From the NCBI RefSeq assembly GCF_002102355.1, contig NZ_LQPT01000081.1:186001-250000 (forward strand): a DNA stretch of 64,000 nucleotides. Direction: 5' to 3'. Every line of letters starts with the position of its first letter. Position 1 is the stretch's first letter. The stretch comes from Mycobacterium sherrisii. GTDB lineage: Bacteria; Actinomycetota; Actinomycetes; Mycobacteriales; Mycobacteriaceae. This document shows positions 1 through 64,000 of the stretch, piece after piece. Under the pieces are notes generated by a model. The model did no database searches. It was not told where the DNA came from and was given only the letters and a program-made list of their open reading frames with translations. Position numbers and translations under genes: made by a program.

Positions 1-3867
<3,867 letters not shown>

Positions 3868-3945
3868 CTCCTCGACAACCGAGGTTGATTCAAATCAGAG
3901 ATAATCTGACCTAACAAAAAGACACCAAATACTGGCATCAAAAAC

Positions 3946-3983
3946 GACCATACCTACACACGGGGAGTGTTAAAAGTATGGTC
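3946..3983 (-). other. Hairpin in the pre-16S leader, likely RNA-processing element
   Basis: A perfect 8-bp inverted repeat, GACCATAC (3946-3953) and GTATGGTC (3976-3983), encloses a loop of about 22 nt that itself contains a partially complementary ACACnCnGGGnGTGT core. It lies in the leader about 80 nt upstream of mature 16S, where pre-rRNA processing structures are expected. The role as a processing site is inferred. Confidence 0.5.
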
Positions 3984-4017
3984 AAAAAAACAACAACAAA
4001 CAAAAACACCAAACACA

Positions 4018-4044
4018 CTATTGAGTTCTCAAACAACACTCTTG
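4018..4044 (-). promoter_or_regulatory. rrn leader antitermination block (boxA-like)
   Basis: On the minus strand the segment contains GTGTTGTTTGAGAACTCAA, a sequence I recognise as highly conserved in mycobacterial rrn leaders next to boxA antitermination signals. It sits between the downstream promoter and 16S, as expected for Nus-factor loading that prevents Rho termination of rRNA synthesis. Exact boxA limits were not determined. Confidence 0.6.
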
Positions 4045-4076
4045 CTTGTTTTCACCCTCTTTGGGGCAACCCTGCC

Positions 4077-4106
4077 AGCTTAATACCGATCTGGCCAGTT
4101 CGTCAA
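4077..4106 (-). promoter_or_regulatory. rrn promoter, downstream (PCL1/P3-like)
   Basis: Minus strand -35 TTGACG (4106-4101), an 18-nt spacer, and -10 TAAGCT (4082-4077), followed by GGCAGGGTTGCCCC, the conserved start region of the common-leader promoter of mycobacterial rrnA operons. Good match to sigma-A consensus. Confidence 0.8.
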
Positions 4107-4153
4107 CCCCAATTTTTGGCGATCTAGGTGATCGCTGCGAGGGCAGCCGTGCC

Positions 4154-4183
4154 AGGTTAGTACCAATCCGGCGAGGGAGTCAA
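4154..4183 (-). promoter_or_regulatory. rrn promoter, upstream (P1-like)
   Basis: Minus strand -35 TTGACT (4183-4178), an 18-nt spacer, and -10 TAACCT (4159-4154). It has the same architecture as the downstream promoter and the same downstream GGCA motif, suggesting the tandem promoters arose by duplication. It lies just downstream of the murA stop codon, so murA and rrn are transcribed in the same direction. Confidence 0.75.
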
Positions 4184-4239
4184 GCCTCGGTCTCGGTCTC
4201 CTTCGGGAGGCGACCGCGCCTGTGGGGCACTGACTTTGG

Positions 4240-5493
4240 TTACTGTACCCGCTCGATCTCCGCTCCCAAAATCGCCAGGTTTTCGACGAACAACGGGTAG
4301 CCGCGATCGATGTGGAAGACGTCGTGCACCTCGGTGTCACCGTCGGCGACTAGGCCCGCCAACACCAGGCCCGCGCCGGCACGGATATCCGAACACCACA
4401 CCGGCGCACTGGACAGTTGTGGCAGCCCACGCACCACGGCGTGGTGCCCGTCGGTGCGGGCGTCGGCCCCGAGTCGGATCATTTCTTCCACGAAACGAAA
4501 GCGCGCCTCGAACACGTTCTCGGTGATCATCGAGGTGCCGTCGGAGATCGATGCCAGCGCGATCGCCATTGGTTGCAAATCGGTCGGGAAGCCGGGAAAC
4601 GGCAGCGTCGCAACGTTCATCGCCTTCGGACGCTCGTACTGGGTGACCCGAAAGCTGTTGTCCGTCTGGGTGACGGTGGCACCCGCGTCGTGCAGCTTGT
4701 GCAGCACCACCTGCAGATGAGCCGGGTCGATGTCGGTCACGGAAATGTCGCCGCGAGTGATCGCGGCGGCGATTCCCCAGGTGGCGGCCACGATGCGATC
4801 GCCGATCACCCGGTGCTCGGTGGGGTAGAGCCGGTCGACCCCCGTGATGGTCATCGTCGGCGAGCCGGCGCCTTCGATCTGCGCGCCCATCTGGTTGAGC
4901 ATCGTGCACAAGTCGACGACGTCCGGTTCGCGCGCCGCGTTGTGGATCGTGGTGACGCCCTCGGCCACGACGGCGGCCATCAAGATGTTCTCGGTGGCCC
5001 CCACCGAGGGAAATTCCAACTGAATCTCCGCGCCGCGCAACGTATCCGCGTGGGCGACCACGCAGCCGTGCTCGATATTGCAGGTGGCGCCAAGTTGCCG
5101 CAGCCCCGCCTGGTGCATGTCCAGCGGACGGGATCCGATCGCGTCGCCGCCCGGCAGCGCCACCCTGGCTTGCTTGCATCTGCCGACCAGCGGGCCGAGC
5201 ACGCAGACCGATGCCCGGAATTGCCGCACGGCGGCGAAGTCGGCGTCGTACTTGGGTTCGTCCGGCGAGGTGATGCGGGCGACGTCGCCGTCAAGTTCGA
5301 CCGTGGCACCCAGGCCGCGCAGCACCTCGGCCATCAACGGCACGTCGAGGATGTCGGGACAGTTGGTGATGGTGCTGGTGCCTTCGGCCAGCAGCGTGGC
5401 GGCCATCAGCTTGAGCACGCTGTTCTTGGCGCCCCCCACCGCGACTTCGCCGGACAACCGGTTGCCTCCGGTCACCACGAATCGCTCAGCCAC
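4240..5493 (-). CDS. murA: UDP-N-acetylglucosamine 1-carboxyvinyltransferase MurA
   Basis: First committed enzyme of peptidoglycan synthesis; it transfers enolpyruvate from PEP to UDP-GlcNAc in the cytoplasm. At 417 aa it has the length of the M. tuberculosis protein (418). The N-terminal [19 protein letters not shown] substrate-binding region is intact. The catalytic loop reads [12 protein letters not shown] with Asp117 in place of the usual Cys. This substitution is known in mycobacteria and makes the enzyme naturally insensitive to fosfomycin. The ATG start at 5493 opens directly with the family N-terminus. The gene is followed by the rrn promoters, the standard slow-grower rrnA context. 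Confidence 0.97.
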
Positions 5494-5562
5494 CCGCGTC
5501 AGTCTAGTGAAGCGCTATCGGCTTGTCAGTCAGCTAAGCGGTTGGCCGAGTACGGTTTGGGC

Positions 5563-6153
5563 ATGGCAGTGCATCTGACCCGCATCTATACGCGGACCGG
5601 CGATGACGGAACCACGGGGCTGAGCGACTTCTCGCGGGTCTCCAAGAACGATCCCCGTCTGATCGCCTACGCCGACTGCGACGAGGCCAACGCCGCGATC
5701 GGCGTCGCCATCGCCGTGGGTCGCCCCGACGCCGAGATCGCGGCGGTGCTACGCCAGATTCAGAACGATTTGTTCGATGCCGGGGCGGACCTGTCCACCC
5801 CGGTCGTGCCGAACCCGAAGTACCCGCCGCTGCGCGTGGCCCAGTCCTACATCGACCGGCTCGAAGGTTGGTGTGACAAATATAACGAGCCGTTGGCTCC
5901 CCTGAATTCCTTTGTGCTGCCCGGTGGTTCGCCGCTTTCGGCGCTGCTGCACGTGGCGCGCACGGTGGTACGCCGGGCCGAGCGGTCGGCTTGGGCGGCC
6001 GTGGACTCGGCGCCGGATACCGTCAACAGCTTGCCGGCGAAGTACCTCAACCGGCTGTCCGATCTGCTGTTCATCCTGTCGCGGGCGGCCAATCCCGACG
6101 GCGATGTGCTGTGGCAGCCCGCCGGCACGCCGGACGCCGAAGCCGTCGACTGA
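5563..6153 (+). CDS. Cob(I)yrinic acid a,c-diamide / cob(I)alamin adenosyltransferase, PduO type
   Basis: Converts cob(I)alamin and ATP to adenosylcobalamin, the cofactor of methylmalonyl-CoA mutase. The 196-aa product has the PduO signature near the N-terminus (TRTGDDGTTGL, residues about 8-18), the conserved RRAERSAW helix, and NRLSDLLFILSR near the C-terminus. The start at ATG 5563 gives the usual family N-terminus MAVHLTRIYTRTG. The same frame stays open far upstream (to 4417), but that part is antisense to murA and not family-like. Orthologue of Rv1314c. Convergent with the DUF2550 gene. Confidence 0.93.
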   Translation: MAVHLTRIYTRTGDDGTTGLSDFSRVSKNDPRLIAYADCDEANAAIGVAIAVGRPDAEIAAVLRQIQNDLFDAGADLSTPVVPNPKYPPLRVAQSYIDRLEGWCDKYNEPLAPLNSFVLPGGSPLSALLHVARTVVRRAERSAWAAVDSAPDTVNSLPAKYLNRLSDLLFILSRAANPDGDVLWQPAGTPDAEAVD

Positions 6154-6168
6154 ACGACGTGATCGGTT

Positions 6169-6184
6169 GCGCGGGGGCGCTTTT
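6169..6184. terminator. Possible weak bidirectional terminator between convergent genes
   Basis: GCGC-GGGG-GCGC (6169-6180) followed by TTTT sits in the 30-nt gap between two convergent genes. The stem is only 4 bp, so this is a weak candidate based on position and sequence alone. Confidence 0.25.
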
Positions 6185-6627
6185 CAGACGCTCCGGCGAC
6201 GCGACCGCGGCGACGGACGCGATTCCAGCCAGGACAAGAAGGCCGTCAACGCACCCTGGTCAAGGGCGATCTCGTAGCCTGACCTGCGTTCCTGCGTGGT
6301 ATCGCGCAGCTCGAGCACCACGATTTCGTCGGTCATGATGTCGAACTCGTCGCCCCGCGGTGCGCGCCGGGCCACGATCTCGACACCGCGCCGGCTCAAC
6401 CGGCGGTCGGGCCACAGCCGCAGGCTGGACAGGCGGTAGAAGGCCGCCTCCCCGCCGCGATACCGGATCACGCCATGTCGCCAGCCGTGACCACCGATCG
6501 CGGGGATGTCGCGCATGATTCCGGCGGTCCCGCCCTGGCGCAGTTTCCACAGCCGATAACTCAATCCGAGGACGGCCGCGCCCAGGACGACGACGAGCAC
6601 GACCATGCCGATCATGGGCGCGCTCAT
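6184..6627 (-). CDS. DUF2550 family membrane-anchored protein
   Basis: 147-aa protein, orthologue of Rv1312, function unknown. One N-terminal membrane segment (residues about 5-25, MIGMVVLVVVLGAAVLGLSY), then a basic, soluble domain rich in Arg and Trp (RHGVIRYRGGEAAFYRL, LWPDRRLSRRGVEI). The C-terminus ends in a basic tail. It follows atpC by 17 nt on the same strand and is probably cotranscribed with the ATP synthase operon. That does not prove a role in ATP synthesis. A similar conserved arrangement occurs in other mycobacteria. Confidence 0.85.
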   Translation of the reverse strand: MSAPMIGMVVLVVVLGAAVLGLSYRLWKLRQGGTAGIMRDIPAIGGHGWRHGVIRYRGGEAAFYRLSSLRLWPDRRLSRRGVEIVARRAPRGDEFDIMTDEIVVLELRDTTQERRSGYEIALDQGALTAFLSWLESRPSPRSRRRSV

Positions 6628-6644
6628 GGCCTGGTCCGAGGCGG

Positions 6645-7010
6645 CTAATCGATCGCGCCGACGGCGCGCAATCTCGCGCGACCGCGAGCGGCAATACGCG
6701 GGTCGTCCGAACCGGCGTCCTGCCGCGCCGCGGCCTCGTTGATCTCCGATTCGAACTCGGCGGATTCGGCAAGGATGGTCACACCGTCCTCGGTCACCGA
6801 CAAGAACCCGCCGTCGACCGCGACCCGGAGGTCGTTGTCGCCTTCCCGCTCGACCCGCACCATGGCGTCGTCGACGAGCTGTGCCACCAACGGGATGTGC
6901 CGCGGCAAAATACCGATCTCGCCCACGGTGGTGCGGGTGAACACGAACGTTGCCTCGCCGGACCAGATCTTGCGATCGACGGCGACGATCTCGACGTTCA
7001 ATTCAGCCAT
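6645..7010 (-). CDS. atpC: ATP synthase epsilon subunit
   Basis: F1 central-stalk subunit (121 aa), which couples rotation to catalysis and modulates ATP hydrolysis. The N-terminal beta-sandwich domain starts [20 protein letters not shown] and includes [16 protein letters not shown], the family's conserved strand region. The C-terminal helical part is short and rich in Arg/Ala, as in other mycobacteria. Last structural gene of the atp operon, 50 nt after atpD. Confidence 0.97.
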
Positions 7011-7060
7011 GCCACAAACCCTTTCGACGCCTTGCCGGCCCTGTCCGCTGCCACCGCAAG

Positions 7061-9452
<2,392 letters not shown>

Positions 9453-9458
9453 CGAGTA

Positions 9459-11123
<1,665 letters not shown>

Positions 11124-11175
11124 GGCTTTTCGTCTTCCTACTTGGTTCTGTCGTTCGCGGGGATCGGGTTGGTGG

Positions 11176-12516
11176 TCAGTCGGGCACTTGGGCCTCGGCC
11201 GCGGCAAGGCGAGACGAGAGCGTCCCGTCGATCACCTCGTCGGCCACCGAGATCAGCAGCCCACCGAGCAGTTCCGGTTCGACCTGCAGGTGCACCGTCA
11301 CCGGATGCCCGTAGATGCGACCGAGCACCTCGGTGAGGCGAGTGCGTTGGACGTCGCTGAGCTCGGCCGCCGCGCTGACCTGGGCGATGACCTCGCCACG
11401 GCGCGCCACCGCGACTTCAGCCAAGAACTGGATGGCTTCCTCGGCCGACTGACCGCGCTGCAATTCGATGGTCTGACTCAGCAGCGAGAGCACGATCGGA
11501 TTGACCCGGCCACTCGCACTCTCGAGTACCTTGCGCAGCAGAGCCACCCGTTGCTCGGCCGGGACGACGTAGTCGCCCAACAGGATGGCGAGGCGGGGCT
11601 GGGCGTCGAGTACGCGGGAGAATCGGAACAGCTGATCTTCGACCTCGTCGACCTTGCCGTCGCGTTCGGCGACCTCCAGCAGCGCCTGTCGCGACACGTG
11701 CTCGATCGCATCGATCAGATCGTCGTTGGCCGACCAGCGCTCGGAGACGGCCGCGCGCAGCACCCCGAGGGTGTTCTCTCCGACTTTGTCCGATACCAGT
11801 CGCTCGATCAGCCGGACGCGCGGGGACGCGTCTTCGGCCGGCACGGTGAGGTACCGGGTCACGACCGCTTCGTGACTGAGCAGCCGTCCGACCGATACGA
11901 GTTCGGCCGATAGGGTGGAAAGAGCTTTGCTGTCAAGGTCTTTGGCTGTGGCACGGAATTGTTCGGTAAGACTGGCCAGCGCGACCCGGCTCGACGAGCG
12001 GAACTTGGAATGCAGCGGGTACTGGACGTCGGCCGAGGCCGGCGCCATCTCGTCGAGTTCGTCCAGGAAACGGTCGACGGTCGACGCCTGCTGGGCGGGA
12101 TCGGCGACGTAGTTGCGCACCAATTCCGTTGCCTGGCGTACGGATTCGTGACCCAGTTCCAGGCGCAGCTGACGCGCCAGTTGCGTACGCAGCAGTTCGA
12201 CCTGCCGCGATCCCTGGCCGATGATGCGGGCCGACTCAACCTCGGCCTGGGCGGACAGCTGTTCGGTGATGCGCTCGGCGTCGGCCTTGGCCTCTTCCAC
12301 CACCTGCTTGGCTTCGGATTCGGCCGCCTGGACGGCCTTACTGTGCGCCGCAGTCGATTCGGTCAACCGGTCCGCGGCCTTGGCCGCGTCCTCCAACTGC
12401 TGGCGCACGGTGTTTTGCCGGGCGGTCATCAAATTGCGTACCGGCGGCACAACATAACGCACCACCAGGAACACGATGGCGGCGAATCCGATCAGCTGCC
12501 CGATAAACGTCGACAT
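11176..12516 (-). CDS. atpFH: ATP synthase fused b'-delta subunit
   Basis: Mycobacterium-type fusion of a second stator b subunit with the delta subunit, 446 aa, the same length as M. tuberculosis Rv1307 (called atpH there). One N-terminal membrane helix ([19 protein letters not shown]), then an Ala/Glu-rich coiled coil (residues about 35-110), a linker insertion of roughly 110 residues, and a C-terminal OSCP/delta domain ending in [20 protein letters not shown]. It forms the peripheral stalk with AtpF. Starts 6 nt after atpF. Confidence 0.96.
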
Positions 12517-12522
12517 TGATAG

Positions 12523-13035
12523 TTACCTTGTTGCGGCAGTGGTTGTGACGTCGACACCGAGGACGCGACTGGCCAGAGTCGCTGACATGGAAGCCACGTT
12601 GGCACGCAGATCCAGCTCCACGGCGTCCCTTTCCCGCTTCAATTGCTCGGCGGCCTTCTGCACCGTCGCTGCGACCTGCTGCTCGGCACGGGCGCGCGCG
12701 TCCTCGACGACCTTGCGACCTTCCGCCCGGGCGTTGTCCCGCAGGGACGACGCCTGAACACGGGCTTCCCGCATGGCGTTTTCGTAGTCCGCTGCGGCGG
12801 CTTCGAATTGCTCGTTCGCCTTCTTCGTGTCGGCGGCGGTCTTGGCGACCATCGCGTCGCGCTCGCGGAGCACCTTCATGACCGGTGGCACGACGAACGT
12901 GCCGATCACGATCAGCACGATCAGAAAGATCGCCAGCACGAAGAAGAACGTGCCGTTGGGGACAAGGAAGTTGTTGCCCCCCTCTGCTGCTAACTGGCTG
13001 GATGCCAGAACGCCGCGGCTCGCATCTCCCATCAC
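12523..13035 (-). CDS. atpF: ATP synthase b subunit
   Basis: Stator subunit of Fo, 170 aa. A short N-terminal segment precedes a single membrane helix ([20 protein letters not shown], residues about 30-50) and a long charged coiled coil with Ala/Lys/Arg repeats that reaches up to F1. The second peripheral-stalk chain is the downstream b'-delta fusion, so the stator is a b/b'-delta heterodimer. Six nucleotides downstream of atpE. Confidence 0.96.
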
Positions 13036-13041
13036 AGCGAA

Positions 13042-14133
<1,092 letters not shown>

Positions 14134-14141
<8 letters not shown>

Positions 14142-14610
14142 CGTTGCTGTTCCCTCTTTCCGTGCCGTCCGGGGTGTGGTCGCCTGCCGACTCCGCCGCG
14201 TCGCCGGCGCGCAGCTTCTGCCAGACCGGCAGTGCGGTCGACAGCACCAGCACCAGCTGGAACAGGGCCAGGCCGAACACCACACCCAGTCCCGCGGGCC
14301 GGAAGATGTAGGCGACGACCAGCCCGATGACGGTGATGACGGCGAGTCGGGTAGCCGAGTTGATCGCCATCGAACTCTTCAGCGGGTGTTCCTTCGCGGT
14401 GATCGATGCCACCGAGCGACGCACCAACAACGCGTTGAGCAAACCCAGCAGCAGTCCGACACCGAAGAAGACTCCGACCATCAGGTGGCCGGCGAAACCG
14501 GCGGCAGCGACGGCCGCTGCAGTGAGCACGGCGCTGATCACCAGGAGCCGGATCGGGCGGAAGGCAACAGAGGGAAACACCAACGGCGCGTCCTGCGCTG
14601 GTGTCGTCAC
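14134..14610 (-). CDS. AtpI-like membrane protein at the head of the atp operon
   Basis: 158-aa protein with four membrane segments (residues about 22-40, 43-62, 88-105, 110-130), orthologue of Rv1303. Proteins at this position are AtpI/UncI-like and are thought to help c-ring assembly or cation supply; function in mycobacteria is not established. GTG start at 14610. The hydrophilic C-terminus ([17 protein letters not shown]) is encoded by sequence that overlaps the atpB start, so the two genes are coupled. About 220 nt of non-coding DNA lies upstream, where the operon promoter should be. Confidence 0.85.
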
Positions 14611-14833
14611 TGCAGCACCTCAATCCGGATTGATGGAGCGGGAACCTTCCGACCGACTGATCGGTGGCCCGCCGAGCGTATCGCACGTCACAGCCGAATC
14701 ACTCAAGGGGTAGCTCCCTCGGTCGGTCGACAATCGACACTGCCGAAAAACGATCTGGCAACCCGATTGGCCGGCAACCCACAAGTTTCAATTTGGGGTT
14801 CTACCAGCACCGTACCACAAGGTCACGGCACTA

Positions 14834-16051
14834 CTACTCCTCGTCGTAGTAGTCGCGGCGGCGCAACAGCGGGATGGCCGTCGCAACCCCCGCAACGACG
14901 ATGGCGCCGAGCATCACCGCGCCGGTGTCGCGCGGATTGAAAAAGATCGTGCTGGCGGCGCCGAACGCGACGATGCCGACCCACAAATAGATGAGCAGCA
15001 CCACCCGACGATGCGAATGACCAATCTGCAGCAGCCGGTGGTGCAAATGCATCTTGTCGGGGCTGAATGCGCTGCGGCCGGCCCGGGTGCGGCGCACGAT
15101 CGCCAGCAGCAGGTCGAGCATCGGGACGAACATCACCGCCACCACCAGCAAAAACGGGGACAGCAGGGCAAAGACATCGCGGGCGCCGTAGGCGTTCTGC
15201 GAGATCGGACCGGCGGCGGTGGTGGAGGCGGCGGCCAGCATCAGTCCGATCAGCATCGAGCCGGAGTCGCCCATGAAGATCTTGGCCTTGTGAAAGTTGT
15301 GCGGCAGAAACCCCAGACACGCCCCGGCAAGCACCACCGAGATCACGGCCGGCGGATAGAACAGGACGTCACCGCCGTGGTCGCGCAGCAGTCCGACCGA
15401 GAAAACGCAGATTGCCATCGCGGTGATCAGACCCAGCCCGGCGGCCAGCCCGTCGAGCCCGTCGACGAAGTTCATCGCGTTGACGATCGAGACCGTCAGG
15501 GCCAGGGTGAGCAGGATCGACGACGCCTGGTCCAGCACGATGGTGCCCACCCCGCCGAACGGGATGTACAGGACGCTCCAGGCCACGCCCATGGTCACCA
15601 GCACGCTGGCGGCGGTGATCTGACCGGCGAATTTGGTCAGCGCGTCCAGGCCCCAGCGATCGTCGATCAGCCCGATCCCCATGATCACCGCGCCCGCCAC
15701 CATGACCGCGGGCATGCCGGTGGAGTAGACGAACCCGCGGGTGAGCGCGGGCAGCTCCGAGGCCAGGAACACCGCGGAGGCAACGCCGACGAACATCGCC
15801 AACCCGCCCATCCGGGGGGTCGGCGTCACGTGCACATCCCGTTCCCGCGGGTAGGCGACCGCGCCCAACCGGGTGGCCAGCACCCGCACCGGCCCGGTTG
15901 CGAAGTAGGTGATGATCGCGGCGGTCAGTCCGACCAACGCCAGCTCACGCAGCGGTACGCCGGCGCCACGGTCGGCCAGGGCGTGCAGACCTGTGGCAAG
16001 AAGGGCTAGATCACTGCCCGGCTCGCTAGACACCACGCGACCGTACGCCAC
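14834..16051 (-). CDS. wecA: Decaprenyl-phosphate GlcNAc-1-phosphate transferase WecA (Rfe)
   Basis: Polytopic membrane enzyme of 405 aa. It starts assembly of the arabinogalactan linker by transferring GlcNAc-1-P from UDP-GlcNAc to decaprenyl phosphate at the inner face of the membrane. Family motifs are intact: PRMGGLAMF, GLIDDRWGLDA (Mg-binding aspartates), NAMNFVDGLDGLAAG, KIFMGDSGSM and the C-terminal KMHLHHRLL. About ten membrane helices. Orthologue of Rv1302. Start taken at 16051; a shorter start is possible because the first 35 residues are poorly conserved. Confidence 0.93.
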   Translation of the reverse strand: MAYGRVVSSEPGSDLALLATGLHALADRGAGVPLRELALVGLTAAIITYFATGPVRVLATRLGAVAYPRERDVHVTPTPRMGGLAMFVGVASAVFLASELPALTRGFVYSTGMPAVMVAGAVIMGIGLIDDRWGLDALTKFAGQITAASVLVTMGVAWSVLYIPFGGVGTIVLDQASSILLTLALTVSIVNAMNFVDGLDGLAAGLGLITAMAICVFSVGLLRDHGGDVLFYPPAVISVVLAGACLGFLPHNFHKAKIFMGDSGSMLIGLMLAAASTTAAGPISQNAYGARDVFALLSPFLLVVAVMFVPMLDLLLAIVRRTRAGRSAFSPDKMHLHHRLLQIGHSHRRVVLLIYLWVGIVAFGAASTIFFNPRDTGAVMLGAIVVAGVATAIPLLRRRDYYDEE

Positions 16052-16085
16052 CTTCCATCAGAGCTGAATTCTTGCTGCGGCGCGG

Positions 16086-16739
16086 CTAGGCGATCAGTCG
16101 CCCCGGATCGATGCCGAGCACTTCCGCGATCCGCTCCGCACTCACCGGGCCCGCGCGCAGCAGCCGCGGCGTCTCCCCGGTGAGGTCGACGATCGTGGAG
16201 GCCGCCTGCTGTTGGGAGGGCCCGGCGTCGAGATAGACCTCGACGCGCTCGCCGAGTTGGGCGCGCGCGTCGGCGGCGTCCACCGCCGCCGGGCGCCCGG
16301 AGACGTTGGCGCTGGACACCGCCATCGGGCCGACCTCGCGCAACAGCTCGATGGCCACTGGGTGCAGCGGCATCCGCAGCATCACGGTGCCGCGGGCATC
16401 GCCGAGATCCCATTGCAACGACGGTGCTTGTGCCACAACAAGACTCAGTGCGCCGGGCCAGAATGCGCGGATCAGCTCCCGCGCCCCGTCCGGCACGGTG
16501 TAGACCAGGCCTTCGATGGTGTGCCAGGACCCGACCAGTACGCCGACGGGCATGTCGCGGCCCCGCCCCTTCGCGGCGAGCAGGGCGCTCACCGCGGAGT
16601 TGTCAAAGGCGTCGGCGCCGATGCCGTACACGGTGTCGGTGGGCATCACCACCAGCCGCCCGCTTTTGAGCGCCCCGACCGCCGCGGCGATCCCGGCCGA
16701 ACGCCGTTCGGGCACAGCACAATCGAACACCTCAGCCAC
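16086..16739 (-). CDS. L-threonylcarbamoyladenylate synthase (Sua5/YrdC/YwlC)
   Basis: Makes threonylcarbamoyl-AMP from threonine, bicarbonate and ATP for the t6A37 modification of ANN-decoding tRNAs. 217 aa, exactly the length of Rv1301. Motifs: VVMPTDTVYGIGADA, AKGRGRDMPVGVLV, FWPGALSLV, SSANVSG. The GTG start at 16739 overlaps the prmC stop codon by 8 nt and gives VAEVFDCA, aligned with the M. tuberculosis N-terminus; the frame remains open upstream to 16862 but is inside prmC. It lacks the C-terminal Sua5 domain, so it is of the short YrdC-like form. Confidence 0.95.
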   Translation of the reverse strand: MAEVFDCAVPERRSAGIAAAVGALKSGRLVVMPTDTVYGIGADAFDNSAVSALLAAKGRGRDMPVGVLVGSWHTIEGLVYTVPDGARELIRAFWPGALSLVVAQAPSLQWDLGDARGTVMLRMPLHPVAIELLREVGPMAVSSANVSGRPAAVDAADARAQLGERVEVYLDAGPSQQQAASTIVDLTGETPRLLRAGPVSAERIAEVLGIDPGRLIA

Positions 16740-17576
16740 GGGCACCCCGTCGGCGAGCAGTGACAAACCTAGGCCGCCCGGTGAGGTCTTGGCGCGCCTG
16801 GATGTCGTCGAAAAGCCCGGTGGTCGCGACGGCGTCGACGGTTTGCGACGACGTGGCGTCATCGTGCTCGACGGCGAACAGGCCGCCGGGGCCCAGCCAG
16901 CGCCCGGCCAGACCGGCCAGGGCCGGGATCACGGCCATGCCGTCGGCGCCGCCGAATACCGCGTGTGGCGGATCGTGCCAGGCCACCTCGGGTTCCAGCA
17001 CGACGTCGTCGGGCACGTAGGGCGGATTGGCCACGATCAGGTCAACCCGTGCGTCCAGCTCGGGGAGCAGTCCCTGGTTGGTGACGTCGGCGCGCACCAG
17101 CTCCACAGCGGTTCCCGCGACGTTGCGGCGCGCGTAGTCCAGGGCCGCATCGGAGTCGTCGACGGCGATGACGCGGCCCGCCGGCCAGTTCCGGGCCAGC
17201 GTGACCGCCAACGCGCCGGAGCCCGTGCACAAATCGACGATCACCGGTGACTCAGGCAGGCGTTGCGCGACGGCCCATTCCAAGATGGCCTCGGTCTCCG
17301 GGCGGGGAATGAACACCCCGGGTCCCACCTGCAGCACGACCGGGCCGAACGCGGCCGTCCCGGTGAGATGCTGCAACGGCACCCGCCGCGACCGCGCGGT
17401 GACCACGTCGTGATAGCGCACCAGGAAGTCGTCGTCGATCGATTCGATCAGCGTCAACCGCCCGCGTTCGGCACCCGCGACGTAGGCGGCCAACTCCTCG
17501 GCATCGAAACGCGCCGAGTCGATTCCGGCCTCGGCGAGCAGGGCCGCGGCCGAGTCGATCGCGCGTCTCAGGGCGG

Positions 17577-17580
<4 letters not shown>
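16732..17580 (-). CDS. prmC: Peptide chain release factor N5-glutamine methyltransferase PrmC (HemK)
   Basis: SAM-dependent methyltransferase (282 aa) that methylates the GGQ glutamine of release factors. Shows [15 protein letters not shown] (SAM site) and the catalytic NPPYVPDD motif. Its ATG start at 17580 overlaps the prfA stop (ATGA, 17577-17580). The modifying enzyme is therefore translationally coupled to its substrate RF1. The N-terminal helical RF-binding domain is present. Confidence 0.95.
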
Positions 17581-18653
<1,073 letters not shown>

Positions 18654-18760
18654 ACACCTCCTCCCCCGGTCTCCCCCGGTCGTCTGGACTGATCGGCCGC
18701 AAACGCGAACCGACGCCCGGCCTGCGCACTGGTTGCACAGTTCGGGCGTCGGTCAGGCAG

Positions 18761-19003
18761 CTATTTATCGGCTGATTCAGCCTTGTCAGCTCCGGCCTTG
18801 CGCTTTCCGTAGCGCTTCTCGAAGCGCGCGACCCGGCCGCCGCTGTCCAGAATCTTCTGCTTGCCGGTGTAGAACGGGTGGCACTGCGAGCAGACCTCGA
18901 CGACGATCCGGCCGCCCTCCTTGGTGCTGCGGGTCTGGAACGTGTGACCGCAGCCGCAGACCACCGTGGTCTCCGCGTAGGCGGGATGAATGTCAGTTTT
19001 CAT
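18761..19003 (-). CDS. rpmE: 50S ribosomal protein L31, zinc-binding (C+) form
   Basis: 80-aa ribosomal protein with the zinc ribbon Cys16-x-Cys18 and Cys38-x2-Cys41 (CGCGH and CSQCH). This is the zinc-containing paralogue, which mycobacteria replace by a zinc-free L31 during zinc starvation. C-terminal Lys/Ala/Asp-rich tail. ATG start at 19003 with the standard [10 protein letters not shown]-terminus. Orthologue of Rv1298. Confidence 0.97.
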
Positions 19004-19179
19004 GATGTCCTCTTCGATCTTGTCGAGCGTCGATTATGCCAGGTCAGCCGCTTCCCCCCAAAACAATGGGGCATCCCCCGGGATTCCCGACGCGTGGGTG
19101 ACGCCGAAACTTAAACCATGGCGACGTCAATCGGCGTGTCGTGTCAGCGGTTTAAGTGTCGCGGTGCGTCGGGCGTACG

Positions 19180-21027
19180 TCAGTCGTTGTCCATGGCTCC
19201 CGGCGTCGTCTTGGACACCTGCACCAGGAACTCGTAGTTGGTCTTCGTCTTGCGCAGCTGCGACATCAGCAGGTCGATGGCCTGATGCGAATCCAAACCG
19301 GACAGCACGCGGCGCAGCTTGTGCACGATGCCGAACTCGTCGGGCGAGAGCAGCAGTTCGTCCTTGCGGGTGCCGGACGGGTTGACGTCGACCGCGGGGA
19401 AGACCCGACGCTCGGAAATCTTGCGGTCCAGCTTGAGCTCGGCGTTACCGGTGCCCTTGAACTCTTCGAAGATCACCGTGTCACCGGTGGAGCCGGTCTC
19501 GACCATCGCGGTGGCGATGATGGTCAGCGAGCCGCCTTCCTCGATGTTGCGAGCCGCGCCCAGGAACCGCTTGGGCGGGTAGAGCGCGGTGGAGTCGACA
19601 CCGCCGGACAGGATCCGGCCCGACGCCGGCGACGCGTTGTTGTACGCGCGCCCCAGCCGGGTGATCGAGTCGAGCAGCACCACGACGTCCTTGCCCTGCT
19701 CGACCAGGCGCTTGGCCCGCTCGATCGCCAGCTCGGCGACGGAGGTGTGGTCGGACGGCGGGCGGTCGAAGGTCGAGGCGATGACCTCACCCTTGACCGA
19801 GCGCTGCATGTCGGTGACCTCTTCGGGGCGCTCGTCGACGAGCACGACCATGAGGTGGCATTCCGGGTTGTTCTTGGTGATCGCGTTGGCGATGTCCTGC
19901 AGGATCGTGGTCTTACCGGCCTTGGGCGGTGACACGATCAGCGCGCGCTGCCCCTTGCCGATCGGCATGATCAGGTCGATGACGCGAGTAGTGAGCCGGT
20001 CGGGGGTGGTTTCCAGGCGCAGCCGCTGGTTGGGGTAGAGCGGTGTGAGCTTGCTGAACTCGGGCCGCTTCTTGGCGTCTTCGACCGGGCCGCCGTTGAC
20101 GCTGTCCAGCCGGACCAGCGGGTTGAACTTCTGCCGCTGGTTGGGCTGCTCACCCTCGCGGGGCACCCGCACCGCGCCGGTCACCGCGTCGCCCCGGCGC
20201 AGTCCGTTCTTGCGGACCATGTTCATCGAGACGTAGACGTCGTGCGGGCCGGCCAGGTATCCCGACGTGCGCACGAAGGCGTAGTTGTCCAGGACGTCAA
20301 GGATGCCGGCCACTGGCTGGACGACGTCATCCTCGCGCAACTCGGTGTCGCCGCCTTCGGCGCTGCGCTCGCCGCGCCGCCGGCGGTCACGGAACCGGCG
20401 TCCGCGCCGGCCCTGACGGCCCTCGCCGTCGTCGTCCTGTTGGTTCGAGCCGCGACCCTGCTGGCCGCCGGAGCCCTGTTGGTCCCCGCCCTGGTCGCCG
20501 GAATCGGATCCGCGGTCCTCGCTCTTGTTTTCCTTCGGTCCGCGATCGCGGTTGTCGGTCTCCTCGGCGGCGGTGCCATTGCGGTTCTGCGCGTTGGCAC
20601 GGTCCGACTCCTCGCCACCGCGGCCGGACGAGCCCGCCCCGCGGGTCGCGGCGCGGCGTTCCCGGCGCGGCGCGGCTTCGGGCGCCGAATCCTGCTGTTC
20701 CCCTTGGGCGGCCGGGGCTTCGGCCTTGGCTTGGTCGGTGTTGCCGGCATCGCTGTCGGTGCCGGCGGTCGGGGCGGCCGCGGCGGCAGCGCCGTTCGCC
20801 TGGCCCCGAATCTCCTTGATCGCGGCGATGAGTTCGTTCTTGCGCATGCCCGACGTCCCCTTGACGCCGGCTTGGCTCGCCAGCGCACGTAACTCGGGCA
20901 GCACCATGGTCGACAGGGAGCCCGTCGAAGCCTTGGATTTGACGTCGGGAGTGTCTGTGGTCACGGCGGTCGACAGCTGGTTGCCGTCGGTGCTTTCGTC
21001 AGCCGTGAACAGGTCCGTATCGGTCAC
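19180..21027 (-). CDS. rho: Transcription termination factor Rho with long disordered insertion
   Basis: Hexameric RNA translocase, 615 aa. The Rho-N helical part ([25 protein letters not shown]) is followed by about 150 residues rich in Ala, Gly, Gln, Asn, Asp and Arg. Then come the RNA-binding domain ([20 protein letters not shown]) and the ATPase with Walker [10 protein letters not shown] and the Q-loop VKGEVIAST. Met508 in ATAMVETGS corresponds to M. tuberculosis Met495. That residue is Leu in bicyclomycin-sensitive Rho and is reported to cause bicyclomycin insensitivity. The GTG start at 21027 is chosen because AAAGGAAAT lies just upstream and the N-terminus VTDTDLF matches M. tuberculosis. 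Confidence 0.97.
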
Positions 21028-21288
21028 GGATTTCCTTTCTTCCCCCGCTGATCGCGTCATAGGGGGGTTCGTTGCAGTCAGCCAAATTGCCGAGTGCGCC
21101 CAATCGACTTGCAACGGTGATCGCCTGGAGGGGCGGATAAAAAGGCGACCTCGTCCACGAGAAGAATTGGTATTGTCCCAGCGGCAAGGCAGTATTTATG
21201 CAGATGCAGATCCTGCGATTGCTGGACGATGCCGAGGATAGCCCGCATCGGTGATGGAAGCAAGCAAACCCTCCGGTGAGCCTGTGGA

Positions 21289-23349
<2,061 letters not shown>

Positions 23350-23353
<4 letters not shown>

Positions 23354-24675
23354 AGGCTGGTTCCTTCTAGTCGGAGCACGCTCGTCACGCTCTGTACGAC
23401 GTCCAAATCGGCCAGCGCGGCAACGGTTTCGGAGAGCGCAGCATCGGTGGCACGGTGGGTGACCACCACGATGCGGGCACCCACCCGGCGACCGCCTTCG
23501 TCCGCGACGCCCTCCTGGCGGACCTCGGCGATGCTGACCTCGCGCTTGGCGAATTCGGCCGCCACCGAGGACAAGACGCCCGGTTTGTCGGCGACGTTCA
23601 TGCTCACGTAGTAGCGGGTGGAGATGAAACCCATTGGGGCGATGGGCAGTTGGGCGTACTTGGATTCCTTCGGCCCCCGGCTGCCCAGCACCCGGTTGCG
23701 GGCCGCCATCACCAGGTCGCCCGTCACCGCCGACGCGGTCGGTGCACCGCCGGCCCCCTGGCCGTAAAACATCAGCCGGCCCGCGGCCTCGGCCTCCACC
23801 ACCACCGCGTTGAACGCCCCGTTGACGGTGGCCAGCGGATGCGACAGCGGCACCAGCGCGGGGTAGACGCGTGCCGAAACGCGTTGCTGGCCTTCGTCGG
23901 TGGTGATGCGTTCGCAGATCGACAGCAACTTGATGGTGCAGCCCAGCGCATGCGCGGACGCGAAGTCCGCCGGGGTGATCTTGGTGATGCCCTCGCGGTA
24001 GACGTCATCGGACTGCACCCGGGTGTGGAACGCGATGGAGGCCAGGATCGCCGCCTTCGCCGCGGCGTCATACCCCTCGACATCGGCGGTGGGGTCGGCC
24101 TCGGCGTAACCGAGTGCACTCGCGTCGGCCAGCGCGCTGTCGTAGTCGGCTCCGGTGCTGTCCATCGCGGACAGGATGTAGTTGGTGGTGCCGTTGACAA
24201 TGCCGGCCACTCGCACCACCGTATCGCCGGCCAGCGACTGCGTGAGCGGGCGGATCACCGGAATCGCGCCGGCCACCGCCGCCTCGAAATACAGGTCGAC
24301 ATGCGCGTTTTCGGCGGCCTGGGCCAATTCTCCGGTGGACTGCGCCAGCAACGCCTTGTTCGCCGTCACCACCGACTTGCCGTGCTCGAGGGCCGTGAGG
24401 ATGGCCTTGCGGGCCGGCTCGACCGGCCCCATCAGTTCGACGACGATGTCGACGTCTTCGCGGGAGACGAGCTCGTCGACGTTGTCGGTGAGCAGTTCGA
24501 CCGGGACGCCGCGATCGGCCGCGACGCGTCGGACTCCGATGCCGCGCAACGCCAGCGGCGCCCCGACCCGGGCCGCGAGATCGTCGGCGCTGCCCTTGAT
24601 GATGCGGACCACTTCGCTGCCGACGTTGCCGAAGCCCAGTACCGCCACGCCGACTGGCTTTCCATTACCGGACAC
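23350..24675 (-). CDS. hom: Homoserine dehydrogenase with C-terminal ACT domain
   Basis: NAD(P)H-dependent reduction of aspartate semialdehyde to homoserine, the branch point to threonine and methionine. 441 aa. Rossmann motif [24 protein letters not shown], the substrate region [11 protein letters not shown] and catalytic [15 protein letters not shown]. The C-terminal ACT domain (from about residue 355, [18 protein letters not shown]) suggests threonine feedback inhibition. Called thrA in M. tuberculosis (Rv1294). Starts 3 nt after lysA. Confidence 0.97.
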
Positions 24676-24678
24676 AGT

Positions 24679-26097
24679 TCACCTCACTTCCAGACTCAGC
24701 AGATCGTCGACCGTTTCCCGGCGCAGAATCAGCCGTGCCCGCCCGTCGCGCGCCGCCACGACGGCGGGCCGGCAGATCATGTTGTAGCGGCTCGACAGCG
24801 AATAGCAGTAGGCCCCCGTCGCGGCCACCCCGAGCAGGTCACCGGGCCGCAGATCGCCCGGCACCCAGGTATCGCGCACGACGATATCGCCGCTCTCGCA
24901 ATGCTTTCCGACGATGCGGGCCAGCACTGCCGGCGCGTCGCTGATCCGGGAGACCAGCCGGGCGTCGTACTGCGCGTCGTAGAGCGCGGTGCGGATGTTG
25001 TCGCTCATGCCGCCGTCGACGCTGACATAACGCCGGATCGCGGTCGAACTGACCTCGATGTCCTTGACGGTGCCGACCTCGTACAACGTGATGGTTCCCG
25101 GCCCGGCGATGGCGCGGCCGGGCTCGACCACCAACCGTGGGGTCGGCAGCCCCACCGCCGCCGCCTCATTGCGGATGATCGCGCTCAGCTTGGCGGCCAG
25201 TTCGGTCATTGGGGGCGGGTCGTCGGAGGCCAGATACGAGATGCCCAGACCGCCACCGAGATCGACGGTGGAGATCTGCGCGGTCTTCTCCACACCGAAC
25301 TTCGCGACCACCTCTTGCAGCAGACCGAGCACGCGGCGCGCGGCCAGCTCGAAGCCGGCCACGTCGAAGATCTGCGAGCCGATGTGGCTGTGCAACCCGA
25401 CCAGCCGCAGGTGATCGGCGGCAAAGACCCGTTCCACCGCCGCCATGGCCGCGCCGCCGGCCACCGACAGGCCGAACTTCTGATCTTCATGGGCGGTAGA
25501 GATGAACTCGTGCGTGTGCGCCTCGACGCCAACGGTGAGTCGTACCAACACGTCCTGGACGACGCCGGCCTCGGACGCGATGGTCTCGAGACGCTCGATT
25601 TCGGTCATCGAGTCCACAACCACATGGCCCACACCGGCTTTGACGGCGGTGGTCAACTCGACTACCGACTTGTTGTTGCCGTGGAAGGTGATTCGTTCCG
25701 GCGGGAAGTTGGCGTGCAGCGCGACCGCCAGTTCGCCGCCGGTGCATACGTCGAGCGACAGGCCCTCCTCCGCGATCCAACGGGCTATCTCGGTGCACAG
25801 GAACGCTTTTGCCGCGTAGTGAACGTAGGAGCCGCCCCCGAACGCAGATGCGATGTCGCGGCAGCGCGAGCGGAAGTCGTCTTCGTCGATGACGAACAAC
25901 GGTGTGCCGTACTCCTGGGCAAGCTCGGTCACCGGGATGCCGGCGATCTGTGCGACGCCGGATTCGTTGCGAATCATGTTGCGCGGCCAGACATTCGGCG
26001 CGAGAAGCAATAGCTCCTCGGGCGACTGCGGTCGAGGAGGGTTCTCCGCAGGGCGGAGGTCTTCGGCGTGCCGCGGGCCGGCGGGATGAACGTTCAC
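24679..26097 (-). CDS. lysA: Diaminopimelate decarboxylase
   Basis: PLP-dependent last step of lysine synthesis, from meso-DAP. Fold-type III enzyme of 472 aa. The PLP lysine is in HYAAKAFLC, and [36 protein letters not shown] and the dimer-contributed CESGDI are all present. The GTG start at 26097 shares GTGA with the argS stop (4-nt overlap). The frame upstream lies inside argS. The N-terminus is about 25 aa longer than in M. tuberculosis and Pro-rich; the true start could be downstream. Confidence 0.94.
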
Positions 26098-27746
26098 ATT
26101 CTCTCCGGAGCGCTGACGCCGAGTATCGAAAGTCCGTTGGCGATGACCTGACGGGTGGCCTGGCACAGCGCCAAGCGAGCGGTGTGCAGGTCGGTGGGCT
26201 GTTCATCACCCTGGGGCAACACCCGGCACGAGTCGTAGAACCGGTGGTAGTCACCGGCGAGGTCTTCCAGGTACCGGCAGATCCGGTGCGGTTCGCGCAG
26301 CGCCGCGGCGGTCTGCAGCACCCGCGGGAATTCACCGATGGTGCGCAGCAGCGCACCCTCCTTGTCGTGGTTGAGCAATTCCAGGTGGCCGGTGTCGGCG
26401 ATCAGGCCGAGTTCTGCGGCGTTGCGGGCCAGCGCCGAGAGCCTGGCGTGTGCGTATTGCACGTAGTAGACCGGGTTTTCGTTCGACGCCGACGACCACA
26501 GCGCCAGGTCGATGTCGATTGCGGTGTCCACCGACGAGCGGATCAGGCTATAGCGCGCCGCGTCGACACCGAGAGCGTCCACGAGATCGTCGAGGGTGAT
26601 CACGGTGCCCGCGCGCTTGCTCATCCGCACCGGCTGACCGTCGCGCACCAGGTTGACCAGCTGCCCGATCAGCACCTCGACCGTCGCCGGGTCGTCACCG
26701 AAGGCGGCAGCGGCGGCCTTGAGCCGGGCGATGTAGCCGTGATGGTCGGCGCCGAGCATGTAGATGCACAGATCGAAGCCGCGTTCCCGCTTGTCCAGGT
26801 AGTAGGCGAGATCGCCGGCGATGTAGGCGGGTTTGCCGTCGCTCTTGATCACGACGCGGTCCTTGTCATCACCAAATGCACTGGTGCGCAACCAACTTGC
26901 GCCGTCTTTCTCGTAGATGTTGCCGCTTTCGCGCAGCCTGGCGATGGCCTGGTCGACCCGACCGCTGGTGTGCATCGACTCTTCGTGGGTGTAGACGTCG
27001 AAGTCGGTGCCGAATTCGTGCAGCGATTCCTTGATGTGGCTGAACATCAGGTCGACGCCGATTTCGCGGAATGTCTCGTGCATCTCGGCCGCGGGCAGGT
27101 CCAGCGCGTCGGGCGACTTCTGCAGCACCTGTGCCGCGATGTCGTTGATGTAGGTGCCGGCGTAGCCGTCCTCGGGAGTGGGCTCGCCTTTAGCCGCGGC
27201 GATCAGCGAGTTGGCGAATCGGTCGATCTGCGCGCCGTGATCGTTGAAATAGTATTCGCGGACCACGTCGGCGCCCTGCGTCGTGAGCAGCCGGCCCAGC
27301 GCGTCGCCGACGGCGGCCCAGCGGGTACCGCCGATGTGGATCGGTCCGGTCGGGTTGGCCGAGACGAATTCCAGGTTGATCTTGTGGCCGGCCAGCGCCG
27401 TGCCGTGGCCGAAACGGTCACCGGCATCGATGACGTCGTTGACCACCTTGGCTTGCGCCGAGGCCTCGAGGCGCAGGTTGATGAAGCCCGGGCCGGCCAC
27501 CTCCGCCGAGGCGATGCCGTCGGCGGCCGCTAGCGCCTCGGCCAGCCATCCGGCCAGCTCGCGCGGATTCGTGCCGACCTTCTTACCGAGCTGCATCGCC
27601 AGGTTGCTGGCGTAATCGCCGTGGTCGGGATTACGCGGGCGTTCCACCGTGGCCGTGGCCGGCAAGGCGGACACGTCGAGGCCACGCTCGGCCAGCACCG
27701 CGGATGCGGTGGTCTTGAGCAGCTCAGCCAGGTCAGCGGGTGTCAC
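26094..27746 (-). CDS. argS: Arginyl-tRNA synthetase
   Basis: Class I synthetase, 550 aa, the same length as Rv1292. HIGH-type motif [15 protein letters not shown]-type motif [10 protein letters not shown]-terminal Arg-tRNA-specific domain, and a C-terminal DALR anticodon-binding domain. It faces away from a tRNA-Arg(CCG) gene 125 nt upstream on the opposite strand, so enzyme and substrate tRNA are divergently transcribed, as in M. tuberculosis. Confidence 0.98.
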
Positions 27747-27870
27747 GAGCGTCCATCCTATTGGTTGGCGTGGCCACGCCCCGAATCCATTGCGGTGACG
27801 AAGCGGCCCCCGGGATGCGTTAGTCTGTCCCGGACAGTTTCACGCCCCACGGCGCAGCGTCGATGCGTGC

Positions 27871-27946
27871 GCCCCCGTAGCTCAGGGGATAGAGCGTCTG
27901 CCTCCGGAGCAGAAGGCCGCAGGTTCGAATCCTGCCGGGGGCACCA
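27871..27946 (+). tRNA. argV: tRNA-Arg (anticodon CCG)
   Basis: Complete cloverleaf: acceptor stem GCCCCCG/CGGGGGC, anticodon stem TCTGC/GCAGA with loop CTCCGGA (anticodon CCG at 27904-27906), T arm GCAGG/CCTGC with TTCGAAT loop, and an encoded CCA end (27944-27946). Reads CGG arginine codons, which are abundant in this GC-rich genome. Known as argV in M. tuberculosis. Confidence 0.97.
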
Positions 27947-28309
27947 GGTTACCGCGGGTCAGGCCCGCTTATGGTTTTGCTGGTTCGTTGCCACTCGTTG
28001 CGTGGCAGCAGGCGCGACGTCCCCACACCAATCCACCGTCGGCTTTGCTATTGACCAACAAATTGTCCGGCCCCGGTTTCAAAGGTCGGGCGATATTAAT
28101 CCGGCGACCCCACGGCGTCTAATACGCGATATTTATTGTCGCGCGCAAGCTGGTAGTCGTATGGTGTGAGCCATCGCACTGCCGAAATGCGGCCGGGCGT
28201 GGAACTCAGCGGGTTCCGCCCGGGCATGAGGCGGGCAACATCCGTACGCCTATTCTCCGTGCAGTCGCGCGGTGATTGCATTTCGGCCGAAAGAGGGAGC
28301 ATCCGTTTC
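27947..28309. other. Non-coding stretch after tRNA-Arg, with hairpins
   Basis: 363 nt without a convincing gene. Close to the tRNA is a GCGGG-TCAGG-CCCGC hairpin (27954-27968) followed by TTATGGTTTT, a plausible tRNA terminator. A second 6-bp hairpin TGCCAC/GTGGCA spans 27989-28007. A patch around 28090-28140 is AT-rich for this genome and has an inverted repeat CGCGA/TCGCG (28125-28143). The end holds a purine-rich ribosome site (AAGAGGGAGC, 28291-28300) for the next gene. Confidence 0.6.
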
Positions 28310-29500
28310 ATGGGAATCGAATCCGGCGCGTTCCGTGCTGACCCACCTTCCGCGAAATGCAAGATTCGACGTAAATTACCCGCTTTATTCGCCGTCACCC
28401 TCTGCCTTTCCGCGCTGAGCTGTTCGAGTTCCCGGCAGGCCGGCGCCGCGCACTCGCAGCCGCCCGCGCCGTCCACGCAAGCCGCTCAACCCGCCGTCAT
28501 CAATCCGCGCCCGGGCGATGCGACGTTCGCCAACTACACGTTCCGGGATGGTGAGATGCTGCCTGAACTGCGCATTCACTATCTGACGCTGGGTCAGCCA
28601 CATAGGGACGCGCGCGGCGCGGTGGACAACGCCGTGCTGCTGCTGCACTGGACGGCGGCCAGCAGCCAGGCCCTGGTGACTCAGGAATACAAGGATTCCC
28701 TCTTTGCGCCGGGCGCCCCGTACGACATCACGCGCTTCTTCGTGATCATTCCCGACGCGATCGGCCACGGAAATTCCAGCAGACCCAGCGAAAAGCTCGC
28801 GGCGAAGTTCCCGCATTACACGTATTCCGATATGGTGGACTTGCAACACAAATTGGTCACCGAAACTCTCGGCATTACTCATCTGCGGGCAGTGTCGGGA
28901 ATGTCGATGGGCTGCATGAATACCTGGCAATGGGCGGAAAATTATCCGGACATGATGGATGCGGCCATGCCGGTCGCATGCTTTCCGGCGCCCATCAGTG
29001 GACGCAACCTGTTCTGGCGACGAATTATCGTGGATAGCATCAAATCCGATCCGGCCTGGGCGGGTGGAAATTATCAGCAACAACCGCCGTCGTTGATCCC
29101 GGGCATGTTATTGGCGCGGACGCTGGTGGACGGGGTGCCCGACCTCCAGGACGAGGCCCCCACCATCGACAAGGCCGATGCGCTGGTGAAGACCACCAAA
29201 CAGCAGTCGGCGACCCAGGACGCGAACGACTACCTCTACACCCTCGAAGCGTCGCGCGATTACAACGCCGAACCGGACCTGGGCAAAATCAAAGCGAAGG
29301 TCTTCGCGCTCAACTTCGCCGATGACGAGTACTACCGCGACAGCCTGCAGATCGCCGAACGTGACGTGCCGAAGGTCCAGAACGGACGCCTGACGGTCCG
29401 TCCGATCTCGGCCGGTTCGACCGGCCACTCGTCGATCGCCCACCCGGCGCTGTGGAAGGCGCAGGCCGCGGATTTCATCGGCTGGTTGAATCAGGCCTGA
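28310..29500 (+). CDS. Putative lipoprotein alpha/beta hydrolase, homoserine O-acetyltransferase (MetX)-like
   Basis: 396-aa product with a signal peptide ending in a lipobox-like LSALSC (residues about 30-35), then a MetX-type alpha/beta hydrolase domain. The oxyanion and entry region is LLHWTAAS. The nucleophile elbow is GMSMGCMN, and FADDEYY and STGHSS are the likely Asp and His positions. MetX enzymes are cytosolic and make O-acetylhomoserine, so a secreted lipid-anchored homologue probably does something else (an esterase or acyltransferase outside the membrane). ATG 28310 is chosen because AAGAGGGAGC lies 9 nt upstream and the signal peptide follows. The 5' two thirds look AT-richer than the 3' third (see findings). 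Confidence 0.75.
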   Translation: MGIESGAFRADPPSAKCKIRRKLPALFAVTLCLSALSCSSSRQAGAAHSQPPAPSTQAAQPAVINPRPGDATFANYTFRDGEMLPELRIHYLTLGQPHRDARGAVDNAVLLLHWTAASSQALVTQEYKDSLFAPGAPYDITRFFVIIPDAIGHGNSSRPSEKLAAKFPHYTYSDMVDLQHKLVTETLGITHLRAVSGMSMGCMNTWQWAENYPDMMDAAMPVACFPAPISGRNLFWRRIIVDSIKSDPAWAGGNYQQQPPSLIPGMLLARTLVDGVPDLQDEAPTIDKADALVKTTKQQSATQDANDYLYTLEASRDYNAEPDLGKIKAKVFALNFADDEYYRDSLQIAERDVPKVQNGRLTVRPISAGSTGHSSIAHPALWKAQAADFIGWLNQA

Positions 29501-29737
29501 CCGCAACCACGGCCCGCGACGGTGATCGACTCGCACCCGCCGAATCCCGTTGGCCCGTCCGCGTTAGCCGGGCGACCGGGCGCATGTCGATCTCATAGAT
29601 GTCGTGGGCCCGACCGATCGATCAGTCTTTCAGTTTCGTGTGCGTTCGAGTGGGACCGAGCTCCTGACCGCAGTTAGCTGATAGTTTCCATACGTATTCC
29701 TCGCGAGGCCGGAAAACCATGGGAAGAAGGCTCAATC

Positions 29738-30172
29738 ATGAGGATCAGCGCTGTCCTTGCCGGGTTCTCCGCGTTTGCTGCAATCGCCACTCTGCCCGCC
29801 CCGTCGGCCGCGGCCGAACCGTTGACAGCGGTCGAGGAACTGAAGATGAACGGCACTTACCGCTACGCGGACGAGGACGGTGATACCGGGACCTGGACCA
29901 TCGACACGACCTGCAGGCAGGTGTGCGTCGCCCACGTGTGGACCGGGCCGGGCCAGGGATTCAACGCTCCGCTACTCGACGGTCGCTACATCGTGACGCG
30001 CACCATCCCGGAGGCCGCGATCTGCAGCAACGATCTCAGCCAGCACCCGGTGACAGTTCAACAGTCCTGGGATCCGTTGACGCTCAACGGGGTTGCGATT
30101 TTCTTGGACAGCTCGGCGCCATGTGGCCTCAACGAGGCGCACGACACCTTTACCCTCACCAAACTCAGCTAG
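29738..30172 (+). CDS. Small secreted protein of unknown function
   Basis: 144-aa protein that I do not recognise. Residues 1-26 form a classical signal peptide (FSAFAAIATLPAPSAAA with an AxA cleavage site). The mature part has four cysteines (CRQVC, AICSN, APCGL), suggesting two disulphides, and beta-strand-like segments (GTYRYADEDGDTGTWTI, HVWTGPG). It resembles the many small exported mycobacterial proteins of this size. AGAAGG (about 29723-29728) precedes the ATG. Neighbours give no functional clue. Confidence 0.75.
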   Translation: MRISAVLAGFSAFAAIATLPAPSAAAEPLTAVEELKMNGTYRYADEDGDTGTWTIDTTCRQVCVAHVWTGPGQGFNAPLLDGRYIVTRTIPEAAICSNDLSQHPVTVQQSWDPLTLNGVAIFLDSSAPCGLNEAHDTFTLTKLS

Positions 30173-30178
30173 GGCCGC

Positions 30179-30829
30179 TCACAGCTTGGAGCTCAGCCCG
30201 GCGATCAGATTGATGGTGACCGCGAGCACGACAGCGCCCAGTAGGTACGAAATCAGCGCGTGCCGCAACACCGTGCCGCGGATGGACGTCAGGTTGATCT
30301 CGGTGTCGGATACCTGGTACGTCATGCCGACCGTGAAGGCGACGTAGGCGAAGTCGCGGAATCGCGGCGGCTCCGGGTCATGAAAATCAATCCCGCCCGG
30401 GTCGTCGGAGTAGTACAGCCGCGCGTAATGCCCGGTGAACAAGGTGTGGACGGCGAACCAGGACGCGGCCACGGTCAAGATGCCGACGACGGCGGCCTGA
30501 CCGGACTCCGCGCCGGCGCGCGACGTGGCGGCCACCACGTAGCCCACCCCGCCCAGGCTCGCGATGCTCGCCGAGAGGATGACGGCGTCGGCAACCCATC
30601 GGGTCGGGTCCTCTCGTGTCGCCCAGATGCGGGTCTGGTCGGCGTTCATGCCGAAGAAGATGACCTGCGTCCACACCACATACACCCCGGCGGCGGCAAT
30701 CCATCCCGCCAGGGCGAAGCGCCACCCGGCGGCATTACCCACGACGATCGCGACGACGACTCCGAGCAGCACGGCAACTGTTATCCGGACAGCGACCGTA
30801 TCGCGGACCAACTTCGCCAGGGACGCCAC
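30179..30829 (-). CDS. DUF1345 family membrane protein
   Basis: 216 aa with about five membrane helices (residues about 12-30, 33-52, 73-95, 103-123, 190-212). It carries the DUF1345 signature [15 protein letters not shown] followed by an acidic loop and a [22 protein letters not shown] block. Function unknown. The GTG start at 30829 precedes the first helix. The frame stays open to 31054, but that extension is Arg-rich and not membrane-like. Convergent with the secreted protein gene, 6 nt apart. Confidence 0.8.
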
Positions 30830-31099
30830 GATCCGACCTAACCATCCGCGCGCGGCACCACATAGCAATGCGTGCCGTCGCCGCGCGGCGGTGCCCGCTC
30901 GCCGAGTTTGCCGATCGGCACACAAGCCCGGCGCGCCCCGAGCTGGATACCCGATCAGCCCGGGAAGATCCTGCGCGGGTGGACGCCAGCTCACCACGAG
31001 GCGAATTTGCTCGATTTGCCAATTCGCCTCGCGTGTCGCGTTACCCGACCGCATACTGATGCCGTCGTCTGCCCACCCCCCTCAGACAAGGAGCCGACC

Positions 31100-31399
31100 G
31101 TGATATCTGCTCGCAAACTGTCTTTGCTCAGTGCCCCGGCCATGGTGGCCGCGGCCTTGACATTCGGCACCGGCATCGCCATCGCCGACGACGACGCCTA
31201 CCTCGCCCAGATCCAGAAGATCGGTCTAACCGGCGACAAGGACGGCCTGATCCAGCTCGGGCACCTGATTTGCGCCGACCGCAGTGCCGGCGAAACCCCC
31301 GACCAGCTGGCCCAGGTCGTGCAGAGTAAGAACCCGGGCATCAGCCTGAGCGACGCCACCGGCGTGGTGAGCGCCGCCGAATCGAACTACTGCCCTTAG
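31100..31399 (+). CDS. DUF732 family secreted protein
   Basis: 99 aa, equivalent to Rv1291c. An N-terminal signal peptide (LSLLSAPAMVAAALTFGTGIAIA) is followed by a small helical domain with two cysteines (LICADR and NYCP) and the DUF732 pattern DDAYLAQIQKIGLTGD. DUF732 proteins are exported by mycobacteria; their role is unknown. The GTG start at 31100 is preceded by AAGGAG (31088-31093) at a good distance. Confidence 0.85.
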   Translation: MISARKLSLLSAPAMVAAALTFGTGIAIADDDAYLAQIQKIGLTGDKDGLIQLGHLICADRSAGETPDQLAQVVQSKNPGISLSDATGVVSAAESNYCP

Positions 31400-31427
31400 A
31401 ATCCGATCGGGTTGCGTCCTCCGCGCT

Positions 31428-31982
31428 TCATAGCCCGTGCAGCAAGAACAGGCCGTAGGCCGCGACGGACTGCGAGTCGGCGATCACGCCGGTGCGGATC
31501 ATCTCCTCGACATCCGCGCGGGAGAACCACGCGCTGCGCATGTCCTGCTCCTCGGGCTCGCGCTCCGGAGGGCCCTCGGTGATCCCGGTCGCCACGAAAA
31601 CCCAGCCCCGCTGGCTGGTCATTCCGGGAGCAACATCGAGGAAACCGAGCGCCTCGAACGACGTTGCGGTAAGCCCGGTTTCCTCGCGCAACTCGCGCGC
31701 GGCAAGCTCGGCAGGCGCGGACTCGGCCAAGTCGGGCGCGGTGCCCTGTGGGAACTCCCACCGACGCGCACCGACGGGATAGCGGAACTGTTCGACCAGC
31801 CGGAACCGGCTGCCGTCGTACGGCACCACCAGCGCGTAGACCGGTTTGTCGACCACGGCGTAGATGCCGGGACTGCCGTCCGCTCGGCGGATGTCGTCCT
31901 CCCGGAAGATCAACCACGGATTCCGATAGAGCTCGCGCGACGCGACCCGTTCGATGAAAGCCACGTTGCTCAGTATCGCCAA
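31428..31982 (-). CDS. NUDIX hydrolase, ADP-ribose pyrophosphatase type
   Basis: 184-aa enzyme likely to hydrolyse ADP-ribose or related nucleotide sugars. The Nudix helix is intact (AARELREETGLTA), preceded by the EFPQGTAPDLAES region, and the VEQFRYPVGARRWEF strand pair is typical of ADP-ribose pyrophosphatases (usually EFPAG; here EFPQG). GFLDVAPGMTSQRGWVFVA follows. A start further in (MAFIER-like GTG) is also possible. It is divergent from the steroid-isomerase-like gene with only 41 nt between. Confidence 0.88.
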   Translation of the reverse strand: MAILSNVAFIERVASRELYRNPWLIFREDDIRRADGSPGIYAVVDKPVYALVVPYDGSRFRLVEQFRYPVGARRWEFPQGTAPDLAESAPAELAARELREETGLTATSFEALGFLDVAPGMTSQRGWVFVATGITEGPPEREPEEQDMRSAWFSRADVEEMIRTGVIADSQSVAAYGLFLLHGL

Positions 31983-32023
31983 CCCCCGGGGACGGCCAGA
32001 TCCACGAGGTAGCGTCCGAAGCC

Positions 32024-32395
32024 ATGCCGTCCGCAGCAGCCATCACGCAGACCGTCAACAGCTATCTCCGACATCTCGCCGAGGGCGCCACCGATCAGAT
32101 CGTGAGCCTCTACACCGCCGACGCCACCATCGAGGATCCGATCGGGGCGGACGTGTTGCGGGGGCACGACGCGATCCGCGCGTTCTACGCCGCCATCCAG
32201 GATGCCAAGAAGGACACCGAACTGGCCGAAATCCGGGTCGGCCGCGACGAGGCGGCGTTCCTGTGGCATCTCACCCTCGACGCCGGCGACAGCCGCACCC
32301 GCATCTCCCCCATCTCGGTGATGACGTTCGACGACGACGCCAAGGTTGCCTCGATGCGCGCCTTTTGGTCGCCATCCGACGTCCGCGTTCTGTAG
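32024..32395 (+). CDS. SnoaL/ketosteroid-isomerase-like protein
   Basis: 123-aa cone-shaped alpha+beta barrel protein. Tyr14 and Asp38 sit exactly at the positions of the catalytic Tyr14 and Asp38 of delta5-3-ketosteroid isomerase (TVNSYLRHL and TIEDPIGAD). The third catalytic residue, Asp99 of the classic enzyme, aligns with Ser98 (SPISVMTF). It may therefore still isomerise steroid enones with reduced or altered oxyanion stabilisation, or bind another ligand. Steroid catabolism is widespread in mycobacteria, but nothing adjacent points to it. Confidence 0.8.
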   Translation: MPSAAAITQTVNSYLRHLAEGATDQIVSLYTADATIEDPIGADVLRGHDAIRAFYAAIQDAKKDTELAEIRVGRDEAAFLWHLTLDAGDSRTRISPISVMTFDDDAKVASMRAFWSPSDVRVL

Positions 32396-32498
32396 CGCCA
32401 CGCGGGCGTTCGGTAGCACAAATCGGCGTCGTGGTTGATAGTCATGGCATGGCTGACCGGCCCCGACCTCGGCTCCCACCACACGGGATGTGCTGAGC

Positions 32499-33227
32499 AT
32501 GCGACCTCACATCATCGTCAGCGGTGACGACGCGCTGGCCACGACGATCGGCGAAGAGCTGGCCAACTCGGGCGCAACCGTCGTCAAGCTGACCGATGAC
32601 ACCGTCGCCGACACCAAGGACGATCTCGTCGAGGCCGGAATCACGCACGCGGCGGCGGTGATCTGCGCGGATAACGACGACGCGATGAATCTCGAAATCG
32701 CCTTGCTGGCAAGGAAAGCCAATCCGACTGTGCGAGTAGCGGCCCGGCTGAGCAACGATGTGCTGCGCGAGGCGGTAGCCGTGGACAACGGACCCGGGGC
32801 CGTTCTCGACGTCGCCGAGCTCGCCGCTCCGTCGGTGGTCGAGGCGTGCCTGGCCCACACCGCGCACCCGTTCGAAGCGGCGGGCATCGAGTTCCTGGTC
32901 TCGGTCTCCGAGGCGCCCTACGATGCAACGCTGCGCGAGATCTACGCCGATCTGGCGCCGGTCGCGGTGATTCACGGCAACAACTCGCCGGTGCCGGGGT
33001 TGGTCCAGACGTGCCCGGGCCGAGACCTGAAGGTGCATGCCGGTGACTGGACGGCAATGATCGGCACCGCCGAAGAGCTTGCGGCGCGCGGCATCCGGGC
33101 GCCACGGGCCAACCCGAGGCGCACCCGCCAGCGCCGGCTGCGGCGCGCCGTCGACGCCGCCCGCGCCCTGCGCAGCGACGTCAACCCGATGTTCCTGCGG
33201 GGGTGGTCGCGGTGCTGGCCGTCTTGA
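32499..33227 (+). CDS. N-terminal half of a TrkA/K+ channel protein (frame-interrupted)
   Basis: Reads MRPHIIVSGDDALATTIGEEL, a Rossmann TrkA-N (RCK) domain, continues to an Arg-rich linker (PRRTRQRRLRRAVDAARALR), and ends with the out-of-character tail LRGWSRCWPS. The next frame (from 33203) starts immediately with the first membrane helix of an ion channel. Together the two halves give an RCK-channel-RCK architecture known from actinobacterial proteins of roughly 580 aa. One inserted base within the GGGGG run at 33199-33203 would join them. ATG 32499 is used; a GTG at 32490 is an alternative. Treated as one gene broken by a frameshift. Confidence 0.75.
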   Translation: MRPHIIVSGDDALATTIGEELANSGATVVKLTDDTVADTKDDLVEAGITHAAAVICADNDDAMNLEIALLARKANPTVRVAARLSNDVLREAVAVDNGPGAVLDVAELAAPSVVEACLAHTAHPFEAAGIEFLVSVSEAPYDATLREIYADLAPVAVIHGNNSPVPGLVQTCPGRDLKVHAGDWTAMIGTAEELAARGIRAPRANPRRTRQRRLRRAVDAARALRSDVNPMFLRGWSRCWPS

Positions 33228-34234
33228 TCGGCTCCACGGTGTTGTTGCGCTTTTGCTATCAGCCCCAGTCGAGGATGACCTGGGTGGATGCCCTGTACTT
33301 CAGCACCGAGACGATCGCGACGGTCGGTTACGGCGACTTCAGCTTCCTGTCCCAGCCGACCTGGCTGCGTCTGTTCAGCATCACGTTGATGTTCGGCGGT
33401 TTGATCACCACCGCCGTGCTCGTCGCGTTCATCGCCGATCTGCTGATCTCGCGCCGCTTCGCCTATACGGCGGGTCGCCGTCGGGCCCGGCACCTACGCG
33501 ATCACATCGTGGTCGTCGGGCTGGGCTCGTTCGGCAGCCGGGTCACCGCCGACCTGACCGCCGCCGGATACGACGTCGTGGTGATCGAGTTCGACGAGAA
33601 CAACCGCTACCTTCAGACCGCGGCCGAACTCGGGGTGCCGGTGATTTTCGGGGATGCGACGCTGCGTCAGACCCTCGCCGCGGCCCGGGTAGACACCGCC
33701 CGCGCGGTGGCGGTCCTGACCCACGACGACATGACCAACATCGAGACCGGGATCGTATTGCGCGAGATGCTGGGCCCGCGGGTGATGCCGAAGGTCATTC
33801 GGTCCGCCATGCCGATCGTGCTGCGCATCTACGACCACGCACTGGGCAGCGCCATAGCCCAACGGTTCGGATTTCACGCCGTGCGCTCGACCGTCGAGCT
33901 GGCCGCGCCCTGGTTCATCGGCGCCGCGATGGGCCTGCAGGTTCTGGGAACGTTCTCGGTCGGGCAGCGCTACTTCATGGTCGGCGGCATGCGTGTCGCC
34001 TCGGGTAGCGAGCTCGACGGCCTGCGGATGTTCGAACTGTCCACGCAGACCCGCGTCATTGCGATCACGCGCGACGACTCCCCGGTCCGGCTGCACCCGC
34101 GCCGCGATGCCCGACTGCGGGCGGGCGACACCGTCTACCTCGTCGGCCCGTACCGCGAGCTGATGACGACGCTGCGCAAGGGCCAGCCGCCGCGGCGGCC
34201 GGACGTCGCCGGCGAAGCGCGCCGCCCGGCGTAG
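33203..34234 (+). CDS. C-terminal half of a TrkA/K+ channel protein: pore and RCK domains
   Basis: 343 aa in the -1 frame relative to the preceding half. Two membrane helices (VVAVLAVLIGSTVLLRF and LRLFSITLMFGGLITTAVLVAF) flank a pore loop with the K+ selectivity filter TVGYGD (STETIATVGYGDFSF). Then follow a TrkA-N domain (HIVVVGLGSFGSRVTADL, with the NAD-binding glycines and acidic VVIEFDE) and a TrkA-C domain near the end (RDARLRAGDTVYLVGP). It could be expressed alone from GTG 33203, overlapping the upstream frame by 25 nt. However, no good ribosome site is evident and the first helix would start at residue 1. Confidence 0.8.
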   Translation: MVAVLAVLIGSTVLLRFCYQPQSRMTWVDALYFSTETIATVGYGDFSFLSQPTWLRLFSITLMFGGLITTAVLVAFIADLLISRRFAYTAGRRRARHLRDHIVVVGLGSFGSRVTADLTAAGYDVVVIEFDENNRYLQTAAELGVPVIFGDATLRQTLAAARVDTARAVAVLTHDDMTNIETGIVLREMLGPRVMPKVIRSAMPIVLRIYDHALGSAIAQRFGFHAVRSTVELAAPWFIGAAMGLQVLGTFSVGQRYFMVGGMRVASGSELDGLRMFELSTQTRVIAITRDDSPVRLHPRRDARLRAGDTVYLVGPYRELMTTLRKGQPPRRPDVAGEARRPA

Positions 34235-34236
34235 CC

Positions 34237-35127
34237 CTACAGGCGGGCGGCGACGTCGGCGGCGCGCCGCACCTGATCGAGGTCAGAGTTGGTCGGGATC
34301 AGCTGGACTTCGTCGGTGCCGATCTGCTCGAACTTCCGCAGCACCGCCAGCAGCTCGTCCTCGCTGCCGGCCCAGCCGGTCATCGGGGCCATCGCGTCGA
34401 CGAATTCGGCCGGAATCCAATTCATGTAGCGGCGCAGGTGGCGGTGCACCTGGGCGCGCGCCTCCTCGGGAGCACCGAACGCGAACCAAAACGACGTCGC
34501 CAGATGCGGTTTGGGCTTGCCCGCTTCCGCCCATGCCTGGCGCGCCACGTCATACAACTCGTTCTGCTTGTCGACATCGAGGTCCAGGGTGGTGCCGGCC
34601 AGCCCGTCGGCCCACGCGGCGGCGCTGCGGATGGTCTTGGGACCGATGCTGCCGACCAACAGTGGCGGACCGCCGGGCTGCACCGGCGGCGGGCCGACCG
34701 GCAACACCGACTCGGTGATCTTTTCCCCGGCCCACACCCGCTTCATCACGGCGACCCGCTCGGCCATGTCGCGCATGGTCTGGGTCGCCGGGTCGGCGCC
34801 CACCGCGAGGTAGTCCTCCTGCCGGCCACCGACGCCGACGCCGACGGTCAACCGTCCGCCACACAACAAGTCGCCGGTCGCCAGACCCTTCGCCAACAGC
34901 ACCGGATCGTGCAGCTGCGGGACGATCACCGTCGTCACCAACCGCACCCGGGTGGTCCAGCCGGCCAGCGCACCGAGCAGCGTGAGACTGTCGGGATTGC
35001 CGAACGCGATGCGCTCCCCCCACGCCAGCGCCGAAAAGGGTCCCTCGTCGACGGTGCGTGCCCACGTCTCGAGAAGCTGGGCGTCCAGGTCCGGCTCCAT
35101 CACCGGCATCGTCATTGCTATCTGCAC
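34237..35127 (-). CDS. Luciferase-like monooxygenase family oxidoreductase, probably F420-dependent
   Basis: 296-aa TIM-barrel protein of the LLM class. Conserved parts: VQIAMTMPVMEPDLD, AWGERIAFGNPDSLTLLGALAG, TVIVPQLHDPVLLAKGLA and RLTVGVGVGGRQEDYLAVG. Mycobacterial members generally use F420 or FMN; the substrate cannot be told. The GTG start at 35127 gives the family N-terminus, whereas the frame upstream is not similar. Ends 3 nt from the convergent channel gene, and divergent from the VOC gene at 35184. Confidence 0.85.
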   Translation of the reverse strand: MQIAMTMPVMEPDLDAQLLETWARTVDEGPFSALAWGERIAFGNPDSLTLLGALAGWTTRVRLVTTVIVPQLHDPVLLAKGLATGDLLCGGRLTVGVGVGGRQEDYLAVGADPATQTMRDMAERVAVMKRVWAGEKITESVLPVGPPPVQPGGPPLLVGSIGPKTIRSAAAWADGLAGTTLDLDVDKQNELYDVARQAWAEAGKPKPHLATSFWFAFGAPEEARAQVHRHLRRYMNWIPAEFVDAMAPMTGWAGSEDELLAVLRKFEQIGTDEVQLIPTNSDLDQVRRAADVAARL

Positions 35128-35183
35128 GCTCGCGATTCTGGCACGCCCGCAAGACGCGCTCGTTGAAGTGGGAGCATGGTCCG

Positions 35184-35597
35184 GTGGCCTTAACGAGTAC
35201 GTCCATCGCACATGTCCGCCTCACCGTCACCGACATCGAACGATCCCGCCGGTTCTACGAGAGCGTGTTCGATTGGCCGGTGCTGCTGGAGGTTCCCGAG
35301 ACCGCGGACGAGGCGACCCGCGAGCAGTTGAGCTTCCTGTACGGCGGTGTCATCTACGACCTGGGTGGCACGCTGCTCGGACTGCGCCCCGTCGCCACCG
35401 ACCGCTTCCACGAGGATCGCGCCGGGCTTGACCACATCGCGTTCCGGTTGGCCAGCAGGGACGAATTAGACGCTGCTGCAGCGCATTTGGATGACATCGG
35501 CGTCCCACACGAACCCGTCAAAGACATTGGACCGTCGTACATTCTGGAGTTCCGCGACCCGGACAACATCGCGCTGGAGTTGACCGCGCCCAAGTAG
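35184..35597 (+). CDS. VOC family (glyoxalase/dioxygenase fold) protein
   Basis: 137 aa with two beta-alpha-beta-beta-beta modules. Metal-ligand-type positions are visible: His in IAHVRLTVTDIERS, His in GLDHIAFRL, and Glu in NIALELTAP. The family includes glyoxalase I, extradiol dioxygenases and resistance proteins, so the substrate is open. GTG start at 35184 is preferred over the upstream frame, which is antisense to the oxidoreductase. A second VOC gene follows 49 nt downstream in the same direction, perhaps an operon. Confidence 0.85.
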   Translation: MALTSTSIAHVRLTVTDIERSRRFYESVFDWPVLLEVPETADEATREQLSFLYGGVIYDLGGTLLGLRPVATDRFHEDRAGLDHIAFRLASRDELDAAAAHLDDIGVPHEPVKDIGPSYILEFRDPDNIALELTAPK

Positions 35598-35646
35598 CGC
35601 CGGCTCATTGTCGCGCGACCGCGGCGGTGGTTGACTGGGAAGGACT

Positions 35647-36036
35647 ATGAGCATCAGTTTCAATCACACCATCGTGGCGGCCCGCGACAAGCGCGAATCC
35701 GCGGAGTTCCTCACCGAGCTTTTCGGCTTGCCCGGCCCGAAGCCGTTCGGCCACTTCATGGTTGTGCAACTCGACAACGGCGTGAGCCTGGACTTCGCGG
35801 ACGCGCCCGAGGGTGACGACATCCGGCGCCAGCACTACGCGTTTCTGGTCTCCGAGCCCGAGTTCGACGCGATCTACGGCAAGATCCGCTCACGCGGCCT
35901 AGCGCACTGGGCCGATCCGCGGCAAAGTCGGCCGGGCGAGGTCAACCACAACGACGGTGGGCGCGGGGTGTATTTCCTGGACCCCGCCGGGCACGCCCTG
36001 GAAATCCTGACTAGGCCCTACGGCTCGGCGGGTTAA
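35647..36036 (+). CDS. VOC family protein
   Basis: 129 aa. Typical pattern: [24 protein letters not shown] at the start, [18 protein letters not shown] in the middle, and [20 protein letters not shown] at the end, with His7, His67 and Glu122 in metal-ligand positions. It is not a close copy of the VOC protein before it. Its TAA stop shares TTAA (36033-36036) with the stop of the convergent Rrf2 regulator. Confidence 0.85.
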
Positions 36037-36515
36037 TCGACCCGCGGCGCGCCGTGCCGGACGCTCTCCTGCCCCCGATAGTCGTCGGCGAGTTTCGCCA
36101 CGTGCTTGGGCAGGGATCCCGACGCCACGTCGGCCAGGGTCGTCTCTTCCAGTACCGAGCGCATGCTGGCGCGCAGTGCCCGCCAGACGTCGGCCAGGGG
36201 CGCCGTGGGCCCCGAGTACGGCAGGTCGCCGAGTCCGATGTCGCGAACGCTGGCCAGCGGTCCGTCGATGCAGCGCAGCACGTCGGCAATGCTGATTTCG
36301 CTGCCCGGGCGGGCCAGCTCGTAGCCGCCGTCGCGGCCGCGGTGGCTGCGCACCAGGCGGTCGGTGCGCAGGTTGGTCAGAATGTCGACGAGGAACTGTG
36401 CGGGTATGCCCTGCGCCTGAGCCAGGTCGTCGGTCTTGACCAGCGTGCCCTTGTCCGCGGTGGCGAGCTGGATCATCGCCCGCACCGCATACTCGGCTTT
36501 CGCTGACATCCGCAC
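36033..36515 (-). CDS. Rrf2 family transcriptional regulator
   Basis: 160 aa, orthologue of Rv1287. The N-terminal winged helix [18 protein letters not shown] continues through [21 protein letters not shown], with the wing [12 protein letters not shown]. Rrf2 proteins that sense Fe-S or NO have three cysteines in the middle. This one has a single Cys (VLRCIDG), so it probably senses something else, as does the cysteine-metabolism regulator CymR. Its position next to cysDNC on the same strand suggests control of sulfate assimilation. A candidate operator lies in front of cysD (39361-39374). Confidence 0.9.
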
Positions 36516-36569
36516 CCTGAGGATTGTGCCACCCGGCCCGGATCGGGGCTGATGCTCGGGTGCGCGCGG

Positions 36570-38423
36570 CTAGTCCCGCAACCCAAGCAGATCGATGACG
36601 CTTTGCGCCAGTTCCTCGAGCGGGCGGTCCGGGACGAGTCGCAGATCGGGGTTTTTCGGACGCTGGTAGGGGCTGTCGACACCGGTGAAATGCGTGATTT
36701 CACCGGCGCGAGCTTTGGCGTACAAACCCTTGGGATCACGCGCCTCGCACTCGGCCAGGGGGGTATCGCAGAAGACTTCGAAAAACTCAAATCCGGCGTC
36801 GGCGTGGACTTTACGAGCCATCTCGCGGTGGTCGGCCAGCGGGCTGATGGCGGGCACCAGCACGGTCTGACCGGAATCCGCCAGCAAGGTCGCGACATGG
36901 GCCAGCCGGCGCAGGTTCTCGGCCCGGTCGGCCATGGAAAAGCCGAGGTCCGCGTTCAAGCCGTGCCGCAGGTTGTCGCCGTCGAGAACGTAAGCGGGAA
37001 CCCCCTTTTCGAGCAACTTCTGTTCGACCAGCATGGCCACCGACGACTTGCCAGCTCCCGACAGTCCGGTCAGCCACACCGTCCGTCCGCGAGACGCCCG
37101 GTCTTTGGCGGTGACCAGCGACTGGTGCCGCACGGTGTTCGGGCTCGCCTTCTGTGCCGTCACATCGCGCAACACCATGCCGGCCGCGACGGTGCCGTTG
37201 GTGTGCGGGTCGATCAGGATGAACGAGCCGGTGCTGGCATTACGGGTGTACTCGTCGAGCAGCAACGGCACCTGGGTGCGCAGCGAGATGCGGCCAAGTT
37301 CGTTGAGCTTCAACGCCGTAGCGGTCTTGTCCCGGTGCAGGGTGTTGACGTCGAGCCGGTAATCCAGCGCGGTGACCCGGGCGCGGGTGGTTCGGGTGGT
37401 GTGTTTGATGACGTAGTCGCGCCCCGGCTCCAACGACGCCGCGTCGGCCATCCAACACACCGTCGCGTCGAATTCTTGGGTGACCCGGGGCTGGTTGTTG
37501 GTGCGGGCGATCATGTCGCCGCGGGAGATGTCGATGTCGTCGGCCAGGCTGATCGAGACGGCCATCGGTGGAAATGCCTCATCCACAGGGCCATTCGGGC
37601 CCTCGATCGCGGTGATCCTGCTGGTCTTGCCGACCGGCAGCACCACCACCTCGTCGCCCGGACGCATCACGCCGCTGGCCACCGTTCCGGCGTAGCTGCG
37701 GTGGTCGTGATGTTGGTGAGTCTGCGGCCGGATGACGTACTGCACCGGGAAGCGCACATCGACGAGGTTGCGGTCACCGGCGATGTACACCTCTTCGAGA
37801 TGCGACAGCAAAGCCGGGCCTTCGTACCAGGGTGCCCGCCCCGATTTGGTCACCACGTTGTCGCCGTGCAGTGCGGAAAGCGGGATGGTCGCCACGTCCT
37901 GCACGTCCAAACGTGCTGCGAAGGCGTGGAATTCGTCCTTGATCGCCTCGAATTTCGCCCGATCCCAGTCGATCAAATCCATCTTGTTGACGGCCAGCAC
38001 GATGTGCTGGATGCCCAGCAACGAGGCCAAGAACGCGTGCCGACGGGACTGCTCGAGCAGGCCCTGCCGGGCGTCGACGAGCACGATCACCAGTTGCGCG
38101 GTCGAGGCCCCCGTCACCATGTTCCGGGTGTACTGAATGTGCCCCGGGGTGTCGGCGATGATGAACTTCCGCCTGGGCGTGGCGAAGTAGCGGTAGGCCA
38201 CGTCGATGGTGATGCCCTGCTCACGCTCGGCGCGCAGGCCGTCGGTGACCAGTGCCAGGTCGGTGTAGTCGTGGCCGCGTTCTTTGGACGTCTTCTCCAC
38301 CGCGGCCCACTGGTCTTCCATCACGGCCTTGGAGTCGTAGAGCAGCCGGCCGATCAGTGTGGACTTGCCGTCGTCGACCGAGCCGGCGGTCGCGATGCGT
38401 AGCAGTGTCGTCGGTGCAGCCAT
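36570..38423 (-). CDS. cysN: Bifunctional ATP sulfurylase GTPase subunit / APS kinase CysNC
   Basis: 617 aa. Residues about 1-430 are an EF-Tu-like GTPase (GSVDDGKSTLIGRLL, DTPGHIQYTRNM, NKMDL) that drives CysD. Residues about 440-617 are APS kinase (WLTGLSGAGKSSVAMLVE, DGDNLRHGL, FCDTPLAECEARDPKGLY). The complex makes APS and then PAPS from sulfate, for cysteine synthesis and for sulfated metabolites. ATG at 38423 overlaps the cysD stop by one base (TGATG), giving tight coupling. The longer open frame upstream lies within cysD. Confidence 0.96.
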   Translation of the reverse strand: MAAPTTLLRIATAGSVDDGKSTLIGRLLYDSKAVMEDQWAAVEKTSKERGHDYTDLALVTDGLRAEREQGITIDVAYRYFATPRRKFIIADTPGHIQYTRNMVTGASTAQLVIVLVDARQGLLEQSRRHAFLASLLGIQHIVLAVNKMDLIDWDRAKFEAIKDEFHAFAARLDVQDVATIPLSALHGDNVVTKSGRAPWYEGPALLSHLEEVYIAGDRNLVDVRFPVQYVIRPQTHQHHDHRSYAGTVASGVMRPGDEVVVLPVGKTSRITAIEGPNGPVDEAFPPMAVSISLADDIDISRGDMIARTNNQPRVTQEFDATVCWMADAASLEPGRDYVIKHTTRTTRARVTALDYRLDVNTLHRDKTATALKLNELGRISLRTQVPLLLDEYTRNASTGSFILIDPHTNGTVAAGMVLRDVTAQKASPNTVRHQSLVTAKDRASRGRTVWLTGLSGAGKSSVAMLVEQKLLEKGVPAYVLDGDNLRHGLNADLGFSMADRAENLRRLAHVATLLADSGQTVLVPAISPLADHREMARKVHADAGFEFFEVFCDTPLAECEARDPKGLYAKARAGEITHFTGVDSPYQRPKNPDLRLVPDRPLEELAQSVIDLLGLRD

Positions 38424-39352
38424 CAGAAGTAACCCTGCCGTTTCCGGTCTTCCATGCCAGCTTCGGAGATGCGGTCGTCGGCCCGGGTGGCGCCGCGTTC
38501 GGTCAGCCGGGACACCGCGGTTTCGGCGATCACCTCCGAGACCGTGGCGGCCTTGGATTCGACACACCCGGTGCAGGTGACGTCGCCGACCGTGCGGAAC
38601 CGCACCGTCTTTTCCAGCACCCGCTCGTCCGCCCGCGGCTGCATGTGCCGATGCACGGCCAGCAGCATCCCGTCGCGCTCGAACACCTTGCGCCGGTGGG
38701 CGTAGTAGATCGACGGCAACTTGATCTTCTCGGCGCCGATGTAGGACCAGATGTCGAATTCGGTCCAGTTCGACAGCGGGAAGACGCGGATGTGCTCACC
38801 CTTGTGGTGGCGGCCGTTGTAGAGGTTCCATAGCTCGGGCCGCTGGGCCTTGGGGTCCCACTGCCCGAACTCGTCGCGGAAGCTGAACACTCGCTCCTTG
38901 GCGCGTGCCTTCTCCTCGTCGCGGCGCGCGCCACCGAACGCGGCGTCGAACTTGTTCTCCCGAATGGCGCGCAGCAGCGTCACCGTCTGGATCGGGTTGC
39001 GCGACGGGATGGTTTCGACGACCCGGCCCGCATCGATGTCTTCCTGCACCGATGCCACCACCAGGCGCACCCCGAATTCCTCGACGAGTTCGTCGCGGGT
39101 CGCGATCACCTCGTCGAAGTTGTGACCGGTGTCGACGTGCATGACCGGAAATGGCAGCCGTCCGGGACGGAACGCCTTGAGCGCCAGATAGAGCATCACG
39201 ATGGAGTCCTTGCCACCGGAAAACAGCAGCACCGGCCGCTCGAACTCCGCGGCGACCTCCCGAATGATGTGGATGGCCTCGGCCTCCAGCGAGCGCAGAT
39301 GGCTCAACTCGTATTGGCCGGCCGAAGGACCCGCCGCTACCCCACTAGTCAT
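38423..39352 (-). CDS. cysD: Sulfate adenylyltransferase small subunit
   Basis: 309-aa PP-loop ATPase (LLFSGGKDSIVMLYLALK) that adenylates sulfate with ATP, coupled to GTP hydrolysis by CysN. Other conserved blocks: HVDTGHNFDEVI, GGARRDEEKARAKERVFSFRD, and FPLSNWTEFDIWSYI. First gene of cysD-cysNC. A ribosome site AAAGGA ends 6 nt before the ATG and is overlapped by a 14-bp palindrome. In M. tuberculosis the neighbouring Rv1284 beta-carbonic anhydrase follows; it is absent here. Confidence 0.97.
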   Translation of the reverse strand: MTSGVAAGPSAGQYELSHLRSLEAEAIHIIREVAAEFERPVLLFSGGKDSIVMLYLALKAFRPGRLPFPVMHVDTGHNFDEVIATRDELVEEFGVRLVVASVQEDIDAGRVVETIPSRNPIQTVTLLRAIRENKFDAAFGGARRDEEKARAKERVFSFRDEFGQWDPKAQRPELWNLYNGRHHKGEHIRVFPLSNWTEFDIWSYIGAEKIKLPSIYYAHRRKVFERDGMLLAVHRHMQPRADERVLEKTVRFRTVGDVTCTGCVESKAATVSEVIAETAVSRLTERGATRADDRISEAGMEDRKRQGYF

Positions 39353-39360
39353 GGCATCCT

Positions 39361-39374
39361 TTTATCCGGATAAA
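39361..39374. promoter_or_regulatory. Perfect 14-bp palindrome in the cysD leader, candidate Rrf2 operator
   Basis: TTTATCCGGATAAA is a perfect inverted repeat ending 8 nt before the cysD start codon and partly covering its ribosome site. AT-rich flanks around a CCGG centre resemble sites of Rrf2-family dimers. The adjacent Rrf2 gene is the obvious candidate regulator. Binding is inferred. Confidence 0.5.
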
Positions 39375-39385
39375 CTTGGTAGAAC

Positions 39386-39403
39386 TGACCATGTTTACGG
39401 TCA
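39386..39403. promoter_or_regulatory. Second inverted repeat between cysD and the thioesterase gene
   Basis: TGACC-ATGTTTAC-GGTCA, 5-bp arms around an 8-nt AT-rich spacer, 12 nt from the cysD palindrome in the divergent region. It could be part of a promoter or an operator for either gene. Purely a sequence observation. Confidence 0.3.
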
Positions 39404-39534
39404 TTGGCGTTTATAGAACCAGCCCGTCGCGGCGGTGTCAATGGGCAACCAGCGGCGGCCACGCACCGGACAAATCGCACCCGTGGCCGCGTGGGCGCTT
39501 CCCCAGCCGAGCATCGGTGCGCGAGCATGGGCGG

Positions 39535-39960
39535 ATGGCCACCTCCTCGGCGCCCGCGAGCGGGCGTGACGTCATCGCGCAATTTCTCCCACAATCGCCG
39601 TTCGTCGCCAAGTTGGGCATCATCGCCGATCAGCTCGGCGACGACGAAGTCCGGCTCCGGCTGCCGTGGGATCCGTCCAACGTCACCGTCGGCGACATGG
39701 TGCACGGCGGTGCCATCGCCACGCTTGCCGACCTCACCGTCATGGCCGCCGCCTGGTGCGGCAGAGAAGCACCACCGGAATTCCGCGGCGTCACGGTGTC
39801 GATGGCGCTGGACTTCCTGGCCCCGGCTCGGGCCACCGATGCGATCGGGGTGGGCCGGGTGCTTCGACGGGGCCGCTCACTGACCAACTGTGAGGCCGAG
39901 ATCGTCGACCCGGAGGGCAGGCTGATCGCCAAGGCCCTGGCGACCTACAAGGTCGGCTAG
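39535..39960 (+). CDS. PaaI-like hotdog-fold thioesterase
   Basis: 141-aa acyl-CoA thioesterase-type protein. Hotdog motif VTVGDMVHGGAIATLADLTVMAA contains the usual His-Gly-Gly and Asp; the C-terminal strands are AIGVGRVLRRGRSLTNCEAEI. Likely hydrolyses an acyl- or aryl-CoA; substrate unknown. The ATG at 39535 opens the family N-terminus, whereas the frame upstream to 39376 runs through the cysD control region. The TAG stop shares CTAG with the convergent hycE stop. Confidence 0.85.
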   Translation: MATSSAPASGRDVIAQFLPQSPFVAKLGIIADQLGDDEVRLRLPWDPSNVTVGDMVHGGAIATLADLTVMAAAWCGREAPPEFRGVTVSMALDFLAPARATDAIGVGRVLRRGRSLTNCEAEIVDPEGRLIAKALATYKVG

Positions 39961-41435
39961 AGGTCGTTACCCGCGTACGACTGGTTGAAGCTTTTGTTGG
40001 CCAACGGGAAGTCGGGAACGATGGTGTCGGCCATGGCCACCGGCAGCGCCGGCCAGTTGAACCAGGATGGGTCGACAATCTTGGCACGGGTGATGTGAGT
40101 GGTTGCGTCTGTTTCGACGCGGTGCACGATGGTGCCGCGCCATCCTTCGACAATGCCGACGCCGCTGCTGGGTGCGGCGCCTTGTTGGTCCGCGCTCGGC
40201 TGGTATGCGATTGGGCCGCTCTGTGCTTCGACAAGGTGCTGCAGCAGCAGGGCGGATGCGGCGAATTCGTCGCGGCGCACGGTGTAGCGGGCCAGGACGT
40301 CACCGGCGGTGGCGACGACTTCGGTGATGGGCAGCTCGACGGTCGGGTGCTCGACCCGGGCGTCGGTGCGCAGGCCGCTGGCGCGGGCGACATACCCCAG
40401 ACAGCCCAGCGCGGCGGCGTCTTCGGTGGGCAGCACGGCGGTGCCGGCGAACCGGTCGTAGGCGATGCCGTTGCCCAGCGTCAACGACGCCACCTCGGCC
40501 ACGTCGACCGCGAGCCGTTGAATTTCCCCGGTGTCGGGAAGGCCTTGCAGCACAACGCCGCCCGGACGGATGGCGCCGCGTAGCAACCGGTGGCCGGTGA
40601 CGGTGGCGTTGAGCCGCAGCAACCGTTCGCGGATGCGTTGGGCGTGTGCGTTGGCGATCCCATAGCCGATGTCGTTGGCCAGAGCACCGAGATCGGCAAC
40701 GTGGTTGTAGAGCCGCTCGAGCTCGACGAGCATGGCGCGCAGCCGGTGCGCCTCGTCGGGCAGCTCGATACCCAGCGCGTCCTCGACGGCGAGGCTGTGG
40801 GCCAGGGCATGCGCGGCCGACGTATCGCCGCTGATCCGTTCGGCGAGATCGACCGCCCGCAGGGCGGAGCAGCCCTGGAACAGCTTCTCGATGCCGCGGT
40901 GGACGAACCACAACCGGGCCTTGAGCCGCACCACGGTCTCGCCCGCCACGGAAAACCGGAAATGGCCGGGTTCGATGAGGCCGGCGTGCACGGGGCCGAC
41001 CGGGATCTCGTAGACACCGGGTCCTTCGACGTTGACGAACGGGAACGCGCCGGCGGTAGCGAAATCGGGTGCCGGCCCGGCGTCGGCGCGCATGGGATGC
41101 CAGTCGGGCCAGTGCGCGTGGCGGACCAGGCGACGCGGCTTGGGGTGACCGACGGGGCGGATCCCGTACAGGTCCGCCATCTCGCGCTCGAACCGGCTCG
41201 CCGGAAACGATACCGAGGCCAACGACCGGATGCTTGGATTATCAATCGGCACAATGCACTCCAGCTCGACGCGACGGTCGGGCCGGCCGGACAGAAAGAG
41301 ATAGACCACGCGCAGACTGTCCATGTCGTCGTGCGCGGCGACCAGCGCCAGTCGAAACGAATCGTCCAGCAGTTGTTCGGCCATCCCCATGAGATCGTGC
41401 TGGGAAACCCTGTGCCGCAACCAGTTCCGGTTCAC
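39957..41435 (-). CDS. hycE: HycE/NuoCD-like large subunit without Ni-Fe ligands
   Basis: 492 aa. Residues about 1-120 are NuoC-like (FEREMADLYGIRPVGHPKPRR) and the rest NuoD/[NiFe]-hydrogenase-like. The ligand motif RxCGxC near the N-terminus of the domain is replaced by Arg200-Ile-Ser202-Gly-Asp-Thr205. The C-terminal DPCxxC is replaced by Asn484-Gln-Ser486-Tyr-Ala-Gly489, three residues before the end. All four Ni-Fe ligands are therefore absent, and the protein cannot bind the [NiFe] centre in the known way. Equivalent to Rv0087. GTG start at 41435 shares GTGA with the hycQ stop. Distal gene of a six-subunit complex. Confidence 0.9.
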   Translation of the reverse strand: MNRNWLRHRVSQHDLMGMAEQLLDDSFRLALVAAHDDMDSLRVVYLFLSGRPDRRVELECIVPIDNPSIRSLASVSFPASRFEREMADLYGIRPVGHPKPRRLVRHAHWPDWHPMRADAGPAPDFATAGAFPFVNVEGPGVYEIPVGPVHAGLIEPGHFRFSVAGETVVRLKARLWFVHRGIEKLFQGCSALRAVDLAERISGDTSAAHALAHSLAVEDALGIELPDEAHRLRAMLVELERLYNHVADLGALANDIGYGIANAHAQRIRERLLRLNATVTGHRLLRGAIRPGGVVLQGLPDTGEIQRLAVDVAEVASLTLGNGIAYDRFAGTAVLPTEDAAALGCLGYVARASGLRTDARVEHPTVELPITEVVATAGDVLARYTVRRDEFAASALLLQHLVEAQSGPIAYQPSADQQGAAPSSGVGIVEGWRGTIVHRVETDATTHITRAKIVDPSWFNWPALPVAMADTIVPDFPLANKSFNQSYAGNDL

Positions 41436-42901
41436 CGGGCGGCTCCGACGGTATCGGCGGCGACGGTGAACAGGTGGGTGAGCGGGCCGGCCGTCACGCC
41501 GAGGCCGGTACTGACGGCGATGCCGAGGATCAGCACCGTTGCCGCCGTCACCGGCACCGCAAGCGTGGGCGCACCCGCGGCGGGCGTGCCGAGCAGGACT
41601 CGCCCCGAGTTGCGGGCCAGCGCGGCGAAGGCGATCGCGATCAGCAGCATCGCCACGCCCAGCACCCAGGCCAGCCGGGCACCGGCCAGCGACCGCGCAA
41701 TCGCCAGCTCGCTGGCGAACATCGCGAACGGCGGCAAGCCCAGCAGCACGATCAGTCCAGTGCCGAACGACAGGCCGACCAGCCGCGACCGGCGCATGAC
41801 GCCGGTGATATCGGCGATCGCGGTGGAGTCGTGCGCGGCCTGCAACTGGCCGCCCGCCAGGAACAACACGGTCTTGGCGACCCCGTGGGCGAGCACATGC
41901 AGCAGCAGCGCGGAGATCGCCAACGTGGTCCCGGCGGCGGCAGCGATTGCGATCAGCCCCATGTTTTCCATCGACGAGTACGCCAGCATCCGCTTGATGT
42001 CGGCGGTGACGGTCAGCATCAGGGCAGCGACCAGCAGCGTGGCCAGCCCGACCACCAGCAGGCCGCCGCGCAGGAAGGCGGGTCCGGTGGCAGCGTCGAT
42101 GATCGTCCGCAACCGGATGAGCACCGAGAACGCGACCGACAGCAGCACCCCGCTCATCAGTGCGGACACCGGCGCGGGGGCTTGGCTGTGCGCGTCGGCC
42201 AGCCAGGTGTGGAACGGGAAGAGCCCGGCCTTGGCGCCGTAGCCGATCAGCAACAGTCCCCCGGCCAGCCGCGCGACCGCGGGATTCAGGCCGCGGGCAT
42301 GCGCGGCAAGGACGTCAAGGTTCAACGCGTGCGCGGCGGGCGCCCCCGCGTAGCGGGCGGCGAAGTAGAGCAGCACGGTGCCCAGGAATGCGACGGAGAT
42401 ACCGACCGAGCAGATCACGACGTACTTCCAGGTGGCTTCCAACGCGGTGCGGGTGCGGCGATGCCCCACCAGGAAGGCGGTGATCACGGTGGTGGCCTCG
42501 ATCGCCACCCACACCACGCCAATGTTGTTGGCGCACACCGCCAGAACCATTGCCGCGAGGAACGCCGGCGTCAGGACCCCATACAGCCGGGCACCAGGTT
42601 GATCGACGTGGCCGCGGGCGAGCTCGTGGTCGATGTAGGAAATGCTGGCAAAGGTGGCCAAGGTGCCGACGGTCCCGATGACGATCAGCATCGTCACCGT
42701 CAGCGCGTCGACACGCAGCAGCCCGCCGAGGCTGAACCGGGCACCGGACCCGACGCCGAACCCCAGCGCCGCGCCGCACCCGAGCACGGTGACCGCGGAC
42801 AGCACGGTCAGCGCCGCAGTCGCGTGGCGCCAGCCGCCGGCCAGGGCGGCGAGCGACGCGACGAGGGGCGCCAGGATGGCGGTGAGCAGCAACGCGGTCA
42901 T
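41432..42901 (-). CDS. hycQ: HyfF/NuoN-like proton-pumping membrane subunit
   Basis: 489-aa antiporter-like subunit with about 13-14 membrane helices, equivalent to Rv0086. Proton-path residues are kept: Glu in VWVAIEATTVITAFLVG, Lys in GYGAKAGLFPFHTWL, Lys in DIKRMLAYSSMENMGL, and Lys in LAHGVAKTVLFLAGG. ATG at 42901 overlaps the upstream stop by one base (TGATG). The frame continues open to 43336 only as an Arg-rich shadow inside hycP. Probably translocates protons in concert with the NuoB/NuoD-like peripheral arm. Confidence 0.9.
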   Translation of the reverse strand: MTALLLTAILAPLVASLAALAGGWRHATAALTVLSAVTVLGCGAALGFGVGSGARFSLGGLLRVDALTVTMLIVIGTVGTLATFASISYIDHELARGHVDQPGARLYGVLTPAFLAAMVLAVCANNIGVVWVAIEATTVITAFLVGHRRTRTALEATWKYVVICSVGISVAFLGTVLLYFAARYAGAPAAHALNLDVLAAHARGLNPAVARLAGGLLLIGYGAKAGLFPFHTWLADAHSQAPAPVSALMSGVLLSVAFSVLIRLRTIIDAATGPAFLRGGLLVVGLATLLVAALMLTVTADIKRMLAYSSMENMGLIAIAAAAGTTLAISALLLHVLAHGVAKTVLFLAGGQLQAAHDSTAIADITGVMRRSRLVGLSFGTGLIVLLGLPPFAMFASELAIARSLAGARLAWVLGVAMLLIAIAFAALARNSGRVLLGTPAAGAPTLAVPVTAATVLILGIAVSTGLGVTAGPLTHLFTVAADTVGAAR

Positions 42902-43563
42902 CAGTCGCGCAGCTCCTGCAGCTTGTCCAGGTCTGCATCGCCGAAAGTGTGACGCAGCCGCCCGGTCAGCACGCCGATCACGATGACGGCGAAGAGCACA
43001 TCGAGTGAGGCTCCGAGTTCGACAATCAACGGCACCCCCGCCGTGAGTAGGAACGCGGTCGCGGCAATCCCGTTGTCCAGCATCAAAAATCCGACCGCCT
43101 GCGAGACGGCATGCAGCCGCGTGGTCAACACGAAAAGCGCAATCAGCACCACCGCGAACGCGGCGGGCACGGCATTGGTGCTGGGACCCGGTTGCAGGTC
43201 CACCAACGGCGCGGTGATCGCGAACGCGGCGACGGTCAAGCCGCCGGTGAGCAGCAGCGAGCTCGTGGTGTTGATCAGCGGCGTGGCCTCGCGGCGCGCG
43301 GCGACTTCGGCACCGACCACGCGGCCGAGCAGCCACGGCAACACCCCCGCCCGCAGCACCAGCACGGCGACGGCCACTCCGATGAGTGCGAGATCGTGGT
43401 CGTGGATGCCGCGCAGCGCCGGGATGGCGGTCAGTGCCAGGCCCTGCCAGGCCAGCAGATGCACGATGGCGGACAGGTCGCGGCGCCAGACGATCAGAAC
43501 AGCGGCCAGCACCAGCCCGCCCGCGGCAAAGTCGACCAGGGTGGAAAAGTTGGTGTCGGTCAT
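42901..43563 (-). CDS. hycP: HyfE/NuoK-like membrane subunit
   Basis: 220 aa with about six membrane helices, equivalent to Rv0085. HyfE-type proteins are NuoK-like in their middle part ([45 protein letters not shown] here) and lie between HyfD- and HyfF-type subunits in E. coli hydrogenase 4. The conserved Glu in VELGASLD fits the buried NuoK carboxylate. Begins ATG 43563, 10 nt after hycD ends, the only non-overlapping junction in the operon. Confidence 0.85.
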
Positions 43564-43573
43564 CGCTGGGGCC

Positions 43574-44533
43574 TCACGTGCGGACGGTGAAGAAGTTGGC
43601 GGCGGTGACGGCGAGCAATGCCAGCAGGAATGAACCCGCCAACAGCTCGGGCACCCGGAACAGGCGAAGCTTGGCGACGAAGACCTCGAATGTCGCGAGC
43701 AGCGCGGCCAACACCGCCACCTTGATTACTATCGCCGCCACGCCCGTGACCACCTGCAGCGCCGTCGGCGTGGCGCCGGCAATCCCCCACGGCAGGAACA
43801 GGTTTGCCAATAACGCCAGCAACACCGTCAGCCGCATCCCGGACGCCCATTCGACCAGCGCCAACCGAGGACCGGCGTACTCGAGAACCATCGCCTCGTG
43901 CACCATGGTCAGTTCCAGATGCGTTGCCGGGTTGTCGACCGGCAGCCGTCCCGTCTCGGCGACGATGACGATCACCAGCGCGACGAAGGCGAGCACCGCG
44001 GTCAAGGACAGGACGTGATCGGGGTGGGTGACCGTACTTGTCACCAGGGCACCCAGATTGGACGATCCGGCCGGAATGGACAGCGCGAACACCGCCAGCA
44101 GAATCGTCGGCTCGACCAGCGCGGCGATGGTGATTTCGCGGCTTGCGCCCATACCACCGAACGAGGTCCCCGTGTCGATGCCGGCCAGGGTAAGCGCGAC
44201 GGTGCCCAGGAAAAGCAGGCCGACCACGGCGAACAGGTCGGCGCTGAAATCCAGGGGCGACCCGGTCGCGACAATCGGCGCGATCGCCGCGATCAGCAGG
44301 GCGGTGCCGGCGACGACCGCGGGCGCGGCGGCGAACACGATTGTCGTACCGATTGGCCTGACGTGTTGCTTACCAAGCTGTTTGATCAGATCGCGGCACG
44401 GCTGCAGCAATCCGCCGCCCGCGCGGCCCTCCCAGTGGGCGCGCACTTGACGCGTCACACCGACCACCAGCGGCGCGCCGGCCATCACCACGCCGAGCTG
44501 AGCCGCCCCGGCGACGTAGGACATCGCGTTCAC
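43574..44533 (-). CDS. hycD: HycD/NuoH-like membrane anchor subunit
   Basis: 319 aa with about eight membrane helices, equivalent to Rv0084. NuoH-type acidic motif [19 protein letters not shown] continues with [18 protein letters not shown], the glutamates that link the quinone/Fe-S site to the proton channel. [15 protein letters not shown] is also conserved. The GTG at 44533 gives a GTGA overlap with the upstream gene, like the other junctions. ATG 44524 ([10 protein letters not shown], 316 aa) is equally possible. The open frame up to 45394 is a shadow. Confidence 0.9.
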
Positions 44534-46509
44534 TTGGCCGCCACCAACACGATCAGCACGCCCAGCGCACCGTAGGCCAAGTACAGGTGCACGCTTCCGG
44601 TGTGGGCCCGCCGCATCAGGCCGGCCACGGCGCCGACGGCGGCGACCACCGGGGTGTACAAACGCTGTTCGATCGCGTCGGTGATCGCGGTCCGGTAGGC
44701 GATCCTGTCGACCATGTACCGTGACTCGGCCGTCGGGGTGACTTCGATATCGGTGTCGGGGCGCAGCACGTCGGCGAAAACTCGCTGCAACGGCTCGGCG
44801 AAGGACGTGGCCGTGTATTGCATGCGCTCGGTGAGATCGTCTGCGCCACAAGCCCATAACGGCCGCACGACCGGTGCCGGTCGGCGCCGCGAACGCAGCC
44901 GGGCCAACCCGGACGCCAACAGCGCGGCGCCGACCACGCCCGCGACGATCACGCCGGGCGCGATCGAGCCGGGCAGGCCGGGTAGTCGCACCACGGTGCC
45001 GAAGTCGGTGAACCCGACGGCCTTTCCGAACGGCAAGGTTGCGACGGTCGTCCGCACCACCGGAGCGAGGACGCCCGGCGCCACCGCGAGTATCAGGCAG
45101 GCGCCCGCCGCGGCCGCCATGCCGGCACGCATGCTGATCGGCGCCTCGGCCGCGGCGGCGGCCTGGCTGGAGCGGGGGCGGGCCAAGAATCCGATTCCGA
45201 ATGCTTTTGCCATGGCGGCGACGCTCAAGCCGGTGGCGAGTGCGACCACGCCGACCGCCAATGGTGTCGTCAAAGCCACCATCGGGTCGTGTGCGGGCGG
45301 GGCGTGAACCAGGGACTGCACCAGTAGCCACTCGCCGACGAAGCCGGCGCCGAGCGGCAGCCCGCACGCACCCAGCGCAGCCACCCCGAAGCACACGGTC
45401 GTGCTCGGCATCCGGCGGACCAGTCCGCCAAGCAGGTCGAGGTCTCGCAGGTGTGTCGCGGCCAGCACCGATCCGGCCGCGAGGAATCCCAGGCTCTTGA
45501 ACGCCGCGTGCGCCATCAGATGCACCACCGCGGCGGCCGCGGCGATGGTCGCCGGACCGTAGTCACCGCTGTCCGCGAAAAGCGTTGCGGCACCAAGTGC
45601 CAACGTCACCAGGCCCATGTTCTCCGTCGTCGAATACGCCAGCAGCCGTTTGATGTCGGTGGCCACCGAGGCCTGCAGCACCCCGTAGAGCGCGGAGATC
45701 CCGCCGACGGCCATCAGCGCTAGCCCCCACCAGCGCGGGCCCGGTCCGAGCAAGCGCAGGTCGAAGCGCACGATGCCGTAGATCCCCAGGTTGACCATCG
45801 CCGCACTCATCAGTGCCGACACCGGGCTGGGCGCTTCGGGATGGGCCCGTGGCAGCCAGGCATGCAGCGGCACCAAGCCCGCCTTGGACCCGAAGCCGAC
45901 GAACGTCAGCACGAACACGGCGGCGCGGACCCCGCCGGATGCCCCGGTGAGTTGGGTGAGCCGGTCGGATCCGCCGGACGCCGCGAGCACGATCAGCCCG
46001 ACCAGAATGGCGACGAACCCGAGCTGAGTCATCACCGCGTAGGACAGACCAGCCGAACGGACCTGTGCGCGGGTGTATTCGGACAGCACCAGGATCAGCG
46101 ACGTGATCGCCATCAACTCCCACGCCACCAGAAAGGTCGGTACCGATCCCGCGGCCGGCACCAGCTCCATCGCGGCGACGAACACCGGCAGCACCGCGAG
46201 CGTGACCCCGCCCAGCTGCTCACGTCTGGCGTACCCGATCAGGTAGCAGCCCACCGGTACGGCGACCGCGCCCGTCAGCGCGAGAAAGAAACCGCCCAGT
46301 GGGTCGAGTTCGATCCGCACCCCGGACAGCGGCAGCAGCCAGTCGAGTTGTACCGGGCGTAGCAAGCCGAACATGGCCTGCAGGCCCAGCCACAGCCCGA
46401 CCAGGCCCACCGCCGACGTCGCCAGCCCGCCGGCGGGCGCACCGAAACCCAGGCGTGGCAACATGTTTGGCGTCGAGGCGGGAACGACGGTCGGTGTGGT
46501 AATCGTCAC
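44530..46509 (-). CDS. HyfB/NuoL-like proton-pumping membrane subunit
   Basis: 659 aa with about 15-16 membrane helices, equivalent to Rv0083. Proton-antiporter domain with Glu in LVAWELMAITSLILV, Lys in GFGSKAGLVPLHAWLPRAHPE, Lys in DIKRLLAYSTTENMGLV and Lys in HAAFKSLGFLAAGSV. Between the last helices is a hydrophilic region (about 545-625, CGADDLTERMQYTATSFAEPL) seen in HyfB/HycC proteins. GTG start at 46509 overlaps the small-subunit stop (GTGA). With hycQ it gives the complex two antiporter-like subunits. Confidence 0.9.
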   Translation of the reverse strand: MTITTPTVVPASTPNMLPRLGFGAPAGGLATSAVGLVGLWLGLQAMFGLLRPVQLDWLLPLSGVRIELDPLGGFFLALTGAVAVPVGCYLIGYARREQLGGVTLAVLPVFVAAMELVPAAGSVPTFLVAWELMAITSLILVLSEYTRAQVRSAGLSYAVMTQLGFVAILVGLIVLAASGGSDRLTQLTGASGGVRAAVFVLTFVGFGSKAGLVPLHAWLPRAHPEAPSPVSALMSAAMVNLGIYGIVRFDLRLLGPGPRWWGLALMAVGGISALYGVLQASVATDIKRLLAYSTTENMGLVTLALGAATLFADSGDYGPATIAAAAAVVHLMAHAAFKSLGFLAAGSVLAATHLRDLDLLGGLVRRMPSTTVCFGVAALGACGLPLGAGFVGEWLLVQSLVHAPPAHDPMVALTTPLAVGVVALATGLSVAAMAKAFGIGFLARPRSSQAAAAAEAPISMRAGMAAAAGACLILAVAPGVLAPVVRTTVATLPFGKAVGFTDFGTVVRLPGLPGSIAPGVIVAGVVGAALLASGLARLRSRRRPAPVVRPLWACGADDLTERMQYTATSFAEPLQRVFADVLRPDTDIEVTPTAESRYMVDRIAYRTAITDAIEQRLYTPVVAAVGAVAGLMRRAHTGSVHLYLAYGALGVLIVLVAAK

Positions 46510-46985
46510 TTCCCGGTCACCGATCGCAGGGCCGCCACGATTTCGGCGGGGGTGGGCGGGCAGCCCGCAATCTCGACGTCGACGGGCACCACCTCGCCCA
46601 CCGAACCGGCGACGGCGTACGCATCCTTGAACACCCCTCGGTTCAAGGCGCAATCGCCGCACGCGATCACCACCCGTGGGTGTGGCGTCGCCGCAAGGGT
46701 GTTGCGCAGCGGCTCGGCCATGTTGCGCGTGACCACCCCGGTCACCAGCAGCGCATCGGCGTGGCGGGGCGAGGCCACCAGCCGGGCCCCGAATCGTTCC
46801 GCGTCGTACACCGGGCCGAACGCGCCCGAAACCTCCACCTCACACCCATTGCACGACCCCGCGTCCACGTGCCGGATCTGCAATGAACCTTTCACTCCCG
46901 CAGGCGGTTCGGTTGCCGATGGCGGTGCCGCCGGCGCGGGTTCCACGATCCGGCCGACACGACGGATTTTGGCGAGCCAACCCAT
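46506..46985 (-). CDS. NuoB/HycG-like Fe-S small subunit
   Basis: 159 aa, equivalent to Rv0082. Carries the N2-type [4Fe-4S] ligands: Cys45 and Cys48 (GSCNGCE), Cys112 (GDCA; Cys109 lies just before it) and Cys142 (AGCPPTP). The spacing is as in NuoB and HycG. The peripheral arm can therefore still pass electrons, although the large subunit lacks its Ni-Fe site. A Pro/Ala-rich linker (residues 15-30) follows a short basic N-terminus that may contact the membrane. ATG at 46985, 4 nt after the regulator. Confidence 0.92.
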   Translation of the reverse strand: MGWLAKIRRVGRIVEPAPAAPPSATEPPAGVKGSLQIRHVDAGSCNGCEVEVSGAFGPVYDAERFGARLVASPRHADALLVTGVVTRNMAEPLRNTLAATPHPRVVIACGDCALNRGVFKDAYAVAGSVGEVVPVDVEIAGCPPTPAEIVAALRSVTGK

Positions 46986-46989
46986 GGCG

Positions 46990-47334
46990 CTAATGGGCCG
47001 CGGGGCCGGTGCGCAAATCCTCGAGCACCGCGATCCGATCGGTAAGCACCCGCGCCAGTACCTGGCGAGCCACCGCGAGCAACTCGGCGATATCGGGTGA
47101 GGCGATCGAGTAGGTCACGACATTGCCGTCGCGGTCCGCGACGACGACTCCCGCGCGCCGCAACACCGCCAGCTGTTGGGATAGATTCGATGCCTCGAGT
47201 CCGACATCGGACACCAACAACTCGCCGACCGAGCGGTCCCGCTCCACCAGCAGCTCGAGAATCCTGATGCGCGCCGGGTGCCCGAGGGTCTTGAAGAAGT
47301 CGGCTTTGAGCTTGTAAAGGGGCTTCGATTCCAG
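46990..47334 (-). CDS. ArsR family regulator, Rv0081-like
   Basis: Winged-helix repressor preceding the complex genes, about 114 aa from CTG 47334 or 121 aa from TTG 47355. Core: PLYKLKADFFKTLGHPARIRILELL, DVGLEASNLSQQLAVLRRAG, and the wing DRDGNVVTYSI. No ArsR-type metal-binding cysteines are present. In M. tuberculosis the orthologue is a hypoxia-responsive hub regulator. A ribosome site AGGAG (47344-47340) sits 5 nt before CTG 47334, whose product LESKPLYKLKA aligns with the M. tuberculosis start. TTG 47355 has no visible ribosome site. The start codon is therefore probably CTG. Confidence 0.88.
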   Translation of the reverse strand: MESKPLYKLKADFFKTLGHPARIRILELLVERDRSVGELLVSDVGLEASNLSQQLAVLRRAGVVVADRDGNVVTYSIASPDIAELLAVARQVLARVLTDRIAVLEDLRTGPAAH

Positions 47335-47363
47335 CGTCGCTCCTGAAGACTTCAATACTTGTG

Positions 47364-47377
47364 CAATTGATCAGTTG
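47364..47377. promoter_or_regulatory. Candidate ArsR-type operator upstream of the hyc-like operon
   Basis: CAATTGATCAGTTG is a near-perfect 14-bp palindrome (12 of 14 bases symmetric) centred on TGATCA, about 30 nt upstream of the regulator's probable start and between it and divergent oppB. Position and symmetry suit autoregulation by the ArsR protein. Not verified. Confidence 0.45.
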
Positions 47378-47508
47378 AAGAACTCATCATACGGCCTGGC
47401 CGTTGGCGGTGTGGCCCGGGGCCGACGCGACCGGGGCACCGCGATCCCAGCCGGCCCGCGCCGGTCTCGCTAACCTGTCCCAATGCGATGCAGGCAGGCC
47501 GCCCGGGC

Positions 47509-48486
47509 ATGATCCGGTACCTCGCCCGACGGTTCCTCAACTACGTCGTCCTGCTGGTGCTGGCGTCCTTCCTGACTTTTCTGTTGACCTCCCAGACGTT
47601 TCATCCGCTCGACAGTTTCGTGCAGCGCCATCCGACGCCGCCACCGGAGGCCATTCACGCCAAGGCCGTCGCGCTGGGCTTGGACAAACCGGTGGTGCTT
47701 CGCTACGCCCACTGGATCGGGGGTGTGATCCGCGGTGATTTCGGGATGACGGTCAGCGGCCATCCGGTCTCCGAGGAGCTATGGCGCCGGGTCGGGGTGA
47801 GCCTGCGGTTGGTGGTGACGGGTTCGGTGCTGGGCACCCTGATCGGCGTCGTCGCGGGCGCCTGGGGCGCGGTGCGGCAATACCGGCTCAGCGACCGGGT
47901 AATCACGGTGTTGTCGCTGATCATCTTGAGCATCCCGTCGTTCGTGCTGGCCAGCCTGCTCATCCTGGGCGCACTGCGGGTCAACATGCTCGCCGGCGTC
48001 GGGATCTTTCAATACACGGGTGAGACCTCGCCGCTGCCGCCCAGCGGAACCGTGGACGAGCTGATCGGGCGGTTGCAGCACATGGTGCTGCCGACGCTGA
48101 CGCTGGCGTTGGGCGCGATCGCGGGTTTCAGCCGCTACCAACGCAATGCGATGCTCGACGTGCTCGGCGAGGACTTCATCCGCACCGCGCGGGCCAAGGG
48201 TTTGACCCGTCGGCGCGCGCTGTTCAAGCACGGCCTGCGTACCGCGCTCATCCCAATGGCCACGTTGTTCGCCTATGGCGTGAGCGGGCTGGTCGTCGGC
48301 GCGGTGTTCGTCGAGAAAATCTTCGGCTGGCACGGCATGGGCGAATGGGTGGTGTCGGGAATCGCGACCCAGGACGCGAACGTCGTCGCGGCGATCACGC
48401 TGTTCTCCGGCGCGGCAGTGCTTTTGGCGGGCCTGCTGTCCGACGTCATCTACGCGGCACTGGATCCGAGGGTGCGGGTGTCATGA
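47509..48486 (+). CDS. oppB: Oligopeptide ABC transporter permease OppB
   Basis: 325 aa, the same length as Rv1283c. Six membrane helices; the cytoplasmic EAA loop RTARAKGLTRRRALFKHGLR docks the ATPase. MIRYLARRFLNYVVLLVLASF at the start matches the M. tuberculosis protein, so ATG 47509 is preferred over the in-frame ATG at 47488. First gene of oppBCDA. Together they import peptides (in M. tuberculosis reported to include glutathione-type peptides). Confidence 0.95.
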   Translation: MIRYLARRFLNYVVLLVLASFLTFLLTSQTFHPLDSFVQRHPTPPPEAIHAKAVALGLDKPVVLRYAHWIGGVIRGDFGMTVSGHPVSEELWRRVGVSLRLVVTGSVLGTLIGVVAGAWGAVRQYRLSDRVITVLSLIILSIPSFVLASLLILGALRVNMLAGVGIFQYTGETSPLPPSGTVDELIGRLQHMVLPTLTLALGAIAGFSRYQRNAMLDVLGEDFIRTARAKGLTRRRALFKHGLRTALIPMATLFAYGVSGLVVGAVFVEKIFGWHGMGEWVVSGIATQDANVVAAITLFSGAAVLLAGLLSDVIYAALDPRVRVS

Positions 48487-49415
48487 CCACGCGCACCGGC
48501 GTCGACCCGGCCGCGACGTTCACGTCGCGCCGAAACTTGTTGGTTCGCCGCTTTCTTCGCAATAGGCCGGCCGCGGCCGCACTGGTCCTGCTGGCGCTGG
48601 CATTCGTCGGTTGCTACGCATTGCCGCCGCTGTTGCCCTACAGCTATCTCGATCTGGACCTGCACGCGCTGCTGCAGCCGCCGTCGACGCGGCACTGGTT
48701 CGGCACCAATGCCCTGGGACAGGATCTGCTGGCCCGCACCCTGACCGGGATGCAGAAATCGCTACTGATCGGCGTATGCGTTGCCGTGATCTCGACCACC
48801 ATCGCCGCGACCGTCGGATCGATCGCCGGTTATTTCGGGGGCTGGCGGGATCGCACGCTGATGTGGCTGGTGGATCTGCTGCTGGTGGTGCCCAGTTTCC
48901 TGCTGATCGCCATCGTCACGCCGCGCACCAAGCAGTCGAACAGCGTTCTGTGGCTCATCGTGTTGCTCGCCGCCTTCGGCTGGATGGTCAGCTCACGGAT
49001 GGTGCGCGGCCTGACCATGAGCTTGCGAGAGCGCGAATTCGTCCGCGCGGCACGGTATATGGGCGTTTCAAGTCGGCGGGTGATCGTTCACCACATCGTG
49101 CCGAACGTGGCCTCGATCCTGATCATCGACGCCACCCTGAACGTAGGTTTCGCGATTCTCGCGGAGACCGGGTTGAGCTTTTTGGGGTTCGGCGTTCAGC
49201 CGCCGGACGTCTCACTGGGCACCCTGATCGCCGAAGGCACGCCCTCGGCGACCACGTTCCCCTGGGTTTTCCTGTTCCCGGGCGCGGCGTTGGTCGCGAT
49301 TGTGTTGTGCGCGAACCTCGCCGGTGACGGACTGCGCGACGCCGTCGATCCGTCCGCGCGGCCCGTCCCCCGCAAGCCACGCAAGAAACGAAAGACGGCG
49401 GGGCGGCCGCGGTGA
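48483..49415 (+). CDS. oppC: Oligopeptide ABC transporter permease OppC
   Basis: 310-aa second permease. Six helices, N-terminal OppC domain ([22 protein letters not shown]), EAA loop ([22 protein letters not shown]), and a Lys/Arg-rich C-terminal tail ([12 protein letters not shown]) that is longer than in Rv1282c. ATG at 48483 overlaps the oppB stop by 4 nt (ATGA). Confidence 0.95.
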
Positions 49416-51247
49416 GCGCCCTGCTGCAGGTGACCGATCTCGGGGTCACGTTCGACACCGGGGACGTGCGGGTGCCCGCCGTGCGCGGCGCGACGTACCA
49501 CATCGATCCCGGCGAAGTGCTGGCCATCGTCGGCGAATCCGGCTCGGGCAAAAGCACCGCGGCCATGGCCGTGGTCGGGCTGCTGCCGGAGTACGGACAG
49601 GTTTCGGGATCGGTGCGGTTGCAGGGCCGGGAGCTACTCGGGCTTCCCGACCAGGCGATGTCGCAGATCCGCGGCAAGACGATCGGCACCGTGTTCCAGG
49701 ACCCGATGTCGGCGCTGACGCCGGTCTACACCGTCGGGGACCAAATCGCCGAAGCCATCACCGTCCACCACCGCGACGTCGGCCGGGCAGCCGCGCGCAA
49801 GCGGGCGGTGGAGCTGCTCGAGCTTGTCGGCATCGCGCAGCCGGACCGCCGGGCGAAAGCATTCCCGCACGAGTTGTCCGGTGGCGAGCGGCAGCGGGTG
49901 GTCATCGCGATCGCGATCGCCAACGATCCGGATCTGCTGATCTGTGACGAGCCGACCACCGCGCTCGACGTGACGGTGCAGGCGCAGATTCTCGACGTGC
50001 TGCGGACGGCCCGCGACGTCACCGGCGCCGGTGTGCTGATCATCACCCACGATCTGGGGGTGGTCTCGGAGTTCGCCGACCGCGCGATGGTCATGTACGC
50101 CGGGCGTGCCGTCGAGATCGCGACGGTCGACGCGCTGTACCGAGACCGCCGCATGCCCTACACGGTTGGGCTGCTCGGGTCGGTACCGCGGTTGGATGCC
50201 GCGCAGGGCACCCGGCTGATCCCGATTCCGGGCGCACCGCCCACCGTCGCCGAGCCGGTGCCCGACGCCTGCCCGTTCGCGCCGCGCTGTCCGCTGGTGA
50301 TCGAAGAGTGCCGTGCTGCCGAACCGCCGTTGCTTCCCGTCGCGGACGGGCACCGGGCGGCCTGCATTCGCACCGACGACGTCGCGGGTCGCAGTGCCGC
50401 CGAAATCTTCGCCGTGTCAACGCATCCGAGCGGCGCGGCCGCGGCGGACGGCGAACGCGACGTGGTGCTACGGGTCACCGACCTCGCCAAGACCTACCCC
50501 CTGACCAAGGGCGTCATCTTCCGCCGGAGGATGGGCGAAGTACGGGCCGTAGACGGCATCAGCTTCACCTTGGAGCGCGGCCGCACGTTGGCGATCGTCG
50601 GGGAGTCCGGGTCGGGCAAATCGACCACGTTGCAACAGATCCTGGAACTGGCACCTCCGCAGTCGGGCGCTGTCGAGGTGCTGGGCGCCGACGTGGCGGG
50701 GCTGAGCCCGCAGCGCCGCCGCGCGCTGCGACGCGACATCCAGGTGGTGTTCCAAGATCCGGTAGCGTCGCTGGATCCCCGGCTTCCCGTTTCCGAGGTC
50801 ATCGCCGAGCCCCTGCAGGCGAACGGGTTTCGTAAGAGCGAGGCCGACGCGCGAGTCGCGGAGCTGCTGGACATCGTCGGCCTGCGGCACGCCGACGCCG
50901 CGCGCTACCCGGCCGAGTTCTCCGGCGGCCAGAAGCAGCGGATCGGCATCGCGCGGGCGCTGGCGTTGCGGCCCAAGATATTGGCGCTCGACGAGCCGGT
51001 ATCGGCGCTGGACGTGTCGATCCAAGCCGGGATCATCAACCTGCTGCTCGACCTGCAGGACCGCTTCGAGTTGTCATATCTGTTTGTCTCGCATGATCTT
51101 TCGGTCGTCAGGCATCTGGCACATCGCGTTGTGGTGCTCTATCGCGGCGCTATCGTCGAGCAGGGCGACAGCGACGAGGTTTTCACCGATCCACAGCACG
51201 AGTACACCCAGCGGCTGCTGGCCGCGGTTCCGCGAGCGCATCGGTGA
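49412..51247 (+). CDS. oppD: Oligopeptide ABC transporter ATPase OppD (fused double ATPase)
   Basis: 611 aa, two ABC domains in one chain (the equivalents of OppD and OppF). Domain 1: Walker [10 protein letters not shown] (about residue 40), signature LSGGERQRV, Walker [13 protein letters not shown]. Domain 2 (from about residue 350): Walker [10 protein letters not shown], signature FSGGQKQRI, Walker [12 protein letters not shown]. An oligopeptide-transporter C-terminal segment with cysteines ([16 protein letters not shown]) lies between them and may bind a metal cluster. Both catalytic glutamates are present. GTG start at 49412 overlaps the oppC stop. Confidence 0.95.
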
Positions 51248-52947
51248 TGTCGCGGCTGGTTAGCATCGGCAGGGTGACGGTGATGCCGAGGACCCGCAAG
51301 ATCGCGGCGCTGGCGATGGCGTCGGTGCTGCTGGTCGCCGGATGCTCCACCGGTTACCAGGACCTGCCCGAGACCCGGGCCGCGCAGCTCGGCGCGGACA
51401 GCGACATCAACCCGCAAGATCCCGCCACGCTGCGGGAGGGTGGCGACCTGCGACTACCGCTGACGGCCTTCCCGGACAACTTCAACCAGTTGAACATCGA
51501 CGGCAACACCTCCGACACCGCCGCGGTGCTCGGGGCCACGCTGCCGGGGGCGTTCATGACCCAGCCCGACGGGACGCTGCGGCTCAACACCGACTACTTC
51601 CTCGGTGCCGAACTGACCGGCACCAACCCCCAAACCGTCACATACACAATCAATCCCAAGGCGACCTGGAGCGACGGCACCCCGATCACCTGGGAAGACC
51701 TCAAGTCCGAAGTCGAGGCGTGCAACGGTCACGACAAGCGGTACCTGATCGCCAGCCGGGCCGGCTTCGAACGCGTGCGGTCGGTGACCCGCGGAGTCGA
51801 CGACCGGCAGGCGGTGGTCACCTTCTCCGTTCCATATTCCGAATGGCGGGGGATGTTCGCCGGGGGGATACAGCCCCACCGCATGACGGCCAATCCGGAG
51901 GTCTTCAACACCGGTCAGCTCGAGCGTCCGGGGCCGTCGGCCGGCCCGTTCATCGTGTCCACCATCGACCGGACCGCCCAGCGCATCGTGCTGACCCGCA
52001 ACCCCCGCTGGTGGGGCCGCAAGCCACGGCTGAACTCGATCACCTTCCTGGTGCTCGACGTGTCGGCGATCATCCCCGCGTTGCAGAACAAGGCGATCGA
52101 CACGGCGGGCATCACCACGCTCGACGATATGGTGACCGCCCAACGCACACCGGGCATCGTGATCCGCCGCGCGCCGGCCCCCACCTGGTTCCACTTGACC
52201 TTCAACGGCGCCGCGGGGTCGATCATGGCCGACGAGCGGTTGCGGCTGGCGATTTGTCAGGGCATCGACCGCCAGGCCATCGTCGACGTCGTCCAGCACG
52301 GGCTGACCACCCATCCCACGCCGCTGAACAACCACATCTATGTGGCCGGCCAGGTCGGATACCAAAACAACAGCGCACCAGGCGATTACAATCCGGACAA
52401 GGCCCGCCGCGACCTAGATGCCATGGGCTGGAAGCTGCACGACGGGGTGCGGGAGAAGGACGGCAAGCAGCTGATCGTGCGCGACGTGCTGTTCGACGCG
52501 CCGGCCAACCGCCAGGTCGCGATGGTCGCGCAGAACAGCCTGGCGCAGATCGGCGTGAAGCTGGTCCTCGACGTCAAAGCCGGCAACGGTTTCTTCAGCC
52601 AGTACATTGGCGTCGGCGATTTCGATATCGCCCAGTTCGGGTGGGCGGGCAATGCGTTCCCGCTGTCGGCGCTTCCGCAGATCTACACCTCGGACGGCGA
52701 CAGTAATTTCGGCAAGATCGGCGACGCCGCGATCGATGCAAAGATCGCCGAGACGCTCTCGGAGCTGGACCAGGACAAGGCCCGGGCGCTCGCGAATCAA
52801 GTGGACTCGATGATCTGGCGGGAGGGGTTCAACCTGCCGCTGTTCCAGTCGCCCGGCAACCACGCGGTGCGCAGCGATCTGGCCAACTTCGGTGCACCGG
52901 GGCTTGCCGACATCGACTACACCGCAATCGGATTCATGCGGACTTGA
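51244..52947 (+). CDS. oppA: Oligopeptide-binding lipoprotein OppA
   Basis: Extracytoplasmic solute-binding protein (SBP_bac_5 family), up to 567 aa. Lipoprotein signal [14 protein letters not shown], so Cys at about residue 33 is the lipid anchor. Conserved blocks: [60 protein letters not shown], and a C-terminal [23 protein letters not shown] 51244 overlaps the oppD stop (GTGA); ATG 51247 or 51283 also precede the signal peptide. It ends by overlapping the convergent hydrolase gene by 14 nt. Confidence 0.94.
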
Positions 52948-54181
52948 CCCGCCGCTGCAGCGGCAGGGCCGGTAATGCACCCTCGACGATGGCCGCCGCC
53001 CGCACCGCCTTCCACAACACCCGCAGGGCGGGACGCGCCGGCAGCATATCCAGCGCGGGTCCCCGTCCGGGTAGCGTGTCGATGTCGCCGCGGCACACCG
53101 CCGCGGCGACGGCCAGCGCGGCCGGCTCACGAAAATCCAGCACGCTGTGCGCCGTGGCGGGCAACGCCAGCAGCACCGCGCCGGGTACCAGCGACGCCAC
53201 CCGCTCGGCCACCGCGCGCGGCGTCACCAGATCTCGGCCGCCGGATATCACGACCGTGGGCCAGTTGAATTTCGGCATCTCGCTTACCAGATCATAGGGT
53301 TCACTCTCGAAAGCCTCTGTTACATCCATGATTTCGCGCATCGCAGCGGCGGGATCGAACGGCAGGCCATCCGGTTCGGCCGCATAGTCGAGTTCGCGGA
53401 ACGCGATGCGGCTGACCAGGTCGACCTCGTGGCGGTAGGCCACGTTGAGGCTGACGATTGCGGACATACGAGACAGGGCCCACCACAGGAGTTTTCGGCC
53501 GCTCAACAACAGGTCCAGTTCACGGTCCAGCAGCGACGCCCCACCGTAGGCGTAACTGGTGGTGGCGATCTCTGCCGCCGATCCGGCCAACAGTCCCGCG
53601 TCGACCAGCTTGCGGACTTTTGGCACCAGCGCGGCGGTTTCCGGTGTACCGCCGTCGAAGAGCAGGCCGCGAACCGCGTCGCGGACCAGCACGATGTCGT
53701 GGCGCGACAGCAGTGGCGAATCGAGAATCATCGCGTGCACCCGGCCGGGGTGACGCACGCCCAGACCGGCCGCGATGTAGCTGCCGTAGGACGTGCCGTA
53801 GGTGACGGTGGAGTCGACCCTGGCGTCGTCGAGTACGGCGGCGATGTCGTCCACCACTTGGTCGACGGTGATCGCTTCGGGCGGTAGGTCGGCGCCGGAG
53901 TCGTCCTGCCGCGACATTCCGATGCCGCGATGTTCGATCATGATGACGTCGAGCCCGGCGTTGGCCGCGCGGCGGCGCAACCCCTTGTAGACCTGTAGCG
54001 AGGCCACACCCGGACCACCGGGGACGATGACCAGCGGATGGGCGGACTTGCGTCCGGTGCGCACGTAGTACAGATCGAACTCGTCGGGGCTGCCCGGAAA
54101 GATCGGCCGCCGGACCGGGCGGACGCCGGGCATTCCGGCAAGCTTCTGCCGCACCCGACGCCGTTTCGCGTGTATTGCCAT
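52934..54181 (-). CDS. Alpha/beta hydrolase, proline iminopeptidase (S33) type
   Basis: 415 aa. Oxyanion segment VIVPGGPGVASL (family HGGPG with His replaced by Pro), nucleophile elbow GTSYGSY, Asp in SGGRDLVTPRA and His in ATAHSVLDF complete a catalytic triad. S33 enzymes remove N-terminal proline or similar residues; other members are general hydrolases, so specificity is open. A hydrolase beside the oligopeptide importer would make sense as a peptide-degrading partner, but this is inference. In M. tuberculosis the corresponding position holds Rv1279 (a GMC oxidoreductase), which is missing here. Confidence 0.85.
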   Translation of the reverse strand: MAIHAKRRRVRQKLAGMPGVRPVRRPIFPGSPDEFDLYYVRTGRKSAHPLVIVPGGPGVASLQVYKGLRRRAANAGLDVIMIEHRGIGMSRQDDSGADLPPEAITVDQVVDDIAAVLDDARVDSTVTYGTSYGSYIAAGLGVRHPGRVHAMILDSPLLSRHDIVLVRDAVRGLLFDGGTPETAALVPKVRKLVDAGLLAGSAAEIATTSYAYGGASLLDRELDLLLSGRKLLWWALSRMSAIVSLNVAYRHEVDLVSRIAFRELDYAAEPDGLPFDPAAAMREIMDVTEAFESEPYDLVSEMPKFNWPTVVISGGRDLVTPRAVAERVASLVPGAVLLALPATAHSVLDFREPAALAVAAAVCRGDIDTLPGRGPALDMLPARPALRVLWKAVRAAAIVEGALPALPLQRRVKSA

Positions 54182-54249
54182 CGCCGCTTATTCTGCCTAG
54201 CCCGACGGCGATCAGCAGCACGGCGCTCGGCGCCGCTCGGGTTGTCGTC

Positions 54250-56871
54250 CTAGACCGTCAAGTCGATGCGGTGCGCACCCTTCACGCCGTCGTAGCGGTC
54301 GGGGCTGCAGGTCAATACGATCACCTGCCCGTGCGCGCCGACGGTGTCGAACACCTCGCCCATCTTGGCGAGCCGGTCGGGGTCGGTGAAGCCGAGCGCG
54401 TCGTCGACCACCACCGGGACCGCGTCTTCCTTGGCGACCAGGGCGGCACCGGCGAGTCGCGCCAGGATCCCGAGTTGCTCCTTGGCCCCACCCGACAGCG
54501 AGTCGTAGGGCACCGTGACGCCGTCGAGGGTTCGGCTGCGGATGCAGAGGTCGCTGTCGATGTCGACTTCGAAAGTCGGCCCGAACACCGGACGACCGAG
54601 CCGCTGCAACTCCGTGCGATACGGCTCGACATAGCCCAACCGCGTGGTGTCGCGGTGGCGCGACATCACCGACCGCAGCAGCTGTGCGGCCCGGGCCCGG
54701 CTGCCGATCCGTGCGTGCTGGCTGGCCGCATGCTCACGCTCCGTCTGCGCGGCATCGAGCTGGCCCTGCCGGCCTTCACTGCCGAAAACCGAGAGCTCGA
54801 TGGCCAATTCGCGCAGCTGCACGGTCGCCTCATCGTGGCGGCGGCGCAGCGATTCGGCGGCCTCGGTGGCCGCGGCCAGTTCGGCCGTCACGGCTTCCGG
54901 CGCCGCGGCGGCCAGTTGCCGGTCCAGTTCGTCGGCCCGCTGCTGCGCCGCCGCTGCGGCGCGTTGGCCGGTCTGTGCCGACGCGGCCAGGTCCTCGTCG
55001 CTCACCGAGGAGCGCTCGTGAACGAGCTGGTCGGCGGCCCTGCTGAATTCGGCTTGCTGGGTCGCCACGTCGTTGCGTAACACCGTTGCGGTGGTGGAGG
55101 TTTCGGTGAGTCGGGTGTCGGAGGCCACGGCGTCGCGACGGCGGGCCTCGCAGTCGGCGGTCGCGGTGAGCAGGGCTGCTTGCGCGGCGTCGAGTTCGGC
55201 GCGGGCGGTGTCGATATCGACGGCGAAAAGGTCGGGCTCGGCCGGTTGATCGGCACGCAGCCGGGCCAGCCGTTCCCGTAGCAGGTCGATGTCGTCGTCG
55301 CCACACACCCCGGACAGGGTCGCGGTCAGTTGATCGCGGCTGCTCTGCAATTCACGGCGACGCTGGTCGGCCGATCGCGCGGCGGCCAGATCAGCGACCC
55401 CACCGGCCGCCAACGCGGCAGCCAATTCATGTTGTGCCGCAGCGTGTTTCGCCTGAACGTCGAGCGCGGTCGCGCCGGGGGTGATCCGCGCGGTCAGCAC
55501 ACCGGGAATCTCGATCTCGGTGGGACCGGTGCAAGTGGTGGACCAGGTCTTTCCGGCCGCCAACGATACGTGGTGTTGCCCGACGATGAGTTCGGTCGCG
55601 GCGACGGCGGTGAAGTCGATTGCCGCAGAGATTAACTCGAGCTGGTCGCCGGTCCGGTCGACGGCCGCGGCGGCACTTTCGATCCGCCCAAGCAGCTCCT
55701 CGGTGACGACGATCCGGTCCAGCTCGGCGGTGATGCGGTCGCGGTCGCGCTGGATCGTGTCGATCTTGGCCAGTCGTGCGGCCAGGCGATCGATCTCGTC
55801 GCGGCCGCACAGTTGATCGACGGTGTGCCGTGCAACATCGGCCCGGGCCTGCAGGTCGGCCACGACCTGGGTGGCCTGCCGCAGCGCGGCCCCGGCCGCG
55901 TCGGCCTCGGCACGCGCCGCGGACTCGGCCTCCACGGCTTGCTGTGCGGCGGCCTCCGCGGCGGCGACGGCCGCTGCGCGGGCGTCGATGTCGGCCACCA
56001 GTCGCAGCCGCCCGGTGTGTGCGGCGGTGGCGGCGTTGCTGGTGGCGGCCGCGGCGGACGCGACCAACGTGGCTTCCCGCGCTTGGCGGGTGAGGTCGGC
56101 GATCTTGTCTGCCGCGGCCCGTGCGCAGGCCAGTCGCGGCCCCGTCGCGACTTGCAGCTGCGACAACTCGGCGACCTGCGCGGTCAGCGCGGCGTGGCGA
56201 CGCACCCGGTCGTCGACCTCGTCGACCGCCGCCTGGCACTCGGCAACGGCGGCCTCCACCTGGTCCAGCCGGGAGATGGCCGTGGCCCACTCGCCGGTGG
56301 GCCGTCCGGTGCCGGTGAAATAACGGGCATATTCCGCGTCGATCCGCTCGATCAGCAGTGGCTCGTTGCCCGACAGCGCGGCCTGGTCGCCGGCCGCGAC
56401 GTCGAGTGCGCGCGACAGCGCATCGCAACCGGACAGGTCGACCGGGGAGGTCGAGGTGGCCTGCAGGACGCGCTGCGCATGCCACAGATCGTTGTCCACC
56501 GTCTCCGCGAGCATCACACGTACCCGGTCGTGCGCTTCATCACCGGTCAGTTGCTCGCGGCGCGGCGCCAGCACGGTCAACTCCGTCTCACACTTTTTGT
56601 GGAAACGCTTGCGGTACACGAATCGGTATGTACCGCAGCTGATTTCAGCCGTGACCTCGGAACCGACATCGCTGTTGGTTGGCTTGACCTGCTTGACTTC
56701 CTTTTTGGTCGAGCGGTCCCTTGACTCCAGAAGCAGGTCCAGCGCCTCGATCATGGACGACTTGCCGATCTCGTTGGCGCCGCTGACCACGACCACCCCG
56801 CGGTCGGGGAATTCGATCTCGCGGTGCCGGATTCCCCGGTAGTTCGTCAGGACCAGCCGGTGCAGCTTCAT
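54250..56871 (-). CDS. SbcC/Rad50-like coiled-coil ATPase, Rv1278-like
   Basis: 873 aa, close to Rv1278. Split ABC ATPase: Walker A GANEIGKSS (31-39) after the LTNYRGIRHREIEFPDRG N-terminus. At the C-terminal end are the signature SLSGGAKEQLG (about 791-801) and Walker B PVVVDDALGF, with Asp in place of the usual Glu. The middle is Ala/Glu/Arg coiled coil broken by a beta-rich segment (about 415-470) where Rad50 has its zinc hook. No CxxC hook is present. Two similar segments, QLCGRDEIDRLAARLAKI (353-370) and GVCGDDDIDLLRERLARL (521-538), flank it. Probably acts with the adjacent nuclease on DNA ends. ATG at 56871 overlaps the nuclease stop by 4 nt. Confidence 0.9.
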   Translation of the reverse strand: MKLHRLVLTNYRGIRHREIEFPDRGVVVVSGANEIGKSSMIEALDLLLESRDRSTKKEVKQVKPTNSDVGSEVTAEISCGTYRFVYRKRFHKKCETELTVLAPRREQLTGDEAHDRVRVMLAETVDNDLWHAQRVLQATSTSPVDLSGCDALSRALDVAAGDQAALSGNEPLLIERIDAEYARYFTGTGRPTGEWATAISRLDQVEAAVAECQAAVDEVDDRVRRHAALTAQVAELSQLQVATGPRLACARAAADKIADLTRQAREATLVASAAAATSNAATAAHTGRLRLVADIDARAAAVAAAEAAAQQAVEAESAARAEADAAGAALRQATQVVADLQARADVARHTVDQLCGRDEIDRLAARLAKIDTIQRDRDRITAELDRIVVTEELLGRIESAAAAVDRTGDQLELISAAIDFTAVAATELIVGQHHVSLAAGKTWSTTCTGPTEIEIPGVLTARITPGATALDVQAKHAAAQHELAAALAAGGVADLAAARSADQRRRELQSSRDQLTATLSGVCGDDDIDLLRERLARLRADQPAEPDLFAVDIDTARAELDAAQAALLTATADCEARRRDAVASDTRLTETSTTATVLRNDVATQQAEFSRAADQLVHERSSVSDEDLAASAQTGQRAAAAAQQRADELDRQLAAAAPEAVTAELAAATEAAESLRRRHDEATVQLRELAIELSVFGSEGRQGQLDAAQTEREHAASQHARIGSRARAAQLLRSVMSRHRDTTRLGYVEPYRTELQRLGRPVFGPTFEVDIDSDLCIRSRTLDGVTVPYDSLSGGAKEQLGILARLAGAALVAKEDAVPVVVDDALGFTDPDRLAKMGEVFDTVGAHGQVIVLTCSPDRYDGVKGAHRIDLTV

Positions 56872-58016
56872 GCCGCGCCCCGATCGGTCAGCCGCAGCAA
56901 AAGCGCCAGCGCGGCCTGGGCGTCGCCGGCCGAATCGGGATCCTCGCCGCGGGCCGTGGCGACCAGCTCTTCGACCGCCGCTGCGGCGAACCCGCCGATG
57001 CCGAGATCGGTGAACTCGCCGTCGGCGGGGATGACGGCCAGCTCCGTGTGCCGTTCCCACATGCCCAGGTACGCGAACAGCCGCCCATAACGGTCCAGGC
57101 AGGCATCCAGCGCGGCTCGGTCCGTCACCGTCAGCGACCCCGTCAGTGCCAGCCGCACCACGGTGCGGTCCTTCTCGGTCATCAGGTCGAGATTCATGTC
57201 GAGATCGGCGATGTCGCGGCTGTTGTCGACCTGACGGTGCAGCGTGACGAACCGCCAGTGCCCTACTCGATGCGGTGTCACCGACACGGCGTTGGCTTCA
57301 TCGATGTCGACGACCAGCACGTGCCCGGGGTTGGATTCCACGTCGTCGAAGTTGGTGACTTCTGGCGACCCGGAGTACCAGATGCGGCCGCTGTCGCCGA
57401 CCTGGGTGAGCGAATGCTTGTCCCCGAGCGCGGCGTAGTGCACCACGCCGTGCGTGAGTGCGTGCTGCAGCGCGGCCAGCCGGATCAGCGACGGCTTGTC
57501 GCGGTCGGGATCGAGGACGTCGACGCCGCCGTGCGCGACGAGCACGCGGGTGGTTGGACTCTGGCCGGCCTCGATGCCGTCGAGGACCTCGGCGACCAGG
57601 TCGGTGGTCGGCGCCTTGGACCGCCATGGCGCCGCGACGATCTCGACACCGGGCCGCACGTGATGGATGCCGGGCCGGTCGAGCACGATGACGTTATCCG
57701 GGCATTCGGCCTTGAACAAGGCACCGGTGAACACCGACGACGCGTCGAGGGGATCGTGGTTGCCGGGCAACAGATAGACCGGAATCCCGATGGCGCGCAT
57801 GGCTTCCAGCGATTGACCGATCACCTGGGGAGCGAGTTGGTTGTGTTCGAAAACGTCGCCGGCAACCACGACGAACTCCGCGCCCACCTCGGCGGCCAGG
57901 GCGCCCAGGCCGGCCACCGCATCGCGGCGGGCGGCCGAGTACCGCGGCTGGGCGTCCCCGGCAAGGAAGTGCCGGGTCATGCCCAGCTGCCAGTCGGCGG
58001 TGTGCAGGAATCGCAT
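56868..58016 (-). CDS. SbcD/Mre11-like DNA repair exonuclease, Rv1277-like
   Basis: 382-aa calcineurin-like phosphoesterase. Motifs: HTADWQLG, VVAGDVFEHNQL, LLPGNHDPLD, VLVAHGGVD and ALGDKHSL. In the first motif the usual D-x-H is Asp8-Trp-Gln10, so one of the Mn ligands of Mre11 (His10 in Pyrococcus) is a Gln here. I recall the same DWQ in the mycobacterial family. First gene of the pair with the SbcC-like ATPase, overlapped by ATGA. Likely processes DNA ends or hairpins. Confidence 0.9.
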   Translation of the reverse strand: MRFLHTADWQLGMTRHFLAGDAQPRYSAARRDAVAGLGALAAEVGAEFVVVAGDVFEHNQLAPQVIGQSLEAMRAIGIPVYLLPGNHDPLDASSVFTGALFKAECPDNVIVLDRPGIHHVRPGVEIVAAPWRSKAPTTDLVAEVLDGIEAGQSPTTRVLVAHGGVDVLDPDRDKPSLIRLAALQHALTHGVVHYAALGDKHSLTQVGDSGRIWYSGSPEVTNFDDVESNPGHVLVVDIDEANAVSVTPHRVGHWRFVTLHRQVDNSRDIADLDMNLDLMTEKDRTVVRLALTGSLTVTDRAALDACLDRYGRLFAYLGMWERHTELAVIPADGEFTDLGIGGFAAAAVEELVATARGEDPDSAGDAQAALALLLRLTDRGAA

Positions 58017-58256
58017 CCCGGCGCTCCCTTCGGAATTGGCGTGGCTATCAGGGCACCGCGAAGTCTAAGTGGGTTCACCGACAACTCCGGGGACGCGCAC
58101 CGGCATGCCTCGACGCAGTATCGGCGGGTGTGTCGTTGTGCCCGGCTTTGAGCGACTTTCGCCGTGGTTGCACACTGGTGAAATTTCTCGTGTCACTTTC
58201 GTTTCTGCAGTCACAACGCGCGGTTTTGTGTCGGTGACCCGGCCTAGCTTCGGGGT

Positions 58257-59687
58257 ATGAGTACAGCCCTGGTCGATGGTGCTGGCGCTGGCGGAGTTGA
58301 CGCCGGCGTCGATGATGAGGCGGACGCCGGCGTCGATGATGAGGCGGATGCGTTCGATGCGTTGGAGGCTGCCCTGCACGGGGTGCTCGGCTTGGACACG
58401 ACCCGGCTGAACACCCGGCAGCGGCTGCAGCGGTTGGGGCGCTACGAACGGATCCGCCGCATGTTGCCCGCCGGGGAGCATGCGCTGATCAACCAGCTGG
58501 CCCGCGAGGCCACCCCGGCGGAGTTGGGCTGCCCTTTATCGCAGGCGGTCGCCGACTGGACCCAGATCAGCCGCGCCGAAGCTGGCCGCCGCGTGCGCGA
58601 GGCCGCCGACCTGGGCCCGCGGTGCGCGTTGACCGGCGCGCCGTTGGCCCCGGTGCTGCCCGCCACCGCCAGGGCCCAAGCCGAGGGACGGTTGGGGCCT
58701 GAGCATGTGGCGGTGATCCGCCGCTTTTATCACCGCCTGCCCGGCTGGATCGACGACGACACCCGCAGCCACGCCGAAACTCACCTCGCCACCCTGGGCA
58801 CTCAGTACCGCCCCGATCAACTGGCCCGGCTCGCCGACAAGCTCGCTGACTGTCTCAACCCCGACGGCAGCCACAGCGACGACGACCGCGCCCACCGCCG
58901 CGCCCTGACCCTGGGTAAACAGCAACCCGACGGGATGTCGGCGGTCAGCGGCTGGTTGACCCCGGAGCTACGCGCCACCCTGGAAGCCGTCCTGGCGAAG
59001 TTGGCCGCCCCCGGCATGTGCAACCCCACCGACGAGCAACCCACGGTGGACGGATCGCCGGGTCAGGATGCCATCGACGGCGACGTCCGCAGCGCGGCGC
59101 AACGCCACCACGACGGTCTCAACGCCGCCCTGCGCGCGGTCCTGGCCAGCGGGGAGCTCGGCCAGCACAACGGGCTGCCGGCCACCATCATCGTGTCGAC
59201 CACCCTGACCGAATTACAGGCCGTGCAGGGCCACGGCAGCACCGGTGCGGGGACCCGGCTGCCGATCAGCGACGTGATCCGGCTGGCCCGCCATGCGTAC
59301 CACTACCTGGCCGTCTTCGACGGCGCCAAGCCCGTGGCGCTGTATCACACCAAACGCTTGGCCTCACCCGGCCAACGCATCGTGCTCTACGCCAAAGACC
59401 GCGGCTGCTCGGCGCCCGGCTGCGACGTCGGCGGCTACTACTGCGAGGTGCACCATGTCACCGACTACGCCACCTGCCGAGAAACCGACATCGACAACCT
59501 CACCCTGGCCTGCGGACCACACCACCGCCTCCTGCAACCCCAAGGCTGGACCACCCGCCGAAACACCAACGGCCACACCGAATGGATCCCACCACCCCAC
59601 CAGGACCGCGGCCAACCCCGCACCAACACCTATCACCACCCCGAACGACAGCTCACCGACGACACCGACACCGGCGGCGTCACCTAA
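58257..59687 (+). CDS. 13E12/DUF222 repeat-family protein with HNH endonuclease domain
   Basis: 476 aa. DUF222 helical domain ([34 protein letters not shown]) followed by a C-terminal HNH domain ([18 protein letters not shown], then [13 protein letters not shown]) with both CxxC-type zinc positions and the HH...N...H residues intact. These proteins belong to the REP13E12 mobile repeat family, which serve as phage attachment sites in M. tuberculosis. The N-terminus carries a perfect 24-bp tandem duplication (58299-58346) encoding DAGVDDEA twice. It interrupts the Rv1276-Rv1277 order of M. tuberculosis, consistent with insertion. Confidence 0.9.
58299..58346 (+). repeat. Perfect tandem repeat, 2 x 24 bp, inside the 13E12-type gene
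   Basis: Copies at 58299-58322 and 58323-58346 are identical and in frame, encoding two DAGVDDEA units, followed by a partial third (GATGCG). It looks like a recent slippage or duplication and could vary in copy number between strains. Confidence 0.9.
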
Positions 59688-59691
59688 CGTG

Positions 59692-60204
59692 ATGCGGGTG
59701 AGCGAATCTCGGCGGACCCTGTTGTTGATGCGGCACGCGAAATCCGGCTACCCGCCCGGAGTCGCGGACCACGACCGGCCATTGGCGCCGCGCGGGATAC
59801 GGGAAGCGGGGCTGGGCGGTGACTGGCTGCGGGTCAACCAGCCGAGGATCGATCTCGTGTTGTGCTCCACGGCGACCCGCGCCCGGCAGACGCTGTCCCA
59901 CACGGGCGTTGACGCCCCGGTGCAGTACCGCGACCGCCTCTACGACACCACACCGGGGACGGTGATCGACGAGATCAACGCGGTCGCCGACACGGTCGGT
60001 ACCCTGCTCGTCGTCGGGCACGAACCGACCATGTCCGCGCTGGCACTGGGGCTGACAACCGATGACGACGCGAACAACGCCGCGAGGCAACGCATTTCAG
60101 AAAAGTACCCGACGTCGGGCATCGCGGTACTTGGGCTGATCGGCGAGTGGGGCGACTTACAACCGGGCCGGGCCGCTTTGAACTGCTTCTACGTTCCGCG
60201 CTGA
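59692..60204 (+). CDS. SixA-type phosphohistidine phosphatase (histidine phosphatase superfamily)
   Basis: 170 aa, equivalent to Rv1276c. Catalytic RHAK motif (LLLMRHAKSGYPPG), Arg in CSTATRARQT, and the second His in VVGHEPTMSALA. SixA in E. coli dephosphorylates histidine on a phosphorelay or PTS protein; the mycobacterial target is unknown. ATG 59692 directly follows the HNH gene stop, and the frame is also open upstream inside that gene. Confidence 0.9.
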   Translation: MRVSESRRTLLLMRHAKSGYPPGVADHDRPLAPRGIREAGLGGDWLRVNQPRIDLVLCSTATRARQTLSHTGVDAPVQYRDRLYDTTPGTVIDEINAVADTVGTLLVVGHEPTMSALALGLTTDDDANNAARQRISEKYPTSGIAVLGLIGEWGDLQPGRAALNCFYVPR

Positions 60205-60209
60205 AGCCG

Positions 60210-60758
60210 CTACGAGTTCGTCGACAACGTCAGCTCCATCAGCTTGATGGCCTGACCGCACGCATCGATACCGGGCGCCTGCGGGTTGACCCACCAGCCG
60301 ACCACTCCGGCGGCGTCGCTGGCCACTCCACACGCGCCGTTCGGATCGTCCGGACGCATCACGATCGAATTCACGCCCGCGATCGCCCGGCTTTCCACCT
60401 TGTACTTGAGGAACTCGGCCACCTTGCGCTCTTCGCTCAGGCTGCCCTGCTCGAACCAAAACCGGGTGATGTCGATCAGGCCGGCGGGATTGGCCGCCTG
60501 CCAGCGGCAGATCGCGCCGACGAACGTGCTCTGGATGTCCAGCGGGTCCGCACCCACGGTCTTGGCCAGGATGTCACTGGTCAACACCTCGCACTCCTTG
60601 AGCAGGTTGGGATATTGCTGCTGCGAGTTGTTGTTGCGGGGCACACTGCCCGAACCCGCCTTGACGGCGTTACCGCCGATCGACCTCGAGCAACCGGTCA
60701 ACACAATCAGCGCGCTGAGCACAACGACGGCCGCCGTTCGGATGCGTCTTGTCATCAT
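60210..60758 (-). CDS. lprC: Lipoprotein LprC (DUF3558)
   Basis: 182 aa. Signal peptide with lipobox LIVLTGCS (Cys at about residue 23), then a DUF3558 domain with paired cysteines (LKECEVL, GAICRWQ, GACGV, IDACGQ) that probably form disulphides. Exported and lipid-anchored, orthologue of Rv1275; function unknown. Its start overlaps the lprB stop by 4 nt. Confidence 0.92.
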   Translation of the reverse strand: MMTRRIRTAAVVVLSALIVLTGCSRSIGGNAVKAGSGSVPRNNNSQQQYPNLLKECEVLTSDILAKTVGADPLDIQSTFVGAICRWQAANPAGLIDITRFWFEQGSLSEERKVAEFLKYKVESRAIAGVNSIVMRPDDPNGACGVASDAAGVVGWWVNPQAPGIDACGQAIKLMELTLSTNS

Positions 60759-61306
60759 TTCGCGTTCGCAATCGATTGGCGAGTCAGTTCGCGGGCAATG
60801 TCACACGGCGGCGGGAAGGGCTTTTGGCTGAAGCTGATTGACCACTCGATGAAGTCGTCCTGGAACTGGATCCCGACCTCGCACAGCGAATCGCCCAGGT
60901 TCGGCTCGTTGCCGACCGCGATGAAGCCGCTGTGCCCGTTGATGGTGATGTCGTCGACGGTGGCACGCGACAACTCCTCGGTCTTGCGTTCCCGCCCGAT
61001 CGGGCTGCCGCGATACCAGGAGAACGAGAAATGCGGCCCGAGAATGCCGCCCCCGGCCAGCCACTGGCAGCCCACCGAATTGCGCGCGGTGTTGATCAGG
61101 CCGCTCACCTTGGTCAGTTCCGCCACCGTCTGATCGCTGACGCCGCCGCACTGCGGAAACATCGGCCCGTGATGCCCCTCGGCGTCGCCCGGCGCCGACG
61201 ACGACGTGCCTGGCGGTTTGTTGTCGCCGGAACCGGAGCAGCCCGCCAGCGACGGGACCAGGATCGTCACGGCCGTCATGGCCAGCGCCGCGAGGTTACG
61301 ACGCAC
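60755..61306 (-). CDS. lprB: Lipoprotein LprB (DUF3558)
   Basis: 183 aa. Signal peptide with lipobox PSLAGCS, then a domain near-identical to M. tuberculosis LprB in the centre (FPQCGGVSDQTVAELTKV, VGCQWLAGGGILGPHFSF, RKTEELSRATVDDI). It is related to the adjacent lprC, probably by duplication. GTG 61306 (VRRNLAALAM) fits the orthologue's N-terminus; an upstream GTG at 61345 would add 13 residues. Function unknown. Confidence 0.9.
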   Translation of the reverse strand: MRRNLAALAMTAVTILVPSLAGCSGSGDNKPPGTSSSAPGDAEGHHGPMFPQCGGVSDQTVAELTKVSGLINTARNSVGCQWLAGGGILGPHFSFSWYRGSPIGRERKTEELSRATVDDITINGHSGFIAVGNEPNLGDSLCEVGIQFQDDFIEWSISFSQKPFPPPCDIARELTRQSIANAK

Positions 61307-61492
61307 CGCTACCCTGCTTCCGCTCAGCTTGCTGCTGGTCCACACGATGCACTGTAGCGGCAGCCCAGCGGGTCAACCACCGACACGCCACCTGATCAGG
61401 CATTTTCGGTGCGCTCGGCGGATGGCGCACCCGCACGCAACCGTCCGGCGGTGCGCACCACCGCGCCGCGCGCCATATGCGACAGTTACCAA

Positions 61493-63259
61493 ATGCTTCT
61501 GGCACTGCTGCGCCAGTACATCCGGCCGTACCGCCGGCTGGTGGCGGCGCTGCTGGTGCTCCAAACGATCAGCACCCTGGCAACGCTGTACCTGCCGACA
61601 CTCAACGCCGCGATCATCGATGACGGCGTCGCCAAGAGTGACACCGCGACGATCGTCAGGCTCGGCATCCTGATGCTGGCAGTCACCGGGCTGCAGGTGC
61701 TGTGTTCGGTCGGCGCCACCTACTTCGGGTCGCGGACCGGAATGGGGTTCGGCCGCGACCTGCGCATGGCCATGTTCGAACACGTCACCACGTTCTCCGA
61801 ACACGAGACCGCCCGATTCGGCGCCCCGACGCTACTCACCCGCAGCACCAACGACGTCCGGCAGATCCAGTACCTGGTGCAGATGGCCGGCACGGTGCTG
61901 GTGACGGCGCCGATCATGTGCATCGGCGGAATCTTCATGGCCATCCACCAGGAGGCCACGCTGACGTGGCTGCTGCTGGTCAGCGTCCCGATTTTGGGCG
62001 TGGCCAACTACTGGATCATGTCGCACATGCTGCCGCTGTTCCGCAGCATGCAGGCCCTGATCGACGGCATCAACCGGGTGGTGCGCGACCAGCTGTCCGG
62101 GGTGCGGGTGGTTCGGGCGTTCACCCGTGAAGACTTTGAGCGCGACCGGTTTTCGCGCGCCAACGCCGCCCTGTCCAACGCGGCCCTGACGGCGGGCAAC
62201 TGGCAAGCGTTGATGCTGCCGGTGACGACGCTGACCATCAACCTGTCCAGCGTCGCGCTGATCTGGTTCGGCGGACTGCGCATCGATCGCGGTCAGATGC
62301 AGGTCGGTTCGCTGACCGCGTTCCTGGCCTACTTCACCCAGATCCTGATGGCGGTGCTGGTCGCGACGATGACACTGGTGGTGTTGCCGCGAGCGTCGGT
62401 GTGCGCCGAGCGAATCACCGAAGTGATGTCGACCCGCGCCGCGGTCGCCAGCCCGCAGCACCCGAAGCTTCCGGCGCACCCACTCACCGGCGTGGTGCGT
62501 CTGGACGCAGCGACATTCACCTACCCGGGGGCCGAGCGGCCGGTGCTGCACGATATTTCGCTGACCGCCCGGCCCGGCACCACCACCGCGATCGTCGGCA
62601 GCACCGGCTCGGGCAAATCGACATTGGTGTCGCTGATCTGCCGGCTTTACGACGTGACCGCCGGCGCGGTGCTGCTCGATGACCTCGACGTCCGCGACTA
62701 CGACACCGAACGGCTTTGGGCAGCAATCGGATTGGTGCCACAGCGCGGCTACCTCTTCTCCGGCACACTGGCAGAGAATCTGCGAATGGGCGCGGTGCCG
62801 GGTAGGGCCGTGACCGACGACGACATGTGGGAAGCGTTGCGCGTGGCGGCGGCCGACGATTTCGTCCGTGCACATCCCGACGGGCTGCACCTGCGCGTCG
62901 CCCAGGCCGGCATGAACTTCTCCGGCGGACAACGGCAGCGGCTGGCGATCGCCCGGGCCGTGATCCGCCGCCCGGCAATCTATCTTTTCGACGACGCGTT
63001 CTCCGCGCTGGATGTGCATACCGAGGCGCGGGTCCGCGCCGCGTTGCGCGAGGTTTCCGGTGACGCCACCACCATCGTTGTCACGCAGCGGATTTCGACC
63101 GCCTCGCGGGCCGACCACATCGTCGTCATCGACGATGGGGAGCTGGTGGGCTCGGGCACTCACGAGTCGTTGCTCGACTCCTGCCCGACCTACGCGGAAT
63201 TCGCGGACTCCCAGTCGGTGGACGCGGTGCGATCCGACCACGTCGGGGGCACCCCGTGA
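61493..63259 (+). CDS. ABC exporter half-transporter (Rv1273c-like)
   Basis: 588 aa: six-helix exporter domain ([20 protein letters not shown] onward) and an ABC ATPase with Walker [12 protein letters not shown]-loop [12 protein letters not shown], signature FSGGQRQR and Walker [13 protein letters not shown]. The residue after the Walker B Asp is Asp, not Glu. This half-site is therefore probably degenerate, as in heterodimeric exporters such as TM287/288. Substrate unknown. ATG 61493 matches the orthologue N-terminus; the frame upstream to 61409 is not similar. Confidence 0.93.
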
Positions 63260-64000
63260 CCACGGCGACCACTCCACGCACGCCGGCGACCCGTTCGCGC
63301 GACTTTTGGGGTACCGCCGCGCGACTGGTGCAACGCCTTGCGCCACAACGGAACCTGAGCATCGCCGTGATTGCCCTGGGCCTGGCCGGCACCGCCATCG
63401 GGGTCGTCGTGCCGCGGATCCTCGGCCACGCCACGGATCTACTCTTCAACGGCGTAATCGGCCGCGGCCTGCCGGCGGGACTCACCAAGTACCAGGCCGT
63501 TGCCCAGGCCCGCGGCCGCGGTGAAAGCACCTTCGCCGACCTGTTGTCCGGGATGAACGTGGTCCCCGGCCGCGGGGTGGAATTCGGAGCCGTCGCACGA
63601 ACATTGGCCATCGCGTTGGCCCTGTACCTCATTGCCGCACTGCTGATTTGGGCCCAATCGCGGCTGCTCAACCTGACCCTGCAACGCACCATGGTCGCGC
63701 TGCGCAACGACGTCGAAGACAAAGTTCACCGGCTGCCACTGTCCTACTTCGACGGGCGGCTGCGCGGCGAACTGCTGAGCCGGATGACCAACGACATCGA
63801 CAACGTCCAATCGTCGCTGTCGATGACGATCAACCAACTGCTCACGGCGATCCTGACCGTCGTGGCGGTGCTGGCGATGATGCTGTCGATCTCCCCGCTG
63901 CTGACCCTGATCGTGCTGCTGGCCGTGCCGCTCTCGCTGCTGGCGACCCGGGCGATCACCCGCCGCTCGCACCGGCTCTTCGCGGCCCAGTGGACCAGCA
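63256..64000 (+). CDS. ABC exporter half-transporter (Rv1272c-like), truncated by window end
   Basis: GTG start at 63256 overlaps the preceding stop (GTGA). 248 aa are visible, covering a hydrophilic N-terminus ([18 protein letters not shown]) and the first membrane helices ([38 protein letters not shown]), then [20 protein letters not shown], typical of exporter transmembrane domains. Between helices 1 and 2 is an extra loop (residues about 65-110) relative to the partner. It should heterodimerise with the half-transporter before it. The ATPase domain lies beyond the window. Confidence 0.9.

What the first reader, a model, noticed from the sequence alone, without database searches (positions are those of the whole stretch)
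39957..46985. Complete complex-I/hydrogenase-like membrane complex whose Ni-Fe site has been lost
The six genes encode NuoB-, NuoL/HyfB-, NuoH-, NuoK/HyfE-, NuoN/HyfF- and NuoCD-like subunits in an overlapping operon. Seen directly: the small subunit keeps all four N2-cluster cysteines, the membrane subunits keep the lysines and glutamates of proton transfer, but the NuoD-like subunit has Ser202/Thr205 and Ser486/Gly489 where hydrogenases need four Cys. No HycB/HycF-type ferredoxin subunits, formate dehydrogenase or hyp maturation genes lie next to it. By established knowledge, such a protein cannot carry [NiFe]; complex I itself shows that this fold can use quinone instead. I infer a proton-coupled redox complex with an unknown electron donor, not a formate hydrogenlyase as the annotation inherited from M. 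tuberculosis would say.
Basis: partly seen in the sequence, partly recalled or inferred. Interest (0 to 1): 0.85.

Follow-up and report, generated by a model that had tools for sequence, protein, structure and literature searches.

The report
Complex-I relative without hydrogenase metal site
A mycobacterial gene set of a kind usually labelled as a hydrogen-making enzyme is really an 'Ehr' complex, a cousin of the respiratory pump complex I that has lost its nickel-iron site and most of its electron wiring but kept a highly conserved pocket and proton path, so what this widespread machine does is an open and now testable question.

Summary
Observation confirmed. Window 39957-46985 (-) holds six intact hydrogenase-4-like genes behind an ArsR gene (46990-47355). 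The large subunit has S202/T205 and S486/G489 where [NiFe] hydrogenases have four Cys. It is an Ehr complex (energy-converting hydrogenase-related), a known class of unknown function; tuberculosis papers call the corresponding locus formate hydrogenlyase. The site is rebuilt, not decayed: in 98 aligned rows D204 and G489 are invariant, S202 94, S486 96; dN/dS 0.10-0.27. Complex-I-type quinone use is not supported: catalytic Tyr and His positions are Gly and Ile, the canopy Asp is Asn, the cluster ligands are hydrogenase-type CxxC. New here: (1) a HycF-type ferredoxin subunit was found at 3 of 106 loci; in Nitrospirota and proteobacterial loci its membrane-anchor helix survives as the small subunit's N-terminus, leaving one [4Fe-4S] cluster; (2) two separate lineages lost ligands of that cluster too (three of four, or one), yet keep pocket and proton-path residues under purifying selection. 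Best reading: ion-translocating complex worked by an unknown ligand or substrate in the rebuilt cavity; in mycobacteria one cluster can still take electrons. Boldest reading: Ehr is a non-redox complex-I relative. Locus: new member of a known kind.

The parts
46990..47355 (-). ArsR/SmtB-type regulator (121 aa, no Cys), first gene of the unit
   Evidence: PF01022 E 1e-8, NCBIfam HTH_metalloreg over cut-off; recurs upstream of the unit at most actinobacterial loci
47350..47391 (-). putative ArsR operator overlapping the assumed TTG start: TGATGAGTTCTTCAA (TGATAAATTCTTCAA-like in relatives) and an imperfect CTTCAA...TTGAAG repeat
   Evidence: sequence; similar stretch at 13 of 17 other mycobacterial loci printed, not at the 3 non-mycobacterial ones; judged by eye, no statistic; no DosR-type box with up to 3 mismatches in the window
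46506..46985 (-). EhrS, small subunit (HycG/NuoB-like, 159 aa): one [4Fe-4S] site C45-x2-C48, C112, C142; Ehr-typical D111; N-terminal HycF-like anchor segment (by way of intermediates)
44530..46509 (-). HyfB/NuoL-like antiporter subunit; E131, K209, H216, K287, H334, K338, E393, K435 conserved
43574..44530 (-). HyfC/NuoH-like membrane anchor and E-channel subunit
42901..43563 (-). HyfE-like (NuoK/J) membrane subunit; E182 and D188 conserved
   Evidence: (NF008556 E 3.5e-17)
41432..42901 (-). HyfF/NuoN-like antiporter subunit; E135, K159, K224, K303, H339, K343 conserved
39957..41435 (-). EhrL, large subunit (NuoC+NuoD fusion, HycE-like, 492 aa) with S202-G-D-T205 and NKSFNQS486-YA-G489-NDL at the former Ni-Fe site

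Best explanation
The locus encodes an Ehr complex: a complex-I-superfamily membrane machine that cannot bind Ni-Fe or handle H2. SHOWN from sequence: the hydrogenase site was replaced by a nearly invariant polar pocket (S202-G-D204-T205...H209, N480-K481, N484, S486-Y-x-G-x-D491); Glu155, the canopy Arg433, the E-channel Glu and the antiporter Lys/Glu/His of the membrane arm are kept, while the canopy Asp has become Asn; the ferredoxin-type relay subunit HycF is absent; one cluster site with four Cys remains in the mycobacterial version. INFERRED: binding or conversion of a small, non-H2 ligand in the pocket drives, or is driven by, H+ (or Na+) movement through the membrane arm. In mycobacteria a soluble one-electron donor (ferredoxin is the natural candidate) can dock where HycF used to sit and reduce the single cluster, so that the cluster either feeds the pocket or gates the pump by redox state. 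ArsR control (in M. tuberculosis within the hypoxia response, from papers) fits a use when O2 is short.
Against: No substrate, donor or partner is identified; no gene outside the unit is constantly linked. The canopy Asp, protonatable in complex I and hydrogenases, is Asn here, so coupling may differ. Some lineages lack cluster ligands, which argues against electron input as the core step. For the window's own EhrS the HycF-like N-terminus is weak by itself (p 0.04-0.37) and rests on intermediate sequences. In Geobacter all Ehr subunits were more abundant on formate and were linked there to hydrogen formation (PMC7894505, passages); whether that is the same subtype was not tested. The chain was modelled alone; residues 139-179 and the last ten have low confidence.
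Confidence: 0.5

Rival explanations
1. Non-redox machine: Ehr is an ion pump or antiporter of complex-I shape whose pocket binds or hydrates/hydrolyses a ligand; the remaining cluster is structural or regulatory.
For: EhrS lost cluster ligands in two separate clades. Clade 1, CPR-type plus actinobacterial family f41: L121, L129, L139, L182, L183 have T or D, C, D, D for C45, C48, C112, C142. Clade 2, Microbacteriaceae: L104 has A, C, A, S; Cryobacterium L098 and L101 only C142S (tree, clades at SH-aLRT 100 and 99). All eight keep the EhrL pocket (L104 with T202 and only up to its contig end) and the listed membrane K/E/H of the B, F and C subunits (C subunit of L139 not scored); EhrS dN/dS 0.075 (L098/L101) and 0.19 (L182/L183).
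Against: All mycobacterial rows seen and 67 of 73 rows in all keep four ligands; the CPR type also changes E182 of the E subunit to Q in 5 of 5, so function may have shifted there; clade 1 and L104 rest on MAGs or unnamed draft genomes; D112/D142 could bind another metal.
Confidence: 0.3
2. Ferredoxin:menaquinone oxidoreductase working like complex I without NuoEFG.
For: Fold shared with NuoD; canopy Arg shared; mycobacteria use menaquinone (recalled).
Against: Catalytic Tyr is Gly203 (98/98), the His is Ile154 (98/98), the canopy Asp is Asn484 (92/98), cluster ligands CxxC not CC. PMC9474812 (passages) says non-protonatable replacements of canopy Arg or Asp impair complex I, and names tandem Cys and the redox-Bohr His as typical of complex I N2.
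Confidence: 0.12
3. Sulfane/polysulfide reductase like MBS of Pyrococcus.
For: Another Ni-Fe-less member of the superfamily; cysD-cysNC lie near the locus here.
Against: MBS keeps two large-subunit Cys and has a three-Cys cluster with a shortened loop (PMC7684303, passages); here none of the four Cys is left and the cluster has four ligands in CxxC spacing. The cysDNC neighbourhood was seen only in G031 among the loci, and a 4HBT gene lies between.
Confidence: 0.05
4. Genuine formate hydrogenlyase or [NiFe] hydrogenase, as annotated in M. tuberculosis.
For: Subunit set and names (He 2011 title, PMC6901956); the genome can mature [NiFe] enzymes.
Against: No Cys at any of the four positions in 98 rows; no HycB, HycF, HycI or Hyp match at the locus; 12 of 20 Ehr+ genomes of the genus lack a TIGR01701 protein at E up to 1e-100.
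Confidence: 0.01

Closest known systems
Ehr complexes (energy-converting hydrogenase-related) reported in Nitrospira, CPR bacteria, Sulfobacillus, Margulisbacteria and kin, ammonia-oxidising archaea, Geobacter
   Same: Hydrogenase-4 style subunits, both Cys motifs lost, function unknown; Nitrospira and CPR loci fall in one tree with the window (moderate support 81-95 at the deep forks)
   Different: Actinobacterial unit begins with ArsR and EhrS, order I-B-C-E-F-L; Nitrospira-type order B-C-E-F-L-I; CPR type lacks cluster ligands too. The published sequences themselves, Geobacter's included, were not compared
M. tuberculosis hyc locus Rv0081-Rv0087 ('predicted formate hydrogenlyase')
   Same: Regulator followed by two oxidoreductases, HycD, HycP, HycQ, HycE, as listed in PMC6901956, which fits the order here
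   Different: Here between a 4HBT thioesterase gene and oppB; the M. tuberculosis proteins themselves were not aligned here
E. coli formate hydrogenlyase / hydrogenase 4 (HycE, HyfG)
   Same: Closest solved fold and sequence; same kinds of membrane subunits
   Different: Four Ni-Fe Cys, HycF and HycB relays, C-terminal extension and HycI protease, none found here
Respiratory complex I (NuoBCDHKLN)
   Same: Fold, canopy Arg, E-channel and antiporter residues
   Different: No tandem cluster Cys, no quinone Tyr/His, canopy Asp is Asn, no NADH module at the locus
MBS (membrane-bound sulfane reductase, 6u8y)
   Same: Ni-Fe-less relative of membrane hydrogenases
   Different: MBS keeps two Cys and has three clusters, one with three ligands; its membrane arm is largely rotated by 180 degrees (PMC7684303, PMC9474812, passages)

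Membership tests
Ehr complex | group-4-hydrogenase/complex-I subunit set with antiporter-like subunits | tested here: met
Ehr complex | large subunit lacks both CxxC motifs (as stated in PMC10284858, PMC4378227) | tested here: met
Ehr complex | clusters with loci of taxa in which Ehr is reported (Nitrospira, CPR) | tested here: met
   trees (quick method, deep forks of moderate support); the published Ehr sequences themselves were not fetched
Group 4 [NiFe] hydrogenase | four Cys ligands of Ni-Fe | tested here: not met
   S202, T205, S486, G489
Group 4 [NiFe] hydrogenase | C-terminal extension removed by a protease (not universal in group 4, recalled) | tested here: not met
   protein ends at ...YAGNDL; no HycI match at 106 loci
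Formate hydrogenlyase | HycB/HycF relay and FdhF | tested here: not met
   none at the locus; a FdhF-like gene lies on another contig and such genes do not track the locus
Complex I | tandem Cys ligands of N2 | tested here: not met
   C45-x-x-C48
Complex I | quinone-binding Tyr and His of the 49-kDa subunit (residue roles recalled) | tested here: not met
   aligned positions are Gly203 and Ile154
MBS sulfane reductase | two retained large-subunit Cys and a three-Cys proximal cluster | tested here: not met
   against PMC7684303
Mrp-type antiporter | ion antiport activity | not testable with these tools
   only residues were examined

The most novel reading that the evidence does not exclude
Ehr complexes are not oxidoreductases at heart: they are complex-I-shaped, ligand- or reaction-driven ion translocators that descend from a hydrogenase by stepwise loss of cofactors. 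Ni-Fe ligands and the HycF ferredoxin domain went early, and in at least two lineages (CPR plus an actinobacterial family; Microbacteriaceae) ligands of the last cluster followed, while the rebuilt pocket and proton path stayed under purifying selection. The mycobacterial 'formate hydrogenlyase' would then be such a pump with a leftover cluster used as a redox gate.
Probability: 0.25. Interest if true: 0.85.

Novelty: new member of a known kind. Interest (0 to 1): 0.5.

Why it matters
The corresponding locus is written of in tuberculosis papers up to 2024 as a formate hydrogenlyase or hydrogenase, with H2 physiology inferred from it; for the mycobacterial loci read here the sequence speaks against that. 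More widely, a machine found in actinobacteria, nitrifiers, methanotroph-type bacteria, CPR bacteria and archaea keeps a nearly invariant pocket of unknown purpose. Members without cluster ligands make the open question of what Ehr does directly testable: if they still move ions, complex-I-type pumping can be driven without electron transfer.

Tried and rejected
Electron donor by gene neighbourhood: no constant neighbour among 98 loci. Recurrent minority neighbours by clustering: PEP carboxykinase at 5 loci (2 checked by Pfam), a CBS-domain protein at 6 (1 checked), a SulP transporter at 3 methanotroph-type loci (1 checked). cysDNC next door was tested as a sulfur link and rejected: it was seen only in G031 among the loci, and at 8 of 23 relatives' cysD loci oppB lies near cysD with no EhrL within 1.5 kb, i.e. 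the unit is an insertion here. F420H2-dehydrogenase input module PF04432: 1 of 100 relatives, none in the genus. FdhD (PF02634) is nearly universal, 56 of 61, so uninformative. DosR box: none; promoter/terminator scan no better than shuffles. The 118-aa minus ORF at 39349-39705, first taken for the next gene, was dropped: codon composition and Pfam point to a 4HBT thioesterase on the plus strand at 39391-39957. A first all-against-all ORF comparison timed out and was redone with fewer ORFs. Marreiros 2013 and He 2011 are not held, so I cannot say whether they already describe the mycobacterial locus as Ehr; the papers listed or read after my searches (listings and passages) did not show it, nor an Ehr without cluster.

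Rows left out: EhrL of L104, L118, L124 (truncated or short) from the 98-row count; L035 (interrupted gene), L046 (apparently the contig of L074), L058, L059 (partial) from that alignment; some unnamed and named loci may be the same species. EhrS rows under 75% length or with stops were left out of the 73. The 80 named loci are the best 80 of 578 confirmed from a capped list, so counts lean to near relatives. Of the 92 genomes with an EhrS-like match only the 30 fetched loci were read. In one search ten EhrS N-termini were tested: against E. coli HycF, 0-1 of 2000 shuffles reached the score for L117, L125, L126, L130, L141, L148; p was 0.03-0.11 for L115, L052, the window and L038. The HycG control was p 0.40 or more for nine rows but 0.0065 for L126.
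Full report

The former Ni-Fe site. S202, T205, S486 and G489 stand where HycE has C241, C244, C531 and C534. In 98 family rows (the window, 21 unnamed-genome loci and 76 of 80 named loci; the four-Cys L144 set apart, three short rows dropped) G203, D204, N480, K481, Y487, G489 and D491 are 98/98, S486 96, S202 94, H209 94, N484 92, T205 T in 73 and S in 21. D204 is Ile in HycE and HyfG and Leu in NuoD; N480-K481 are absent from all three. The protein stops where mature hydrogenases stop. Glu155 (91/98; proton-transfer role recalled) and Arg433 (98/98; HycE Arg478, the canopy arginine of PMC9474812, passages read) are kept. The canopy aspartate of that paper, HycE Asp529, aligns with Asn484 (92/98) and is thus replaced. 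dN/dS of the seven genes against five relatives is 0.10-0.27. This is a rebuilt pocket under selection, not a decaying hydrogenase.

Not complex I either. In the alignment the complex I Tyr that holds the quinone falls on Gly203 and the His on Ile154, both 98/98 (the roles of Tyr and His are recalled). The small subunit has C45-x-x-C48, C112 and C142, the spacing that PMC7684303 describes for MBH and cytosolic hydrogenases, not the tandem Cys of complex I nor the shortened loop of MBS (passages read). MBS also keeps two large-subunit Cys; none is kept here.

Loss of wiring. Searching 106 loci with E. coli HycF, HyfH, HycB, HycI and HypA-E found HycF-like matches at three only (L142, L143, L144) and none of the others (some contigs end inside the cluster). 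The same queries do find HycF and HycI at true hydrogenase loci. L144, a Bacillota MAG and the only one of the 77 named rows aligned with all four Ni-Fe Cys, has HycF and HycG in one open frame. In Nitrospira, other Nitrospirota, Methylobacter and Burkholderiaceae loci the small subunit begins with MFRILKKSLKTGVVT-like sequence that matches the N-terminus of HycF: for six such rows 0-1 of 2000 shuffles reach the score against E. coli HycF. The HycG N-terminus as control was unremarkable for five of the six and p 0.0065 for L126. [quoted passage not shown] In the window's EhrS (WLAKIRRVGRIVEP) the match is weak alone (p 0.04-0.37) and rests on intermediates such as L052 and L126. Reading: the ferredoxin domain was lost and the anchor kept, leaving one cluster site in the complex.

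Relatives without cluster ligands. Among the 80 named loci and the 30 loci fetched from a search of 396 Actinomycetota genomes, EhrS lacks ligands in L121, L129, L139 (CPR-type MAGs) and in L157/L182 and L158/L183 (one actinobacterial family, unnamed) with T or D, C, D, D at positions 45, 48, 112, 142; in Microbacteriaceae L104 (A, C, A, S); and in part in Cryobacterium L098 and L101 (C142S only). On the EhrL tree these are two separate places (CPR-type clade of nine rows, five of them with EhrS in hand, SH-aLRT 100; Microbacteriaceae, 99), three changes in all (quick tree, no bootstrap). All eight keep the EhrL pocket (L104 has Thr202 and is read only to its contig end; S instead of T at 205 in four) and every Glu/Lys/His listed for the B, F and C subunits, the C subunit of L139 not scored; the five CPR-type loci change E182 of the E subunit to Gln, three also D188 to Asn. 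EhrS dN/dS is 0.075 between the two Cryobacterium and 0.19 between L182 and L183; for L182 against L121 dS is saturated. So the pocket and the proton path outlast the electron supply. Against a general conclusion: all mycobacterial rows seen keep all four Cys, and the E182 change may mark a shift of function.

Distribution and mobility. EhrL at E below 1e-100 was found in 19 of 59 other genomes of the genus and 6 of 40 of the order; two of the 19 are split over contigs and one (G031, the nearest) is interrupted by a stop and a frame change in the B subunit. The seven-gene order is the same at most loci, but the surroundings differ; cysDNC adjacency was seen only in G031. At 8 of 23 relatives' cysD loci oppB lies near cysD with no EhrL within 1.5 kb. 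PMC3087520 (passages) had already put the M. tuberculosis hyc locus down as horizontally acquired and transferred several times in actinobacteria, next to pckA in Nocardioides; PEP carboxykinase lies beside the unit at 5 loci here.

Formate. In the genus 8 of 20 Ehr+ genomes (window's included) and 27 of 40 Ehr- genomes have a TIGR01701 protein at E up to 1e-100, so no positive link; some genomes are incomplete and other formate dehydrogenase families were not searched. Against this, PMC7894505 (passages) reports all Ehr subunits of Geobacter sulfurreducens more abundant on formate.

Regulation. The ArsR protein has no Cys. A TGATAAATTCTTCAA-like stretch lies upstream of arsR at 13 of 17 other mycobacterial loci printed, by eye. 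In M. tuberculosis, Rv0081 is a negative autoregulator in the hypoxia response and Rv0082-Rv0087 are under it (PMC5484546, PMC6901956, passages).

Known or new. Ehr complexes, lacking the Cys motifs and of unknown function, are in print for Sulfobacillus (PMC4378227), Margulisbacteria and relatives (PMC6349859), CPR (PMC7304191), comammox Nitrospira (PMC10284858), ammonia-oxidising archaea (PMC10432482) and Geobacter (PMC7894505); passages read in each. The mycobacterial locus is in print as hyc, 'predicted formate hydrogenlyase' (He 2011, title only) or 'putative [NiFe]-hydrogenase' (PMC6901956), still 'purported' in 2024 (PMC11361433). So the locus is a new member of a known kind. The anchor helix in EhrS, the pocket signature and the cluster losses I did not find in print (searches; listings and passages), with the limit that subscription papers are not held.

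Mechanism. I commit to an ion-translocating Ehr complex worked by an unidentified small ligand or substrate in the rebuilt pocket, with a soluble one-electron donor able to reach the single cluster in mycobacteria (0.5). The non-redox reading is next (0.3), quinone 0.12, polysulfide 0.05, hydrogenase 0.01.

Noticed in passing
L060:5989-13411 and L061:6433-13849 (genomes G046 and G022, same genus): A second, distant Ehr-like complex in mycobacteria with other gene order and motifs ERVEGISS...H and SFGLCYAG (one Cys of four); G022 carries both types.
   Followed up: partly
L159 (=L187), L164, L166, L169, L171, L172; also L177, L181: An actinobacterial sister clade of Ehr with Cys at the Ni-Fe positions (CAAC or CGAC type, LCYAC or LCYSC); L181 has CGAD, of L177 only the C-terminal pair was read. 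H209 is mostly Asn. L187 also has an ArsR gene and gave no match to E. coli HyfH. Possibly an undescribed hydrogenase.
   Followed up: partly
L188 and L189 (L175, L176, L178, L180): A further Ehr-like group with SGTDSFAQ and HSFAMSQAACD or QSFALSQGGCD, and a small subunit that has PGSPP where read and a shifted third Cys.
   Followed up: no
L035 (genome G031): The nearest relative at the same chromosomal site has an in-frame stop in ehrL and a frame change in the HyfB-like gene: the unit looks to be decaying there. Described only.
   Followed up: no
L082:11544-11792, L085:11527-11742, L107:11503-11772: Conserved 72-90 aa protein just downstream of ehrL in Pseudonocardiales and Rhodococcus (the L082 one has no Pfam match), near malic-enzyme-like or CBS-domain genes and, at L082 and L085, PEP carboxykinase.
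   Followed up: partly
L145, L147, L148: SulP-family transporter gene directly upstream of the Ehr cluster in methanotroph-type gammaproteobacteria (Pfam checked for L147).
   Followed up: no
window 36570-39352: CysD and a CysN-CysC fusion on the minus strand; a second CysD-like gene (65%) lies on contig C51.
   Followed up: no
window 1-3863: rRNA operon part on the minus strand (16S at 2345-3863, 23S 1-2060 cut by the window end), which explains the low G+C of the first 4 kb.
   Followed up: yes
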